In this document: positions 1-64,000 of the stretch, in pieces
Layout of the letters: each line of letters opens with the position of its first letter
How positions within the stretch are numbered: position 1 is the stretch's first letter
NCBI RefSeq assembly: GCF_000024185.1
Contig: NC_013790.1
Span: 1,573,501 to 1,637,500, forward strand
DNA length: 64,000 nucleotides
Source: Methanobrevibacter ruminantium M1
Lineage (GTDB): Archaea > Methanobacteriota > Methanobacteria > Methanobacteriales > Methanobacteriaceae
Reading direction: 5' to 3'
The notes under the pieces: model-generated
Database searches by the model: none
Told to the model about the DNA's origin: nothing
What the model saw: only the letters and a program-made list of their open reading frames with translations
Made by a program: the position numbers and the translations under genes

Positions 1-1177
1 TAGTAGATTACTTTTTGCAATAATTAATGAAAATTATATAGGTGATTATTTATGTGTCACAATCCTTGTTTTAGTAGATTACTTTTTGCAATATGAATTT
101 GACTTAAGAAGCCAACTCTTAAGAAGAGTCACAATCCTTGTTTTAGTAGATTACTTTTTGCAATATCAAAATGTAATGATGCCATACCATTATCATTTAG
201 TCACAATCCTTGTTTTAGTAGATTACTTTTTGCAATATTATTGTGACACAAAAAAGAAATTTCCTTGACAAAGTCACAATCCTTGTTTTAGTAGATTACT
301 TTTTGCAATCAAAAATACATTTTACAAAGATATGCTTAAAGTCTTGTCACAATCCTTGTTTTAGTAGATTACTTTTTGCAATCCCATATGGAAGTCGCGA
401 GGGAATCAAAGAAGAGGTCACAATCCTTGTTTTAGTAGATTACTTTTTGCAATAAAGTTCAAGGGGTAACAAGACAAGCATACTTCGGTCACAATCCTTG
501 TTTTAGTAGATTACTTTTTGCAATATCAAAAAACTTTTATATTTTTTATTGGTGATAAAATGTCACAATCCTTGTTTTAGTAGATTACTTTTTGCAATAT
601 ATACAAGTTATAAAAACTTGAGAGTTATAAAAAGCGTCACAATCCTTGTTTTAGTAGATTACTTTTTGCAATAGAGTATGGTTGTCACTTTAGGGAGGAT
701 TTCTAAGTCACAATCCTTGTTTTAGTAGATTACTTTTTGCAATACCTTAGAACTCTTAAAACAAGTAAAACATCGAGCGTCACAATCCTTGTTTTAGTAG
801 ATTACTTTTTGCAATGAAATACAGATTAAGCAATCAGGCATATAGACAAGTCACAATCCTTGTTTTAGTAGATTACTTTTTGCAATAAAGACACTTTAGA
901 TGTAATTGTTCGCTATAATGAAGTCACAATCCTTGTTTTAGTAGATTACTTTTTGCAATATTATATTAAAACTCAAATAACTATAGATAGATTTGTCACA
1001 ATCCTTGTTTTAGTAGATTACTTTTTGCAATTTAATGGACTTATAGTTAGTTATGACTTAAAAGCACGTCACAATCCTTGTTTTAGTAGATTACTTTTTG
1101 CAATATGACATGAGTTGTGATTTAAACGGCATCGTAAGCGAGTCACAATCTTGTTTTAGTAGATTACTTTTTGCAAT
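1..1177 (-). CRISPR. CRISPR array, 17 repeats (first truncated by the window edge), 16 spacers
   Basis: A 37-bp repeat beginning GTCACAATCC and ending TTTTTGCAAT (plus strand) recurs at 56, 128, 200, 273, 346, 417, 488, 562, 636, 707, 779, 850, 923, 995 and 1068, with a partial copy at 1-21 and a 36-bp copy lacking one C at 1142-1177. The 16 spacers are 34-37 bp and all different. Internal repeats are identical by eye. Read on the minus strand the repeat ends in ATTGTGAC, which resembles the ATTGAAAC-type 5' handle of archaeal type I-B/III crRNAs, and a TATA box pointing into the array lies at 1226-1235, so minus-strand transcription is my inference. The array continues beyond position 1. No cas gene is adjacent within the window, but a CARF-HEPN ancillary protein lies 3 kb to the right. 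Confidence 0.98.
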
Positions 1178-1225
1178 AGTCCAAAAATTTTCTCAAAATG
1201 TATGAAAAAATAATGGAAATTGCTT

Positions 1226-1248
1226 CTTTTTATAGTGTTTTTGTGCAA
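1226..1248 (-). promoter_or_regulatory. candidate CRISPR leader promoter
   Basis: On the minus strand this reads TTTGCACAA followed by CTATAAAAAG, an archaeal TATA-like box whose expected start site (about 25 bp downstream, near 1203) would lie just before the first repeat at 1177. TTGCACAA also occurs in plus orientation at 1280-1287 and 1479-1486. The assignment is inferred from position and base composition. Confidence 0.4.
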
Positions 1249-1667
1249 ATCTAAAAACTTAACCCTTATTTATATATATTTGCACAATTTAAATAAAAAG
1301 TTTTCTATCAATATTAACAAATAATAATCATTGAATCAATTATATCAATGTTTAAAATTAAATATTTTAAAAAATACTAAACAATATGTAATTAATTAAA
1401 AAAATAAGGAAAAAATGAGAAATAAAAAAATATTAAAAAATTAGCGGAAAATTGGAAATTTGTTAAAATCCTATAGGTTTGCACAAAATGGATTTTTTTG
1501 AATTTTCTTTATACCGGCTAAAACAGATGTATTAATATAATTTACTAAATTATTATTTTTTAAGACTTATTTTATAAAAAATGATATATTAAAACTATTT
1601 CTTTTATAATAAACCTTTTATAATTATTTATTTTATTTCATAAATTTTTCTTCTAAAAAAACAAACC

Positions 1668-1675
1668 TTTATATA
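1668..1675 (+). promoter_or_regulatory. TATA box, probable promoter of TPR gene
   Basis: ACAAACC followed by TTTATATAC matches an archaeal BRE-TATA pair. Transcription would start near 1700, giving a leader of roughly 180 nt before the ATG at 1880. Position-based inference only. Confidence 0.35.
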
Positions 1676-1879
1676 CTCCCAAGCCAATAAACTGTTTAAA
1701 AATATATTCTATTTTTTAAATTTATATAAAAACAAATATTTTAAAATAAAATTTATGTTTAAAATTAAACTTTTAAAAGTAAAAATAAAAGTTTAAAAAC
1801 TAAAATTAAACTTTAAAAACAAAAATAAGAGTTTAATAACCAAAATTAAACTCAAACCAAAAAAATAAAGGTGATTAAT

Positions 1880-3574
1880 ATGTCTAGTCAACTTGAGGAA
1901 TTAAAAAAAGAATTCCAAATAGCCGAATACAATCTCGACTTTGATAGACTCCACACCCTATGTGACAAGATACTTGAACATGATCCTAATCTAATCGAAT
2001 ACAAGCAATACATTGCAATTAGCTACTTCCTCTCTGAGGACTATGAAAACTGCATAAAGGAATACAGCATCTACCTTGACCGCCGTGAGAAGGATGCTGA
2101 TGACGCGTACATACTTGCCATGAGCCATCTTCATCTCAACAACGAATCTGAGGCCATGTCGATTATCGAAGGCTTTGATGAGATAGACTCTCTTGAGCTA
2201 AAGCTCAAGGCATATCATGATATAAAACACTACTACAAGGCCATCAAGGCCGGTAACGAGCTTCTTGATATTGACAGCTCCAATGATGAAGCCTTGCAAA
2301 CCATGTCGGAAATATATGACGAGCTTAACAATACCGAGATGTCGCTTTTCTATGAATGGGAGCTATGCAAGCTGAAGCCTGCATTTAAGGGCTTCCATCT
2401 CATGAGGCTCTATGAGCTTGGAAGGTATGAAGAGGTCATAGAGATATTTGAAAGGAATCCTGATGACTTTAAATGCGACCTTCTCCACTACCCATTCAAC
2501 TTCTTGATAGGATCTTCATATTGTGAAATCGGCAAGCATATGGATGCATTGAAGTATCTATACAGGTCCAACCAGCTCCATGAGTGCCGTGATACAGGAC
2601 TTCAGATAGCCCGTAACTATTATATACTGAAGGATTATGAGATGGCATATAAGATTCTAAAGGGGGTTGCTGTTAAGGAGGGTCTATTGGACTATGATGA
2701 TTCTCTCTCGGACGATGAGCTATTGAATGATAATTCTCTTCTCCTATTGGATGAAGATGGTTTAGAAGATGATTCTTTACTCCTATCCGATAATGAGACT
2801 TTAAATGATGATTCTTTACTTTTATCCGAGGATAAGACTTTAAATAATGATTCCTTATTCTTAAGAGAAGATAAGACATTAGAACAAATAATGGATAAGT
2901 ACTGCAAGGGGGCACCTGAAGAGAAAGCTGATGAAAAGACTTGCAATGAAGAAGAAAAAGAAACAGAAGTCCTAAGCGATATACAGATTCTTGACCAGAT
3001 GCTGCTTGAGCTTGATATTGATGAAAGCCATTATACCCAAGTGGAAGAAGAGCCAAGCTATTTCAAGGAAACTGATGAGGATTCAATCGACGGCGACGAG
3101 GATATTGACATAGTGGATGCAAACATACTGAGAATGATGTCTGAGGTCTGTCTCTACCTTAAAAGATATGATGAGTGCATCATGATAGCAAACAGACTCT
3201 TAAGCGTCTCAGACCGATATGACGAGATTGTGAATGTGATAAGCGCATACTACCTTGAGATGGAAGACGAGTGGAAGGCTGATGAATGGTACCTTCTCCT
3301 TCCTATAGAGCTTGCATTCAATAAGCCATTTGTCTATACCATTGCCCGCAACCTCTCTCTCATCGGTGAGAGCGACCGTGCCCTGAAAATCTATAGCACC
3401 ATAGAGAAGCTGATTGACGAAAGCCCATATCTCCTATATGAAAGGGCCGGCCTCTATAAGAGGATAGGGGAGAAGGAGCTTGCCATGAAGGACCTTGATA
3501 AGTATAATGAAATTGCCCTGAAATATCTATATGAGAATGGGGAACCGGAAGTTAAGTATGAGGATCTGGAATAG
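1880..3574 (+). CDS. tetratricopeptide-repeat protein with acidic 13-residue repeat insert
   Basis: A cytoplasmic protein of about 564 residues made of TPR-like helical pairs (for example AISYFLSEDYENCIKEYSIY and LYKRIGEKELAMKDLDKYNE) on both sides of a low-complexity acidic segment at residues 273-335. That segment is a tandem array of a 13-residue unit, consensus DDSLLLSEDKTLN, in four and a fraction copies (39-bp DNA unit, 2696-2884). A second acidic stretch continues to about residue 420. I start it at the ATG at 1880 because AAAGGTGATT lies 5 nt upstream; the GTG at 1871 falls inside that ribosome-binding site. TPR proteins usually mediate protein-protein contacts; no enzyme domain is visible. 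It lies between the CRISPR array and the CARF-HEPN gene, but nothing in it ties it to CRISPR defence. Confidence 0.85.
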   Translation: MSSQLEELKKEFQIAEYNLDFDRLHTLCDKILEHDPNLIEYKQYIAISYFLSEDYENCIKEYSIYLDRREKDADDAYILAMSHLHLNNESEAMSIIEGFDEIDSLELKLKAYHDIKHYYKAIKAGNELLDIDSSNDEALQTMSEIYDELNNTEMSLFYEWELCKLKPAFKGFHLMRLYELGRYEEVIEIFERNPDDFKCDLLHYPFNFLIGSSYCEIGKHMDALKYLYRSNQLHECRDTGLQIARNYYILKDYEMAYKILKGVAVKEGLLDYDDSLSDDELLNDNSLLLLDEDGLEDDSLLLSDNETLNDDSLLLSEDKTLNNDSLFLREDKTLEQIMDKYCKGAPEEKADEKTCNEEEKETEVLSDIQILDQMLLELDIDESHYTQVEEEPSYFKETDEDSIDGDEDIDIVDANILRMMSEVCLYLKRYDECIMIANRLLSVSDRYDEIVNVISAYYLEMEDEWKADEWYLLLPIELAFNKPFVYTIARNLSLIGESDRALKIYSTIEKLIDESPYLLYERAGLYKRIGEKELAMKDLDKYNEIALKYLYENGEPEVKYEDLE

Positions 3575-3948
3575 GTGAAAAAAGATTTCTATTTTTATTA
3601 GAATTATTTTCCAAAATGGATTATAATTCTTATTTTTATTTTTTAATAAATGTTCATTATCTAATATATGATTTATTGGATGATTGAATTTCATTTGATT
3701 AACTAAACTATTTTTATTAATTATAACTATTTTTATCACTTTTGCTTTTGGTAAACTATATGACATATATAGTAAACCAAAAGGAGAACGGAGATAACTT
3801 CTTTTTTTCTGTAAACTATTTATTAACATATGTAAATCATATAAATAATTCAACAATCTTTAAATAGTAAAAGAACATAAAAATAAGAGTTAAAGTGGTG
3901 TTACTATGATTAAATCAAAGTAAAAATGCATCGCTTAGGAGGTGAAAC
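3575..3948. other. intergenic region with operator-like TAGTAAACCA motifs
   Basis: An imperfect inverted repeat (TTTTGGTAAACTATAT at about 3748 facing ATATAGTAAACCAAAA) is followed by TGTAAACTATTTATTAA near 3811 and TTTAAATAGTAAAAG near 3857. The same AATAAATAGTAAACCA word is iterated at 6648-6799, so this may be a shared operator family upstream of the 44-residue membrane protein. A 109-codon minus-strand frame here overlaps the end of the TPR gene and looks spurious. Confidence 0.4.
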
Positions 3949-4083
3949 ATGAAAGTTGAAATAATGATTATAGGGATCTTGCTGCTTTCAAACTTCCTAT
4001 ATCATCATGAGGATGGAAATCCTATTGTGCAGTATGTAGCATATATTGCCTCATTGCTTGTCATAATTTTAGGGTTCTTTTAA
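3949..4083 (+). CDS. 44-residue predicted membrane protein
   Basis: A short frame of 44 codons with a near-perfect ribosome-binding site (TTAGGAGGTGAAAC directly before ATG), stronger than that of most genes here. The product has two hydrophobic segments (residues 4-17 and 28-44) split by a short polar turn containing HHEDGNP, so it should be a two-pass or hairpin membrane peptide. The gene is closed by a T-rich run at about 4089-4105, typical of archaeal termination. Operator-like motifs lie upstream at 3748-3870. I do not recognise a family. It is easily missed because of its length. Confidence 0.65.
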   Translation: MKVEIMIIGILLLSNFLYHHEDGNPIVQYVAYIASLLVIILGFF

Positions 4084-4085
4084 AT

Positions 4086-4110
4086 AGAACCTTTTTTTAT
4101 TTTTTTTAAA
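4086..4110 (+). terminator. poly-T termination signal
   Basis: A run of T interrupted by single A residues (CTTTTTTTATTTTTTTT) directly follows the stop codon of the 44-residue gene. Archaeal RNA polymerase terminates at such oligo-T stretches without a hairpin. Confidence 0.45.
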
Positions 4111-4235
4111 ATTTTACCCTCCTAAAACAAAGAATAAGCTTTTAAAATTAAATAAATCTAAAAAAAATAAAAATAGAAATTAAAAAATAAAAAATAAAAA
4201 TTTGATTAAAAAAAAGAAAAGAAAAATAGTAGAAA

Positions 4236-5525
4236 TCAGGCATTATTAATATCCAACTTTAAGTCGAACTTTGCAAACCTGGTCTCTTCCAGGAACTTGT
4301 TCATGTCCTTATCAAGCTTTTTGGCCAATCCTATCACAAGCTCTAAAAACTTGTCAAAGTCTTCCTTGGACTGTGAGTCCAATCCGTGGGCCAAAATGGA
4401 ATTGTTCCTCTTGAATGTAAGGTCCTTTATCTTAGACTCATTCTCCATAAAGTACTTGCCTAGCTCATCATCCAGCTCATTTAAAAGATGATAGTCCTTT
4501 ATAAGTCCTATCCTAATCTTACCGTCTTCCCTCATATTCTCAAGCTCATCTATAAACTCTTGCCTTAATCCCTTTTCCTTGAGAAGATCTATATCAATAT
4601 CAGAACTCATGAGATTGTATTTCTCAAGCCTTATCTGTGCAATGAGCTCAAATGACCTGTATAGCCTTGCAATTGCGTCGTCAAACTTATATTCCTCAGC
4701 TCTCCTTATTGCATTGTTTATGATGCATGCAAGTATATAGCAGTTCTTAAGGTTCTGGGACTTTGAGTTTACTATTATTCCCAAGGCATTAAGGTTCTTC
4801 TTAAGCTCGTTTTTTATCTCTGCAAACTCCATATAGTTAAGGTCTATGCTCTTTAGATGCTCATATGCATGGGAGAAGTCCATGGTGTCCCATGCAAAGT
4901 ATCCCTTACAGAGGTCCACTAGGGAGTCCTTGTGGATGTTCATGTCAACTATATAGTTCAATACGTCAAGGCATGGCTGGAATCTGTTTGTGTTGAAGTT
5001 GTACCTTATCCTCATTATGGCCCTCTTGTCATATATCTTATAGAGGTTCTGGTAGTTTATTATCTCTGTTCCTGCTGATACCTCTCCCTTGGAGCGGTCC
5101 CCTCCGACAGAGATAAGGTCACGGCTGTAGAGCATTCCGCAGCATGCCATTGCAGCTGACATGGTCTTTGTCCCTGAGGTATAGTCCATGATTATCTGGT
5201 ATTTTTTCTCATTGAGATAGTCGTATTCCCATATCTTTGCTTCAAAGGACTCAAAGCAGTAGTTGAAGTCGTCAATGTTGTTAAGTTCAACTATCTCATA
5301 ATCCTCCCCCTCATTGAACTCGTCGCCGTCAAGCTCAAATAGCGCGTCTATGTATTTTATTGTGTGCTTGGATACGTTAGATGCAAAGAAGATTACATAG
5401 TTTGGATATATCTTGTTTAAGGTTGAGTAGAGCTTCTTGGCCAGCTTCTTGTATCCCGCCTCGTTGGAGTCTGGATTGATCCCGGTTCCAACGGTCATGA
5501 ATAGTACTACTTCTTTTCTTTTCAT
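4236..5525 (-). CDS. CARF-HEPN CRISPR ancillary ribonuclease, Cas02710/Csm6-like
   Basis: A protein of 429 residues. The N-terminal CARF-like sensor shows the ligand-loop motifs FMTVGTG (residues 9-15) and DYTSGTKTMSA (114-124) in a Rossmann-type arrangement. The helical C-terminal half ends in a HEPN motif, RNNSILAHG (Arg373 to His380), the R-x6-H signature of Csm6/Csx1-type RNases. This matches the TIGR02710 (Cas02710) family of CRISPR-associated proteins. In characterised relatives, type III complexes make cyclic oligoadenylate that binds CARF and switches on unspecific RNA cleavage. The ATG at 5525 is preferred because AGTGATT precedes it; the longer GTG start at 5534 lies in that site. 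It is 3 kb from the CRISPR array; no Cas10 or Csm/Cmr gene is in view, so the system type is inferred. Confidence 0.88.
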   Translation of the reverse strand: MKRKEVVLFMTVGTGINPDSNEAGYKKLAKKLYSTLNKIYPNYVIFFASNVSKHTIKYIDALFELDGDEFNEGEDYEIVELNNIDDFNYCFESFEAKIWEYDYLNEKKYQIIMDYTSGTKTMSAAMACCGMLYSRDLISVGGDRSKGEVSAGTEIINYQNLYKIYDKRAIMRIRYNFNTNRFQPCLDVLNYIVDMNIHKDSLVDLCKGYFAWDTMDFSHAYEHLKSIDLNYMEFAEIKNELKKNLNALGIIVNSKSQNLKNCYILACIINNAIRRAEEYKFDDAIARLYRSFELIAQIRLEKYNLMSSDIDIDLLKEKGLRQEFIDELENMREDGKIRIGLIKDYHLLNELDDELGKYFMENESKIKDLTFKRNNSILAHGLDSQSKEDFDKFLELVIGLAKKLDKDMNKFLEETRFAKFDLKLDINNA

Positions 5526-5899
5526 TTTAATCACTTTAATTTTAGAAAATAATTGTTAGTTATTCTTTTAGGGCTAAGCATTAATTATCTAATCTTGATC
5601 TGTTTAAATTTTAATGTCTATTTTAATTTATAAATGCTTTAAATAAGTCATTCTCTTCATTAAGACTGATTGTCAGTTAAATCTCTATCGAATCCAGATG
5701 AAATGCTTTTTATGATTAACCCTTTGCTTATTTATATATGCTTATAGTTTGTATTAGAAAATATATATAAATATCTAAATGATGTTGGGTAATACTGAAT
5801 GTTTTTTAAAAAAAGTATCTAAAACACATTAGTCAATAAATTAAGTTTTAGAAAATGATTTAAAATATAAAAACAGAAATTATACTAAGGAGGTAAGAT
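5526..5899. other. intergenic region between divergent genes
   Basis: AT-rich upstream region of both the CARF-HEPN gene and the 112-residue gene. It contains AGTATCTAAAACACATTAG at 5814-5832, a 19-bp word that recurs three times at 21552-21662. An AAGGAGG ribosome-binding site at about 5887 belongs to the gene at 5900. No RNA gene is evident. Confidence 0.5.
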
Positions 5900-6238
5900 A
5901 TGTATAAAATAATTAATGAAGACGGCAGTTTAGTTAGAGGATATCCTTCAGATGCATTATATGATCTTTTAACTGATAAAGAAAAGGAACATATCCAATT
6001 ATTCAAAAATGAAATTGAAAAGATAACAGAAAAAGAAGGGCTTGGAAAAATAACTGTTTCAGTAAGTTATGATGAACCTATAATTGAAAAAGCATTCCAA
6101 ATACAAGATAAAAATGGATATAGCTTTGATGAGTTTCAAGAGATATTGGATAAAATTAGATTGCATATGGCAGATTTCTGTAAGAATAACAAAGAGTTAT
6201 GCGAATTTAAAAAATTCTCTTATATTATTTCTGCTTAA
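5900..6238 (+). CDS. hypothetical protein, 112 residues
   Basis: A small soluble protein with a strong ribosome-binding site (AAGGAGGTAAGAT before ATG). It is charged, with no signal peptide or membrane segment, and contains an acidic N-terminal half (SDALYDLLTDKEKEHIQLF) and a cysteine pair near the C-terminus. I do not recognise a family. The 19-bp word AGTATCTAAAACACATTAG lies about 70 bp upstream and may be an operator. It runs convergently with the small gene at 6315-6584. Confidence 0.65.
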   Translation: MYKIINEDGSLVRGYPSDALYDLLTDKEKEHIQLFKNEIEKITEKEGLGKITVSVSYDEPIIEKAFQIQDKNGYSFDEFQEILDKIRLHMADFCKNNKELCEFKKFSYIISA

Positions 6239-6314
6239 TCTCTTCTTAAAAAAAAAATTTTGTCTAAAAGTAGACAATGAAAAATTAGTGTTAAAAAAGT
6301 ATGAAAAAATAGTT

Positions 6315-6584
6315 TTAGCAATAAAAACTATTTTCTAAATCTTCTTTTGTTTTCTTTTTTGGGCTGAACAATTCATTAAATAATTCAGAGATGTCTTCAA
6401 CAGGATCGATTCCCATGCTGAAGCATGCCCCCTTATAAAGATCTTCGATTTTCTCATCAGAGATCTTCTCACCCTTTTCAGAAAGCATATATCCTAAGAA
6501 ATATGCTGCCATAAGAGGTGTCACATTGATTCTAGAGCCCTTTACATTATTATTTTTTGCTAAATCCTTATCACTAACCATCAT
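6315..6584 (-). CDS. hypothetical protein, 89 residues
   Basis: A small protein with a short hydrophobic stretch (TPLMAAYFLGYML), followed by a helical acidic part and a lysine-rich end. The ATG at 6584 is chosen because GGTGAT sits 4 nt upstream; longer in-frame starts reach through this site. No family is recognised. The gene's upstream region holds the 38-bp iterated repeat at 6648-6799, so it may be controlled by a regulator that binds those iterons. Confidence 0.55.
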   Translation of the reverse strand: MMVSDKDLAKNNNVKGSRINVTPLMAAYFLGYMLSEKGEKISDEKIEDLYKGACFSMGIDPVEDISELFNELFSPKKKTKEDLENSFYC

Positions 6585-6647
6585 ATTATCACCGAGTACA
6601 CAATGTATAGACACAATCATTTATAAACCTTTGTTTTTTATAAACTA

Positions 6648-6799
6648 TTTCTAATAAATAGTAAACCAAGCTTCCACTTAAAAAATTTCTAATAAATAGT
6701 AAACCAAGCTTCCACTTAAAAAATTTCTAATAAATAGTAAACCATGCTTCCACTTAAAAAATTTCTAATAAATAGTAAACCAAATTCTACTTTATAAAG
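6648..6799. repeat. four tandem 38-bp iterons
   Basis: TTTCTAATAAATAGTAAACC followed by an A/T-rich spacer with GCTTCCAC repeats at 6648, 6686, 6724 and 6762, an exact 38-bp period; a fifth degenerate copy (ATTAATAAATAGTAAAATG) follows at about 6801. A partial inverted copy (ATAAACTATTT) precedes the array at about 6639. It sits in the 336-bp gap upstream of the 89-residue gene and downstream of the MFS gene. An operator array or an expanded repeat are both possible. Confidence 0.85.
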
Positions 6800-6920
6800 C
6801 ATTAATAAATAGTAAAATGATTGTCTAATAAACTTTTTCTAATATTGTATATAGGCAATAATTATTTTTCAAAGAAATATTTCTAATAATGGTCCTTAAA
6901 ATTGATTATTTAACTTATAT

Positions 6921-8306
6921 TTAAGTCTCATACTCATCATCAGAGCGCAGTCCAACTAATGATGCAACAACAGCAATCACACACAATACTGCAGAGATAA
7001 TGCAAGACAATCTAGAGCTTTCCATAAGCAATGGATAATATTCAGGCACAATTGCCACATTTCCCATGATGTATGCAAATATCACAGTAAGCATTCCAAG
7101 GCTTAGTGTCTGTCCAATCACCCTAACTGCTGCAAGGGATGCTGAAGCGGAAGAAGTCTCTTCCTTTGGAACAGAGCTCATGATCGCATTTGTATTAGGT
7201 GAAGAGAACAATCCATATCCTATTCCCTGGAGAAACATTGCGAGTAGAATCATATATAATGGGGTTGATTCGTTTAGGAAGCATAGGATTGTTAGTGCCA
7301 CTGTTACAAAACCCATGCCTATTGCTGCAAGCTTTTGAGGATCTATCCTATCTGATAGCCTGCCTGATAGGGGTGCTAGAATTGCCATCATGACAGGTGT
7401 TACTATTAATAACATGCCTGAAAATTTAGAGTCAAAGCCCATAATATACTGAAAATGATAAGTTAAGATGTATGTGATTACAAAAGTTGCAGTATAACTA
7501 ATCAAGGATGCAATATTTGAAGAGGAGAACCTAGAATTCTTAAAGAGTCTCACATCAAAGACAGGATTATTGACCCTAAGTTCAAAATAAGCAAAGGCAA
7601 TTAATAATAGTAAACCAATTATCAATAGAACTATGCCAAGCCATGTGTTTACTATGGTGAATCCATAGATTACTAGAAGAATACCTATTGAAAATATGAT
7701 AGATCCAGTTATGTCTATTGGACCGTCATACATTGTCCATTCATCCTTGAGTGACCATGACAGGTAGGCTGAGAATATTAGTGGGATTAGCATTATATAG
7801 AATATGCTCTGCCAGCCAAGGTGGTAGATGACAAGGCCTCCGATTACAGGGGCTGATGAGAGTCCTATATAGACTCCAGCAATGTTCAGTCCCAATGCCT
7901 GTCCCCGGGTTTCTGGGTTAACTGCTGAAACGATTAATGCCATTGAAGCGACATTGATTAAAGCGGTTCCGATTCCTTGGATTACCCTTGATAGAAGTAG
8001 AAGTTCACTGTTGATTGAAAAGCAGGCTATGATTACTCCTATTATTGTAAGGATTATTCCTGCAAGCAATGACTTGTTTAGGCCATGCTTGCTTGTAAGC
8101 TTTCCTAAAGGGATGGAAAGCATGGCAATTGGAAGAAGGTAGATTGTGGCTACCCAATTTTGAATGATATTGCTCATTGCAAGCTCCCTTGCTATTAAGG
8201 GCAAAGCTACAGAGATGTTTGCAAGGAATGCAGTGACAAAGGATACAACTGCAGCAAGGAGTATGACTGATTTTTCCATACCTATTCTATCAACGATATT
8301 TGACAT
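6921..8306 (-). CDS. MFS drug/proton antiporter, DHA2 (EmrB/QacA)-like
   Basis: A polytopic membrane protein of 461 residues with many hydrophobic helices. The first cytoplasmic loop has the MFS motif A form (GKLTSKHGLNKSLLAG), followed by LSRVIQGIGTALINVASMALI, typical of motif B/C in the DHA2 family. These proteins use the proton gradient to export drugs or other compounds; the substrate here cannot be told. The ATG at 8306 is preferred over the upstream one at 8327 because AGGTG lies 5 nt before it. The gene stands alone, with about 900 bp of non-coding sequence upstream. Confidence 0.85.
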   Translation of the reverse strand: MSNIVDRIGMEKSVILLAAVVSFVTAFLANISVALPLIARELAMSNIIQNWVATIYLLPIAMLSIPLGKLTSKHGLNKSLLAGIILTIIGVIIACFSINSELLLLSRVIQGIGTALINVASMALIVSAVNPETRGQALGLNIAGVYIGLSSAPVIGGLVIYHLGWQSIFYIMLIPLIFSAYLSWSLKDEWTMYDGPIDITGSIIFSIGILLVIYGFTIVNTWLGIVLLIIGLLLLIAFAYFELRVNNPVFDVRLFKNSRFSSSNIASLISYTATFVITYILTYHFQYIMGFDSKFSGMLLIVTPVMMAILAPLSGRLSDRIDPQKLAAIGMGFVTVALTILCFLNESTPLYMILLAMFLQGIGYGLFSSPNTNAIMSSVPKEETSSASASLAAVRVIGQTLSLGMLTVIFAYIMGNVAIVPEYYPLLMESSRLSCIISAVLCVIAVVASLVGLRSDDEYET

Positions 8307-9154
8307 GATTGCACCTAAATGGATCATTATTTATCTAGAATCAAAATAAGTTAAGGTGATTAATTCACCTTAGAATAATTAATATATTGTTTAAATAGAT
8401 ATTTAAAATTTTATAAATTGCTTTATGGTGTAATAATTAAAATAAGAGTTAAATAAAGGAATATAAATCGGGTTAATTCTGAAATTGGATTAAGGATAAA
8501 AAGAGTTTAAGAAAATGAATCTGAATTGGGTTAAGTGTTAAATCGGATTAAGGATAAAAAGAGTTTAAAAAAATAAAAAAAAAACAAAAAGAAGGGTGGC
8601 AAAAAAGATAGGGTAAGATATAATTAAAATAATTGCTAATTTTTAGATAATGTTTTGTGTAAAGATTATATTTTTAAAATTTTGTGTTTGTTAAATAAAT
8701 TGATTGTAGTGATTTTAGATTCAAATAAACTTTTCATTAGTAATTATTATAAAAATATCTTAAATATAGGGGGGAAATAGTAACTTACTAAAAAACCCGA
8801 ATAATAACACTTTCAGCTATTTTTAAATTTTAATTGATTTTTATAGGTAACACAGCGATATAGTGAAAATCTAAAAATAATAATTATTTGCTAAAAAGTA
8901 TTATTATCTACTTAACTATAAGGAGTAATAATTATATAAAGTTTTTCTTATTACAAATAATGAAAAATTAGGAAAAAAAGTAATATTGCTTATAAAAGGT
9001 AATAAAATAATTAGATAAAAAATAAAAAAGTAATAAAAATTTAATTTGAAAAAGTAATACTCAGCATATGAGAAAATTGGAATTTGAGATTAGTAAAAAA
9101 ATTATTAATTTTCAACACAAATGACAGTAATGTGGGTCAAGCATAGCCAAAATA
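8307..9154. other. 850-bp AT-rich intergenic region with a 24-bp direct repeat
   Basis: No gene is visible. A direct repeat beginning GGATTAAGGATAAAAAGAG occurs at 8487-8510 and 8545-8568, 58 bp apart. GTAATA words are frequent between 8780 and 9060. The right end abuts the conserved 49-bp element downstream of the first DUF2207 gene. Confidence 0.5.
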
Positions 9155-9203
9155 AAAAATTTTGGTCCAGCTTTTGCGGCCCGGAGGGCCGTAAAAGGTG
9201 GAG
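9155..9203 (-). terminator. conserved 49-bp DUF2207 3' stem-loop element, copy A
   Basis: Starts immediately after the stop codon of the gene at 9204. On the minus strand it reads CTCCACCTTTT, a GC-rich core, then GCAAAAGCTGGACC and AAAATTTTT. CCACCTTTT pairs with AAAAGCTGG (one mismatch), closing an inner stem CGGCCC/GGGCCG in this copy. The A/T tail follows. Two further copies of the same length at 12992 and 14890 also abut stop codons of paralogues, so a conserved 3' RNA structure, either terminator or processing signal, is likely. Confidence 0.7.
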
Positions 9204-10988
9204 CTAGAAGGCACCTCCACCTCCACCACCGGAGCCTCCTCCTATTCCTCCTACAGAGCTGTTGTCTGCAGCAGATATGGTAGAGGATGCTGTGTTGAAT
9301 GAATCATTGATAAACCTATGACCTCCTAAGTAATAGAACATGTAGAGATCATTTGTTCTGTAATAATCATCGCTTCCGCTATAGACTTCCATCTTCATGG
9401 CCTTATATACCTCATCTGCCACACCTAATGCTGTAGCATAGACAAGATACTTGTTCCAAATTACAATGGACTCTGGCGGATGCTCCTTTATCAATGAATA
9501 ATCCTGAAGGTATTTCTTAAACTTCATCCATTTTTCCTCATAGAGCTTTCCTTCGTCTGTGTATTTTCCTGCAATTCCAGATGGAAGCATAAGGCAAACG
9601 ACACCTACAATGACTAAAAGGACTCCTACGAATATTGTTGAGCCGGTGACTGCAAAGTCGAAGAATATTGATGCTACGAAAGCGATTATTCCAAGAATTA
9701 TGAGAAGGAATGCGAAGTAATTAAGATAGTCGTTTCCTTTCTTGTCAAAGAGGCGGCTGAAGCTGTCCTCTGAGAAGTATTCATTTTCAAAGTTTTCCTT
9801 CCAGCTTTCAAACCTGCCTTGGAAGTATCTGGCTTCAGATTCTCCCCTAAGGCAGTCCTGCATATAGCTTAGGCTTATATTTCCGTTTAGCTCATATCTC
9901 TTTAGGATGTTAATGACATCAGCTTCAAATCTCTTGAGGCCTGATGTGTCCTTTATGGTAAGGAAGGTTGTCTTTGTAAATTCAGTGTCTTCCTCTGAGG
10001 ATACACCCATCTTGCCTCTGTTGATAAGGTCCATTATTGTAGCTTGGAAAGCTTCCTGATTTAGACTGCCTACATCCTTTAGCCCTGAGCCTATCATACC
10101 ATTCACATAGGCTGGAGGGTCATCTGTAGGAGGCTCATGCTCATATATTGCATCATATGTTGTCTTTGGCTCCCTTCCGAACTTAAGGTAGATGAGTCCT
10201 GGAATAAAGCATAGCACTACCAATACCTTATTTAATATTGAGAATAAGGATTTGAAGCCCTCTTGAGATTTCTTGTCATCGTCCTGTATCTTGATTATCT
10301 CATCCTTTCCGTTCTTGTTTATATGCTGTGCATATTCTGCATTGGAATCGAATTCGCTTAACGGAATCAATGCCCTTGCCTCAACATATTTGCCGTCTCC
10401 TACAAAGTCTGAGTGTATCTTCAGGTGGTCCTCTGCCCATCTGGCCTTAGCATTGCTGAAGTATGGGTTGATCCAGAACTGAAGCTCCTCATCATCTGGG
10501 AATGTGATTGTGGATTGAAGGTTTTCAAGGTCTTCGTCCCATTCATCACCCCATACCTTATACTGGAGCTCTCCAATATCGTTATAGATCTTTACAACCT
10601 TTGGCATGTCATAGACATAATGGACGGTTATTACAGAGTCTGAAGATAGCTTATGGCTTTTTGAGGAGTCTGTATAGAGATATACCTTTATCCTCTCACC
10701 GCTTCCTTTTGGAATGATCTGGTACTCTGCATAGGCCCCGTCAACATAAACCTCCAGATTCTCTATGGACTGGCCGCTTTTAAGGGGTATGTCTCTATAG
10801 ACACCATTGGGGCTGCTGTCAAAGTCATATGTGATTGCCTCATGGACATGCAATAATCCGTTAGACTTAACCACATAGTCCATATCTGCATTTGTTAGGG
10901 TGTAATCAACTGCAGATACTGCGGCTATGGATGCTAGCAATATTAGGCTTAGACTTAGGATTATTAATGTTTTTTGTTTTGAATTCAT
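9204..10988 (-). CDS. DUF2207 membrane protein, glycine-rich C-terminus
   Basis: A 594-residue envelope protein with a signal peptide (hydrophobic residues 7-26, ending AVSA), an extracytoplasmic DUF2207 beta domain beginning with the family pattern VHEAITYDFDSSPNGVYRDI, a transmembrane helix near residues 245-265, a cytoplasmic region starting YGREPKTTYDAIYEHEPPTD, a second hydrophobic pair near 420-465, and a tail of GGGSGGGGGGAF. DUF2207 proteins often occur with LemA, as here: lemA, the short paralogue and this gene run in the same direction at 70-135-bp spacing, so they probably form one transcription unit. Function is unknown. AAGGAG precedes the ATG. The 49-bp stem-loop element follows its stop codon. 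Confidence 0.85.
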   Translation of the reverse strand: MNSKQKTLIILSLSLILLASIAAVSAVDYTLTNADMDYVVKSNGLLHVHEAITYDFDSSPNGVYRDIPLKSGQSIENLEVYVDGAYAEYQIIPKGSGERIKVYLYTDSSKSHKLSSDSVITVHYVYDMPKVVKIYNDIGELQYKVWGDEWDEDLENLQSTITFPDDEELQFWINPYFSNAKARWAEDHLKIHSDFVGDGKYVEARALIPLSEFDSNAEYAQHINKNGKDEIIKIQDDDKKSQEGFKSLFSILNKVLVVLCFIPGLIYLKFGREPKTTYDAIYEHEPPTDDPPAYVNGMIGSGLKDVGSLNQEAFQATIMDLINRGKMGVSSEEDTEFTKTTFLTIKDTSGLKRFEADVINILKRYELNGNISLSYMQDCLRGESEARYFQGRFESWKENFENEYFSEDSFSRLFDKKGNDYLNYFAFLLIILGIIAFVASIFFDFAVTGSTIFVGVLLVIVGVVCLMLPSGIAGKYTDEGKLYEEKWMKFKKYLQDYSLIKEHPPESIVIWNKYLVYATALGVADEVYKAMKMEVYSGSDDYYRTNDLYMFYYLGGHRFINDSFNTASSTISAADNSSVGGIGGGSGGGGGGAF

Positions 10989-11040
10989 TATTTTCTCCTT
11001 GATAATTAAAAGACTGGTTAAAGAGAGTTTAATTAATTTA

Positions 11041-11140
11041 AACAGTTAAAATCTGCCTTAAAAAGACTTAAATAAATACGAATTAAACCATAAAATCTGC
11101 CTTAAAAAGTACAATTTAAACAGTTAAATCTGCTTAGCCT
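11041..11140. repeat. short direct repeats at the truncated end of the short DUF2207 gene
   Basis: The word AAATCTGCCTTAAAAAG occurs near 11049 and 11093, and a degraded form (GTTAAATCTGCTTAG) at about 11133 covers the stop codon of the gene at 11124. CAGTTAAA precedes the first and last copies. Repeats across the end of a shortened paralogue suggest that the missing 3' part was lost by recombination or slippage. Confidence 0.5.
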
Positions 11141-11873
11141 TTGTCAAGTCCTTTAAATCATCCTTATCATTATCGATATCATTATCTATGTCATCATCAT
11201 CATCAGTGTCATTGTGGACAGCATTTGAAAAGCCTGAAGCGAACTCATCTAATGGGATTTCAACGATTAATGCAAGACCATCTCCAGCATTAATATTCTC
11301 TCCAGTAATGGTCAATGTGTCTCCAGACCACTTGCCTTCAGCACTGCCGCTTGGAACAAGCTCGTAATCAAGCTCCTTCTTTTCAGGGAAATGGACGTTT
11401 GCTTCAATCTCCTCTAAGTCAACCTCCCAATCTTCTCCCAATAGATAATAGTTCAATACTGCATTGTCTCCCTTTACATCAAGGAGATCGCTCATGTAGT
11501 ACTTATAATGGACTGTAACATCTGTACCAGGGTCGATCTTTTCGGTTTTATCCTTATCCTTATAGAGATAGACCTTAGCCTCTATTTGAGAGTCGTCATC
11601 ATTACCCTCCAGTTCATAATATGCGCCATCAACGTCTACAGCAAAATCTTCCATGTTAAAGTTATTGATTGGAATGTACCTATAGACGCCATTCATGGTC
11701 TTATAAAAATGGTAGGTGATTGCCTCATCCACAAAGACTAATCCGTCATCCTGGATTACCATATCTATTTTGGCATTGGTTAAAGAATAATCCTCTGCAG
11801 ATGCTGCTGCAATTGAACTGAGTAGGATTATGCTTAAGGCAAGGACCATTAGGGCTTTTTGTTTTGAGTTCAT
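11124..11873 (-). CDS. short DUF2207 paralogue lacking membrane and glycine-rich regions
   Basis: A 249-residue product that matches only the first part of its paralogues: a signal peptide (MNSKQKALMVLALSIILLSS) and the DUF2207 beta domain up to LIVEIPLDEFASGFSNAVHND. It then ends in an Asp-rich tail (DDDDDIDNDIDNDKDDLKDL) and KAKQI. The membrane helices, the YGREPK cytoplasmic part and the polyglycine end are all absent. It could act as a secreted form or be decaying; its intact frame and GGAGAGG ribosome-binding site favour expression. It lies between lemA and the full-length gene. Confidence 0.8.
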   Translation of the reverse strand: MNSKQKALMVLALSIILLSSIAAASAEDYSLTNAKIDMVIQDDGLVFVDEAITYHFYKTMNGVYRYIPINNFNMEDFAVDVDGAYYELEGNDDDSQIEAKVYLYKDKDKTEKIDPGTDVTVHYKYYMSDLLDVKGDNAVLNYYLLGEDWEVDLEEIEANVHFPEKKELDYELVPSGSAEGKWSGDTLTITGENINAGDGLALIVEIPLDEFASGFSNAVHNDTDDDDDIDNDIDNDKDDLKDLTKAKQI

Positions 11874-11942
11874 TTTTCCTCTCCTAAAAAAAATAACTAT
11901 CCAATGAGTTTAAAGTTATTGAATAGTTTTGATTTTTTATAA

Positions 11943-12503
11943 TTAGAATTCGACTTTAGGTACAGATCTAGCTTCACCTGCAGCTTCAAAGAAGTCAGCT
12001 TCCTTGAATCCGAAGAGGCCTGCAATCAAATTGCTTGGGAAGGTTTGGCATTTGTTATTGTACATCAATACAGTGTCATTATAGAACTGTCTTGAATATG
12101 CAATCTTGTCTTCGCTTTCAGCTAATTGAGCTTGCAATTCCTTGAAGTTTTCATTGGCTTTAAGCTCAGGATAGTTTTCAGCAACTGCAAATAAGGTCTT
12201 TAAGGTGTTTGTTAATTGGTTGTTAGCTTCACCGATTTCCTTAACTCCGTTTGCATTCATCAATCCTGCCCTTGCAGCAGTGACATCTTCAAATACAGAT
12301 TTTTCATGACCGGCATAGCCTTTTACAGTTTCTACTAAGTTAGGAATTAAATCTGCTCTTCTGTTTAATTGGACATCAATTTGAGCCCATGCATTCTTTA
12401 CCTTGTTTCTTGCAGTCACAAGGCCATTATAGAGAGCTACGATTATTCCTGCGATTATTAAAATAATACCAAGTATTATTATGACTAAAATAAAAGTACT
12501 CAT
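11943..12503 (-). CDS. lemA: LemA family protein
   Basis: A 186-residue protein with an N-terminal transmembrane helix (residues 3-24), then the LemA signature: [40 protein letters not shown] and the conserved C-terminal [20 protein letters not shown]. The rest is a helical bundle, expected outside the membrane. Length is usual for the family. Function is not established; LemA is repeatedly found beside DUF2207 or TPM-domain proteins, and here it heads a unit with two DUF2207 genes. GTGAT precedes the ATG, and a conserved promoter element lies about 115-165 bp upstream. Confidence 0.93.
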
Positions 12504-12619
12504 ATTATCACAACGTATTTTTTTTTATTTATAATCCTTAAATCCTTTAAAAATAAATTCAATATCTAAAAATATTATTTTTTGGACTTAATTACTATAA
12601 TGCTATATATGAATTATCT

Positions 12620-12667
12620 ATATATTTATTTTTTATGATTTAAATCGATAAAATAGATTATTTTTTT
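12620..12667 (-). promoter_or_regulatory. shared promoter/operator element upstream of lemA
   Basis: On the minus strand an A/T-rich lead is followed by ATCGATTTAAATCAT, with the perfect 10-bp palindrome GATTTAAATC, and then by the TATA-like AATAAATATATA. The same arrangement occurs at 16782-16828 upstream of the other DUF2207 unit, with only a few differences over 47 bp. The neighbouring DNA is not conserved, so this is a good candidate for a regulator site just upstream of TATA. Confidence 0.6.
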
Positions 12668-12861
12668 AATAGGTTTACTATTCATTATTTATAGTTAATT
12701 TAAAAAAATATGATTTTTTAATTGTTATTATTTTTTAATTATATTTTGTTTTAAGTTGATTGAATTGTTTTTAACTAGTTAAATTAATTTTCATAGGAAT
12801 TAAAAATAGTGTGAAATATTTGATTAGAAAAAGGTATGGTTAAAAAAAAAGAATAAATAGT

Positions 12862-12990
12862 TGGATAAGAACCAACCGAGATAAAAATAATTGAATTTGA
12901 AAGAAGAAAAAACAGACGGATTAGACCCAACCGAGATAAAAATAATTGAATTTGAAAGAAGAAAAAACAGGAGGATTAGACCAAGTGAGA
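12862..12990. repeat. tandem 55-bp repeat downstream of the DUF2207 gene
   Basis: CAACCGAGATAAAAATAATT followed by GAATTTGAAAGAAG recurs with a 55-bp period (12873 and 12928), and a third diverged start (CAAGTGAGATAAAAAT) at 12982 runs into the conserved 49-bp element. The word GGATTAGACC precedes the last two copies and also precedes the element at 14890, so the array appears to have grown from the edge of that element. The rest of the 12504-13040 gap is plain AT-rich DNA. Confidence 0.75.
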
Positions 12991-12991
12991 T

Positions 12992-13040
12992 AAAAATTTT
13001 GGTCCAGCTTTTGCGGAGCGAAGGGCCGGAAAAGGTGGAG
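12992..13040 (-). terminator. conserved 49-bp DUF2207 3' stem-loop element, copy B
   Basis: Directly follows the stop codon at 13041. It is the same 49 bp as copy C by eye and differs from copy A at about four core positions. The outer stem CCACCTTTT/AAAAGCTGG and the CGG/CCG closing pairs are kept, while the apical loop changes, which suggests selection for a hairpin. Confidence 0.7.
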
Positions 13041-14831
13041 TTAAAAGGCTCCTCCGCCCCCTCCTCCAGATCCGCCTCCGATTCCTCCGATTCCACCGGA
13101 GCTAGAGCTGTCTGCTGAGATAATATTATTGACGGTAACAAATGAATTGTCAAGACTCCTGATTCCACCAATATGATAGAATACAAAGAGATCATTTGAA
13201 CTGAAATTGCTGCCATCTGCCAATCCATCATAGACTTCCATCTTCATGGACTTATAGACCTTATCCGCTACCCCTAAGGCTGTAGCATATACAAGATACT
13301 CATTCCATATTGCAACAGATTCCGGAGGGTGCTCCTTGATTAGGGAAAAGTCCTTTAGATACTTTTCAAATCTTTTCCACTTTTGCTGATACTCCCTTCC
13401 CTCTTTAGTGTATTGTCCACCAATGCTTGAAGGGAGATAGAAACAGATTACCCCTACAAAAATCAATATTAGTCCCAATACCAGAGGTATCCAGCTGCCG
13501 GTTAAAAGAAGTCCAATGATTCCTGTAAATCCTGCAACTAATGCAATCCATTTGAATTTGCCTATCAAATCGCTTCCCTTTGTATTGAAGTATCTGCTTA
13601 AAACATCATCCGGCAAGTAGTCAACCTTAAAGTTACTGACCCATCTGTTGAATGCCCTGTTGAAGTGATATGCCTCATTCCTATTGGAGAGCTGCTGCTG
13701 CATATAAAGGAAATTGATCTTTCCGTTCTGCTCATACCTTCTAAGGATGTCTATCAATTCCATTTCAAAGTCCTTAAGGCCATCGGTTGACTTTACAGTA
13801 AGAAGGGACACAGGTCTTTTCTTATTTGTATATGCTATTTCCATTCCAAGCTTGTCTCTGTTAATGAGATCCATTATTGTGGCTTGGAAACCTTTCTTAT
13901 CAACCTTTCCAACATCCTTACTCAATCCACTCATCATTGCATTTACAAAGGCTGGAGAGTCATCTGTTGGAGGCTCATGCTCATATATGGCATCACTTGA
14001 CACCTTTGGCTCCCTGCCGTATTTGAGATATATGCCTAAAGGCGTGAGGATAAGAATGCCATATATAACGTTTAATAGATTGCCAATGGTGTTAAAGTAT
14101 TGCTGCTTTTTTTGAAAATCCTCTTGCTGCTTTTTGACCTCATCAGAGGCATCATGATTGTAATGTAGAGCATAATCTGCATCAAAATCAAATTCACCTA
14201 ATGGAATGAGAACTCTTGCTTCCACATAATCTCCCTTAGGAATGTCTGAGCCCTTTACATATAGTGTGTCTCCTGAGAAGCTTGATTCTGTCTTTCCGGA
14301 ATCGTCATTAATCCAATATTCAATCTCCTCATCATTTGGGAATGTGACCTTTGCGTTTAGATGCTCAACTCCTTGGTCCCATTCCTCACCCCAGAGCTTG
14401 TATTCTAGGAGTCCTGTATCTCTGAATAGCTTTACAACATTTTCCATATAATAGTCAAGCTTTAGAGTGACTGTAGAGCCTTCGCTTACTCCGTAATCAG
14501 TTAAATCCTTATCCTTATATAAGTATACCCTTACTTCCTTTTCCCCTGAACGGTTAATGATATTATATTCAAAGTATGAGCCGTCAACATCCACTGTCAG
14601 ATAGCTCATCTTCTCATCTGCCTTTAGGGGTATGACCCTATAGACACCATGTCCGTCGCTTTTGAAAAGATATGTTATGTTTTCGCTGACATGCAATATC
14701 CCATTGTCTTCCACATCCAAGTGGACATCTGCATTTGTGATTTTATAATCCACTGCAGATGCTGCTGAAATGCTTGTTAAAACAATAGCGAGTAGAATGA
14801 GGATTGCTAATGTTTTTTGCTTATTGTTCAT
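13041..14831 (-). CDS. DUF2207 membrane protein, glycine-rich C-terminus
   Basis: A 596-residue paralogue of the gene at 9204 with the same order: signal peptide (residues 7-26), DUF2207 domain with the HGVYRVIPL pattern, a transmembrane helix near 255-275 followed by YGREPKVSSDAIYEHEPPTD, the conserved GFQATIMDLINR segment, a hydrophobic pair near 430-470, KEHPPESVAIWNEYLVYATALGVADKVYKSM, and a GGIGGGSGGGGGGAF tail. AGGTGA precedes the ATG. It follows the next DUF2207 gene by 107 bp with no TATA box between them, so it is probably read through from that gene's promoter across the stem-loop element. Confidence 0.85.
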   Translation of the reverse strand: MNNKQKTLAILILLAIVLTSISAASAVDYKITNADVHLDVEDNGILHVSENITYLFKSDGHGVYRVIPLKADEKMSYLTVDVDGSYFEYNIINRSGEKEVRVYLYKDKDLTDYGVSEGSTVTLKLDYYMENVVKLFRDTGLLEYKLWGEEWDQGVEHLNAKVTFPNDEEIEYWINDDSGKTESSFSGDTLYVKGSDIPKGDYVEARVLIPLGEFDFDADYALHYNHDASDEVKKQQEDFQKKQQYFNTIGNLLNVIYGILILTPLGIYLKYGREPKVSSDAIYEHEPPTDDSPAFVNAMMSGLSKDVGKVDKKGFQATIMDLINRDKLGMEIAYTNKKRPVSLLTVKSTDGLKDFEMELIDILRRYEQNGKINFLYMQQQLSNRNEAYHFNRAFNRWVSNFKVDYLPDDVLSRYFNTKGSDLIGKFKWIALVAGFTGIIGLLLTGSWIPLVLGLILIFVGVICFYLPSSIGGQYTKEGREYQQKWKRFEKYLKDFSLIKEHPPESVAIWNEYLVYATALGVADKVYKSMKMEVYDGLADGSNFSSNDLFVFYHIGGIRSLDNSFVTVNNIISADSSSSGGIGGIGGGSGGGGGGAF

Positions 14832-14889
14832 TTTAGTTCACCTGTTCCATAGTTATTTGTTAAAAAGCAGGATTAGACCAAACAGAGAT

Positions 14890-14938
14890 AAAAATTTTGG
14901 TCCAGCTTTTGCGGAGCGAAGGGCCGGAAAAGGTGGAG
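14890..14938 (-). terminator. conserved 49-bp DUF2207 3' stem-loop element, copy C
   Basis: Directly follows the stop codon of the gene at 14939 and looks identical to copy B. It lies between two genes of one apparent unit, so it may be an RNA-processing or partial termination site rather than a full stop. GGATTAGACC about 25 bp further downstream is shared with copy B. Confidence 0.7.
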
Positions 14939-16693
14939 TTAGAAAGCACCTCCACCCCCACCTCCAGAGCCTCCGCCTACTCCGTCAGAGCCTCCGCTAT
15001 CAGAGTCAAGGGTTGTGCTAACTGCACTGAAAGAATCCCCAATCAAGTCAAGTCCGTTGCCATCGCAGAAGACAAATACATCATTGTCCCTATATGTTTC
15101 GTCATTCAATCCGTCATAGAAGTTTATCTTCATGGTGTTTGAGACCTTATCCGCCACCCCTAATGCTGTAGCATAGACAAGATACTTGTTCCAGACTGCA
15201 ACGGATTCCGGAGGGTATTCCTCCATCATTGAAAAGTCCTTAAGGTATTTCTTGAAGTTGTTCCATCTTTCCTTGAATATCTTTCCCTTCTTTGTGTAAT
15301 GTCCTGCAAATGCTGAAGGTATGCATATGAGGACAGATGAGAGTATAAATAGAGCAATTACCCAAGGTAAAGGTTCCATTTGATTGAACATCAAGCAATA
15401 TAAGAAAAGAATAACGCTTAGAATCAATCCGCCATATGCGAAAAACTTAAATAATTTGCTTCCCTTATCTTCAAAGTATTCTGCCTTGATGTCATCTGTA
15501 AGGTAATTGCTATAAAGAAGGTGTCCCCAGCTGTTGAATCTGCCTCTGAAATATCTTGCCTCTGACTTGCTGTATAATGAGAGTTCCATATGTTTTAAGT
15601 CTATTCTGCCATCTTCTTCATACCTTCTGAGGATGCTGATTAGGTCTGATTCATAATCTGCCAGGCCATCTGTTGATTTTGCCACAAGATATGTCCTTTG
15701 CTTGTTCTTTTCATTGATTTCAGTTTCAACAGATAGCTTTCCCCTATTTATCAGGTCCATGATTGTTGCCTGGAATGCCTTTGTATCCACTAGCCCGACG
15801 TCCCTAAAGGTTCCGCCCATTATTGCATTTACAAAGAATGGAGGATCATCTGTTGGAGGCTCATGCTCATAGATGCTGTCAAGGGTCACTTTTGGCTCCC
15901 TTCCGTATTTCAGGTATATTGCAACCGGAAGGATGAATGCGATGATTACAAAGATTTTTATCAGTATGTTGACTATCTGAATTAGGGAATACTTCAAATC
16001 GAATGAGTCGTTTTTAATCGCTTCCAATCCGTCAGAATCAATATGCTGAGCATATTTTGCATCAGCGTCCAATTCATCTAATGGAATTATGACAGTTGCT
16101 TTCGCAGGCTGGCTATTGGTCATATGAAAATGGTCCTCATCCCATTGGGCACTGCTTTCGCCCTCTTTAGGAATTATGAAGTATTCATGCTCCTGAGTGC
16201 CTGGGAACTTGATTCTTATATGGGCCATTCCTAAAGAAACCCCATTAAAATCTGTTTTATTGATTTGGTAAGTGAATGCCCCTACGTCATTATAGACCTT
16301 TACGGCATTTTCAATATCATATTCGACTTCCACATCAAGAAGATATGTGCCTGTGCTTTCAGAGTCATAATCATAATCTGAAGACTTAGGATGTATGACT
16401 AGCTCATCTAGAGTGTCCCCTTTCTTGAGGTCATAGGCAACCAAGAGATCGTTGACCCTAATATGGATATTTTCAATGCTTGCATTGGTGCCATGATAGA
16501 GGGGAAGGCTTATTTCAGACTCTGGAGATACCATTTGATATGTAAAGCTTTCGTTGACGTGAACCAAACCGTTTTCGTTTACGTTCATATGCACATAATC
16601 CATATAGCTTCCTTTATAGTCGCTTGCTGAAATGGCAGACATTAGAAGTATTGAGAGTATGAGCATGATAATTGCTTTTTGTTTAAGATTCAT
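14939..16693 (-). CDS. DUF2207 membrane protein, glycine-rich C-terminus
   Basis: A 584-residue, more diverged paralogue with signal peptide (residues 5-22), extracytoplasmic DUF2207 domain (VHVNESFTYQMVSPESEISL), a transmembrane helix near 245-265 followed by YGREPKVTLDSIYEHEPPTD, the FQATIMDLINRGKL segment, a hydrophobic pair near 420-460, and a GVGGGSGGGGGGAF end. It is the first gene of its unit; the conserved TATA-palindrome element lies about 90-135 bp upstream of its ATG. The ribosome-binding site (AGGGGTT) is weak. Confidence 0.85.
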   Translation of the reverse strand: MNLKQKAIIMLILSILLMSAISASDYKGSYMDYVHMNVNENGLVHVNESFTYQMVSPESEISLPLYHGTNASIENIHIRVNDLLVAYDLKKGDTLDELVIHPKSSDYDYDSESTGTYLLDVEVEYDIENAVKVYNDVGAFTYQINKTDFNGVSLGMAHIRIKFPGTQEHEYFIIPKEGESSAQWDEDHFHMTNSQPAKATVIIPLDELDADAKYAQHIDSDGLEAIKNDSFDLKYSLIQIVNILIKIFVIIAFILPVAIYLKYGREPKVTLDSIYEHEPPTDDPPFFVNAIMGGTFRDVGLVDTKAFQATIMDLINRGKLSVETEINEKNKQRTYLVAKSTDGLADYESDLISILRRYEEDGRIDLKHMELSLYSKSEARYFRGRFNSWGHLLYSNYLTDDIKAEYFEDKGSKLFKFFAYGGLILSVILFLYCLMFNQMEPLPWVIALFILSSVLICIPSAFAGHYTKKGKIFKERWNNFKKYLKDFSMMEEYPPESVAVWNKYLVYATALGVADKVSNTMKINFYDGLNDETYRDNDVFVFCDGNGLDLIGDSFSAVSTTLDSDSGGSDGVGGGSGGGGGGAF

Positions 16694-17105
16694 TTTCTTA
16701 ACCCCTATTAAATATAAAATTATTATAAAAGATTCAATTATCTTCTTCTAAAATTAGTATAATCCTATATTTAATAGTCATATATATTTATTCTTTATGA
16801 TTTAAATCGATAAGATGAGTTATTTTTTAAAAAAAGTAACTATAATTAATTTATATTAAAAATAAATATGCAAAATATTTTTATATATTCATATTATTAA
16901 CTAGGTTAAAAATATGAAAAAAAGACCAAACCTTAAGATTTAATCATGAAATAAAAGATATATGAGAGAATATTTTAAAAAAATTTAAATTATATGAAAA
17001 ATAAACTAAATTTTATAGGATTTGTTGAAAATACGTTTAATTAAATATTTTTTTATTTAATCATTTCAACAAGACCGAATTCTTAAATTATAAAGGAGGA
17101 AAAAA
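16694..17105. other. intergenic region between divergent envelope genes
   Basis: Contains the minus-strand promoter element at 16782-16828. The remainder, up to the AAAGGAGG ribosome-binding site of the gene at 17106, is AT-rich with no recognisable RNA or repeat. Confidence 0.5.
16782..16828 (-). promoter_or_regulatory. shared promoter/operator element upstream of DUF2207 unit
   Basis: On the minus strand it holds ATCGATTTAAATCAT with the perfect palindrome GATTTAAATC, followed by AATAAATATATATG as TATA region. This aligns with 12620-12667 upstream of lemA. A start site about 25 bp further on would give a leader of roughly 65 nt to the ATG at 16693. Confidence 0.6.
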
Positions 17106-17594
17106 ATGAAACTCAAATATTTTGCCGTATGTCTTTTTGTCTTGATATTGGCTGCAGGCATTTCAGCTGCTTATGCAACTGATGTGGATTTTGAAGGCGG
17201 CCACAGCTTCACCATGCCAGACGGCTATGAGATTGTTGAAGGACAAAACACTACCGAAGACATTATCATGGAAAAGAATGGGGACAATAGGATTGTTTTC
17301 CAATACTGGATAGATGAATATGAGGACCTTAAAAACATTGAAGAAAACTATAATTTTGGAGACATCATTAAAGCAGTAATGGAAGATGCAGTAATAGGAA
17401 ATGAAGAAAACTACACCTTTGAAGACTATGATGTAACTCAAATTGACTATAAAGTACAAGGCATTCAATGTTACTCCTATATCCTTGATAATGGTAAGGA
17501 AGGTTATGTCATTCACCATATAGCTAAAGAAGACTTAAAAGACTTAAATGACCCAGATAACGTCATTGGAGATCTTGTTAAAAGTATTAAATAG
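17106..17594 (+). CDS. small secreted protein, 162 residues
   Basis: A signal peptide (residues 4-24, ending AAYA) and a small exported domain. It shares the start of its mature part (GHSFTMPDGYEIVEGQ) with the IPEGYEI motif in the three minus-strand proteins at 18143-19918, and ends with a similar VIGDLVKSIK, so it is probably a distant member of the same group. AAAGGAGG precedes the ATG. The function is unknown; it faces away from the DUF2207 unit. Confidence 0.75.
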   Translation: MKLKYFAVCLFVLILAAGISAAYATDVDFEGGHSFTMPDGYEIVEGQNTTEDIIMEKNGDNRIVFQYWIDEYEDLKNIEENYNFGDIIKAVMEDAVIGNEENYTFEDYDVTQIDYKVQGIQCYSYILDNGKEGYVIHHIAKEDLKDLNDPDNVIGDLVKSIK

Positions 17595-18142
17595 CTATTG
17601 AATTTTTTTAATTTTTAATTTTTTTTAACTTTTTTTCTTTTAAATTATTTTTTTTTATTTTATTTACTTTAAGCTCTTTTTAAACAATAAACCATTATTA
17701 ATCTCTTTTTAATCAATAAAACCCTTATTAATTTCATTAAAACTCCTTTTAATCAATAAACTATGAATTACATTAACTCTTTTTAATCAATGAACATTTA
17801 ATTCAAGTATTTTAAAAGCTGTTCATATTATAAATTATGTGTATTAATATTTACTTGATAAGCATAAAAACAATAATTAACACTTAAAAAAAAGGACAAA
17901 TAATATAAAAAGACAAAGAGAATAATGGAATTCTAAGTAAAAATAGCAATATAAAACATAAAATAAGAAAAACAGAAATAATGCCATATAAAACATAAAA
18001 TAAGAAAAATAAGATAAAAATAATAAAAGAAAAAGGAAAATAAAAAAATAAAAAAAAGACATTTAAAATATTATAGAATTAAAGATCTTGTTTGAAAAAA
18101 GTAAAAAAGAATAAAGTTAAATTAAAAATTTAACTGTTAAAT
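17595..18142. other. intergenic region with degenerate CTCTTTTTAATCAATAAA repeats
   Basis: T runs directly after the stop codon (17603-17660) could terminate the upstream gene. Four degenerate copies of CTCTTTTTAATCAATAAA start near 17673, 17702, 17741 and 17776. The right half is A-rich with a minus-strand frame (17877-18062) of Phe/Leu/Tyr only, which I judge spurious. Confidence 0.5.
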
Positions 18143-18649
18143 CTATTTAATAATTTCTTCAAGAAGGGTGTCGTCTGTTACAGTAACAGTGACTAAGTCA
18201 CCATCTTCTGCATAGAAGAATACAGTGAATGTGTCTCCGCCTTCGTTGGAAGTGGTTATGTAACCGTCATGACCGTTAATGGTCTTTGGTTCACCTAAAT
18301 TCATTTGTTCAAGCATATCGTCAGTTAAGTCAGTTGGATAATCTCCAATTAAGAAAAGGATTGCATCGGTAGCGCCTTTTTCATAACCTTCTTGATATAC
18401 CTTATAGTCTATACTTCCGCTTGATCTTGTTTCACCATCTAAGGTGTAATTTTCTGCTTTAACATATCCGTCTGGAATGTTAAATTCAATTCCTTTAATA
18501 GTAGTTGTCTTGGCATCGCTATCTTCAGCAGCAGTGTCTTGATCGTCATTTCCTCCAAGGAAACCTAAATCAAGAGCGCTAACAGATCCTACTGCAACGA
18601 TAGCTAAAAGAGCCAAAGCTACAATAACAAATATTTTTTTATTATCCAT
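18143..18649 (-). CDS. small secreted protein, 168 residues (family copy 1)
   Basis: A signal peptide (residues 7-26, ending GSVSA), a short Gly/Asp linker (LGFLGGNDDQDTAAEDSD), then a compact domain with IKGIEFNIPDGYVKAENYTL, the family mark KTINGHDGYITTS, and an end of VTVTVTDDTLLEEIIK. This is the third of three tandem minus-strand paralogues (with 18874 and 19442). The extracytoplasmic location is predicted; no biochemical role is recognised. AGGAGAG lies before the ATG. The 44-bp tandem repeat at 18709-18859 sits just upstream, so it may have its own control. Confidence 0.8.
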   Translation of the reverse strand: MDNKKIFVIVALALLAIVAVGSVSALDLGFLGGNDDQDTAAEDSDAKTTTIKGIEFNIPDGYVKAENYTLDGETRSSGSIDYKVYQEGYEKGATDAILFLIGDYPTDLTDDMLEQMNLGEPKTINGHDGYITTSNEGGDTFTVFFYAEDGDLVTVTVTDDTLLEEIIK

Positions 18650-18708
18650 TATTTCTCTCCTAAATTAATCATCAAAAATATGATGTTAATAATATTTATT
18701 TTCTTATC

Positions 18709-18859
18709 AATAATTAAACGTTTCTATTTTATTTTAGCAAAGATAAAAAGAATATGCGAATAATTAAACGTTTCTATTTTATTTTAGCAAAGATAAAAAG
18801 AAAGCATTCATGTGAATAATTAAACGTTTCTATTTTATTTTAGCAAAAAACAAAAGGAA
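18709..18859. repeat. three tandem copies of a 44-bp unit
   Basis: Copies beginning AATAATTAAACGTTTCTATT start at 18709, 18759 and 18815 and continue TTATTTTAGCAAAGATAAAA, spaced 50 and 56 bp apart by short unique inserts; the third copy diverges at its end. They fill the 224-bp gap between two paralogous secreted-protein genes, upstream of the gene at 18143. Both an operator array and a slippage product are possible. Confidence 0.85.
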
Positions 18860-18873
18860 GGTAATTGTTTTAT

Positions 18874-19338
18874 TTATTTAACTACCTCCTCAAGTATGCT
18901 TTCATCTGAAACAGTAACAAAACCTAAATTACCATCATCCACAAAACTGAACATTGTAAATCCGTCTTCAGAATTTATATAACCTTTTCGACCGTTAATG
19001 GTTTTTTCATCCCCTTTAGTCAGTATTTTTAAAATATAGTCTTCCATATCATCCTGATAATCTGAAGTATAGAGCTCTAGTGAATCCCCATCATCGTTTT
19101 CATAATACTGGCTGTTTACAATGTATTCATCATCACCATCATGTAGAGTTTCATTTACTATAGTGTAGTTATCTACTATTTCATATCCCTCTGGGATATT
19201 GAATTCAATTCCTCCAAGAGTAGTGGTTTGCTTGTCATCTCCTCCAAAGAAATTTAAATCAAAAGCACTGACTGATCCTACTGCTACGATAGCTATAATG
19301 GCTAAAGCTGCAATGGCAAATATTTTTTTATTGTTCAT
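18874..19338 (-). CDS. small secreted protein, 154 residues (family copy 2)
   Basis: A signal peptide (residues 7-26, GSVSA), linker FDLNFFGGDD, then LGGIEFNIPEGYEIVDNYTI, KTINGRKGYINSE and a C-terminal VTVSDESILEEVVK. It aligns along its whole length with copies 1 and 3, closest to copy 3. GAGGAGAT precedes the ATG. The tandem arrangement points to gene duplication; function unknown. Confidence 0.8.
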   Translation of the reverse strand: MNNKKIFAIAALAIIAIVAVGSVSAFDLNFFGGDDKQTTTLGGIEFNIPEGYEIVDNYTIVNETLHDGDDEYIVNSQYYENDDGDSLELYTSDYQDDMEDYILKILTKGDEKTINGRKGYINSEDGFTMFSFVDDGNLGFVTVSDESILEEVVK

Positions 19339-19441
19339 GAATATCTCCTCATATAATCATCAAATTGATTTAAAAATAATAAAAAAAGCAAGAATAAAAT
19401 AAAAAAAGATAAAAATGTAAAAAGAAAATAAACTATTCAAA

Positions 19442-19918
19442 CTATTTGATTATGCTTTCAAGGGCACTTTCATCTGAAACGGTTACTGTAACCAATTCAC
19501 CATCTTTAGCAAAAGAGAATACAGTGTATACATCATCGGAAGTTATAAAACCTTCTTGGCCGTTAATGGTTTTTTCATCACCAACTTTCATTGCGGAAAG
19601 CATTTCATTGGTGATATCAGTATCATAATGTCCAACTAAGAACAATAGTTCCTCACCGTCGGAGTTTCCATAGCCTTCCTGATTTACAATGTATTCATTG
19701 CCTCCGCTGCTGGTTCTAGTTTGATTTTCTATAGTGTATGTATCATTTATCTCATATCCCTCTGGGATATTGAATTCAATTCCTCCTACAGTAGTGGTTG
19801 AGCTGTCGTCTCCTCCAAGGAAATTTAAGTCAAAAGCACTTACTGAGCCTACTGCAACGATAGCGAGAATAGCTAAGGCTGCTAGAATAGTTAGTTTTTT
19901 AGCATTCATTTTTTTCAC
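19442..19918 (-). CDS. small secreted protein, 158 residues (family copy 3)
   Basis: A signal peptide (about residues 8-29, ending GSVSA), linker FDLNFLGGDDSS, then VGGIEFNIPEGYEINDTYTI, KTINGQEGFITSD and VTVSDESALESIIK at the end. It is the first of the three tandem paralogues, separated from the next by about 100 bp. AGGAGTG lies before the ATG at 19918. A second ATG three codons in (MNAKK) is less well placed. Confidence 0.8.
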   Translation of the reverse strand: MKKMNAKKLTILAALAILAIVAVGSVSAFDLNFLGGDDSSTTTVGGIEFNIPEGYEINDTYTIENQTRTSSGGNEYIVNQEGYGNSDGEELLFLVGHYDTDITNEMLSAMKVGDEKTINGQEGFITSDDVYTVFSFAKDGELVTVTVSDESALESIIK

Positions 19919-20155
19919 TCCTTAATTAATCATTTAAACAATGATTTAATAATATATTGGCCTTATAAACTATTAAAACTTTCTATAATTTTCAATTCTT
20001 TGATGAAATTTGGTTATTTCATTCAGTTATTTTAAAGATATATGTTTAAATGGTAGGATTAATCTAAAAAAATTATCATTTTGTATGATTTTAAAAAAAT
20101 ATTTTTCATATCTTTATTCAGATAATTAAGCGCCTAAATTTAGAAAATAAGCAGA

Positions 20156-21412
20156 TTATTTATTTCTTAAGGAATATAAACAGATTGGAAGTGCCATTAG
20201 AGTAATGAATGCAGAGATATAATAAATAGGAGCATATCCACTTGTAGCACTTACAAAGCATCCAAGCAAAGCAGGACCGAATCCTATAGTGCTGTCACAG
20301 AATATGAAGAAAGTGGAAATAGCATAAGGACGGCGGTCGATTGAGCAATTCCTTGTAACGATTGTTGTGCATGCTGAATTCAAGGTTCCAAAACCTAAAG
20401 CCGCACATACAGCACAGATATAAATTGTTATGTCAGATGGAGCATAAGCTATAAGGAAGAGTCCTATTGACTGTGCAACTATGCCTATTACACAGATGAT
20501 CTTATCCCCATTTTTATCCTGAATCTTACCTGCAATTGGCCTTGATGCAACTAGGATGACTGAATAGATTAAAAAGAAAATTGAGAATGGGCCAACCAGG
20601 TCCAGTTCCACTGCATAAAGCCTATAGAATGAGAGTATGGACACATATCCAAGTGCAGTCAATGCTGTAAATAGGGAGACGGGGATAGCATCTATTTCAA
20701 ATATCTTTTCAATGAAGCTTCTTTTTTCCTTTTGTTTTTTGATTGGGTTTGCATCTATAGATTCTGTGCCTACTGATTCAGCATCAGATAAAATATCTTC
20801 ATTATTTATCTTTTCATCTGGATGATACCTTTCTATATCAAGGAAAAAGACACAGACCAATGCTATGAATGAGAATACAGTAGCTAGAAGAAAGCTGCCG
20901 AAAGAGCCCCAGATATCATAGAAGAATCCGCTGATATATGGACCTAATCCTACAGCGATAGTGGTTCCAAGCATAAAGTATCCGAAAGCCTCTCCAAAGC
21001 GTTTTTTAGGAAGAATTGAACTTGCAATAGTCACTATTGCATTTGCTGAAGCTCCAAATCCAAGGCCATGGATGAATCTGACTAAAATAAGCAATTCGAC
21101 ATTGTCGACAAAGAAGTACAATATGCATGCTAAAAAGTGAATTGAAAGGAATATTAGGGCTAAGGTCTTCCAATCCTTCTTTTCCAATGCATTTGCTGAA
21201 TATATTCTTGAACAAAGCCCACCGAATACATATATTCCAGATACAAGACCTGCAATAGTTGCAGTGGAACCCATAGAGCTGGCATACTCTGTTACAGTGG
21301 ACATCAATGCATACATTACAAGGGCTGTAAAGAGCAAAGCTCCAAAAATAAGACAAAATGACTTTGTTAATATTTTTTCATCATTATCAGACTGATTTTC
21401 TGTTATATTCAT
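20156..21412 (-). CDS. MFS transporter
   Basis: A 418-residue polytopic membrane protein of the major facilitator superfamily with twelve likely helices. Visible marks are GLVSGIYVFGGLCSRIYSAN in the first loop region, VRFIHGLGFGASANAIVTIA in helix 4 and RFGEAFGYFMLGTTIAVGLG in helix 5. The central cytoplasmic loop is long and acidic/lysine-rich (residues about 195-240). It resembles sugar- or drug-efflux transporters of the YfcJ/YhhS type; the substrate is unknown. Three copies of AGTATCTAAAACACATTAG lie 140-250 bp upstream. There is no clear ribosome-binding site. Confidence 0.82.
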   Translation of the reverse strand: MNITENQSDNDEKILTKSFCLIFGALLFTALVMYALMSTVTEYASSMGSTATIAGLVSGIYVFGGLCSRIYSANALEKKDWKTLALIFLSIHFLACILYFFVDNVELLILVRFIHGLGFGASANAIVTIASSILPKKRFGEAFGYFMLGTTIAVGLGPYISGFFYDIWGSFGSFLLATVFSFIALVCVFFLDIERYHPDEKINNEDILSDAESVGTESIDANPIKKQKEKRSFIEKIFEIDAIPVSLFTALTALGYVSILSFYRLYAVELDLVGPFSIFFLIYSVILVASRPIAGKIQDKNGDKIICVIGIVAQSIGLFLIAYAPSDITIYICAVCAALGFGTLNSACTTIVTRNCSIDRRPYAISTFFIFCDSTIGFGPALLGCFVSATSGYAPIYYISAFITLMALPICLYSLRNK

Positions 21413-21848
21413 GCTTGCACTTCTGATTTATATTTTTTATATACTTATAATTTAAATTTCTATAAATATTAAATTTTCTTTTTGTTTTAATGGGAATTTT
21501 ATTTTTAATTGGGCAAAAAACTGCCTTTAATGGATTAAAAGAGTACATAATAGTATCTAAAACACATTAGATTTTACAAAACTAAAAAAATAAAAAAGTA
21601 TCTAAAATACATTAGATTTTACAAAACTGAAAAAAATAAAAAAAGTATCTAAAACACATTAGATTTTGAAAAGTATTAAAATTCAATATTATGTGAAAAA
21701 TAGAAAAATTAGAACGAGTATTTAAAATTAAAGAAAAATAAAGAGTTAAATAAAAAAAGAATTAGATTTGAATAAAAAGAATAAAAAATAGAATGAATTT
21801 AACCCCCATAGGAGCTAAAAACATATTAAAATTTAATTTAATAATTAA
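21413..21848. other. intergenic region upstream of the MFS gene
   Basis: Holds the triple AGTATCTAAAACACATTAG repeat (21552-21662). The remainder is A-rich with no RNA or coding signal; GAATAAAAAGAATAAAAAATAG type runs lie near 21770. Confidence 0.5.
21552..21662. repeat. three direct repeats of AGTATCTAAAACACATTAG
   Basis: Copies at 21552-21570, 21597-21615 (one change) and 21644-21662, spaced 45 and 47 bp, each followed by ATTTT and an A-rich spacer. A fourth copy lies alone at 5814-5832 upstream of a gene of unknown function. The regular spacing of about four helical turns is compatible with a multi-site operator. Confidence 0.8.
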
Positions 21849-23318
21849 TTAAGCATTGTCTTCATTGCTTCCTCTTGGATTCAAGTGAGACAATATAAAG
21901 CTTAGAATAAGAACTGCAACGATTATAATTATATCAACCATTATCTCAAATGTCTTTGCAGTTGTGAATAAAGTAAATATTCCATATGCCCAGATAACGA
22001 ATAGCACAACCGGCAATAGGTATTTGATTATAAACTTCCAAATTTTTCCTACCTTTAATATGCCGTTTTCATTTAAAACTGGAATGAAATGATCTATTCC
22101 ATAAACCCAAGCAAATATTATGCACTGAACTCCTATAAGCAGGAGGATTCCGAATTGATTTACAAATGAATCGATTACTCCAACAAGATAACTGCTTATT
22201 CCAGTTGTAAGAAGTATTGAGAATGCGCATCCTATAATTGAAAGGATAGTGGCTGTCCTCTTACGGCTTAGATTAAACTTGGAACTTGCTGAGCTTAGCA
22301 TAGGCTCGAAGAAGCCTAAAGCGGAAGTGATTCCAGCAAATAGAATTGCTAAAAACAAGAGAGGTGCCAATACTCTTCCTACCGTACCCATGACATTGAA
22401 TATCATTGGGAAAACAATAAATACAAGCCCTGTTCCTTCTGTAACCAATTTGTTTAAGGCCATTCCAGAATTCAATGACATGTATCCCAATATGGAAAAG
22501 ACTCCAAATGCTGTGAATATTTCAAACAATGAATTTGAGGCGACAACTATCAATACATTGTCAGTGAGCCTTGAGGACTCTGGAAGATAGCTTGCATATG
22601 TAAGGGCGATTGCCTGCCCCATGCTTAATGAGAAGATGATCTGTGCAAATGCTGCAAGCCAGATATTGACATCAAGAAGCATTCTCCAGTTAGGACGAAG
22701 CAATGCATCAATTCCTATCATATGTCCTGGCAATGTGATTGAATAGAATACGATTATTCCCATGATGACAAAAAGGGATGGGATCAATACTTTTGAAACC
22801 TTTCCTATTCCCTTGTCAACATCCCTATGGGATATAAACCATAATACAATCCACATAAGGACTACGCATATGGTTGTAGGAATTAAAAAGATTCCCCCCT
22901 TTGCCAAATCTGCACTGCCTCCAACTGTATTTGTAAAGTAAGCTGCAGTGTCCACTCCCCAGCCAAATGTAAAGCTGGTCAGCAGATATACCATATCCCA
23001 ACTCAGTATGACCATATAATAAATTACAACTATAAATACAAAAAGAATCAGTATCCAGGCTACTATTTCAAGCCTTCCATCTATTTTCTTTAAGATATTC
23101 GTGAACGAATCCTTAAAGCTGAATCCAACACCATATTCAAGTATTAAAAAAGGAATTCCCATGATTGCTATTGCTACAAAATAAGGAATGAAGAATGATC
23201 CTCCTCCGTTAGAGTATAGTACATAGCTGAAACGCCATATGTTTCCAAGCCCTACAGCTGCTCCAATCATAGCAAATATAAATGAAAGGGAACTATCCCA
23301 TTGTGCTTTCTCTCCCAT
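21849..23318 (-). CDS. sodium:neurotransmitter symporter (NSS/SNF) family transporter
   Basis: A 489-residue membrane protein with about twelve helices. The N-terminus has the diagnostic NSS helix-1 sequence FIFAMIGAAVGLGNIWRFSYV, which forms the substrate and sodium sites in LeuT-type proteins; LSMGQAIALTYASYLPESSR matches helix 6-7. The family moves amino acids or related compounds into the cell with sodium; many prokaryotic members take up hydrophobic or aromatic amino acids, but the substrate here is not determined. The start has no strong ribosome-binding site. A 41-bp tandem repeat lies upstream. Confidence 0.92.
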   Translation of the reverse strand: MGEKAQWDSSLSFIFAMIGAAVGLGNIWRFSYVLYSNGGGSFFIPYFVAIAIMGIPFLILEYGVGFSFKDSFTNILKKIDGRLEIVAWILILFVFIVVIYYMVILSWDMVYLLTSFTFGWGVDTAAYFTNTVGGSADLAKGGIFLIPTTICVVLMWIVLWFISHRDVDKGIGKVSKVLIPSLFVIMGIIVFYSITLPGHMIGIDALLRPNWRMLLDVNIWLAAFAQIIFSLSMGQAIALTYASYLPESSRLTDNVLIVVASNSLFEIFTAFGVFSILGYMSLNSGMALNKLVTEGTGLVFIVFPMIFNVMGTVGRVLAPLLFLAILFAGITSALGFFEPMLSSASSKFNLSRKRTATILSIIGCAFSILLTTGISSYLVGVIDSFVNQFGILLLIGVQCIIFAWVYGIDHFIPVLNENGILKVGKIWKFIIKYLLPVVLFVIWAYGIFTLFTTAKTFEIMVDIIIIVAVLILSFILSHLNPRGSNEDNA

Positions 23319-23469
23319 ATTAACTTATCCTATTTATATTGCTTATAGTTTTATTAGATAAGATATAAAAATTTATCTTAATAATTTTAAGTTTCAAGTT
23401 AAATTAGGGAGAACTTTTAAATGGGATAGTTTTGCTTTTTTAATTAAGTTTTCAAATGTTCTTTTTAAT

Positions 23470-23650
23470 AAAATAAGTTTCAAATGCCTGATTTAGCAAA
23501 ATTAAGTTTTAAAACAGTTTCAAATGTTCGAATAAGCAAAATTAAGTTTTAAATAGTATTAAATGTTCGAATAAGCAAATTTAAGTTTTAAAACAGTTTC
23601 AAATGTTGGAATAAGCAAAATTAAATCCTATTTACTTCAAATGTTCGTTA
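23470..23650. repeat. tandem repeat of about 41 bp, five degenerate copies
   Basis: The unit is built on CAGTTTCAAATGTTCGAATA followed by AGCAAAATTAAGTTTTAAAA. Copies begin near 23476, 23518, 23559, 23598 and 23636, the last being partial and touching the end of the gene at 23655. It occupies the gap upstream of the NSS transporter, the rest of which (23319-23469) is AT-rich and featureless. Confidence 0.75.
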
Positions 23651-23654
23651 TTAA

Positions 23655-23867
23655 CTAGCCATAAGCATGAAACACTTTTATTGTCTTCATATTTCCCTCT
23701 TCCTTGGAACAGGTAATTATGAAGTTCTCACCTCTATCATCTTCATAGGAGTCGATGTTTTCAACCTTCAAACCTGAAACGTCTGTATCAAATGTCTCAG
23801 CAATGAGATTCAATAATCCTTCTTCAGTATATTCCCTTGAAGTCTTTAAACAACAGTTATAAGTCAT
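23655..23867 (-). CDS. small hypothetical protein, 70 residues
   Basis: A soluble 70-residue protein with AAGGAGGA before the ATG. It resembles its upstream neighbour at 23879: both show an amphipathic helix, then DVSGLKVENI (here) or DVSEMEIINI (there), a beta-rich middle, an EE pair and a terminal IKVFHAYG/IRVFEIA strand, so they look like tandem duplicates. It has a CC pair near the N-terminus. The gene follows 11 bp after its partner, surely in one operon. Family not recognised. Confidence 0.7.
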   Translation of the reverse strand: MTYNCCLKTSREYTEEGLLNLIAETFDTDVSGLKVENIDSYEDDRGENFIITCSKEEGNMKTIKVFHAYG

Positions 23868-23878
23868 AAAATTCCTCC

Positions 23879-24088
23879 TTAAGCAATTTCAAATACTCTA
23901 ATACAATCTTCCTCAGTGGAATCAATTAATACAATTCTAATGGTAGGCTCTACACTAGACTCTCCTAAAGAAATATTAATGATTTCCATTTCAGACACAT
24001 CTATGCCATATAATAGCCTTAATCTTCTTAACATTATCTCTTCAAACTTTTCTTTAGCTTCTTCATTCGGATATTCCATATCTTTCAT
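23879..24088 (-). CDS. small hypothetical protein, 69 residues
   Basis: First gene of the two-gene operon with 23655; TTGGAGGTAG precedes the ATG. Starts with a charged helix (YPNEEAKEKFEEIMLRRLRL), then GIDVSEMEIINISL and a C-terminal strand IRVFEIA. It shares layout with its neighbour, which suggests a toxin-antitoxin-like or duplicated pair in appearance only; no motif supports a specific role. Confidence 0.7.
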   Translation of the reverse strand: MKDMEYPNEEAKEKFEEIMLRRLRLLYGIDVSEMEIINISLGESSVEPTIRIVLIDSTEEDCIRVFEIA

Positions 24089-24308
24089 TTTCTACCTCCA
24101 AATTTATCAGGAACTTAGACGATTTAAAAAACTTTTTAAGATCTTTTAAAAATCTGAAAAAGGATAGTTAATTGATAACAAAATTAAAATAAAAAATCAA
24201 TATTAATTTTTTAAATCCAATCTAAAGTCCATATAATTAGTCATATTTTAAATGTAGTATATAAATTAGTAGGTTAATCCTAAAAAAGGTAGTTTAAGCC
24301 CCATCAAT

Positions 24309-24466
24309 ATTGTAGCGAAATTAAAACAATATTTACTTCATCTCGTAAAATTGATGTGAAAGTGTGAAATTGATTTGAAAATGTAAAATTGATATGAAAA
24401 TGTAAAATTGATGTGAAAGTGTGAAATTGATGTGAAAGTAATAAATTGTTACGAAATCAAAACAAT
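24309..24466. repeat. 19-bp unit array with flanking 22-bp repeats, locus 1
   Basis: Five head-to-tail copies of a 19-bp unit (typified by GTAAAATTGATGTGAAAGT) fill 24345-24439 exactly. They are flanked by two copies of a 22-bp word (24309-24330 and 24445-24466) of the form ATTGTTACGAAATC plus AAAACAAT. The same unit and flank occur in opposite orientation at 39043-39203. It lies in the gap between metX and the 69-residue gene; the rest of that gap (24089-24617) is AT-rich. Confidence 0.85.
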
Positions 24467-24617
24467 TTTGACTTGAAATCGAAAACATAGCAGAACCAAT
24501 ATAATAGGAAAATAATAATTAAAAAGTAAAAATAGAAATTAAAAAGTAAAAATGAAGTTAAAAAATAAAAATAGAAGTTATAAATAAGTAAAAAATTAAA
24601 AATTAGGTTTAAAAAAC

Positions 24618-26090
24618 CTAATAAGATGAAATCAAATGACTAATCTGATCAGTTGTAATAATTCCCTCAAGGCATAGGTCATCATTGACCACAGGCAAGC
24701 AGGAAATGTCAAACTTCTTCATCTGTCTTGAAATGTATTCAATAGAGTCAGTAGACTTACAATATCTGACATCCTTAGTCATAACATCCTCTAAAAGCTT
24801 GCAGTCCTTTGCAATGGACTTGGATAAGTCCCATGCAGTGACTATTCCAAGCAGCTTATCATTCTCATCCACTACAGGAAGGTGAGTGACCTGATTGTCA
24901 AACATTATGTTAGCAGCATCCTTTATTGTGGAATTGATGTCAATGGTTGGAACATCAGTTTTCATAAGGTCGTCAACCACATTCTCAGAGAGGAAATTGT
25001 TTAAAAGGAAGTTCATCTGACCGTTTTCCAAAAGGAATGCGTCATGTCCGTAATCTGATTTTACTTCATTATAGCTCACTTCAACCCCAAGGGTCTGAAG
25101 GGCTGTAAGCAAGTCCTTAGACTGGTCTACAGGATATAGCCAATCAGAATCTACAGCTATAATCTGGAACTTGGCCTTTACATTCTTCAATCCGTCAGGC
25201 AATGAGCCATCAACAGACAGATCAAAGTAATCAACCGCCTTTGTAATGTATAAATATGAATTAGCGTCAAAACGCTTTACAAAACTTTCCCCTTGGTGGT
25301 GAAGATAGCTTTCCACCTGGAAATCAAGGGTAAAGTCATAGCTTAGCTGATCCTTATCCTGCAATTCCCTTCCAAACTTGATATACATTGATTCATCACT
25401 AAGATATGTGATGTGGCCAATCATACGGGCTACAGCCAAACCAGAACGAGGAGTTCTGTTCTTTCCATAGTACTGTCCATTGTTCCAGAACGGATCTGAA
25501 ATGATGGACTGCCTTCCTACCTCATTAAAGGCAATCTGCTGAGGGGAAGACCTAGCTGTTGTGGCGATTATGCTTGCCTTTTTCATCATATTAGGATATG
25601 AGACTGTCCATTGCAAGGCTTGCATTCCACCCATTGAACCTCCAACTACAGCATGGAGCTTTTCTATTCCCAAATGTTCAATCAGCTTCTTTTGAGCATG
25701 AACCATATCCTCTATTGTAATGATTGGAAAGTCAAGCGCATATTCCTCATTGGTTTTTGGATTGATTGATGCAGGACCGGTAGAACCCTTACATCCACCT
25801 AAAACATTGGAGCAGATTACAAAATACTTGTCAGTATCCAATGCCTTTCCAGGGCCTATCACTATCTCCCACCAGCCAGGCTTTGTAGCGTTCTTATGCC
25901 AGCCTGCAGCATGGGCGTCCCCAGTGAGTGCGTGACATACAAGAATGGCGTTGGTCTTTGCAGTATTTAATTCCCCGTAGGTTTCATAAGCAAGTTCCAC
26001 ATTTTCTAGAGTCTTTCCTGAACTTAATTTTAATTTATCATTGATGGCAAATGTCTTAGTTTCAACTCTACCTACAGAATGTTGCTTCAT
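24618..26090 (-). CDS. metX: homoserine O-acetyltransferase with C-terminal CBS pair
   Basis: A 490-residue fusion. Residues 1-365 are the alpha/beta-hydrolase acyltransferase: [14 protein letters not shown] near the start, the nucleophile elbow GGSMGG with Ser152, and late SDWLYPVDQ and YGHDAFLLE carrying the Asp and His of the triad. Residues about 375-490 are two CBS domains, each a [20 protein letters not shown]-like repeat, which usually bind adenosyl ligands and could make the enzyme respond to AMP/ATP or S-adenosylmethionine. The enzyme transfers acetyl from acetyl-CoA to homoserine for methionine synthesis. MetX-CBS fusions are known from methanogens. A minus-strand TATA lies at 26238-26247. 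Confidence 0.93.
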
Positions 26091-26687
26091 TTAAGTCCCT
26101 TTTATAAGTTTAAGAATACTAAATTTTATAAAAAAAAGAATTTAGTACACTAAAGTTCTCACAGTGTCTTTTTTATCCAATTAAATTTTTTTTTATTGAA
26201 TTAAAATTATTATAGTTAGCAAAATTATCTTAAAATCTTTATATATAGGCTTACCTAATACATTAAAAAAAAAATATCATTGTATTTATATTTATATATT
26301 TAAATACTATTTATATTTATTCATATTTATGGAATTATTTCTTATGTATTGAAATGGATTTATTCGACTGAAATAACTGATTTTAAAAGGGTATTTTATA
26401 GATTATGGATTTATTATTGTTTTATTTGCGAATAAGAATAATTTATTATTGTTTTTAGTAGAAAATAAGTATTTTTACTTTTAATAAATTAAAAAAATTA
26501 AACTTAAATAAGTTAATGAATTATTAAAAAATATTGAAAAAGTAATAAAAAGTTATAAAAAATGTAAGGGATAAAAAATAGAAGTTAAAAAGTAAAAATA
26601 GAAGTTAAAAAATTAAGATAGAAATTAAAAAATAAAAATAGAAGTTAAAAATAGTTAAAAATAAAATAAAAGAATTTAAAATAAGAA
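26091..26687. other. intergenic region upstream of metX
   Basis: Contains a minus-strand TATA region (TATATATAAAGA, 26238-26247) suited to metX. From about 26560 to 26660 the words AAAAATAGAAGTTAAAAA repeat; the same words occur near 24520-24590 downstream of metX. No coding or RNA signal. Confidence 0.5.
26238..26247 (-). promoter_or_regulatory. TATA box, probable metX promoter
   Basis: Minus-strand GGTAAGCCTATATATAAAGA gives a TATA core about 150 bp before the metX ATG. A long leader would follow. Position-based only. Confidence 0.35.
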
Positions 26688-27455
26688 TTATTCAGTCACA
26701 TGAACATCTGCTTCGCTATCAAACGGATTGGTACGTATAGCAAGAGATATCATATAAGGATAATGCTTATTAAGGTATTTTAAATAATAAACCCATTCAT
26801 AAACCAATTTGGAATAAACCCTTTTCATATCACCATTCAAGTGATTGAAATCAGCATCCTTTATGTCAGTTAATTCACCTCTTCTTGCAAGCTCTTCATC
26901 CAAGTGCAATAATGCAAGCAGAAGTGATGAGAATTCATCTTTCTCAAGCAAGTTAGGGTTATTGATAAGATTTACTAAAAATTCTCTGTTTTCAACCAAT
27001 AAGCTCTGGATTCTGTTTAAGAAATCTTCCCTTTCCTCTGGAGCGATATTGGCCTTAAAGTCTACAGGATTGTTTTTCAATTCTTTTAGTTTATTATCAT
27101 AATCTTTATCGTTCCATGATTTAATAGCCTTTAAATCATCAGTGTTAGCCTTATTTACATTGGCCTTGCTTAATTCTGCAATTAAATCATTTCCAATCTC
27201 AGAGAAGAATGTACCCATAAGCATGTCTATCTTCTCTAAAATGGCTTCATGCTCTTTTCTTCCCATGATCTCTTCAAGAACCAATGCTACAATGAGGATA
27301 TCTATTGGAATAAATCCGATATGCTTCCAAAGATAAGCGATGATCTCTTCCCCATCTCCGCAGATAAGGTATCGAGCAAGGAAAATAAGAACTGCCAAAA
27401 CAAACATGATAATTGCAAATTTAATTTTCCAGTTCATTTCTTTATTTTCTTTCAT
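26688..27455 (-). CDS. hypothetical membrane protein, 255 residues
   Basis: Two hydrophobic segments near the N-terminus (about residues 10-30 and 45-65) anchor a long, charged, mostly helical cytoplasmic domain. That part includes IMGRKEHEAILEKIDMLMGTFFSEIGN and ends in SLAIRTNPFDSEADVHVTE. I start at the ATG at 27455, which has TTGGAGAT 6 nt upstream, rather than the longer frame at 27488. The arrangement (two helices, then a coiled domain) resembles small sensor-like membrane proteins, but no named family is recognised. Confidence 0.7.
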   Translation of the reverse strand: MKENKEMNWKIKFAIIMFVLAVLIFLARYLICGDGEEIIAYLWKHIGFIPIDILIVALVLEEIMGRKEHEAILEKIDMLMGTFFSEIGNDLIAELSKANVNKANTDDLKAIKSWNDKDYDNKLKELKNNPVDFKANIAPEEREDFLNRIQSLLVENREFLVNLINNPNLLEKDEFSSLLLALLHLDEELARRGELTDIKDADFNHLNGDMKRVYSKLVYEWVYYLKYLNKHYPYMISLAIRTNPFDSEADVHVTE

Positions 27456-27793
27456 TTTTATAATCTCCAAGATAAAAATAATCGTCAATAGAAATAATTA
27501 TTGTTTTAATAATTAGATACAATTTATATTTTATTGTTTTAAGTATAATAAATTAATCATTCATTAATTAACCAGTTAAATGATTATTGATATTTGTTTA
27601 AAAATTAGATAAAATAGTCTAAAATAAATAAAAGCAATAGATCGAATAGCCTAAAAATAACTAATTATTAAAGTAAATATATGCAAAAAAAAGATAAAAT
27701 AGCCTAAAATAAACTATTAATAAAGTTTAACAACTTAGAATAAAATTATACTCAATATAATTTTTTAAAGATCTTGAATAAAAACAGACATAA
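27456..27793. other. AT-rich intergenic region
   Basis: Short repeated words AAAATAGCCTAAAATAAA occur near 27612, 27645 and 27696. Nothing else is recognisable. Confidence 0.45.
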
Positions 27794-27994
27794 TCATTTA
27801 ATTTGAACAAATTCAGGGCTTCTGCCATGCTGTAGAATATAGTTATTAACATCGTTTATCATGGCGGAATAATTCTCATGAGAGATTTCCTGATTGTTTA
27901 CGCTTGCAAAATCAGGCATCTTACCATTTTCATTTTTAAATTCAATTATATCCTTTACCATTTCTCGGTATTCTGTAATAGTCAAATGTGTCAT
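27794..27994 (-). CDS. small pseudomurein-binding-repeat (PMBR)-like protein, 66 residues
   Basis: Two PMBR-like units fill the protein: YREMVKDIIEFKNENGKMPD followed by FASVNNQEISHENYS, and YSAMINDVNNYILQHGRSPE followed by FVQIK. This matches the pattern of a helix, NG-(K/R)-x-P-(D/E) and a short strand seen in cell-wall-binding repeats of Methanobacteriales. There is no signal peptide, so it is either cytoplasmic or a remnant of a larger wall protein. GGGGAT precedes the ATG. Confidence 0.75.
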   Translation of the reverse strand: MTHLTITEYREMVKDIIEFKNENGKMPDFASVNNQEISHENYSAMINDVNNYILQHGRSPEFVQIK

Positions 27995-28298
27995 TAATTA
28001 TCCCCAAAACATTAAGAACATTTTTAATATATATTAAATTTATTCTCATATATAAAATGTTCTTTTTTGATTTAAGTAATAATTTGCTAAAAGCATACCC
28101 CAATAAACAGTTTCATCCTAAAAATTTAGTAAATTGAATTTAAAAAATTAAAAGTGAATAATAATTAAAAAAAGATAAAGAATAGTTTGTAATTAAAATA
28201 ATAGATTGTAATTAAAAATAAGAATAAAAAATAGATTGTAATTAAAATAAATAATAAGATAATAAAAAAAGTAAAAAGTAAGACTAAAACATATGATT
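27995..28298. other. intergenic region with ATAGATTGTAATTAAAA repeats
   Basis: ATAGATTGTAATTAAAA recurs near 28200 and 28231, with a related TAGTTTGTAATTAAAATA near 28182, downstream of guaB. No gene or RNA is seen. Confidence 0.5.
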
Positions 28299-29792
28299 TT
28301 AGTCTAAAGTTGGATAATTAGGACTTTCATTAGTGATTAAGAAGTCATGTGGGTGAGATTCCTTAATACCGCTTGTGGTAATTCTAACGAATCTAGCAAC
28401 TTCTTTCATGGTTTGAATGTCCTTAGCTCCACAGTAGCCCATGGAAGACTTTAATCCTCCAACCAATTGGAAGACAACTTCAGCTACAGTTCCCTTATAT
28501 GGAACTACACCTTCAACACCTTCAGGGACTAGCTTGGAATGTTTCATGTGAGATCCTTTTTCCAATTCTTGGAAGTATCTGTCAGCTCCACCTCCGGAAC
28601 CTCCAGTCATCGCTCCCATGGAACCCATTCCACGGTATTGTTTGAACTTTCTTCCATTCATGGTTACTACATCACCTGGAGCCTCTAAAGTACCTGCAAG
28701 CAAGTTACCGAGCATTACAACATCTGCACCTGCACCGATAGCCTTTGCAATGTCACCGGAGTATCTGAGACCTCCGTCTGCAATGACTGGAATGCCTGCT
28801 TCTCCTGCAACATCTGCAACATCTGCAATTGCAGTGAGCTGCGGAACGCCGATTCCAGCTACAATACGGGTGGTACAGATTGAACCTGGACCGATACCTA
28901 CCTTAAGGCCGTCTGCACCATGTGCAATCAAGTCTTCAGCAGCCTCTTTAGTTGCAATGTTACCCATACATAAGTCTGCATCGATATTGTCCTTAATGGT
29001 TTCAGCAAACTTGACCACATTCATGTTATGTGCGTGAGCACAGTCGATTGAAATGATGTCTGCTCCTGCCTCATCCAATGCCATAGCCCTGTCAAGGTCA
29101 AATGGACCGCAGGCAGCTGCAACAAGGTATTTTCCGTTCTTATCTACTGCAGCGTTAGGATGCTGATCTTGATTTAATATGTCTTTAATGGTTAGAATAC
29201 CTACTAAAGCGCCATCCTCATTAACGACAGGCAATCTTTCAACCTTATTTTCATAGGCGATATCTAAAGCTTCCTCTTGAGAGATGTTTTCCTTGATTGT
29301 GACAACATCGGAAGTCATGATTTCCTTAACCAATCTTTTGGAATCGTTTTTTAGGAATGGCCTTACATCCCTTTTGGAGATGATTCCTACAATCCTGTCC
29401 CCTTCCATTACAGGAAGACCGCTGACTGATTCGTTTTCCATAATGTCTTGGACTGTTTCGATAGAGGAGTCAGGACTGATGGTTACAACATCACGTACAG
29501 TGATGTCTTCAGCGCTTTTTACCTTTCTGACTTCAGCGACTTGAGCCTCTTGATTGATGTTACGGTGAATTACACCGATTCCACCCTCTTGAGCAAGTGC
29601 GATAGCCAAATCAGCTTCAGTTACGGTATCCATTGCAGCACTCATAATAGGAATGTTAAGTTTGATATCCTTTGTAAGGTTTATTTTAGTGTCTACATCC
29701 TTCGCTTCAATCCAGGAAGCATTTGGAACCAATAAAAAATCATCATAAGTATAACCAGGTTTTGCATTATAAATTTTGTCTGAAAAACTCAA
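28299..29792 (-). CDS. guaB: IMP dehydrogenase
   Basis: A 497-residue protein of standard IMPDH length. Order: N-terminal barrel part ([15 protein letters not shown]), a CBS pair at about 97-205, then the barrel with [11 protein letters not shown] (active-site Cys306), [20 protein letters not shown] and the [10 protein letters not shown] loop. It oxidises IMP to XMP with NAD, the committed step to GMP. The start codon is TTG at 29792: TTAGGAGG lies 7 nt upstream and no ATG precedes the conserved N-terminus. Two hairpin-forming 61-bp repeats lie upstream. Confidence 0.97.
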
Positions 29793-29860
29793 TATTTAAC
29801 CTCCTAATCCTTAAATAAATCAACAAATAAAAGTTAATTAAAAGTTTAAAAAAAATTAAT

Positions 29861-29981
29861 TCTTTAAATGAATAGCAAAGGCTATAATAAAGAATTAATT
29901 ATTGAATAAATAAATAAAAACTCTTTAAATGAATAGCAAAGCTATTATAAAGAATTAATTATTGAATAAATAAATAAAAAT
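29861..29981. repeat. two tandem 61-bp hairpin repeats upstream of guaB
   Basis: TCTTTAAATGAATAGCAAAG starts at 29861 and again at 29922, followed in both copies by CTAT, AAAGAATTAATTATTG and AATAAATAAATAAAAA. Each unit is self-complementary: TTCTTTA pairs with TAAAGAA and AATAGC with GCTATT (perfect in copy 2). They lie downstream of mfnB and upstream of guaB, so they could end mfnB transcripts or act in the guaB leader. Confidence 0.75.
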
Positions 29982-30126
29982 TAATTAATGATTTAAAAAA
30001 AATTAATTCTTAAGTTAATAAGAATTAATTTGGATAATTTAATGAATTTATTTTTTGAATAGATAAACACTTGAATAATATAAAGCCATTGAATAATATA
30101 AATGTATGTGGCTTTTTAGTCTATAT

Positions 30127-30846
30127 CTATTCTTCAAATGATTGTACAAGCTCTTTTAATTCAGCTACAGCAGTTCTATCAATATGGCCAGTGTTTCTGT
30201 CTCCGCCAACACAAGCAGCCCCTCTAACACCAACTACATCACAGCCAACATCATATAATGGCTTTAATTGGTCTTTTTTAACAGATCCTGCTAAGGCAAC
30301 TTTCAATCCATAGCTATGAGCTTCTTCTGTGAATTTTCTACAATCGTCAATGTCTAGATAATCAAATAAAGTATGTCCATCCTTGACAGCTGTATCTAAC
30401 ATGGCAATGTCTGCTCCTGAATCCTTTGCCACCTTAGGAATGTCCCAAGGACTTACAGCTCCAACTCTATGAGCATCTGCATAGCCGGAAGCAACAACTG
30501 TAGCATCAGGATTAGTGTCTTTTACAGCCTTAACTACACCTTTCATTACTTCTACGCCTTCTTCATAGTTGCTTGGACCATATAATCCGACTTTAATATA
30601 ATCTGCACCAGAGACTAAAGCTCCCATTGCAGCAAGAGAAACGGTTCCAGGCTTGTATGGAACATCTCCTAAAGTTGCGCTTACAAGCATATCCTTTGGG
30701 GTAAGCTCTCTGATATCCTTAATTACCCAAGGGAAATTAGCTCCTAAGGAACCTTCTTTAGGATTTTTAACATCAACAATGTCTGCTCCACCTTCAATAG
30801 ATTCAACAGCTTCTTCATGATTTATAGGACTAATTAATAAAAGCAA
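30127..30846 (-). CDS. mfnB: (5-formylfuran-3-yl)methyl phosphate synthase
   Basis: A 239-residue TIM-barrel protein matching MfnB (MJ1099 type). It makes 4-(hydroxymethyl)-2-furancarboxaldehyde phosphate from two molecules of glyceraldehyde 3-phosphate, the first furan step of methanofuran synthesis, and so marks a methanogen. The two known catalytic lysines fall at the expected places: Lys27 in [19 protein letters not shown] and Lys155 in DTAVKDG. The start is TTG at 30846, with GGAGG 6 nt upstream. It stands alone with guaB next downstream after 334 bp. Confidence 0.95.
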
Positions 30847-31282
30847 ATATATTCCTCCATAAATATAAAAATTGAAAAGTATATTAATAATTTTGATTAA
30901 ATTGAAAATAAATAAATTAATTAAATCAGTTTTTTTAAATTTTAATTAATTTAAATAAATATTTTTTTAAGATTAAAACTTCTTATATCTTGCTTTTTAA
31001 AAATCTTAAATAAAAACCAATATTTAGAATTATTAAAAGTTTTTAAAAAATTAATATAATATAAAAAATTTTAGATTATTTATAATTATATTAATAATAT
31101 TATAAAAAGGTTTATATTTTTTAAGCTTTTTTCATTAAATTTTGGAAAAAAATAAGTAAAAACTATTAAAAAAATAGGGAAAATTTAAGAAAAATAAGTA
31201 AAAATCCATGCTAAATAAATAAATTTTGAAAATATATTTCAAATTTGAAAAAAAGAAAAAATGGAGTTATAAAACTCCATTA
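30847..31282. other. AT-rich intergenic region
   Basis: No gene or structured RNA seen. Oligo-T stretches on either strand could serve as terminators for the adhesin gene, which ends at 31283 (minus strand). GTAAAAACTATTAAA-like words are not regular. Confidence 0.4.
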
Positions 31283-34200
31283 CTAAAATTTAAATTTTCT
31301 ATAGCTTAATGTAAACAAAGCAAAAATGGTTAAAACCAATAATGCCAATGGATGTCCAGTATTTTTCATTGGAACTCCTTTTTGTTGTTTAGCTTGGACG
31401 TGATTGCTAAGGTTCTTTTTAGTTGGATTTTTGACCTTTTTGCCTGCATGGGAATTATTATCCCCCTGGTTGTTTTTATTGGATCCGTCATTGGTTTTAT
31501 TATCCATATAATCATCCCAAGGGTACATATCATAAAGGTCACTGCCATAATTACCAGAACCGCTGCCTGAGTCATTATCGCCATCTTCATCCAAAGAGCC
31601 ATTGCCATCGGTATTTCCAGAGCCATCAGTATCACTGGAACCATCATCAGACTTTTCACCAGCATCAGAATTGCCAGAATTATCACCATCAGAAGAACCA
31701 GAACCATCAGGATTACCAGAACCGTCAGATGTACTGTTTCCATCACCATCTAAAGGATTATCACCATTAGAATCAGAACCATCAGGATTTCCGGAATTAT
31801 CACCAGACTTATTATCACCATCGGAATTATCGGAACCGTCAGATGTACTGTTTCCATCACCATCTAAAGGATTATCACCATTAGAATCAGAACCATCAGG
31901 ATTACCAGAACCATTAGAACTATTGTTTCCATCACCATCTAAAGGTTCATCACCATTTCCACCATTAGGATCAGAACCATCAGATGTACTGTTTCCATCA
32001 CCATCTGAAGAATTATCACCATCAGGATTAGAACCATCAGATGTACTGTTTCCATCACCATCTAAAGGATTATCACCATTAGAATCAGAACTATTTACAG
32101 ATTCATTATCTCCATTATCAGCTAATGGAAGAACTTCTACAATAGCGCTGTCAAAGTTATTGGATTTAACGACTTCATAAGTGCTTGTATCCACATTTGA
32201 AGGAAGAGTTATATTATCATTTGACCTATTAACCTCTGTCAATAATTTCAAAGAAATACTGTTTCCTTTGGCTAAATCTCCAATGTACCATAAGTTAGTT
32301 TCTTCATCGAATGTGTTTGAAGCTTTATCTGAATCATTAGATGAATCATCACTTAAATAAGAGCCAGATTTGAGTGATTTTAATTCCCCATTATCTAAAT
32401 CAGAACCAACACCATCTAATTTAGAGCTTGCTTTAAGCATATTAGGGGATGAACTATCACTTTCATCTATGGAATCAGAATTTTCAGAATCTTCTGAAGA
32501 AATGTCCTTAACAAACAATCTAGAACCGTCATATGAGATGTCCATGCTTGTTGTTCCATAAGTCACATTGGAAAGGATTAGTCCTAAGGTCTTCAAGTCA
32601 TCTAAAGTGACTATAACATCAGATGCATCATCTGGACCGTCATTATAAACAACTATGGTCCATTCAACAGTGCCTCCCTTGTTTACAGAGCTGTTGGATA
32701 CAGTTATCTCAATTACCAAATCGCATAAAGGATTGACATCCAATAGCTTATCGTCATGGTTGTTGTCCTTATTAAGCTCATAAGTATCGCCTTGTACTAT
32801 GGCCTCTACAGGCAAAGATGCATTGGACACATTTGCTTGAGTTGTGACTATTAAATCAACAGTCTCTCCTGGAGCCAAATCCCCTATAATCCATTTACCG
32901 GATTCTGGATTATAGGAATCATCAGATACATTCAAGACTATCAATCCTAAATCCTCAAGGTCGCTTAAGTCTAAGATTACATTCTCTGCAGTGTCAGGGC
33001 CATCATTAGTGACAGTTATTGTCCAATTGACTACCTCATCCTTATTTATTGTTGAATTTGACACATCAACAACTACAATCAAATCGCATAAAGGATTTAC
33101 TGTGACTGTATCATTATCATAGTTATTTTCCTTATTCAATTCAAAGGTGTCGCTTAAAACAGCTGATTCAACTTCTATTGTCTTATTGGAAGCGTTAACC
33201 CTTGTTGTAATGAGCAATTCAACAGCATCGCCATTGTCCAGATTGCCAATGATCCATTGATAGGCGTCCCCATCAAATGAATCCTCGGAAGCATTAACTA
33301 AAATTAAGTTTAAAGCATCTAAGTCATTCAAATAGACTTTAACGTTTTCAGCCATATCTGGACCGTCATTAGTTACTGTTATTGTCCAATCGACAAGATC
33401 TTCTGTATTAACTGGAGAATCGGACACAGATATATCTATGATAAGATCGCATAAAGGATTTACAATAAGGCTTTCATTGTCATAGTTATTATCCTTATTC
33501 AATTCAAAAGTCTTGCTGTCAACTGTAGACTCAACATCCAATATATCGTCTGAAGTATTTACTTTTGCGGAAATTATTAAGCTAGCATTTTCATTATTAT
33601 CTAAATCACCTATTATCCATTCATAAGTTTCAGGATTGAAATTATCCTCTGAAACGTTTAATATTTCCAAGTTCAATGATTCCAAATCAGATAAACTGAC
33701 AATCACATCGCTGGCACCATCTGGGCCGTCATTGGCAACTACAATAGTCCAATTTACAATGTCCCCATTGTTTACAGGAGAATCAGATACTGATATTTCA
33801 ATTGATAAGTCACATAAAGGATCAATCTCTAAAATATCATCATTATGGTTATTGCTCTTATCTAGCTCAAAGGTGCTTGTATCGACAATTCCATCAAGTT
33901 TTATAGTGTCATTGGAACAGTTTGCCTTTGTTGTAATAATAAGGCTTTGACTTTCTCCATCAGGCAAATCGCCTATTGTCCATTGGCCATTATCATAAGA
34001 ACTCTCGGAAACATTCATTATGATTAGGGCTAAAGGTTCCAAGTCAGTTAGATTGACCACAACAGCCTTTGCATCGTCAGGACCATCATTAGTTACCACA
34101 ATAGTCCAATTGACAATATCTTCCTTGTTTACAGGAGAATCAGAGACTGATATGTCTATGACAATATCACAGCATGGATTGACATTTAATGAATCATTAT

Positions 34201-37200
34201 CAGCATTGTTTGCCTTGTTCAATTCATATGTGCTTGTATCCACATCAGCTTCAACCATTATGGTCTCATCAGAGGTGTCCACTTGAGTGGCCAATATGAG
34301 AGTCAGTCCCTTTCCGCTTGCAAGCTCTCCAATCTCCCAAGCGAATGATTCGCTGTCAAAATCTTTGCTTGATGAATTTACAAAGACCATTCCTAAAGAT
34401 TCCAAATCAGATACTGTCAAGAAGACATCAGAAGCGGTGTCCGGACCATTGTTTTTTATTTTTATTGTCCAGTTTACAATATCGCCCTTATTTGCAGTCT
34501 TCTTTGAAGCGTTCACTTCAACAGCCAAATCACATAATTCCTCTACAGTCAAGAGGTCATCATCATGGTTATTGGCTTTATTAAGCTCATAAGTGCTTGT
34601 TGATACATTTCCCTCAACTGATAAGACCTTATCTGAACAGTTGACCTTGGTCTTTACAGTCATGCTTGAGATGTCTCCGGAGGCCATGCTTCCGATGGAC
34701 CATATATTGCTTGACTTGTTGAAGTTGAATGTGGAATTCTCCAATACGGCAATATCCTTAAAGGTGAATGACCTGTTTTGGACTATTAAGCCTAATTTTT
34801 CCATATTGGTCAATGAGACCTTAACATCCTTAGCCTGATTTGGGCCGTTGTTTTTAACATTGACAGTCCAAGTAATGACATCATTCTTGTTAGCACTGTT
34901 ATCTGATGCAGTCACTTCAATCAAGACATCACAATAAGGATTGACAGATAATGTGTCATTTGCAAGATTATTAGCCTTATTTGTCTCATAAGTGCTTGTA
35001 TTTACAGTTCCCTTAAGGACAATGTTCTTATTTTCAGTGTTTACCTTAGTGCTAATCACCAATTCCTTAGAGGCATCCTTGTTAAGGTCCCCTACATTCC
35101 ATTCGTTTGAAGCGTAATTGGCGTCTGACTTGTTAACAAGGCCTAATCCTAAGCTTGCTAGGTCACTGAGTGCAACATTTACATTGCTTGCCTTATCAGG
35201 ACCGTAGTTTTTAACTGTTATTGTCCATTTGACAAGGTCATTTCTGTTTGCAGTCCTGTTAGAGACCTTTACAGTTATTCCAACATCACATAATGGGGCC
35301 ACATTGACATAATCGTTGTCCTGATTGTTGTTTAGGTTATATTCAAATGTATCTGAGCTTACTGAGGAATTTACTGTAATCTTCTTATTGGAAGCGTTTA
35401 CCTTGGTAGTTATTACAAAGCTTACGTTTGATCCACTAGCCAATTTGGAAAGCTCCAATGTCTGAGTGCTTATATTGAAATTGGCATTTGTGGACTTTTG
35501 ATATATCAATTCGTTTCCAGAGAGATTGCCTAAGGAAACTACAACTTTGCTTGCATCATCCGGACCGTTGTTTTTAACGGTGACTGTCCAGTTTACAATA
35601 TCGCTATATTTAGGGCTGTGATTAGATGAGGCAATGTCAATGAGCAAGTCACATTCAGGTATCTTTATTGATTGGTTATCCTTATTGTTAGCTTCGTTTG
35701 TGTCCTTTTCATAGGAGGATACGCTAACCGGATAATTTACTGCACCTGTAGTGTTAGCCCTTGTGTTTATGGCTAAGGTCTGGTTAACTCCGCTATTTAA
35801 GTTGCCAATGGTCCAGATTCCAGTGCTAGAATTGTAAGTGCCAACAGATGGACTTGAAGAAACGAGTATCAGTCCTTTAGGAAGCACAGCACTTACCTGA
35901 ACGTCTGTAGCATTGTTTGGACCATTGTTTATAACCTTGACTGTGAACTTGTTTGTTCTGTTATATTCCACTATATCCTTGCTGGAGACAATGTCTACAG
36001 CCACATCCACAAGAGGGAGAATCTCAAACTGATTGTCCTCATCTATTTCCTTGTAATAGTCATCTTCAGTGTGCTTTGCATATAGAAGATAGTTTCCTGG
36101 AGCTATTGCCTTGCCCACAGATGAGCTGAGATTCAAGGACACGTTTCCAAGAATTCCTGTTGTGAATGTCTTGTTTAGGATTATGTCGTTTTTGTTTATT
36201 GCAGATAAGGAAGTAGATTTGCTATTAGGATCCTTATACACAATAACATTTACCAATTGATTGTCTTCACGGTCATCCTGGTATAGCAATGCACCGTTTT
36301 GGCTGTTTGATGCACCATTTACCGGATGTATTTCATTTGAAGTAGTTACTTTTTTACCCTTTGAGGATATATAGCTTACATTATAAAAGTAAATATCATT
36401 CACTGAAGCAGTATTATAAATTGCATTAGCAATATTATTGCCACCTATCAAAGTTAAATTAATTAAAATATCGCTTCTGTTAAAATAACTGCTGCTTGGT
36501 TTTATCACAGAATCCAATACATATGACCATGCCTGATTCCTGTCAAAATTGTCATTTGAAAGGTTCATGTTTTTTCCGTCGGTATATATTGCAGATCCGT
36601 TACGTGCTGTATTGTACTTGAAGCTTGAGGAATCGATTGTATTGCTGTTTCCCTTAATGTATACAGCGCCTCCAAGGCCGCTTTTAATGTCTGATTCGCT
36701 TGGAATCGCATTGTTGTATAGGAAATTTGAAGCCATTAGCTTGGCATTTGAGCCTACAACATAGATTGCCCCTCCGTCCTTTGTAACATTGTTATTTGTG
36801 AAATTGCTTAAAATCAATGTTGTGTTTGAGCCTTCAATATATAATGCAGCTCCGTTTTCTCCAGTGTTGCTTGCAAAATTACAGTTATAAACATAAGCGC
36901 CTATACCCTTTATATAGACAGAGCCGTTCTTGACATTGTGGTTAGTGAAGTTTGAGCTGAAAAGATTTGCATTTGAACCTATAACATAGATTCCAGCACC
37001 ATAGCTTGCATTGTTTCTTGCGAAGCTGGAATTCAAGACAGTCACATATGAACCGTTGATTAGAATCCCTGCTCCCACATTCTTTGCATAATTGCTCTGG
37101 AATGTGGAATTCAATATCAAAGCATCGTTACCTAGAATGTAAACTGCTCCACCGTCATTTTCTCTTGCCTTGTTTTCTTTAAATGTAGAATTAGTTACCT

Positions 37201-38533
37201 TTACATTATTTCCTTTTATCAGAATCGCTCCGCCCATAGGGGCATAGTTATTTATAAAAGTACATCCTGTAATGTTTACGCTGATATTATCAGCCATAAG
37301 CCCTGTTGAGATTGCTCCGCCATATTCCCCTGCGCTGTTGTTGATGAATGTGCAGTTCATTATCTCCCCATCGCTGTGAAGGGTTGTGGCACCTCCCATC
37401 CTATTGCAGTAATTGTTGATGAAAGTGGAATTATAGACCTTGATTCCCGGACGGAAGCATAGCGCTCCTGCATGGGAATAGCTATGGGTGGTGATAACCC
37501 TATTGTTTATGAAGGTGCAATTTACCACATATCCTTCATTTATGCCTGAGGATGAAGCCCCTATCTGCAATGCAGCACCGTAACATTGTTCGGTTCCGCT
37601 TGCTTCATTGTTGATGAAATTGCAGTTTTTCACAGTGGCATTGTCTGCTACCACATATGCGGTACTTCCCATATCTGTCTTTCCATTTGTGAAATTGCAG
37701 TTTGTAAGTGAGAAGTACTTGATGTTTACAGCAACCCACAGGTGCTTATAATTGTAGTCGAAATGGCAATTATCTATTGAGGATCCATTTCCAAAGAAAT
37801 ATACGGAACAGTTGGTACTGTATGAGAAATAACAGTTCTTTATATGGACGTTGGATGCGCTTATCTTAAATATATATGATAAGTTTCTTGCATCGAATCG
37901 TGCCAAGTTTGTAGCAGAGCCACCGTTTATGGTGATGGCCTTCTTTATGGTTATAAATGAGCCGTTTCCGATAAATGTCTTTCCATCAAGATTGATTGTT
38001 GAACCCTCTTGGGCATTGTTTATCATGGTTTGCAAATCGCCAAATGTACTTGTGCCTGCTCCTAGAGCATTGGAACTTAAAGAATTTTTATTCTTTGAAT
38101 CTAAAGAATCCTCCAAGTTCTCATATTCATTATCTCCATCTTCATAAGAAGATTTCTTACTAGAATTAATAGAACTAAGACTAGATTTAAGAGAATACTC
38201 ATCTGAATCAATAGAATTTAGATCAGATTTTAAAGATGTTTTATCCTTGGATAAGTTATTATCTTTAGAATCCTTTGAATCTAAATTAGACAATTCATTC
38301 ATAGTTTCTACACAATCATAATCTCCACTAGAAACTCTTAAATTATTATTTGCATTTAAATTTGTTTTCGAAGATTCAGACTGTGAAATAAATGCAGACT
38401 GATCTGAATGGGAGCCATCTAAATGATTAACTGAAGCAGTTAGATTTCCATCCATATCAATTGCACTAACAGTTGAAAATGTTAATAAAACACAGCAAAT
38501 CATACAAATTAAATATATTAATTTTAATTTCAC
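31283..38533 (-). CDS. giant adhesin-like surface protein with beta-helix and ten DUF11 repeats
   Basis: 2416 residues. Order: signal peptide (about 3-24); Ser/Asn/Asp-rich segment to about 155; a parallel beta-helix region about 158-727 with many NCTFINN/GGAIYV-type turns; a linker domain to about 835; ten DUF11-type Ig-like repeats of about 117 residues (each with a form of CDLxIxxxVSxxxVNxxDxVxW and TNDGPDxA); a Ser/Asp/Gly/Asn stalk from about 2136; and a C-terminal membrane helix ending SYRKFKF. Such proteins are expected on the cell surface in rumen and gut methanogens and are thought to attach to partner cells. The start is GTG at 38533 with GAGGTG 7 nt upstream. The tenth DUF11 repeat carries an acidic insert. 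Confidence 0.93.
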   Translation of the reverse strand: MKLKLIYLICMICCVLLTFSTVSAIDMDGNLTASVNHLDGSHSDQSAFISQSESSKTNLNANNNLRVSSGDYDCVETMNELSNLDSKDSKDNNLSKDKTSLKSDLNSIDSDEYSLKSSLSSINSSKKSSYEDGDNEYENLEDSLDSKNKNSLSSNALGAGTSTFGDLQTMINNAQEGSTINLDGKTFIGNGSFITIKKAITINGGSATNLARFDARNLSYIFKISASNVHIKNCYFSYSTNCSVYFFGNGSSIDNCHFDYNYKHLWVAVNIKYFSLTNCNFTNGKTDMGSTAYVVADNATVKNCNFINNEASGTEQCYGAALQIGASSSGINEGYVVNCTFINNRVITTHSYSHAGALCFRPGIKVYNSTFINNYCNRMGGATTLHSDGEIMNCTFINNSAGEYGGAISTGLMADNISVNITGCTFINNYAPMGGAILIKGNNVKVTNSTFKENKARENDGGAVYILGNDALILNSTFQSNYAKNVGAGILINGSYVTVLNSSFARNNASYGAGIYVIGSNANLFSSNFTNHNVKNGSVYIKGIGAYVYNCNFASNTGENGAALYIEGSNTTLILSNFTNNNVTKDGGAIYVVGSNAKLMASNFLYNNAIPSESDIKSGLGGAVYIKGNSNTIDSSSFKYNTARNGSAIYTDGKNMNLSNDNFDRNQAWSYVLDSVIKPSSSYFNRSDILINLTLIGGNNIANAIYNTASVNDIYFYNVSYISSKGKKVTTSNEIHPVNGASNSQNGALLYQDDREDNQLVNVIVYKDPNSKSTSLSAINKNDIILNKTFTTGILGNVSLNLSSSVGKAIAPGNYLLYAKHTEDDYYKEIDEDNQFEILPLVDVAVDIVSSKDIVEYNRTNKFTVKVINNGPNNATDVQVSAVLPKGLILVSSSPSVGTYNSSTGIWTIGNLNSGVNQTLAINTRANTTGAVNYPVSVSSYEKDTNEANNKDNQSIKIPECDLLIDIASSNHSPKYSDIVNWTVTVKNNGPDDASKVVVSLGNLSGNELIYQKSTNANFNISTQTLELSKLASGSNVSFVITTKVNASNKKITVNSSVSSDTFEYNLNNNQDNDYVNVAPLCDVGITVKVSNRTANRNDLVKWTITVKNYGPDKASNVNVALSDLASLGLGLVNKSDANYASNEWNVGDLNKDASKELVISTKVNTENKNIVLKGTVNTSTYETNKANNLANDTLSVNPYCDVLIEVTASDNSANKNDVITWTVNVKNNGPNQAKDVKVSLTNMEKLGLIVQNRSFTFKDIAVLENSTFNFNKSSNIWSIGSMASGDISSMTVKTKVNCSDKVLSVEGNVSTSTYELNKANNHDDDLLTVEELCDLAVEVNASKKTANKGDIVNWTIKIKNNGPDTASDVFLTVSDLESLGMVFVNSSSKDFDSESFAWEIGELASGKGLTLILATQVDTSDETIMVEADVDTSTYELNKANNADNDSLNVNPCCDIVIDISVSDSPVNKEDIVNWTIVVTNDGPDDAKAVVVNLTDLEPLALIIMNVSESSYDNGQWTIGDLPDGESQSLIITTKANCSNDTIKLDGIVDTSTFELDKSNNHNDDILEIDPLCDLSIEISVSDSPVNNGDIVNWTIVVANDGPDGASDVIVSLSDLESLNLEILNVSEDNFNPETYEWIIGDLDNNENASLIISAKVNTSDDILDVESTVDSKTFELNKDNNYDNESLIVNPLCDLIIDISVSDSPVNTEDLVDWTITVTNDGPDMAENVKVYLNDLDALNLILVNASEDSFDGDAYQWIIGNLDNGDAVELLITTRVNASNKTIEVESAVLSDTFELNKENNYDNDTVTVNPLCDLIVVVDVSNSTINKDEVVNWTITVTNDGPDTAENVILDLSDLEDLGLIVLNVSDDSYNPESGKWIIGDLAPGETVDLIVTTQANVSNASLPVEAIVQGDTYELNKDNNHDDKLLDVNPLCDLVIEITVSNSSVNKGGTVEWTIVVYNDGPDDASDVIVTLDDLKTLGLILSNVTYGTTSMDISYDGSRLFVKDISSEDSENSDSIDESDSSSPNMLKASSKLDGVGSDLDNGELKSLKSGSYLSDDSSNDSDKASNTFDEETNLWYIGDLAKGNSISLKLLTEVNRSNDNITLPSNVDTSTYEVVKSNNFDSAIVEVLPLADNGDNESVNSSDSNGDNPLDGDGNSTSDGSNPDGDNSSDGDGNSTSDGSDPNGGNGDEPLDGDGNNSSNGSGNPDGSDSNGDNPLDGDGNSTSDGSDNSDGDNKSGDNSGNPDGSDSNGDNPLDGDGNSTSDGSGNPDGSGSSDGDNSGNSDAGEKSDDGSSDTDGSGNTDGNGSLDEDGDNDSGSGSGNYGSDLYDMYPWDDYMDNKTNDGSNKNNQGDNNSHAGKKVKNPTKKNLSNHVQAKQQKGVPMKNTGHPLALLVLTIFALFTLSYRKFKF
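31556..32100 (-). repeat. in-frame DNA repeats coding the Ser/Asp/Gly stalk
   Basis: Repeated blocks encode DGDGNSTSDGS, NPDGSDSNGDNPLDGDG and related words. In DNA, CCATCTAAAGGATTATCACC and GTCAGATGTACTGTTTCC recur several times. This is a typical variable-number tract in a surface-protein stalk and may vary in length between strains. Confidence 0.8.
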
Positions 38534-39042
38534 TGATTAACACCTCACATACTCGAAGGAAAAATATTATTAAATTGTTTGAATCAAATGAATGGAATTT
38601 TAGAAATGATTAAAATCATTCAAATGAATCAAATGTCGGATTTAACAAATAAGAAATATTTTATTAAATCTTCGTGGTCTAATGAATAAATAAATTATAT
38701 TTATTAAACCAAAAAATCCGATTAAAATGAGCTATTTTTCAAATCTGAAAAGATCAAGTTAATCTGAATCAGATATTTAATAATAATCAAAATTTTTTTA
38801 ATGAAAAAGATGATTTAAAAACATTGTGTTGGAATCTGATTAAACCAAATCTTTCAAATCCAAAATTATGATTTTTATCCCCGAAAATTATTTTTAAAAA
38901 ATAAAATCCAGTTGAAAAAACCACCAAATTTTAAAAATTAAAAATCACTTTCAGGGGGTTTTTCCTTCAAATATATGTTGTAAGTTCTCCTTTATATACT
39001 AAACGGTTTTATATCGCCTTAAAATTGATTTTAAAATGTAAA

Positions 39043-39203
39043 ATTGTTTCGATTTCGTAACAATTTACTATTCTCAAGTCAATTTCACATTTTCATATCA
39101 ATTTCACATCTTCACATCAATTTAACACTTTTAAATCAATTTAGCACTTTGACATCAATTTCACATTTTCATATCAATTTCACATCTTCACATCAATTTT
39201 TAC
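39043..39203. repeat. 19-bp unit array with flanking 22-bp word, locus 2
   Basis: Seven copies of the 19-bp unit, in inverted orientation to locus 1 (for example TTTTCATATCAATTTCACA), run without gaps from 39071 to 39203. The 22-bp flank (39043-39064, ATTGTTTCGATTTCG plus TAACAAT) is the reverse complement of the flank at 24445-24466 with one difference. This array has more copies and more divergence than locus 1. Confidence 0.85.
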
Positions 39204-39303
39204 TTAAGTGTGAATGGTGATTTAAACTTGGACTTCGAGTGAAAAAAAGTCTTGAGAATGTTGGAAAAATTAAAAAATTTTGCCTTGAAAATTGGCAATT
39301 TTT

Positions 39304-39480
39304 GGAAAAAATGAGCAAAAAATTTAGGAAAAAATCAGTGAAATTTTAAAAAAATTAGATTAAAAAATTGAAAAATTAGGAAAAAATGAGCAAAAAATTT
39401 AGGAAAAATTCCGTGAAATTTCGGAAAAATTAGTTTAGAAATTTGAAAAATTAGGAAAAAATGAGCAAAAAATAGAAGAA
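39304..39480. repeat. 75-bp tandem repeat
   Basis: GGAAAAAATGAGCAAAAAAT occurs at 39304, 39379 and 39454, an exact 75-bp period; each is followed by TTAGGAAAAA or a variant, with the third copy incomplete. It lies downstream of the LutB-like gene. Confidence 0.8.
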
Positions 39481-39622
39481 AAAAATTGCAAAAAAATGAA
39501 ATTTTTCGAAATAATAAGAAAATGAAAATTTTTCAAATTTTTGAAAAAATTAAGAATTAAAAAAATGTATAAAAAGTTGTGTAATTTAAAATAAGAAGTA
39601 AAAATTTAATCTAAAAGGAGGA

Positions 39623-40852
39623 TTAATAAGGAGAACCCTTATTTTTAATATTGTCCCTAATAGATTTGTGCTGATTGCGAAAGAGGCCTTCTTTTTGGCT
39701 ATCGCAACGTAAGTTTTCAATGATTTCATAAGTTGGAGTGAGAACCGGACAGTTTTCAGTGCACATTCCACATAAGGTGCACATATACAATCCAGAATCA
39801 ACGCTTACCTCATTATCCTTAAGATATCGGCTTAAGGCAATTCCTCTTCCTCCCAAATAACTGGAATAGCCAAATTTGTTTCCAATTATATTGTATACCG
39901 GACAGCTTACAATGCAATTGCCGCAGCCAATGCACCATAGGCATTCATCAATTGCCTTTGACCTTCCATTGTCAAGAAGGATAACAGCAACCCTTTCAGC
40001 ACCATACATATTCTTTAAAAGCTTCTTTTCAATGTCTGCTGTCTTTGAAGGGCCTGAAACTATATTCATATAAGAGGTTAAAGGCTTTCCTGTGGCATAT
40101 GCAGTCTCCAGCTTTGCAATTGAAACTGAATCCTCAAGATGTGGGACCAGCTTATCTATTCCAGCTACAATTATATGGAGCTTCTTTGATTGGACAAAGC
40201 TGATGTTTCCTTCATTGTGAACCATCAGAATTGCACCGTCCTCTGCAGCTATTGAGTTTGAGCCGCTTATGCCAATATAAGACTTATGCATGAGATTCAA
40301 TACATCAGACCTAACGGCTTCCATTATTTCCTTTGGAACAGGATTTAGATTCAAGTCCATTGATTGGTTGACGATATCTGCAATGTCTGATACTGTAAGG
40401 TGTGATGCAGGTCCTGTGGGATGGACCGGATCGTTATCTTCCTTTTTCAATTGAAGTATGCGGTCTCCCAAATCTGTTTCAATGACATTGTAGTTGTTTT
40501 CTTCCATAAGTTCCAGAAATCCTATCTCCCTAAGGGTGTTGGATTTGGATTTGCATATGTATACATCATTGCTGTCTATATTGGGGTTAGATTCTATCTC
40601 TTCATTGATTAGGTCTAAAATGATTTTTTGAGCCTCTATATCATTGCTTGCTAAAAAGCAGTCGATGTCGTTTTCCTTAAAGCTATTTTGAACTGTTTCT
40701 AAAAGCTGACTGTTGTTTTTTATGGCTTCTTTTCTAATTTCCATGACCCTCTTTTGAAGAGCTTGTATTGCAGGAGACTGTGAAAGAGGTTCGATTTTGT
40801 CTTTAAGCTGGGAGAATATTTTTCTCATTGATTCTATTTCTTCTTCTTTCAT
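39623..40852 (-). CDS. LutB-like LUD-domain iron-sulfur protein
   Basis: 409 residues. The N-terminal two thirds match the LUD (lactate utilisation) fold, with GPASHLTVSDIADIVNQSMD and ISGSNSIAAEDGAILMVHNEG; the C-terminal third has two 4Fe-4S motifs, CLWCIGCGNCIVSCP and CTLCGMCTENCP. In bacteria LutB acts with LutA and LutC to oxidise L-lactate; in a methanogen the substrate is open. The upstream gene is LutA-like and overlaps by one base (TAATG), so the two are translationally coupled. No LutC gene is adjacent. Confidence 0.85.
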   Translation of the reverse strand: MKEEEIESMRKIFSQLKDKIEPLSQSPAIQALQKRVMEIRKEAIKNNSQLLETVQNSFKENDIDCFLASNDIEAQKIILDLINEEIESNPNIDSNDVYICKSKSNTLREIGFLELMEENNYNVIETDLGDRILQLKKEDNDPVHPTGPASHLTVSDIADIVNQSMDLNLNPVPKEIMEAVRSDVLNLMHKSYIGISGSNSIAAEDGAILMVHNEGNISFVQSKKLHIIVAGIDKLVPHLEDSVSIAKLETAYATGKPLTSYMNIVSGPSKTADIEKKLLKNMYGAERVAVILLDNGRSKAIDECLWCIGCGNCIVSCPVYNIIGNKFGYSSYLGGRGIALSRYLKDNEVSVDSGLYMCTLCGMCTENCPVLTPTYEIIENLRCDSQKEGLFRNQHKSIRDNIKNKGSPY

Positions 40853-41610
40853 TATTCCATCTTCTTATTTTTAGATAACTCCAAATTATCTTCTTCAAGC
40901 ATTTTTAAATTGGATAAGTCCAAATCACTTTCTTTAAGCATTTTTAAAACAAATTCAGACAGGTCTAAAACTTCCAAATCATCAGAGTTTTGACTTAGAT
41001 TTAATTTGCAGAATGGACATGCTGAAACCAATAAGTCTGCACCAGTTTCATTTGCTTCTGCAATTCTTAATTTGGCTATGGAATTAGACAAATCGCCATA
41101 AGCAGACTTAACTCCACCTCCAGAGCCACAGCATCTTGACTTTTCTTTAATATTCTTCATTTCAGTCAGATTGGAAAAAGTCTTAATAACTGAACGTGGA
41201 GCTTCATATTCCCCCGCATGTCTTCCTAAGTGACAAGGATCATGATAAGTGATTAATAAGTCTTTATCTAACTTATTGATGCTATTTTCATTAATCAATT
41301 CATTTAAAAGTTGGGAAATATGAATTACTTCTAAATCTGCATCCAGATAAGTCTTATAATCTTCCTTAAGAGTTTTATAGCATCCTGCACAGGAAGTTAA
41401 AATGGTCTTTCCTTTAATGTCTGAGTAGGTTTTATTCATCTGTTCGATTCCATCTTCCTTAAAGCCAGTTCTAAGCAAAACAGACCCACAGCACTGTTCG
41501 TTGTCTAAGATTTCATATTCAATGTTAAAGAGTTTTAATAAGCTTTGAGTGGCTTCACTTATTGAATCTAACTTCTCTCGTGCAGTACATCCTCTAAAAT
41601 ATAATAACAT
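40852..41610 (-). CDS. LutA-like CCG-domain protein (heterodisulfide reductase B-like)
   Basis: 252 residues with two cysteine-rich CCG domains: QCCGSVLLRTG with ILTSCAGCYKTLKEDY, and RCCGSGGG with VSACPFCKLNL, plus THHDPCHLGRH-like YHDPCHLGRHAGEY between. These bind iron-sulfur clusters in LutA, GlpC and HdrB. It is the first gene of the pair with the LUD protein. The C-terminal tail carries a duplicated acidic unit (LKMLKESDLDLS, LKMLEEDNLELS), coded by a direct DNA repeat, beyond the normal end of the family. Confidence 0.85.
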   Translation of the reverse strand: MLLYFRGCTAREKLDSISEATQSLLKLFNIEYEILDNEQCCGSVLLRTGFKEDGIEQMNKTYSDIKGKTILTSCAGCYKTLKEDYKTYLDADLEVIHISQLLNELINENSINKLDKDLLITYHDPCHLGRHAGEYEAPRSVIKTFSNLTEMKNIKEKSRCCGSGGGVKSAYGDLSNSIAKLRIAEANETGADLLVSACPFCKLNLSQNSDDLEVLDLSEFVLKMLKESDLDLSNLKMLEEDNLELSKNKKME

Positions 41611-41955
41611 AATCTAACCTATTAAATAATAATTATATAATTCTTTTTTAGTTTCTATTTAATTAAACAAATAGTTAAAATGTCTTTTGCAGTTAAATGA
41701 ATAATAAAATATCTTTATTGTTAAATTAAAGATATCTTTGTCTATTTAATTAAATAAATAGTTAAAATGTCTTTTGTAGTTAAGTATTTAATCTTGTTAG
41801 AATTTAAAAAATAGTATTTTTTAGATTCATTATCGTTTAACAGCAATATAAATAATTAAAAATCATTAATAATTATTTTAGTTGAATAAACAACAATTAA
41901 TCTAAAAAATATTACTTATATAAACTCCAATAAAAAGAAAAAGTGATGATGAAGA
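41611..41955. other. intergenic region with a 42-bp direct repeat
   Basis: A 42-bp word beginning CTATTTAATTAAACAAATAG and ending TTTTGCAGTTAA occurs at about 41655-41696 and, with three changes, at 41742-41783, 87 bp apart. It lies upstream of the LutA-like gene and downstream of the DUF2304 gene, so it could hold operator sites. Confidence 0.6.
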
Positions 41956-42273
41956 CTATTCATCATTTTCTTCATCCAATTGTATTTCATTTCTTATAGC
42001 AATTTCCCTAACCAAATCAGTCATATTCTGATTTAGATTGTCGATTTTAATATAAAATCTAAATCCAGCATATGCGATTACTGCAAATCCTGCTATAATC
42101 AATAGATCCAGTCCTCTGCTGAATCCGAAGAATCCTGCTAGGGGATCACTTATTTTAGGGGCGAAAGCAAAGAATAAGACCACCATCCAAACAACCACCC
42201 ATAATGCAAAGGTTGCAGGAGTTGATCTCTTATTGCGGACCCTATTATACATGAAGATTATGGCAATAATCAT
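41956..42273 (-). CDS. DUF2304 family membrane protein
   Basis: At least 105 residues with three hydrophobic helices and a charged C-terminus (LVREIAIRNEIQLDEENDE); the segment RVRNKRSTPATFALWVVVWM is typical of DUF2304. These small proteins commonly follow a GT2 glycosyltransferase, as here, and may help anchor it or move lipid-linked sugars. The first ATG at 42273 cuts into the first helix. The same frame upstream encodes GPFRIYQILLIIV up to ATT codons at 42315-42321, preceded by AAGGTAG and an in-frame stop at 42331, so the true start is probably one of these ATT codons. Confidence 0.85.
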   Translation of the reverse strand: MIIAIIFMYNRVRNKRSTPATFALWVVVWMVVLFFAFAPKISDPLAGFFGFSRGLDLLIIAGFAVIAYAGFRFYIKIDNLNQNMTDLVREIAIRNEIQLDEENDE

Positions 42274-42399
42274 TACAATGATTAGTAAAATCTGATAAAT
42301 TCTAAATGGACCAATAATAATAACACTACCTTAAATCGAATATCTTTTTATTAAATAATTTATTTGATTATGATTAAGTCAAAAAACCTTTAGCTATCT

Positions 42400-43107
42400 C
42401 TAGATTCTAAATAAGTCAATCACCATTTTACCTAATATCTTTAAGCCAACAATTGCATCTGTACCTTTATGTTGAGTCTCTGGAGTGTAAATTGTTGTGA
42501 TTGTTACTTCAGCCAATCTGAGATTCTTATCACTGATTTCCTTAATGAATTCAGATGAGACTCCATATCCTGTTGAAACCACATCGATCTTCTCTGCAGC
42601 TTCAGCTGTAAAGGCTCTCAATCCTGATTGGGAATCCTTAACATTCCTTCCATAGAATATGAATGTAAGGGCATTCATAACAAGGTTTGCAAAGCTTTTA
42701 GACAAGGGCATGTCCTCAAAAGGCCTTGAACCGATTACTGCATCAGCCTCTCCATCCTGCAAAGGCTTGCAGACATTTGGAATATCGCTGATTTCATGCT
42801 GGCCGTCTGCATCAAAGGTTATTATGTATTTGGCTCCCTTATTAAGTGCAACCATCATTCCAGTCTTTAAGGCAGCTCCCAAGCCTCTGTTGATTACATG
42901 GGAGACAACAAATATCTTATCAGGATACTTTCTTTTGGATTCTGTTGCCAATTCGAGGGTACTGTCTGCAGAGCCGTCATTGACTAGAACTACATTGTAT
43001 CCCCTCTCTGCAATGCATTCTATGATTTGGGATACGGTTCGCTCCTCATTATATGCAGGAACCACTAAAAATATTCCTTCTGTGTTTTGTGAAATTTCAT
43101 TTGACAT
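42400..43107 (-). CDS. GT2 glycosyltransferase, dolichyl-phosphate mannose synthase-like
   Basis: 235 residues with the GT-A fold pattern: VVPAYNEERTVSQIIECI, VVLVNDGSADST, GLGAALKTGMMVALNKG and the metal-binding FDADGQHE. Length and the DSQSGLRAFT segment fit DPM1/GT2 enzymes that add sugar from an activated donor to a polyprenyl phosphate, for protein glycosylation or cell-wall precursors. It precedes the DUF2304 gene by about 80-125 bp in the same direction. No strong ribosome-binding site. Confidence 0.9.
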   Translation of the reverse strand: MSNEISQNTEGIFLVVPAYNEERTVSQIIECIAERGYNVVLVNDGSADSTLELATESKRKYPDKIFVVSHVINRGLGAALKTGMMVALNKGAKYIITFDADGQHEISDIPNVCKPLQDGEADAVIGSRPFEDMPLSKSFANLVMNALTFIFYGRNVKDSQSGLRAFTAEAAEKIDVVSTGYGVSSEFIKEISDKNLRLAEVTITTIYTPETQHKGTDAIVGLKILGKMVIDLFRI

Positions 43108-43211
43108 GGTATCTTAATAATTTATAAATTATTTACATTGTAAATCTGATATTTCTATCTGAAAATATGATGATTTTTGAAAAATCCGCTGACAGTTAAT
43201 AATATTTAAAG

Positions 43212-43670
<459 letters not shown>

Positions 43671-43938
43671 TCACTCACCGTTTTAATTGATAAAAAAATT
43701 TTAATTGTAATTTTAATTAATTATAATTTTAATAATTCAAATAATAATTTGGTCTTATATGTTAATACATAATAAACTATGTTTTTAATAATATATAAAG
43801 TCAATTAATTTTTATAAACATTCAATCTTAAATTGATATAAATTTTTGGCAAAAAATAAAATCTTTAATGAAATAAGCCATCATAAGAACATAAATCACA
43901 TTTTACAAATAAAAATAAAATTTACTAAAAAAAGAGGC

Positions 43939-45129
43939 CTAAATCTTATTCGAAAGAGCATTTATTCTTCCTAAGACTTGATTGTCCTTAGTCAAGTCAT
44001 ATAAAATCCTATAGAAGTATAAGGCTTGGCTAGTGTGCTTTCTACTATCCAAATCAAAGCATATAAACTTCAAGGCATCTAAAACAAAGTCATTGACTCC
44101 AACTTGAATGTTCTTTGATTCAATGATTCCTACCGCTTCCTCTGTTTCTATTTGGGTGTCCACTCCCCTTGACTTTAGATATTCAAGCTCTTTAACTACA
44201 TGCTTATTATAGTCATAGTTTAAGCTGAAGTCATAGAATGCAGCTGCAACATCCAATTGATTTTCCTCAACATAAAAGAAGCCAAAGTTTCTATAGGCTC
44301 TTGCTATATCCTCATTTCTGTATGCAAACTTCAATGCATCCACATTATATAGGAAAAACCTATTATATGTTCTTGTCTTTGACTTATAGATGTCTGCTAG
44401 GGCTAGGATTGTCTTTGAGGATACGGGATTGATTCTCAATGCCTTCAAGAGATATTCCTCTGACTTTCCATATTCATCAGATTCAAAAAGCAAGGTTCCA
44501 TAAAGATAGTACAAGTCAAATAGAGGCTCGTTGAATGGTATATATGCCAATTCCTTCTTTAGTCCAATGTAATGATAGAACAATATCTCCTCAAGAGGAT
44601 TTAAGAAGCTATGATATTCCTTTTCATGGATTTCTTCAATTGAATTGCTTTCCATTTTCTTTATCTTGACATCCTTTCTCCAATTCACTTGCCTATCCTT
44701 TTTAGGACTTACCCTAAAGGATTTGGGACTGTCTGCCAATTTGTTTTCCCTATATCTTATATATTGAATTTCACGAATGGACCGGTTTGAATTGAAATCA
44801 CTTTCCTTATGGTCCTCTTTGTTTTCGTATTTGTCTACAAATGACTCCATATATTTATCAAGCTTTTCCTTGGCAGTCCTCTTATCACGAGTTTCAATAT
44901 ATTGCATCACTTCATCAAGAATGCGGCTTGCCATAGTCTTTTTAGAGCCTATATCTTCAATAAGGTAAAAATCCAAGGACTGTAAAATCAAATGGGAGAT
45001 CTCTTTGATTATCTCATAGGAATATTCATGGCCCTTGTAATATTCCAGTTGGGAAACCAGATAATCCCTATCCAAATCAGGATTTCCGCTCAGATTCCTT
45101 TTGATTTTATCAATCTCTTCTTTAGGCAT
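43939..45129 (-). CDS. TPR-containing protein, 396 residues
   Basis: A cytoplasmic protein. The N-terminal half is helical and charged (basic stretch SPKKDRQVNWRKDVKIKKME, residues about 140-160); the C-terminal half has TPR-like units, such as LYYLYGTLLFESDEYGKSEE and FGFFYVEENQLDVAAAFYDF. No enzymatic motif is present. It follows the single-ATPase gene of the transport cluster in the same direction but 250 bp away, so joint function is not implied. Confidence 0.75.
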   Translation of the reverse strand: MPKEEIDKIKRNLSGNPDLDRDYLVSQLEYYKGHEYSYEIIKEISHLILQSLDFYLIEDIGSKKTMASRILDEVMQYIETRDKRTAKEKLDKYMESFVDKYENKEDHKESDFNSNRSIREIQYIRYRENKLADSPKSFRVSPKKDRQVNWRKDVKIKKMESNSIEEIHEKEYHSFLNPLEEILFYHYIGLKKELAYIPFNEPLFDLYYLYGTLLFESDEYGKSEEYLLKALRINPVSSKTILALADIYKSKTRTYNRFFLYNVDALKFAYRNEDIARAYRNFGFFYVEENQLDVAAAFYDFSLNYDYNKHVVKELEYLKSRGVDTQIETEEAVGIIESKNIQVGVNDFVLDALKFICFDLDSRKHTSQALYFYRILYDLTKDNQVLGRINALSNKI

Positions 45130-45375
45130 GGTATCATCAAAATAAGTTAAATTAAATAAATAAGAATTCTATTTAAAATTTAATAATTTATATTATTTAA
45201 ATTTTAAGAGTTGATTAGGACTAATAAAAAGGAAAAATAATTTAAATGGTATGAAAAGCTATAGAAAAAATTATAAATATAAAAAAAAGTAGTGGAGAAT
45301 AAATAAAAAAAAATAAAATAAAAATTGTTGGAAAATAAGTAATAAAAGATTATAAGAGGCCATTAAAATAAACAG

Positions 45376-46209
45376 TTATTTTCCAAGCAGATCTAGGATT
45401 TTCTGACGGGCCTCGCCGATTGTCAAAGGATACTCTCCGCCGAAATCTATATCATTGTTCTTTTCCAATATCTCAGCAAGGTGAGTTACCCTTGGAAGTC
45501 TTAAATCAGCTTTTCTGATTGTTTCAACATCTGAAAATACCTCTTTAGGAGTGCCTGACTTTATAATCTCCCCATCGCTGATTAGAAATATCTTAGATGA
45601 ATATACCGGTACAAGACCTACATCGTGGGTTGAAATGACAATGGTCATCCCCTCTTCATTCAATGAGTATAGCAATTTAAGAATATGGGAAGCTCCCTTT
45701 GGGTCAAGACCTGAAGTAGGCTCATCCAGAATCATTATCTCAGGTTCCATAGCCAAAATTCCTGCAATGGCTATTCTTTTCTTCTGTCCTCCGCTTAGAT
45801 GGTGTGGAGATTTCTTCTCAAATCCTCCCATTCCAACCTTTTCAAGGGAATCCTTAACCCTCTTTTCAACCTCTTCAATAGGAAGGCCTAGATTCATAGG
45901 GCCGAAGGCAACATCCTCCTCTACAGTAGGGGCGAACAATTGATTGTCAGGGTTTTGGAAAACGATTCCAACCTTCTGACGAGCGAGCATAAGCTCTTCC
46001 TTGCCATAGGATAATTTTTCTCCATCTATATAGATTTCACCTGACTTTGGCTGGTGAATGCCGTTGAAATGCAAAAATAAAGTTGATTTCCCTGCGCCGT
46101 TTCTTCCTAAAAGAGAGACCATCTCTCCCTTTTCCACCTTGAAATTTATATTGTTTAGTGCAACTGTACCGTCTGGATATGCATAAACAATGTCTCTTGC
46201 CTCTAAAAT
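45376..46209 (-). CDS. cbiO: ECF/cobalt transporter ATP-binding protein (CbiO/EcfA-like), ATT start proposed
   Basis: With the start proposed here, 277 residues, usual for CbiO/EcfA. Marks: LEARDIVYAYPDGTVALNNI, Walker A GRNGAGKST (residues 35-43), Q-loop VFQNPDNQLFAPTVEEDVAFG, signature LSGGQKKR and Walker B IMILDEPTSGLDP. The first usual start codon in frame (GTG at 46137) would remove the N-terminal strand that all relatives have. Upstream the homologous sequence runs back to ATT at 46209, 7 nt after GGAGG (46217-46221) and about 40 nt after a TATA box. It powers uptake of cobalt or a vitamin; membrane partners are not adjacent, but a complete ECF set lies upstream. Confidence 0.9.
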   Translation of the reverse strand: MLEARDIVYAYPDGTVALNNINFKVEKGEMVSLLGRNGAGKSTLFLHFNGIHQPKSGEIYIDGEKLSYGKEELMLARQKVGIVFQNPDNQLFAPTVEEDVAFGPMNLGLPIEEVEKRVKDSLEKVGMGGFEKKSPHHLSGGQKKRIAIAGILAMEPEIMILDEPTSGLDPKGASHILKLLYSLNEEGMTIVISTHDVGLVPVYSSKIFLISDGEIIKSGTPKEVFSDVETIRKADLRLPRVTHLAEILEKNNDIDFGGEYPLTIGEARQKILDLLGK

Positions 46210-46216
46210 AGTATAA

Positions 46217-46255
46217 CCTCCAACAATACTATTATATTATTAAAGATATATAAAC
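46217..46255 (-). promoter_or_regulatory. cbiO promoter and ribosome-binding site
   Basis: Minus strand: AAAAGGTTTATATATCTTT gives BRE and TATA at about 46246-46255; transcription would start near 46224, just before GTTGGAGGTTATACT. The short leader places the ribosome-binding site 7 nt from the ATT at 46209 and far from the GTG at 46137, which decides the start. Confidence 0.6.
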
Positions 46256-46413
46256 CTTTTAAAAGTATTAATAAATTGGTTTGTTTAGTTTATAAAGTAT
46301 TACTTAATTGTAAAATAATTAATAAAAAAATAGGGAAAAGATAATCTTTAATAGGAGGATAGGATAAAGATGGTTTGAAATTTTATTTATACCAATATTA
46401 ATCTAGTAAAGTT

Positions 46414-47517
46414 TTATTCTATCTGCTTTTCAATGACGTATTCCAAAAGCAGTTTCATGGAATTCCATTCCTTTCGGTTGAAATTGCTATTCAAAATAGA
46501 ATTTAAAACCTTTAAGGCAGGCTTTTTATCCAATAATCCAATCCTATACTGATCTATGATATGAATGATTAATGAAACATATCCAACAAGCTCTGGGTTT
46601 TTTGAGACCTTAATTAAGGACATTATAAATTCCTTTTTCTCCATCTCATCCAGATTCAAGCTTTTGTCATAGAACTCATCCAGATTCATCTTAAATCTGT
46701 CTAGCCTTACAAGTGCATTCAGCTGATATGATGGAGTGAGCCATTGCAGATTAGCCAAAGCCTCCTTTATTGAGCGGATGACTGCATTTGCAATCAATTC
46801 ACCAATCTTTGCATGCTTGCTCACATTCTCAATAAAGTTATCGCTTTGGAGATTTGAGCATATTGCTATGCCGTCTGTGCCTGTTCCGGTTGCTATCTCG
46901 CTAGAATAATTGCTTGAAGTCATAAGGTCCCTTAGAGCCACTGCCTTAGCCTCTACAGCTATCATTTCAGCTAAAAGAAGGGAGCTTTCATCAAGCCTGC
47001 AATTGATTAGGATGATGTTATTGATTGTTCCAGGCTTATTAGGATTTGGATCTTCATTTTCCAAATCAAAATCATATTCTCCGTTCAATTCATAATAGGA
47101 AGCGACATCCCCTGCTGAGACCGCATTAACGCGAACTCCAGCTGTTGTAATGGCTAGAACCTCAATGTCCTTATATCTCTCTACAGCAATTGAATACTCA
47201 TCTATTTGAGCTGAAGTGACCAAACCGCTTAACTTATTGCCCTTCAAGTCAAGTTTATTATAGAAATCGTAGGATAGCATCTCCAAAAAGCCCAATATGC
47301 CACCATCACCATATTCGTCAATGTTCTCCTGTGACAGCTGATGATTGAATACAGCAGAGAGATCTTCGCTATAACCTCCATTTAACCAAGAAGTGACTAT
47401 GGCATTCCTTTTGCCTGCAAATTTCACTACAATTGAATCATGATTGAGAAATATCTCATCGCCATCAATTGTTTTTGAAATGAGTTTGAATTCTTGGGTC
47501 TTATCATCATTTGTCAT
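46414..47517 (-). CDS. cbiZ: adenosylcobinamide amidohydrolase with C-terminal extension
   Basis: 367 residues. The N-terminal 240 residues match CbiZ: KRNAIVTSWLNGGYSEDLSA, ITTAGVRVNAVSAGD, INNIILINCRLDESSLL and EIATGTGTDGIAICSN. CbiZ removes the aminopropanol side chain of adenosylcobinamide (or pseudo-B12 forms), giving adenosylcobyric acid for rebuilding the cofactor; this is a corrinoid salvage step in archaea. The 120-residue C-terminal helical extension is not part of the core family. It lies between an ECF S component and cbiO, supporting corrinoid uptake for the cluster. Confidence 0.92.
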   Translation of the reverse strand: MTNDDKTQEFKLISKTIDGDEIFLNHDSIVVKFAGKRNAIVTSWLNGGYSEDLSAVFNHQLSQENIDEYGDGGILGFLEMLSYDFYNKLDLKGNKLSGLVTSAQIDEYSIAVERYKDIEVLAITTAGVRVNAVSAGDVASYYELNGEYDFDLENEDPNPNKPGTINNIILINCRLDESSLLLAEMIAVEAKAVALRDLMTSSNYSSEIATGTGTDGIAICSNLQSDNFIENVSKHAKIGELIANAVIRSIKEALANLQWLTPSYQLNALVRLDRFKMNLDEFYDKSLNLDEMEKKEFIMSLIKVSKNPELVGYVSLIIHIIDQYRIGLLDKKPALKVLNSILNSNFNRKEWNSMKLLLEYVIEKQIE

Positions 47518-47691
47518 AGAACACTTCCTTTTTAAAAAAAGTCAATAATTATTATAATTCTCTTTAAATATAGTTTAAAGTTTAAAATATATATAATTTC
47601 ATTCTTAATAGAAAAAAAGTCTAAAAAAATAAAAGTCATATAAAGATAATAAAAAAATAAAAAAAGAAAAATTAAGGCTTAAAAACCTTAA

Positions 47692-48393
47692 TTAATTAGT
47701 TAAGTCAATGCTTTCATCACTTGAGCTTGGATTAGACAGATATTTAATCTTAGCTCTTGTAAACATCTTCTTAAACCAGTCATACAATACGACTAAAAGC
47801 ACTGCATTAGTTACTCCGTGAGTCAAGTCATAGGTGAAACCGTTAATGTACAATGCAATGATTGGAGTAATCTGCAATGCGGTTCCTGAATAGAAGATAG
47901 CTGAAATATCAGTTATCCAGCCGTAAAGGAATCCCCATAGGAGTCCGAATATGAATCTGAATGGCAAGCTGTCAAACCTTGAAGCCAAGTATCCTGCACT
48001 TGCTCCCATAAGTCCCCAAGCAAGCATCTGGAAAATGACCCAATATCCCATTCCCATGAATATGCCTGAAACAAATGCTGTAAGGGCACCTACAAGGAAA
48101 CCTTCCTCCTTGCCAAAGACAACCCCCACCATTATTATTACAAATGATGCCAGGTTTACAGCAGGTATTGACATTAGAATAAGACGTCCCACAGTTGCAA
48201 TAGCTGTTAAAACGGCAATTAGAACGATTGATTCAACTGTAGGCTTTGACTGTTCATACATCTTAAAGACAAAATATATTATGCCTATAAGGAGCAAGAT
48301 TGTAAAGACTAGAATTGTTATTGTAAATATTGGAGAGCTGGCTGAAGCTCCGCTTTCCGTTATAGACATGTTAGTTACTAATTCCTCTATCAT
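47692..48393 (-). CDS. ECF transporter S component, probable corrinoid
   Basis: 233 residues, six to seven hydrophobic helices, with IVLIAVLTAIATVGRLILMS and SFVIIMVGVVFGKEEGFLVG, the loop layout of ECF substrate-binding (S) proteins. It lies downstream of the fused A-A' ATPase and T genes and upstream of cbiZ, so it is the substrate-specificity subunit of this complex. The substrate is inferred from cbiZ; sequence alone does not fix it. The ATG at 48393 (AGGTG 6 nt before) is preferred over GTG at 48402. Confidence 0.82.
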   Translation of the reverse strand: MIEELVTNMSITESGASASSPIFTITILVFTILLLIGIIYFVFKMYEQSKPTVESIVLIAVLTAIATVGRLILMSIPAVNLASFVIIMVGVVFGKEEGFLVGALTAFVSGIFMGMGYWVIFQMLAWGLMGASAGYLASRFDSLPFRFIFGLLWGFLYGWITDISAIFYSGTALQITPIIALYINGFTYDLTHGVTNAVLLVVLYDWFKKMFTRAKIKYLSNPSSSDESIDLTN

Positions 48394-48596
48394 TAAAAAC
48401 ACCTAAAAATATAAAAAATCAATAATTATGAATAAATTTATAAAATACTAAAATTTTGAATTTAATCAATTAAATAGACAAGAATAATTTTATTTAATCA
48501 GATAAATATAAATTACTATTTGAATATTTTTCTAGATTTACTTATTTAATCAATAAATAATAATTTAATCACTTTAAATCTAAATTAATGATTAAA

Positions 48597-50534
48597 TCAC
48601 TTTAAATCCCAAATCTCCTTTACATCATCCAATGTAACAGCTTGCGGAATATAATCCTTGACCATCCTATTTACAAAGGTAGTATAGAAGTTATTCTCTG
48701 CAAATATCACCTTAGGGTCGTCATCTATTTGAATGTCCTTATCAAATAGCATCAGACATCTCTTGCAATTGTTTGCAACGAAATCCAAGTCATGGCTTGT
48801 CATTACAATTGTCAATCCATTGTCCACCAATGAATTAAGTATATATGCCAAGTTTTTGCTTGATATAGGATCCAAACCTTTTGTAGGCTCATCCAATACC
48901 AGAACGTCTGTATTTTGAATCAATGCCTTGACGATTACTATCTTTTCCTGCTCTCCTCCACTGCAGTCATAAGGATGCTTATCCAAGAGATTTTCAATGT
49001 CAAAGAATCCAATAAGCTCTTTAAATCTATAGTCTATATTTTTAAACTTTAGATTGTTCAATAGGTCTGACTCTAAAAACTCATTTCCATTCAGCTTTAA
49101 AAGACCATCATAGGTTTCCATATTGAATTCGCTTGCGCTGAATGCATTTGAGCTTAATATTGATTCAAGGAACTCTTCCTTAACTGTGTCCTTGGAGAAG
49201 TGAATCATAGGATTCTGATGAACATATGCTATCTTCAGATTCTTACTATACCTTACCTTGCCCTTTATCGGCTTTAATATTCCTACCAATATCTGAAGGA
49301 AGGTTGATTTTCCTACTCCATTTCCACCTACAAGGCTAAGGAAATCTCCCTTGTTCAATTTAAAGTCCACATTCTTTAGTATAAGATTATTCTTCTCATA
49401 TGCAAAGTATATTCCATTCATTCTAATTAATGTGTTCTTATCATTAGAGAATGGAAGCCTATCCCTAAGGCCTAACTTATTGGAATTGTATTTTTTTGTG
49501 GTCAAACTGGACTTTTGATAATAATCATGTTCTTTTTTGCTTGAAGTGGAATTTTGATTAGAATTATCTTTTTCTAATGAATCATATGCATAATCATTTT
49601 CAAAATTATTATTTTTTTGTACATCTTCATTTATTTTAATTAACTCATCACTAATTATATTAAGATAACGTCTACCCTCACGAATGCTTAAAGGAGTATT
49701 CAATTTAGTGAACTCTTCATATTCGCTTATATATTCCTCATTTTCAAGGTAGTTTTGGCTAAGGCCATTATAGATCTTTGTTACTGCAGGAAGGTAGTTT
49801 TCAAATATATCATCATTAATTACTTCCTCACAGATGTCATGGGCATTGTCATTGAACTCTATCTTTCCATCCTTTAGGAAGACTGCATTGTCTATGAATG
49901 GAAATATGCTGTCTGCCTTATGCTCGCTCATTATGACTGTTATTGAAAACTCCTCATTGAGTCTTCTTATTATTGAAAGGAACTCATATGAAGCGATCGG
50001 GTCAAGCTGAGACATAGGCTCGTCAAGAAGAAGAACCTTTGGCCTTAAGACAAGAAGGGAACATAGGTTGATAAGCTGCTTCTGTCCTCCAGAGAGCTCG
50101 TTTACATTCTTATGGAGAATGTCATTTATTCCAAAGAAGGCAACAATCTCGCTTATTCTGTTTCGAATCTCCTCTGTCGGAAGCCCTATGTTTTCAAGAG
50201 GGAATGCAATCTCCTGAATTACAGTGTCTGTCACTATCTGGCTGTCTGGGTTCTGGAAAAGATATCCTATATCGCATGCTGAAGTGAAATCATCAAGCTG
50301 GGCGATTTCAGTTCCATTGTATTTTATGCTTCCTTCACGTCTTCCGTTTGGCATCAGCTCCTTTTTAAGATTGGTTAGAAGAGTAGTCTTTCCGCATCCT
50401 GAAGGTCCGCATAGAAGAACAAAATCGCCAAAGTTAATATTTAGGCTGATATTGTCTAAGGACTTTTCTAGGGATTCTGTTCCGTCTGAATTTAGATATG
50501 AAAAGCTGAAATTCTTAAATTCGATTAACGCCAT
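48597..50534 (-). CDS. fused ECF A-A' ATPase, two ABC domains
   Basis: 645 residues. Two ABC ATPase halves joined by a polar Asn/Ser/Lys linker (about residues 300-360). Half one: Walker A GPSGCGKT (43-50), YLFQNPDSQIVTDTVIQEIA, LSGGQKQ, LLLDEPMSQLDP. Half two: Walker A GGNGVGKST, CSGGEQEK and VLVLDEPTKGLDP. Both have the Q-loop and H-loop residues (MSEHKAD, MTSHDLD), so both can be active. This is the EcfA/EcfA' pair as one chain. The ATG at 50534 overlaps the end of the EcfT gene by 10 nt, indicating coupled translation. Confidence 0.93.
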   Translation of the reverse strand: MALIEFKNFSFSYLNSDGTESLEKSLDNISLNINFGDFVLLCGPSGCGKTTLLTNLKKELMPNGRREGSIKYNGTEIAQLDDFTSACDIGYLFQNPDSQIVTDTVIQEIAFPLENIGLPTEEIRNRISEIVAFFGINDILHKNVNELSGGQKQLINLCSLLVLRPKVLLLDEPMSQLDPIASYEFLSIIRRLNEEFSITVIMSEHKADSIFPFIDNAVFLKDGKIEFNDNAHDICEEVINDDIFENYLPAVTKIYNGLSQNYLENEEYISEYEEFTKLNTPLSIREGRRYLNIISDELIKINEDVQKNNNFENDYAYDSLEKDNSNQNSTSSKKEHDYYQKSSLTTKKYNSNKLGLRDRLPFSNDKNTLIRMNGIYFAYEKNNLILKNVDFKLNKGDFLSLVGGNGVGKSTFLQILVGILKPIKGKVRYSKNLKIAYVHQNPMIHFSKDTVKEEFLESILSSNAFSASEFNMETYDGLLKLNGNEFLESDLLNNLKFKNIDYRFKELIGFFDIENLLDKHPYDCSGGEQEKIVIVKALIQNTDVLVLDEPTKGLDPISSKNLAYILNSLVDNGLTIVMTSHDLDFVANNCKRCLMLFDKDIQIDDDPKVIFAENNFYTTFVNRMVKDYIPQAVTLDDVKEIWDLK

Positions 50535-51580
50535 AGGAATCTCTCCTTAATTTCTAGATAGATTAAAGGTAATAAAAATACTATAAATGCAAAATAATAA
50601 ATGTTAAATGGTAAATCGCTGAATGAGAAGTCTATTGAAGGATAAATGTTTATCATGCCATATCCTTGTATAAGGCCTATCACTATTATTGATACTGTGA
50701 CTATGATTATTGCAAGGAATATGATGTCTGCAAGTCCGAACTTGTATGAAAGATAGCTTGTTCGCTCATTGGAGTTGTATCCACGGGCTTTCATTGACTT
50801 GGCTGTAAACATGGACTCTTCAAGGGACCATGAGACTGTTATTCCCATGATCTTTCCAAGGACCTTTGCCTCCTTTGCAATGGATTGGAACCTTTTAGAG
50901 GACTTTATCTTCTTGAAGACCCTTGAATCGGAACCGATGTCCAGGCTTGATATGTTTGAGTCGAATTGCTCTAAATCGAGAGAGTCTGAATCTTCTTTTG
51001 AATTATTTTCATCTGAAAGATTATTTTCCTCAGAAAGATTGTCTTCAAGAGAATCATCATTTAAATCATCCTCTTCATCTGATTCTACCCCATTGGCCTT
51101 CAGATTATTCAGCTTTTGAACCTCAATGGCCCTTGAATTGATTAGTGGAATGAACCTTAATGCCATTACAATTATCATTGAGATGATTGGAAGCTTTTTA
51201 GAAAAGATATAAAGCATCTCCTGATAGGAAACTGACCTATTATATGATGAGAAAACCAGAATTACAATGAGAAGTGCCAATGACATCAATATCCCATATG
51301 CAATTGCCTCATAGGTGATGAAGAATCCGTTGAAAAGATATATCCTATGTGCCCCTGTCCGATTCAGGAGGGGATTTAGAATTATAATCAGTACGCTTAA
51401 GGGTATGAAAAATTTCATTATGTTCTTTAGCTCGCTGGAGACTCCCTGAAGAGCGATAAGAATAAGAATCAAAGCTAAAAAACTCAATACAAAATAAGGA
51501 TCGCTAAAAATGAAAGCCAAGAGAACCATTATAAAATAGTAAAGCAAATATACGCCTGGATGAATAGCTGTAAGTTCCAT
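50525..51580 (-). CDS. ECF transporter T component with acidic insertion
   Basis: 351 residues with five to six membrane helices and the two conserved Ala/Lys-Arg-Gly coupling motifs of EcfT: the first near RAIEVQKLNNLKANG, the second SMKARGY. Between them is an acidic low-complexity insert of about 55 residues (EDDLNDDSLEDNLSEENNLS and onward), absent from typical EcfT, in the cytoplasmic loop that docks on the ATPases. It is the first gene of the ECF cluster and overlaps the fused ATPase gene. A long inverted-repeat element lies about 215 bp upstream. Confidence 0.88.
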   Translation of the reverse strand: MELTAIHPGVYLLYYFIMVLLAFIFSDPYFVLSFLALILILIALQGVSSELKNIMKFFIPLSVLIIILNPLLNRTGAHRIYLFNGFFITYEAIAYGILMSLALLIVILVFSSYNRSVSYQEMLYIFSKKLPIISMIIVMALRFIPLINSRAIEVQKLNNLKANGVESDEEDDLNDDSLEDNLSEENNLSDENNSKEDSDSLDLEQFDSNISSLDIGSDSRVFKKIKSSKRFQSIAKEAKVLGKIMGITVSWSLEESMFTAKSMKARGYNSNERTSYLSYKFGLADIIFLAIIIVTVSIIVIGLIQGYGMINIYPSIDFSFSDLPFNIYYFAFIVFLLPLIYLEIKERFLWR

Positions 51581-52215
51581 GATAGTTCTCCATTATAATA
51601 TATTAATTTATCAATAAGTTACAATTCTATATTTATTTGCAAGCTATATAAAACTTTCTTTAAAAAGAATAAAACCTGATTGATAAAAATAAAATTAAAT
51701 AGATTAAAAAGAGTTATATTGAAAAATAAGAATAAATTGGTTAAAAAAAGAGTAATAAGTAATTTATTGGTTTTTAAAGCTTTAAAAAAAAGCATACTTT
51801 AGGAAAATATTAATTCAATCATTATCTGACAATCTAGCCAACCAGATAATGATACAAAAAAATATTGGGAAATCCTAAAGTATAACTTACAATTATATTT
51901 ATTAAATAATAAAATTTGTTTTATAGAAAATAAATTATAATTGATGGTAATACTTTATAAAAACATATTTATAAATATTATTATTTTTTTACATTATTAG
52001 AACAAAAATAGGCCGATTTTAAAAACGGAAGTAATAAAAAAATTATTATAAATTTTAAAAAAGTTTAAAATAGTGAAAAATAACTAAAAATCAGTCTTAT
52101 AAAAATAGAAAAATATCTAAAACCTATTATTTACGAATTAACAATAATAAAAAAAAAAATAGTAAAAAATTAGTCTTAAAAAAGACTAAAAAAATAAAAA
52201 AAAGAATTTTAAAGA
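51581..52215. other. intergenic region upstream of ecfT
   Basis: Apart from the structured element at 51794-51883, the DNA is AT-rich. T-rich minus-strand stretches directly after the adhesin gene's stop (52140-52215) could terminate it. No coding signal. Confidence 0.5.
51794..51883. other. 90-bp nested inverted-repeat element upstream of ecfT
   Basis: Outer arms ATACTTTAGGA and TCCTAAAGTAT are perfect 11-bp complements; inside them AATATT faces AATATT, then TCATTATCTG faces CAGATAATGA (perfect 10 bp) around a 14-nt loop (ACAATCTAGCCAAC). The transcript on either strand would form a long stem. It could be a structured leader of the ECF cluster, a terminator for the adhesin gene, or a small mobile-element remnant. 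Confidence 0.65.
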
Positions 52216-55200
52216 TTATCTTATGTTTCTTTTAGACCTCTTGACGAGTTCAGACGCACACGCGAATATAAGCAGGAATAAGATACATAATACAGGTATG
52301 TTCATGCCTCCAAATGATAATGATCTACTTGATGCGGCATCTTCATCAACATCCAAATTATAGGCCCTTGCAGACTCTGTAACTGCTGCAGATGAGCTTG
52401 TTCCAACAGTGTTTCCCTTTAGTGTATCGGTCTCTGGATTGTTTCCGGAGCCATCCATATCGCTTTGGCTTCCTGAATTTCCATTATTATTATTGACCAC
52501 AGTGGAATTTGAATTGGAATTCTGGCTTCCATTGGAACTGTTTCCGTTTCCATTGCTGTTGGTTTCGCCGGAGCCTGTTCTATTGGTCTGGCCGTTTCCG
52601 CCGGAAGGAGGAGCTGGAACCTCATTGTCAACAAAGATATTGCCTTCACCTCCGTCATCATAGAAAGCACCGGTATGAGGAGGAATCACATCTGCGTGAT
52701 CTGTAAGATCTGTTCTTAGCAATTCTGACCAGTCCTTATCTGAATAGTCATGCAATGGATTGGATACTCCCAATTCTGAGAATATGGCATCAAAGTCGAC
52801 GCCTCCAGGCAATTCACTAGCATCCTTAAGCCTGCCTTCCCTAAAGATAGGACTGAGCTTATTTCCTGCAATGTAATTATGTTTGGAGTTATACAAGCTT
52901 ACATCACCAACATACTGGCCAAAGGCATTTAATGTATTATTGCTTATAAGATTATAATCAGTGTCATAGCCCTCTAGGACATAATTTATCCTAGACCTTG
53001 AAATAACGTAATTGGAATCCACCACTGAATTTAAAGCCCCTTCCAATATCACACCATAGCTTACATTGTTTGAAAAGCAAATAATGTAATTTCTAAGGAT
53101 TGTAGTATTAATTGAATTATAACCTGCAATTATACCTGCTGCATAATAAGTACCATTCACAAATACGATATTGTCGGTAAAACTGTTATTAGTTGCAAAT
53201 TGGTCTCGCTTACCGGTTTCGGCACCTAAAACCCCTAATCCATAAAGGTATGGATCCTTTGCAGAGACAACAACATTATTATGATGAACCTTATTATAGT
53301 TGCTATCATAATAGAGGTCGACTCCTACAATGGAGTTTGTAGACTCCTTAACTGCAGTGTAATACTTTTTAAGGCCTGATGTGGCGTTTATCACATTGTA
53401 GCCAATGTCGTTTGAAGATGAATAGAATAGAATTATGCCATATGTCTTATATACTTCAGGAATAATCATGCCCTCTGCCTCATAGTCATCTACGCTGATT
53501 GAAGTGTCAACCTGAATTGTAGACTCATATTGATGAGGATCGTCTGTACCGTTGACCTTGATTATATTGTCTTGAATCAGATTGTCCTTAGAATCATAAA
53601 GGATGATTCCAAAGGTAAGCTTATCTGCCTTCACATCAATGGAATTGTTTGATACAGTGGAGTCTTGAGTTTCGGATAGATAGATTCCATATCCGCTGTC
53701 ATAGCTATCCAACTTTATTTTGTTGTTTATTACGCTAACATCCCTTACATAATCCAAAAGAATTGCAAACCGATGGTTGTCTTGCTTGTTTCCAGGATTT
53801 CGGTTGACTATTGTAAAACCGTCAACGACGACCTTATCTGATTCTATCTTGATTATTGAATCATAAAGAACTGCAGAATCTGAAATGATCCTTAAAGGCT
53901 GGTTCAGCACAATTCTCTTATTGCGGAAGTCACCTTGGAATATTAGGTCTGCATATTCATAATCCCCCTTAAGATATCCGTCTTCGCCGAAGTATTCATA
54001 GAAGTTGGATTCATTAAGGTAATATGAAACAGGAATTACAGAAATGTCTATTGTAATATTTGAGGATAGATAATAATTATTTCCCGTAAAGCTTATATTC
54101 ATAGTGTAATTGTCCGGAATCGCATCAAAATGCAAACTTGCCTTTCCTTCACTGTCGGTTGTCTTAGCATAGACCTTATCCTTAAAGTGGAAGTCGATAG
54201 AAACGCCGGAGATAGGATTGCCGTATTGGTCCTTAAGGTAGGCATCCAAGTAGTCTCCCCTTAGGACTGTTGTGTTGTAGACAGTGATTGAAGTGGATAA
54301 TTTAGTTATGTTAACTGGAATGGTAGCATTTCCTGTGCCGTTAATGTCAGTTCCGTTAACATCTGTTCCGTTAACATCTGTTCCGTTAACATCAGTAACA
54401 TTAGTGCCGTTAACATCAGTTCCATTAATGTCTGTAATGTTAGTACCGTTTACATCAGTTCCATTAATATCTGTACCATTAACATCTGTAATATTAGTAC
54501 CATTACCCGTATTTCCAGTACCATTATTACCGGAATCACTTGTATTTGTATTATTCAATCCGCTATCTGTATCATTACGCTCTATTTCAGAAATGTCAGT
54601 CAGATTCACAACTATGCCATTAATTGTATTATTAAATATTGCATAATGCTGAGGGACCAACGGGTTTCTGTTTGTATACTTTCCAACAATTATGGCATCC
54701 TCTGGATTGGAAATCTCAATAATATTGCCGCAGACAAGGGAATAATCTATCTTACCCTTTAGAACTATCCCTTCAGAGTCTGAACTTATATTATTGTTTC
54801 TTATTGTGGTATTTTCAACCAGCTTTGATGTATAGATCCTAACTGCACTTGAGCCTATGCCATTTAATGCATTGTCTTCAACTACTGCATTTGACTTTGT
54901 CAGGTTTATGCATGCAGAGGATTCGGTATTGATTGTATTTCCGGAAATGAAGGTTGCATCTCCGCTGGATCTGATTCCATTTGTGCCGACTGTGTCGATT
55001 GAATTGCCTATGATTCTTGTATTGGAACCATAGGTGAAAATCCCTACCACATCGCCTTCCTTGTTCCATTGGAATCCTTCAAGCCTTTTGGTGGAGATAT
55101 TGTTATTCATTATTGTAACGTTATTTCCATCGACTATTATGCCTGCCTCTCCCCCTACATTCAATATGGTATTGTTTATTACCAGAGTGTCAGGTGTTGA

Positions 55201-56271
55201 GACTGTAATTGGCCTGAAGGTATTGTTGAAGGTATTGTTTGCTATAACCGTACCTGATCCTCCCGCCTCTGCCATGAGACAGACCGAATAGCAGTAGGAA
55301 TCATATGTACCGTTTCGACTAGTGAAATAATTGTTTGCTATAATATTATCATGGGACTTTTCCAGATCCTCCCTTGGATAGAAATCACCGTTTCCGTACA
55401 TACAATAGTAGATCATATTGGTATTGTATGTCTCTATGTAGTTTCCATAGAAGAGATTGTTGGAAGAGCCTGTCATTGGTATGGCTGTTGCCTGGCCTGT
55501 GATGATTGTGCTGTTGATAATCCTGTTATTTGAAGCGTTTGACATTATTATACCATAACACTTCATCTGGCTGTTGTTTATTGTCAGATTGACTATATCA
55601 TGACCTGCAGAATTGATTATATGAATCCCGCATAGGTAGAAGGACCCGACTTTCTCATTTCTGTTTACAATCCTTAAATTGGAAAGACTTGTACCGGAGC
55701 TTCCCTCTATAAGGCGTATGAGACAATTGGACATTGTGTCCCCATCTGAGATAGGGAGAATGTTAATATTCTTTGTGATTGAGAATATCTTTCCAGAGAC
55801 ATTTCCAATGAGAAGAGTGTCTCCATCCTTGATGGTTCCTTCCCTAATGGCCCCATCCTTGGATAGGTCAAAGTAGCTTGAATATGAAGAATCTGTTATT
55901 CTTATTATGGAACTGTCTGATAATCTAGTTTTAGAATCTTCATTCTTTTGTGAATTATCCTGAGTTTTAGATGTCTCTTTAGAATCTTCCAAATCACTAT
56001 CCTTTGCTAAATCATCTGATGAATCCAAATCCTCTGAGTCGTTTAAGAGTTGAGAACCTGCAGTTTCATCATCAGAGCTTAACCCATCATCATTAATGAT
56101 GCCATTGTCACTTGAGAAATAATCCGATATGCCATTTGAATTATCAATTACACTATCTTGGGTGTCAGTGACATTAATATTTAAAATATCATCATTTGCA
56201 CTAACTACAGCCAAAGACAAGAATAATATTAATACTAAAGCAAGTATGGAGGACAATTGAACCTTATTCAT
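52216..56271 (-). CDS. adhesin-like surface protein, two beta-helix regions
   Basis: 1351 residues. Order: signal peptide (about 6-25); acidic Ser/Asp segment to about 130; first parallel beta-helix about 160-570 (NNRIINSTIITG, NNTFNNT-like turns); Thr/Asn NGTDV repeat tract 590-647; an Ig-like domain about 655-745 (DAYLKDQYGNPISGVSIDFH); second beta-helix about 745-1175; an Asn/Gly/Ser stalk; and a C-terminal membrane helix (IPVLCILFLLIFACASELV) with a basic end. Surface anchoring through the last helix is expected. GGAGGTGA precedes the ATG. It is smaller than, and lacks the DUF11 repeats of, the protein at 31283. Confidence 0.92.
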   Translation of the reverse strand: MNKVQLSSILALVLILFLSLAVVSANDDILNINVTDTQDSVIDNSNGISDYFSSDNGIINDDGLSSDDETAGSQLLNDSEDLDSSDDLAKDSDLEDSKETSKTQDNSQKNEDSKTRLSDSSIIRITDSSYSSYFDLSKDGAIREGTIKDGDTLLIGNVSGKIFSITKNINILPISDGDTMSNCLIRLIEGSSGTSLSNLRIVNRNEKVGSFYLCGIHIINSAGHDIVNLTINNSQMKCYGIIMSNASNNRIINSTIITGQATAIPMTGSSNNLFYGNYIETYNTNMIYYCMYGNGDFYPREDLEKSHDNIIANNYFTSRNGTYDSYCYSVCLMAEAGGSGTVIANNTFNNTFRPITVSTPDTLVINNTILNVGGEAGIIVDGNNVTIMNNNISTKRLEGFQWNKEGDVVGIFTYGSNTRIIGNSIDTVGTNGIRSSGDATFISGNTINTESSACINLTKSNAVVEDNALNGIGSSAVRIYTSKLVENTTIRNNNISSDSEGIVLKGKIDYSLVCGNIIEISNPEDAIIVGKYTNRNPLVPQHYAIFNNTINGIVVNLTDISEIERNDTDSGLNNTNTSDSGNNGTGNTGNGTNITDVNGTDINGTDVNGTNITDINGTDVNGTNVTDVNGTDVNGTDVNGTDINGTGNATIPVNITKLSTSITVYNTTVLRGDYLDAYLKDQYGNPISGVSIDFHFKDKVYAKTTDSEGKASLHFDAIPDNYTMNISFTGNNYYLSSNITIDISVIPVSYYLNESNFYEYFGEDGYLKGDYEYADLIFQGDFRNKRIVLNQPLRIISDSAVLYDSIIKIESDKVVVDGFTIVNRNPGNKQDNHRFAILLDYVRDVSVINNKIKLDSYDSGYGIYLSETQDSTVSNNSIDVKADKLTFGIILYDSKDNLIQDNIIKVNGTDDPHQYESTIQVDTSISVDDYEAEGMIIPEVYKTYGIILFYSSSNDIGYNVINATSGLKKYYTAVKESTNSIVGVDLYYDSNYNKVHHNNVVVSAKDPYLYGLGVLGAETGKRDQFATNNSFTDNIVFVNGTYYAAGIIAGYNSINTTILRNYIICFSNNVSYGVILEGALNSVVDSNYVISRSRINYVLEGYDTDYNLISNNTLNAFGQYVGDVSLYNSKHNYIAGNKLSPIFREGRLKDASELPGGVDFDAIFSELGVSNPLHDYSDKDWSELLRTDLTDHADVIPPHTGAFYDDGGEGNIFVDNEVPAPPSGGNGQTNRTGSGETNSNGNGNSSNGSQNSNSNSTVVNNNNGNSGSQSDMDGSGNNPETDTLKGNTVGTSSSAAVTESARAYNLDVDEDAASSRSLSFGGMNIPVLCILFLLIFACASELVKRSKRNIR
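54336..54510 (-). repeat. short in-frame repeat coding NGTD tract
   Basis: Repeats of about 18 bp (GTTCCGTTAACATCTGTT and variants) encode NGTDV, NGTNIT and NGTDI units. Each Asn-Gly-Thr is an N-glycosylation sequon, so the tract could be densely glycosylated. Confidence 0.8.
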
Positions 56272-56741
56272 TTTTCACCTCCATTCAAATTATTATACTT
56301 TAATCTTTCTTATATATTATATATAAATATATCCAAAAAGTTTGAAAAGAACTAAAATTTAATTAAATCGAATTGATTTGAAAGAAAAGATAAGTTTAAA
56401 TTATTTTTATATATCATTTTATTCTTAAAATTTCAAAACAATATCTTTGATAAATATTTAAAAAAATAAGGCCTTGCAAATATTGTTAGGACAAAACAAA
56501 AAATTATAAGAATATCAAATTATACAAAATATATAAGAAAAAGATTATTTAACTATTCTAATGAATATTTATAAAAATTGAAATTGGACAGTTAAAAAAA
56601 AAACATGTTTAAAAGAATTTATTTCATTAAAAATAAAGAACTATAAGTTATATTATAAAAATAAAGAACTATAAGTTATATTATAAAAATAAAGAATTTG
56701 AATTATTATTTTTCTTATAAAAACAATTTCAAGGTATAAAA
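56272..56741. other. intergenic region between divergent adhesin and uvrC genes
   Basis: A 28-bp direct repeat (AAATAAAGAACTATAAGTTA plus TATTATAA) occurs at 56631 and 56659, with a third partial start at 56687; it is directly upstream of uvrC and contains TATA-like words. AAGGT at 56732 is the uvrC ribosome-binding site. The rest is AT-rich. Confidence 0.6.
56631..56696. repeat. 28-bp tandem repeat upstream of uvrC
   Basis: Two full copies and the first part of a third copy of AAATAAAGAACTATAAGTTA followed by TATTATAA, exact 28-bp period. It may duplicate the uvrC promoter region. Confidence 0.8.
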
Positions 56742-58589
56742 ATGTCAACTAAAGTACACTCACCAGATGAACTGCCTCAAAAGCCTGGAATATACATAAT
56801 GAAAGACATAAATGAGGAGATCATCTATGTAGGCAAGTCAAAGTCTCTAAGAAACCGAGTAAAGTCTTATTTTCAAAAGAACCTTGACAGCCCTAAGACA
56901 AAGGTGCTGATGAGCCATTTCAACAGCCTTGAATACATAGTCACAAACACCGAAAAGGAAGCCCTCATTCTAGAGGCAAACCTAATCAAGAAGCATCGCC
57001 CGAGATACAATATACGCCTTAAGGATGACAAGAGATACCCTTACGTAAAGATAACAGACGAGGACTTTCCAAAGATTGTCATCACCCGCACAATATCAAA
57101 GACCGGAACATATTACGGCCCATTTACAGATGTTACAGCTGTTCGCCAAACCGTCAAGTTTCTAAAGCAGCTATTTAGAATCAGAACCTGCAAAAGAATG
57201 GACGGCCCATGCTTAAACAGTCAAATAGACCTATGCTATGCACCTTGTGACGGCCAGATCTCAAAGGAAGAGTATAAGGAGCATATAAAAAAGATTGATC
57301 TTTTTTTCCAAGGCAAATATAATAAGATAATCAAGGACCTTGAAATTGAGATGAAACAGGCAGCTGAAAGGCAGGAATATGAAAAGGCTGCAGTGATTAG
57401 GGACCAGATAAGCTCAATCGATGAGGTTATGAAAAAGCAGTTCGTTGAATTTGAAAACGACTTGGATCAAGATATCATAGCAATCGCATACACAATCCAT
57501 AATGCAGTTGCAGTTGTTATGAACATCCGAAACGGAAAGATCATGGGCAAGGACGACTTTACAATGGACGGTTCAGAGAATACCACTTCAGATGAGGTTA
57601 TCTCTGCCTTCATCAAGCAGTACTATGGAATAAACAGACACATTCCAAAGGAAGTTCTACTTGAAGAGGATATACCAGATAAGGAGCTTATTGAAGAATG
57701 GCTAAGCGACTTAAGAGGAAATAAGGTATCCTTAAAAGTGCCTCAAAAGGGAAATAAGCTTAGGTTAGTGCGAATGGCAGGAAAGAATGCAGAGATAATC
57801 AAGAACCAAAGGCAAAAGATGGAAAATTCAATGATGGAACTTAAGAGATATCTCAATCTTAAAAAGCTTCCAAGAGTCATAGAGGGCTATGACATATCAA
57901 ACATTTCAGGAAAGCTTGCAGTAGGTTCCAAGGTTTCATTCCTCGACGGAAAGCCAAACAAGAAGCAATATAAGAAATTCAAGATGAATACTCCAGGACC
58001 TAATGACTTTGCAATGATGAAGGAACTCTTGGAAAGAAGACTTAAACCCCTTAAGGAACATTACGAAAAGGTCAGAATCAATGAGGAGCATACCAAACAT
58101 AATGAAGCGGAAACAGAAAAGATAGAGCCCTTAAAATTAGGGGAAGAGCCAAACCTAATAGTTATTGACGGAGGAAAGGGACAGTTGGGAATGGCTGTTG
58201 ATGTTCTAAAGGAATATAATCTTACCCACATACCGATAATAGGACTTGCAAAGGAGTTTGAAGAGATTTACATTCCTAACAGCAGCTTTCCAATCATCAT
58301 TCCTCAGGACAATGAGGCTCTCCATCTGCTGCAGCAGGTAAGGGATGAATCCCATAGGTTTGCAGTGACATATCACAGAAAATTAAGGTCTAAGAAAATA
58401 GAGGAGTCTCCACTTGATGAGATAGAGGGAATCGGTAAAAAGAGAAAATTAGAGTTATTAAGGCATTTCGGTGACTTTGACAGCATTAAAAAGGCAAGTG
58501 TTGAAGAGCTGAAGGGCGTTGATGGGATGAATGAGAAAGTGGCTTTGAATGTTTATAATTATTTTCATGAGGGTGAAAAGGAGCAATAG
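56742..58589 (+). CDS. uvrC: excinuclease ABC subunit C
   Basis: 615 residues. GIY-YIG nuclease domain at the N-terminus (KPGIYIMKDINEEIIYVGKSKSLRNRV), a cysteine cluster (CKRMDGPCLNSQIDLCYAPC), the UvrB-binding UVR helix pair (EMKQAAERQEYEKAAVIRDQ), the RNase H-like C-terminal nuclease domain (EGYDISNISGKLAVGS and IVIDGGKGQL) and a helix-hairpin-helix end (IEGIGKKRKLELLRHFGDFD). It makes the two cuts of nucleotide excision repair with UvrA and UvrB, which are not in the window. Bacterial-type Uvr systems occur in mesophilic methanogens, probably by transfer from bacteria. AAGGT precedes the ATG. Confidence 0.97.
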   Translation: MSTKVHSPDELPQKPGIYIMKDINEEIIYVGKSKSLRNRVKSYFQKNLDSPKTKVLMSHFNSLEYIVTNTEKEALILEANLIKKHRPRYNIRLKDDKRYPYVKITDEDFPKIVITRTISKTGTYYGPFTDVTAVRQTVKFLKQLFRIRTCKRMDGPCLNSQIDLCYAPCDGQISKEEYKEHIKKIDLFFQGKYNKIIKDLEIEMKQAAERQEYEKAAVIRDQISSIDEVMKKQFVEFENDLDQDIIAIAYTIHNAVAVVMNIRNGKIMGKDDFTMDGSENTTSDEVISAFIKQYYGINRHIPKEVLLEEDIPDKELIEEWLSDLRGNKVSLKVPQKGNKLRLVRMAGKNAEIIKNQRQKMENSMMELKRYLNLKKLPRVIEGYDISNISGKLAVGSKVSFLDGKPNKKQYKKFKMNTPGPNDFAMMKELLERRLKPLKEHYEKVRINEEHTKHNEAETEKIEPLKLGEEPNLIVIDGGKGQLGMAVDVLKEYNLTHIPIIGLAKEFEEIYIPNSSFPIIIPQDNEALHLLQQVRDESHRFAVTYHRKLRSKKIEESPLDEIEGIGKKRKLELLRHFGDFDSIKKASVEELKGVDGMNEKVALNVYNYFHEGEKEQ

Positions 58590-58594
58590 TGAGA

Positions 58595-58755
58595 AATAAG
58601 TTCTATGAGAATAAAAAAATAAAAAATAAGTCTTATGATAATAAAAATAAAAAAATAAGCCCTATGATAATAAAAATAAAAAAAATAAGCCCTATAAGAA
58701 TAATATAAAAAATAACTCCTATAAAAGTAAAAATAAAAAAATAAGCATTATCTAA
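58595..58755. repeat. 29-30-bp AT-rich tandem repeat downstream of uvrC
   Basis: AATAAGYCYTATGATAATAA followed by AAATAAAAAA recurs at 58595, 58625, 58654, 58684, 58711 and 58740 (spacing 27-30 bp) with point changes. It fills the gap between the convergent uvrC and UPF0200 genes. Confidence 0.75.
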
Positions 58756-58847
58756 CAAATAGCTAAAAAAAGAAAAAAATCTGTTTATTCAAATTATAAG
58801 AAAAAATTTAAAAAAAAAGTTAAGGAATGTTTATATGGATTAAAAGA

Positions 58848-59390
58848 TTAATCCATTTCCTTTTCAATAAAATCAGCAACGGATTGCTTGAATTCCTCTA
58901 AAGAGCATTCATTGTTAAGCATATAGTCCGCAGTTGCCACAACTTCAGCAATTCCAAATCCTATTTCTCTATTGTCCCTTACAAGGAAGTCCTCATAGAC
59001 TTCAGGATCGTCTTCCCTGTTTCTAAGGACAAGCCTTTCAAATCTTGTTTGAGGGCTGGCATAAATGGAAACTGAAATGAAATTATCAAAGCTTTCCTTA
59101 AAGAGCTCTATTTCATAAGGGCTTCTGATTCCATCAACTAAAATGATCTTTGCATCTTTATCTTTTTCTAAAATTTCCTTAATTCTTTCAATTGTCAGTT
59201 CAGCCACTATATATTGGCCAAATTCTTCCCTTAATTTTCTGGCAGTGGTACCGCTGTCTTCTCCTCTTTCTGCAGCCTTTTCACGTACAAGATCGCCCAT
59301 GCAAACTACTAGAGCTCCTTTTTCTTCAGCAGTATCAAAAAGAATGCTTTTCCCAGAACCTGGTAAACCTGTTACACCTATAACTTTCAT
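58848..59390 (-). CDS. UPF0200-type P-loop nucleotide kinase, dephospho-CoA-kinase-like
   Basis: 180 residues. Walker A GLPGSGKS at residues 8-15, then GALVVCMGDLVREKAAERGE, the acceptor-like IILVDGIRSPYEIELFKESF and RLVLRNREDDPE. It matches the archaeal UPF0200 family, related to dephospho-CoA kinase and adenylate kinase folds; the substrate has not been settled. The next gene upstream makes phosphopantothenate, an intriguing link to CoA synthesis, although archaea have a different dephospho-CoA kinase. The ATG at 59390 follows CGTGATTTTA; the longer GTG start at 59399 is in that site. Confidence 0.82.
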   Translation of the reverse strand: MKVIGVTGLPGSGKSILFDTAEEKGALVVCMGDLVREKAAERGEDSGTTARKLREEFGQYIVAELTIERIKEILEKDKDAKIILVDGIRSPYEIELFKESFDNFISVSIYASPQTRFERLVLRNREDDPEVYEDFLVRDNREIGFGIAEVVATADYMLNNECSLEEFKQSVADFIEKEMD

Positions 59391-59582
59391 TAAAATCACG
59401 AACTAGTTTATAATTTTATAATCGTTAGAAAAAATATTCCTATTTTCATTAATTATTAAATTTTTTAATCATTGGAAATAATATTTATATCTTTATTTAT
59501 TATTAAACTTATCTTATTTTTTAAAAAATCACAAACTGCTAAAATCTTGAATACTATTTTTAAAATTCAAATGGATAATGAC

Positions 59583-60329
59583 TTATTTTAATTTAATCTC
59601 AGCCAAGGAATCCTTAAGGTTCTGCTCATTGGAGAAATTCTTAATTATGTTTTCTAAAAATTCCTTATCCTTGTCCTTGCCTTTCTCTTTAAAGTCAAGA
59701 GCCATGCTTGTCATCAATGGAACTGCCCTTACAATATTATCCACAATAGAGACTGTAGACATCTTAGAAGTCCTTGATAGAGGATTTAAATCTATGCAAA
59801 TTATCTTCTTGCCATTTTGAACTAGAACTTCAGCCCTGTCACCATCTTCAAGAGGAACAAGCATCACATCAGCAATGTAGCTACCTTCCTTGCTTGCTGT
59901 AGCCCTTGGGCTGTTGAGATTGTCAATATATTCAAGCTTTTCATCGTTTCCGCCAAGAATATCTTCCCAGCCCCTTTCCTTAAACATTCTTTCAATTATT
60001 TCAACACGTTCTGGAGTTCTGTAAAAGAGATTTATTTCTATCTTAGAGTCTGTTGCCTTTGCAAGCTCGATTATTTCATCTATGGCAAGTGCAGTAGTGT
60101 TTCCATTAACTGACAATACCGGATTTTCTGCAAGCAATATGTATGCAACAGCAGCTTCACATGCCTTTCTAGCAGGTTCTGTGGTTCTCTCGCCTATAAG
60201 ATAGTCGAATGTCTCTCCCCTTCCGTGAGCAATCATTCCAGAATCTGCTAAATAGCCTTCCTTAAATGCGTTTTTGACTTTATCTCTTAATAATAATGAT
60301 TCGTAACGTGGATGAGTTTTTGGTATCAT
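59583..60329 (-). CDS. 4-phosphopantoate--beta-alanine ligase (archaeal phosphopantothenate synthetase)
   Basis: 248 residues matching the archaeal PPS family (COG1701): PKTHPRYESLLLRDKV, GMIAHGRGETFDYLIGERTT, PVLSVNGNTTALAIDEI and DLNPLSRTSKMSTVSIVDNI. It joins 4-phosphopantoate and beta-alanine with ATP in the archaeal route to coenzyme A, where phosphorylation precedes condensation. The length is near usual. It is followed at a 190-bp gap by the UPF0200 kinase, in the same direction. No clear ribosome-binding site. Confidence 0.9.
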   Translation of the reverse strand: MIPKTHPRYESLLLRDKVKNAFKEGYLADSGMIAHGRGETFDYLIGERTTEPARKACEAAVAYILLAENPVLSVNGNTTALAIDEIIELAKATDSKIEINLFYRTPERVEIIERMFKERGWEDILGGNDEKLEYIDNLNSPRATASKEGSYIADVMLVPLEDGDRAEVLVQNGKKIICIDLNPLSRTSKMSTVSIVDNIVRAVPLMTSMALDFKEKGKDKDKEFLENIIKNFSNEQNLKDSLAEIKLK

Positions 60330-60522
60330 AATTATTATATTGTTTAAATTAAGTTATAAAATCTTTTATTGGAAATGGATTTGATGATAAAGTTAATTCA
60401 AAAATAGCGAAAAAAATAGTTAATTGTTTCAAATAATTAAAAAGATATTAAATTGATAAAAAGAGATTTAAAATTGATTATTAGTTAAATTAATATAAAA
60501 TAGCTTTAAGCATTAAAAAGAC

Positions 60523-61101
60523 TTATTCTAAAAGTTTCTTATCTAATTCATCCAAGATTGCTTCTATTCTCGAAAATATTTCATCTGGAGAGTCATCTGC
60601 TGGAATAACATTCCAATTGTACAATACAGGCTCTGCCATTTTTCTCACCTTTACAAAGGCATCATAGTTTTCAAACATCTCTTCCTTTTCATTTCTTGAC
60701 TTGACCCGTCTAACCAGCTCCTTTGGAGAGACATCCAAATAAAAGAAGTATTCGGAGATAGGAAGCAATACACAAACCAATTTATAAACAGGAACAGATA
60801 TGGCTTTGCTTAAATAGGAAACAGCCAATGTATATCTTACAAAGATAACAGTATCGTATTTTCCATAATATTTAATTACAGACCTTATTGCATCTGCGCC
60901 ATAGCAAAGGGTTGCAATGATCTTATTAAGCTTTCCCTTTTTCTCTAATGCGGATTTTGAATGGCGGCCAAAGAAATTGTCAGATGTTGGATGAGAACGA
61001 ATTACCACAGTTCCTTCCTGCTCATACTTTTCCTTGATCTTTCTTGCTTGAGTGTCCTTTCCAGAACCGTCAAGCCCATCAATAGCAATAAATCGTTTCA
61101 T
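60523..61101 (-). CDS. thymidylate kinase-like protein
   Basis: 192 residues. P-loop GLDGSGKDT (residues 9-17), then VVIRSHPTSDNFFGRHSKSA, RYTLAVSYLSKAISVPVY and the lid-like LVRRVKSRNEKEEMFEN. It has the layout of dTMP kinases, but the usual DRY/DRF element is replaced by VRYTLAVSYL, so the substrate may differ. It lies upstream of the phosphopantothenate synthetase by about 190 bp in the same direction. Confidence 0.75.
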   Translation of the reverse strand: MKRFIAIDGLDGSGKDTQARKIKEKYEQEGTVVIRSHPTSDNFFGRHSKSALEKKGKLNKIIATLCYGADAIRSVIKYYGKYDTVIFVRYTLAVSYLSKAISVPVYKLVCVLLPISEYFFYLDVSPKELVRRVKSRNEKEEMFENYDAFVKVRKMAEPVLYNWNVIPADDSPDEIFSRIEAILDELDKKLLE

Positions 61102-61346
61102 GATAACATTCCCACAATTGGATAAATCAATTAGACTGTAAAAATAATTGTTTTTTAAAAAAGTCTAAACTTAATTAACTAATATTATATTGGAACTCTT
61201 TTATAAATCTTTATAAAATAATCTGTCTTTTTATTTCAAAAAGCATTCTAAATAACTGAATAAGCTTATTAAACAGGATGGTAAAAAACAATTATATCTA
61301 ATAAAAATCATAGTAAATATTAAGAATAATTAAGAGGAGAGCAAAC

Positions 61347-61874
61347 ATGGATGAAAAAATAGAAAATCCCGAACTTAAAGCAATAATGGCAATCGACCCT
61401 GAAGAGATGGATGAAGACCAGCTAAACAAGTTTGTTGAAGCGTTTATGGAAGCGACACTAATTGTTCCAGCAGAAATGGAAACAGATATTGACATTGAAG
61501 GCATGAGCGATGAGGAAATAGCCTTGAATGAAGAGATTGAAATAACCATAATCAAGCTTGAGGACGATGAGGGACATGAATTCATTCCAGCATACACAGA
61601 TGATGAGGAAGTTGAAAAGCTTGATTTTGATGTCTATGGATTAATTTTTAAAACAGAAGACTTAGCTAACCTTTTATATGAAAGCGAAGACGAACTTGAA
61701 GCGGTTGTATTAAATCCATTCACTGAATATTCTGCTGAAATTCCTTTGGATTCCCTTTTTGAGCTCTTTGATTTAGAGGAATGTGATGATCCTAACTGTG
61801 ATAATCCACACCACCACCATCATGACCATGAACACAATCACGAGCATCATCATGACCATGAACACGAGCATTAA
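61347..61874 (+). CDS. SseB-domain protein with His-rich metal-binding tail
   Basis: 175 residues. The N-terminal part matches the SseB fold: FVEAFMEATLIVPAEM, EFIPAYTDDEEVEKL and AVVLNPFTEYSAEIPLDSLF. The last 30 residues contain CDDPNC followed by a run of His, Asp and Glu (HHHHHDHEHNHEHHHDHEH), a likely nickel, zinc or cobalt store or buffer. Methanogens need much nickel and cobalt, which suits such a tail, but this is inference. AAGAGGAGAG precedes the ATG. Confidence 0.8.
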   Translation: MDEKIENPELKAIMAIDPEEMDEDQLNKFVEAFMEATLIVPAEMETDIDIEGMSDEEIALNEEIEITIIKLEDDEGHEFIPAYTDDEEVEKLDFDVYGLIFKTEDLANLLYESEDELEAVVLNPFTEYSAEIPLDSLFELFDLEECDDPNCDNPHHHHHDHEHNHEHHHDHEHEH

Positions 61875-62085
61875 AAAGATTTAAATGAATTAAAAAGAGT
61901 TAAAAGGATAATTATAATTCCAATTGAAAAAAATAGAATTATAAAGTGTTTAAAAAAATAGAATCATAAAGTGTTTAGAAGCTTAAAAACAAGAGAAGCA
62001 TAGTTAAATTTAAAAAAAAGATAAAAATGAAAATTAAGTAATAAAAAATTACTTAATTTAAAAATAAATAAAAAGATTAATTTTT

Positions 62086-62943
62086 TTAACTGAAATTAAA
62101 AATACTTAATATAGCATTGAGAATACCATCAATGGAGAATCCTGATGTGGTATTGTTAACAGCATCATCCAATTGTTCCTTATAGCTGTTTGCATCATCT
62201 TGAACCTCTTGGAGCTGTTGAATGGTATCTGCAAGGTTTTCAATGTCGCTATCGGAAATGTTGATATTATAGGTTGTGCTGTAGTCATTTATTATTGTCA
62301 CAATTGTATCATGATCTGTAATATTCTTTTCCTGAACCTCTTCCTTTACATCATCCACCAATTTGGATAATTCTTCAGAGCTTACATCATCATTATTTTC
62401 AACAATTGCAGCTTCTGTATAAATTTGATCGTTAGCTGCTTGCTTTACATTTTCTGGAATTTCAACATCTGTAACTTCCTCATAACAGTTCATGATTCCT
62501 GCAAGGGCAGATTCCCCAGTAGCAGTTACAGGAGTGCTTACATAGACATGTCCGCTTGTAATTCCCGCTGACTTTAAGGCAGAGGCATACATTTGAGGAG
62601 TGATTGTTGTAATGGAATTGTCCACTTCAACTGTGATCTCATTGTTTTGGGTCATATCCACCAAAGCGCATGACACTATCTGATTGGAATTGTATGTTTT
62701 TCCGCTTATTCCAGAGGATATTGCATTTACGTCAGCTGCAGTAATCACTTCACCTTGAACGTTGGAACTTCCATATCCCTTGCTTGCAAAGTAATTATCC
62801 ACAATAGACTTGTAATTTTGATTATTGTATGTAGTTTCGCCGTAAGTTATTACAATACCATTGTCAGTTGCTGAAAAGGCAGTTGGAATAACTGAGATTG
62901 CTATAATAGCAATTACCAATATAGAAATTATTTCTTTTCTCAT
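62086..62943 (-). CDS. secreted DUF1002 family protein
   Basis: 285 residues: a signal peptide (residues 4-24, ending TAFSA), then the DUF1002 pattern, with YGETTYNNQNYKSIVDNYFA, GKTYNSNQIVSCALVDM and SALAGIMNCYEEVTDVEIPE, followed by a helical C-terminal region. The family is widespread in Firmicutes (YpuA), so transfer from gut bacteria is possible. Function is unknown. The ATG at 62943 follows AGAGGTGATAAGT; the GTG at 62952 is in that site. Confidence 0.88.
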   Translation of the reverse strand: MRKEIISILVIAIIAISVIPTAFSATDNGIVITYGETTYNNQNYKSIVDNYFASKGYGSSNVQGEVITAADVNAISSGISGKTYNSNQIVSCALVDMTQNNEITVEVDNSITTITPQMYASALKSAGITSGHVYVSTPVTATGESALAGIMNCYEEVTDVEIPENVKQAANDQIYTEAAIVENNDDVSSEELSKLVDDVKEEVQEKNITDHDTIVTIINDYSTTYNINISDSDIENLADTIQQLQEVQDDANSYKEQLDDAVNNTTSGFSIDGILNAILSIFNFS

Positions 62944-62988
62944 ACTTATCACCTCTTTAATTTCTATAATCTTAATTAGTCAAACTAG

Positions 62989-62996
62989 TATATAAA
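62989..62996 (-). promoter_or_regulatory. TATA box of the DUF1002 gene
   Basis: Minus-strand TACATTTATATACTAG; transcription would begin near 62967, giving a leader of about 25 nt with the AGAGGTGAT ribosome-binding site inside it. Confidence 0.55.
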
Positions 62997-63217
62997 TGTA
63001 ATGTATTTTTTACAAAATAAAAAGATTTATAAAGGCACTCTTAAAATTGTTAAAAATTATAGTTCTAAGATTAGGTAAAAAAGCTTTAAAATTACTGGAA
63101 TCAACTAAATAAATAAATACTATTTAAATCAAAAAGATCTATAGCGAATAAACTTATAATGATTATAAGGATTATAACGAATTAATCATTTAATCAAAAA
63201 CAAGCATAGTGAATAAA

Positions 63218-63784
63218 ATGAAAAGCTCCATAACTAAAGAAGACTATTTAAGAATCTATGAAATGACAGATGATGTTTTCACACTTGATTTTGACTGTGG
63301 AAAGCTCTGCAACAATATCTGCTGCACCATCGAAAAGGAAGCCAAGGATGATGAGTATCTTGAGATGGTATTGTATCTCTTGCCTGGCGAAGAGGAACTC
63401 TTTTTTGAAAACCAATGGTTTGAGATGTATTATGAAACAACAGATGAATATGAATACCCTGATTCATGGAAAGGGAAGGTATATTATGTAAAGTGCTCCG
63501 ATCCACCATATTGCGATAGGAAAAGAAGGCCTATCCAATGCAGGTCATTTCCGGTAAGCCCACATCTTGATAAGGACAACAAGCTCCATCTTATCTATGA
63601 TGAGGATGACTTCAGCTATGACTGTCCAATAGTCAGCCAAAAGATGGAATTAAGCGACAATTTCAAGGAAAAGATATTAAAGATGTGGAGCATCTTAATA
63701 GAGGATGAACTGATCTTCGATTTAATAAAGATGGAGTCAGTACAACGAGAAAATAATGAAAAAGAGTATGATTTTGTTTTTTAA
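63218..63784 (+). CDS. cysteine-cluster protein, YkgJ-like
   Basis: 188 residues with four cysteine motifs: CGKLCNNICC (Cys27, 31, 35, 36), CSDPPYC, RPIQCRSFP and DCPI. The CxxxCxxxCC plus PxxCRxFP pattern is that of the YkgJ-type zinc/iron-sulfur cluster proteins, whose role is unknown. The rest is rich in acidic and aromatic residues. The ATG at 63218 is preferred, with AGTGAATAAA before it; the GTG at 63209 lies in that region. Confidence 0.8.
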   Translation: MKSSITKEDYLRIYEMTDDVFTLDFDCGKLCNNICCTIEKEAKDDEYLEMVLYLLPGEEELFFENQWFEMYYETTDEYEYPDSWKGKVYYVKCSDPPYCDRKRRPIQCRSFPVSPHLDKDNKLHLIYDEDDFSYDCPIVSQKMELSDNFKEKILKMWSILIEDELIFDLIKMESVQRENNEKEYDFVF

Positions 63785-63886
63785 AATAAATAACTAACCG
63801 TTTTAAAAAGAAAAAGGATATAAAAGACTACAAAATCTAGCCAATGAAAAATAATAAAAATAAAAATTATAATTTATTGAAGATTA

Positions 63887-64000
63887 CTACCAATCATAGC
63901 CATAATAAGCGCCATCATCAAAGGAATCATCAAAAGAGTCATCATAAACGTCTGATTCATAATAGGCATCATCATCAAAGTCATATTCACTATCATGATA
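63887..64000 (-). CDS. C-terminal end of an acidic Tyr/Asp-rich protein (cut by the window)
   Basis: The last 37 codons of a minus-strand gene that starts beyond the window: a low-complexity tail of Asp, Tyr, Ser and Phe (for example FDDDAYYESDVYDDSFDDSF) ending in YYGYDW and TAG at 63887. No domain is visible. Confidence 0.55.
   Translation of the reverse strand, partial: YHDSEYDFDDDAYYESDVYDDSFDDSFDDGAYYGYDW

Follow-up and report, generated by a model that had tools for sequence, protein, structure and literature searches.

A candidate CbrT-type ECF importer linked to cbiZ in the rumen methanogen Methanobrevibacter ruminantium M1

Introduction

To our knowledge, every hydrogenotrophic methanogen requires a corrinoid for the methyltransferase MtrA, and little is known of archaeal corrinoid import by systems other than BtuCDF. 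BtuCDF, a cobalamin importer, shares its substrate with the proposed substrate of the locus described here but depends on a binding protein of its own and a permease of unrelated type; in an ECF module the S-component in the membrane acts as receptor. The CbiZ known from cobinamide salvage in archaea, reportedly the work of Woodson and Escalante-Semerena, belongs to the same family (PF01955) as the CbiZ described here, which differs in being physically tied to a putative ECF importer.

The closest described transporter is ECF-CbrT of Lactobacillus delbrueckii (PDB 6FNP), in which the group II S-component CbrT uses a module common to several S-components, with two separate ATPases. According to PMC5997447, CbrT imports cobalamin and cobinamide, binding both with high affinity. 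Also close are bacterial T-AA'-S operons on Lactobacillaceae plasmids, which share with the M. ruminantium locus the gene order, a fused AA' and an S-component of equal length that is 37-39% identical, but which have a DUF4430 protein (two of three operons) as partner in place of CbiZ. A search of PMC literature found neither a link between ECF transporters and cbiZ nor an archaeal CbrT, in agreement with the original prediction that few descriptions exist of archaeal corrinoid uptake by ECF transporters.

Results

We analyzed a window of 64,000 nucleotides of M. ruminantium M1 (NC_013790.1, positions 1,573,501 to 1,637,500), to which all coordinates below refer unless a genome is named. The open reading frame list and Pfam matches confirmed five genes in a row on the minus strand, followed further downstream by ribC:

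50525..51580, minus strand: T, EcfT-type membrane subunit, 351 aa, including a long acidic insert
48597..50534, minus strand: fused A-A' ATPase, 645 aa, nucleotide-binding domains at about 3-300 and 361-645
47692..48402, minus strand: S, candidate corrinoid receptor related to CbrT, 236 aa, carrying one additional N-terminal helix
46414..47517, minus strand: CbiZ, adenosylcobinamide amidohydrolase family, 367 aa, PF01955
45376..46209, minus strand: lone CbiO-type ATPase, 277 aa, ATT start, judged to lie outside the corrinoid module
43212-43670: RibC (riboflavin synthase), four genes downstream of S

The T and A-A' genes share 10 bp, and the remaining gaps within the five-gene row are 194, 174 and 204 bp. 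The predicted row is real, as judged from the reading frames, the Pfam matches and orthologous loci: T, AA' and S were co-located in 19 of 20 loci from other genomes (L056-L075), the exception being a sequence that ends at S (L069), while T is split into two reading frames in L066. Of the 21 genomes with both S and cbiZ, 13 had the two within 1.6 kb of each other, and the linked genes occurred in four distinct orders. Since T, AA' and S stay together and cbiZ is linked to S in several orders, the arrangement is not due to chance. An Rfam search of the window found no RNA element and no cobalamin riboswitch; such riboswitches are rare in archaea.

By sequence, the module is complete, with T plus two ATPase sites. 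T matched Pfam CbiQ at 18.7 bits, under the cut-off of 25, but it accompanies AA' in orthologous loci, and its identity to the T annotated in a Latilactobacillus T-AA'-S operon is 26% (E 7e-26). A-A' contains two ABC_tran stretches (Pfam, E 8e-53) and shares 30-33% identity with the fused AA' proteins encoded on Lactobacillaceae plasmids. Three of its motifs occur twice: GPSGCGKT and GGNGVGKS, LSGGQ and CSGGE, and LLLDEP and LVLDEP, which we take to be the Walker A, signature and Walker B motifs, respectively. In contrast to ECF-CbrT, the locus has a dedicated, adjacent T and fused A-A', S carries the additional N-terminal helix, cbiZ is the partner gene, and the host is an archaeon.

The lone CbiO comes after cbiZ in this genome as well as in several of its close relatives, and adjoins or lies near cbiZ in G010 and G013, as would be expected if all five genes formed one system with CbiO as a third ATPase of the importer. 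We consider this improbable. A-A' already supplies both ATPase sites, and CbiO is 60% identical to the CbiO of the organism's CbiMNQO metal transporter versus 28-30% to the A-A' halves. The open reading frame list gave CbiO as 45376-46137, but its true start lies upstream at 46209, an ATT after GGAGG that was kept in all nine orthologues examined, and the gene has its own TATA-like box. In G011, G012 and G068 the T-AA'-S-CbiZ cassette has no CbiO beside it, and CbiO remains with a cbiZ-ribC block in G010 and G013, where S is absent. A second CbiMNQ elsewhere in the M. ruminantium genome (G000, 728.9-731.2 kb) has no ATPase nearby. Membership of CbiO in the module, as originally implied, was not supported: given its persistence without S and this ATPase-less CbiMNQ, cbiO is probably outside the corrinoid module, and its product more likely serves as the ATPase of a CbiMNQ metal transporter.

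S matched PF07155 (E 1e-12, 48.6 bits against a cut-off of 26.7). A PDB search with a profile of 25 S proteins gave two matches up to E 10, 6fnp_A (ECF-CbrT, E 2e-16) and 4hzu_S (E 4e-6); chains of RibU, ThiT, BioY, FolT, PanT, CbiM and BtuM were absent up to that threshold. The single S sequence reached 1e-9 for 6fnp_A and 8e-4 for 4hzu_S, and a control search with an S-component of another family matched FolT alone, weakly. S is 27% identical to CbrT and homologous to it over most of its length, and 12 positions were shared by 85% or more of the 35 archaeal S proteins and by all six bacterial ones, CbrT included, among them the GxGxW...Q and DxxHxxxN motifs. S is thus closer in sequence to CbrT than to other solved S-components, and these comparisons place it, as an archaeal representative, in the CbrT homology group. 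The nearest bacterial S (38%) lie in the Lactobacillaceae plasmid operons, and the three more distant ones examined adjoin a B12-dependent ribonucleotide reductase; across the examined bacterial relatives, the neighbors were DUF4430, nrdJ or pduO genes.

An AlphaFold2 model of S (pLDDT 83, pTM 0.79) shows an S-component fold, with VIA-align Z scores of 10.8-16.6 against ECF S-components (FolT 16.6, 4hzu_S 16.2, CbrT 10.8) and of 10.7 against BtuM. CbrT ranked 48th in a Foldseek search with the model. The match of this predicted fold points to no particular substrate, nor to CbrT specifically.

CbiZ matched PF01955 at E 1e-49 (169.5 bits against a cut-off of 27). S and cbiZ are unlinked in 8 of the 21 genomes with both, and 80 genomes have cbiZ and no detected S, which indicates that cbiZ does not require S. 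Conversely, S occurs without cbiZ in six genomes of genus g13, three of g8 and three drafts. The cassette has moved between genera as a unit, cbiO and ribC not included: in a CbiZ tree, placement of the transferred copies within their own genera was rejected (p-AU 8e-5 and 2e-4). Elsewhere, cbiZ adjoins thermosome genes in g9 and a two-domain ABC ATPase on the opposite strand in g12; neither context gave a lead.

S was present in 33 of 150 Methanobacteriales genomes, and a phylum-wide profile search, which took in one genome beyond the order, returned the identical 33. A whole-collection scan with exact peptide patterns of S matched close Methanobrevibacter relatives only, so the archaeal survey of S is one of Methanobacteriota. 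Seven genomes showed apparent loss of corrin-ring synthesis, perhaps through only two independent events; S was found in six of them, MtrA in six, and CobS in all seven. A FecCD permease, present in five of the seven, could be an alternative corrinoid importer. In M. ruminantium M1, ring synthesis looks complete and one BtuFCD-like operon lies elsewhere in the genome, so the ECF importer would not be essential in this organism.

Genomes of g13 had up to five S matches each plus a separate T-AA' pair. One speculative explanation is that gut-type methanogens such as these have become corrinoid auxotrophs in which multiplied CbrT-type S-components share the one separate T-AA' pair, several of the S genes being cotranscribed with secreted beta-helix or DUF3344 surface proteins that capture corrinoids outside the cell, much as DUF4430 proteins accompany CbrT in bacteria; we regard this as unlikely. 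In g8, which lacks cbiZ, the gene after S encodes a TIM barrel that, among NCBIfam families, best matches the cobamide phosphodiesterase CbiR. Identification as CbiR was rejected: the scores of 60, 59 and 75 bits fall under the NF041277 cut-off of 105, and ordinary paralogues score 62-65. A third copy does accompany S (three matches each in G016, G017 and G018, two in G020 without S, none in G019, which is 64% complete). Due to the presence of paralogues in 149 of 150 genomes and their equal, sub-cut-off scores where tested, the link to CbiR is merely a hint.

Import of alpha-ribazole or another lower-ligand precursor by a CblT-like S, CbiZ acting in salvage independently of it, would also explain the linkage to cobamide genes and the retention of CobS in ring-loss genomes. 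However, among solved S-components S is nearest in sequence to CbrT, whose high-affinity ligands are cobalamin and cobinamide (PMC5997447), and ring-loss genomes need the corrin itself, although the FecCD permease in five of the seven is a possible supplier. Lower-ligand import is very improbable on this evidence. A riboflavin importer is suggested by the name of PF07155 and by ribC downstream, but we give this little credence: PF07155 also covers an S from one of the bacterial T-AA'-S operons, of the type found beside DUF4430, and RibU was missing from the structural matches noted above. Genes for another vitamin beside S, which would argue against a corrinoid receptor, were sought; ribC is nearby here but follows cbiZ rather than S. 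It stays with cbiZ where S is absent (L088, L089; G010/G013), and at least nine genomes carry S with no ribC close by (G011, G012, G068, G029, G138, G123, G016-G018, G126). Genes for molybdate, not a vitamin, lie downstream of S in G026 (modABC) and, by gene sizes only, in G036. A cobalt or nickel transporter can hardly be right despite the adjoining CbiO and the structural match of the S model, additional N-terminal helix included, to NikM at Z 15.0 and to CbiM at Z 13.8, since S has no CbiM/NikM family match (PF01891 absent up to E 1), no CbiN-like gene was seen in the module, and the genome holds two separate CbiM loci.

Discussion

Collectively, these findings make it quite likely that T-AA'-S is a dedicated ECF-type corrinoid importer for cobamides and/or cobinamide, with CbiZ salvage following uptake and CbiO as a neighbor. 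The genes themselves, their homology, linkage and distribution and the transfer of the cassette are seen in the sequences; the substrate and the direction of transport are inferred. The proposal that S is a candidate corrinoid receptor is supported by its homology to CbrT, the B12-related neighbors of its bacterial relatives, its linkage to cbiZ, transfer of the cassette, and its occurrence in methanogens with apparent loss of the ring pathway.

In the proposed mechanism, S would bind a corrinoid outside the cell, and ATP hydrolysis by A-A', coupled through T, would topple S to release the corrinoid inside. Judging from its family, CbiZ would then yield cobyric acid by cutting corrinoids that are incomplete or cobamides whose lower ligand is the wrong one; this cobyric acid could enter the CbiB-CobY-CobS route to give the native cobamide for MtrA. 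The CbiB-CobY steps are those of the archaeal pathway; CobS is the component of this route that was searched for in the genomes. M. ruminantium would thus have a salvage route alongside full de novo synthesis, and for relatives without ring synthesis the importer may be a lifeline.

A CbrT-type ECF importer tied to CbiZ would provide a named, testable route for corrinoid uptake in a main methane producer of the rumen. It also predicts that methanogens that lack ring synthesis but retain S, MtrA and CobS depend on the corrinoids of their neighbors.

Genomic context of the S-component gene

T, a fused A-A', S and cbiZ had been predicted to lie in a row, followed by a CbiO-like ATPase, and we found this row in that order on the minus strand of the window (G000:C1:1573501-1637500, within one contig of 2,937,203 bases).

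50525-51580, minus strand: T
48597-50534, minus strand: fused A-A' (AA'), forming the ECF module with T
47692-48402, minus strand: S, candidate corrinoid S-component
46414-47517, minus strand: cbiZ
45376-46209, minus strand: cbiO, lone CbiO-type ATPase

The T and A-A' reading frames share 10 bp, and the remaining gaps of 194, 174 and 204 bp, the last separating cbiZ from cbiO, are AT-rich. An exact TTTATATA, preceded by AAAAGG and placed 45 bases ahead of the cbiO start, suggests that cbiO has its own promoter. TATA-like 8-mers are also present in the other gaps, so a single transcript from T to cbiZ is no more than possible. The same strand also encodes a 1351-aa beta-helix adhesin (52216-56271) upstream of T, a position conserved in several close relatives.

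The cbiO start is ATT, at 46209 on the minus strand, seven bases past a GGAGG-type site. It is kept in all nine orthologues compared (loci L056, L058, L061, L062, L088, L089, L099, L100 and L101), down to 72% identity, with GGAGA in place of GGAGG in L061, and is a conserved non-standard start codon overlooked by ORF callers. The encoded CbiO is less than 31% identical to each A-A' half and 60% identical to the CbiO of a complete CbiMNQO adjoining cbi genes (L120). A second CbiM-CbiQ pair lies about 0.9 Mb away, at 729-731 kb, with no ATPase gene in the 10 kb examined around it (G000:C1:724000-734000, L121), making the lone CbiO its natural candidate partner.

S is related to the cobalamin and cobinamide S-component CbrT

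A profile of 25 S proteins was searched against all PDB chain sequences up to E 10 and matched two, 6fnp_A (E 2e-16) and 4hzu_S (E 4e-6); the window S alone matched the same chains (E 1e-9 and 8e-4). A control query, another plasmid S-component, gave weak FolT matches only. 6FNP is the ECF-CbrT complex, for which ATP-driven import of cobalamin and cobinamide has been demonstrated (PMC5997447). Twelve S positions are common to all six bacterial proteins compared and to 85% or more of a set of 35 archaeal ones; the best named-record match to the window S is from Methanobrevibacter (92% identical). The AlphaFold2 model adopts an S-component fold (pLDDT 83, pTM 0.79). Since FolT (Z 16.6) and 4hzu_S (Z 16.2) outrank CbrT (Z 10.8) structurally, the fold is uninformative on substrate.

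Matches to S occurred in 40 plasmid records, topped by eight Lactobacillaceae plasmids (37-39% identity), and we inspected gene neighbourhoods in six. All three Lactobacillaceae plasmids inspected (L171-L173) share both the gene order T, AA', S and the fused AA' with the window module. DUF4430 proteins adjoin T-AA'-S in L172 and L173, with none among the listed genes of L171. In the three more distant matches, S adjoins a B12-dependent ribonucleotide reductase in all three, and a cob(I)yrinic acid adenosyltransferase and DUF4430 in two each. Vertebrate B12 binders end in a DUF4430 domain as well (PMC4350170); the C-terminus of vertebrate transcobalamin is of this type. The recurrence of DUF4430 proteins beside bacterial CbrT-like S genes (L172, L173, L175, L176) suggests surface B12 capture in Lactobacillales.

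Linkage and transfer of S and cbiZ

Co-occurrence of S with cbiZ had been proposed as a check on the original prediction. Among 150 Methanobacteriales genomes (G-numbers), S was present in 33, cbiZ in 101 and both in 21, lying at most 1.6 kb apart in 13 of the 21.

Arrangement of S and cbiZ in genomes carrying S
T-AA'-S-cbiZ: G000 (M. ruminantium M1), G033, G031, G034, G021, G032, G011, G012, G068
S-cbiZ: G038 (short contig only)
cbiZ-T-AA'-S: G029
S-cbiZ-T-AA': G138
T-AA'-S, one opposite ORF, cbiZ: G123 (second cbiZ elsewhere in genome)
S and cbiZ unlinked: G022, G024 (contig stops about 400 bases past S), G026, G027, G035, G036, G077, G126
S without cbiZ: G016-G018, G130-G135, drafts G023, G025, G028

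In G126, S adjoins a convergent gene for a 1912-aa CobN/Mg-chelatase-like protein carrying a carboxypeptidase-regulatory-like domain (L075:3754-9492). The three S-bearing genomes of genus g8, where cbiZ is absent, each have an additional TIM-barrel paralogue directly after S (L072:8983-9726, L073:8554-9285, L074:6362-7105); CbiR is the family it matches best, with a score under the cut-off.

In a tree of 29 CbiZ proteins, those of G011 and G012 nested within the clade of the window's genus, and their congeners G010 and G013 carry a different CbiZ; the G068 protein grouped with that of G032, away from its own genus. Constraining the transferred copies to their own genera was rejected (p-AU 8e-5 and 2e-4), and the G011 and G012 S proteins were placed as their CbiZ copies are. 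The unit transferred is T-AA'-S-cbiZ: cbiO, a TPR gene and ribC are absent beside it in the recipient genomes. cbiO, cbiZ, ribC and a glycosyltransferase gene are grouped in G010 and G013, which have no S, and form a block apart from T-AA'-S in G026, G035 and G036.

S in genomes with apparent corrin-ring loss

CbiD was not found in 13 of the 150 genomes. We counted tetrapyrrole methylases in 18 genomes, including 12 of these 13 (all but G065). Seven retained 0-3 and are apparent losses (G029, G030, G130, G131, G132, G134, G135). Because 4-6 methylases remain in G037, G015, G059, G106 and G107, their CbiD is more likely merely missing from the assembly. S was present in six of the seven apparent losses and in none of the other five. 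Counted by genome, p = 0.0005, but five of the six S-bearing losses belong to one genus, so there were perhaps two independent events. In the seventh, G030 (64% complete), the contig stops about 100 bases past cbiZ (L105), where T-AA'-S starts in its relative G029. Among the seven, MtrA occurs in six and CobS in all. A FecCD permease, found in five, could be an alternative corrinoid importer; none was found in G131 (93% complete) or G030.

Genomes of genus g13 (G130-G135) have one to five S-profile matches each, some of them fragments at contig ends. Each of the six has one T-AA' pair without adjoining S (L136-L141), and G131 has a second pair with S (L054). This arrangement resembles a shared, group II-like module. 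At six (L043, L046, L047, L048, L050, L051) of the 11 g13 S loci showing an upstream ORF, the gene immediately before the orphan S, in the same orientation, encodes a secreted-type beta-helix/Chlam_PMP or DUF3344 protein. By composition, proteins of this kind made up 12 of 112 g13 ORFs and none of the 47 near T-AA'. As several of the neighbourhoods at these six loci are orthologues, they represent perhaps two events.

A proposed route for corrinoid salvage

From homology and context, corrinoid would be captured by S and passed inwards through the ECF cycle; CbiZ, judging by its family, would strip it down to cobyric acid, from which the late synthesis steps would rebuild the native cobamide. 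In archaea, these late steps involve CbiB and CobY. As a whole, this mechanism is probably correct.

The kind of ECF transporter is already known; CbrT was reportedly predicted by Rodionov in 2009, possibly with an archaeal prediction. A literature search, with most subscription journals outside its reach, found no paper linking an ECF transporter to cbiZ, and the text examined on Methanobrevibacter corrinoid transport and CbiZ made no ECF link. B12 salvage enzymes are noted in 21 archaeal genomes by a rumen genome survey in whose main text the term ECF is absent (PMC6118326). What looks new is that the transporter occurs in an archaeal form, is tied to CbiZ and shows this pattern in methanogens with apparent corrin-ring loss.
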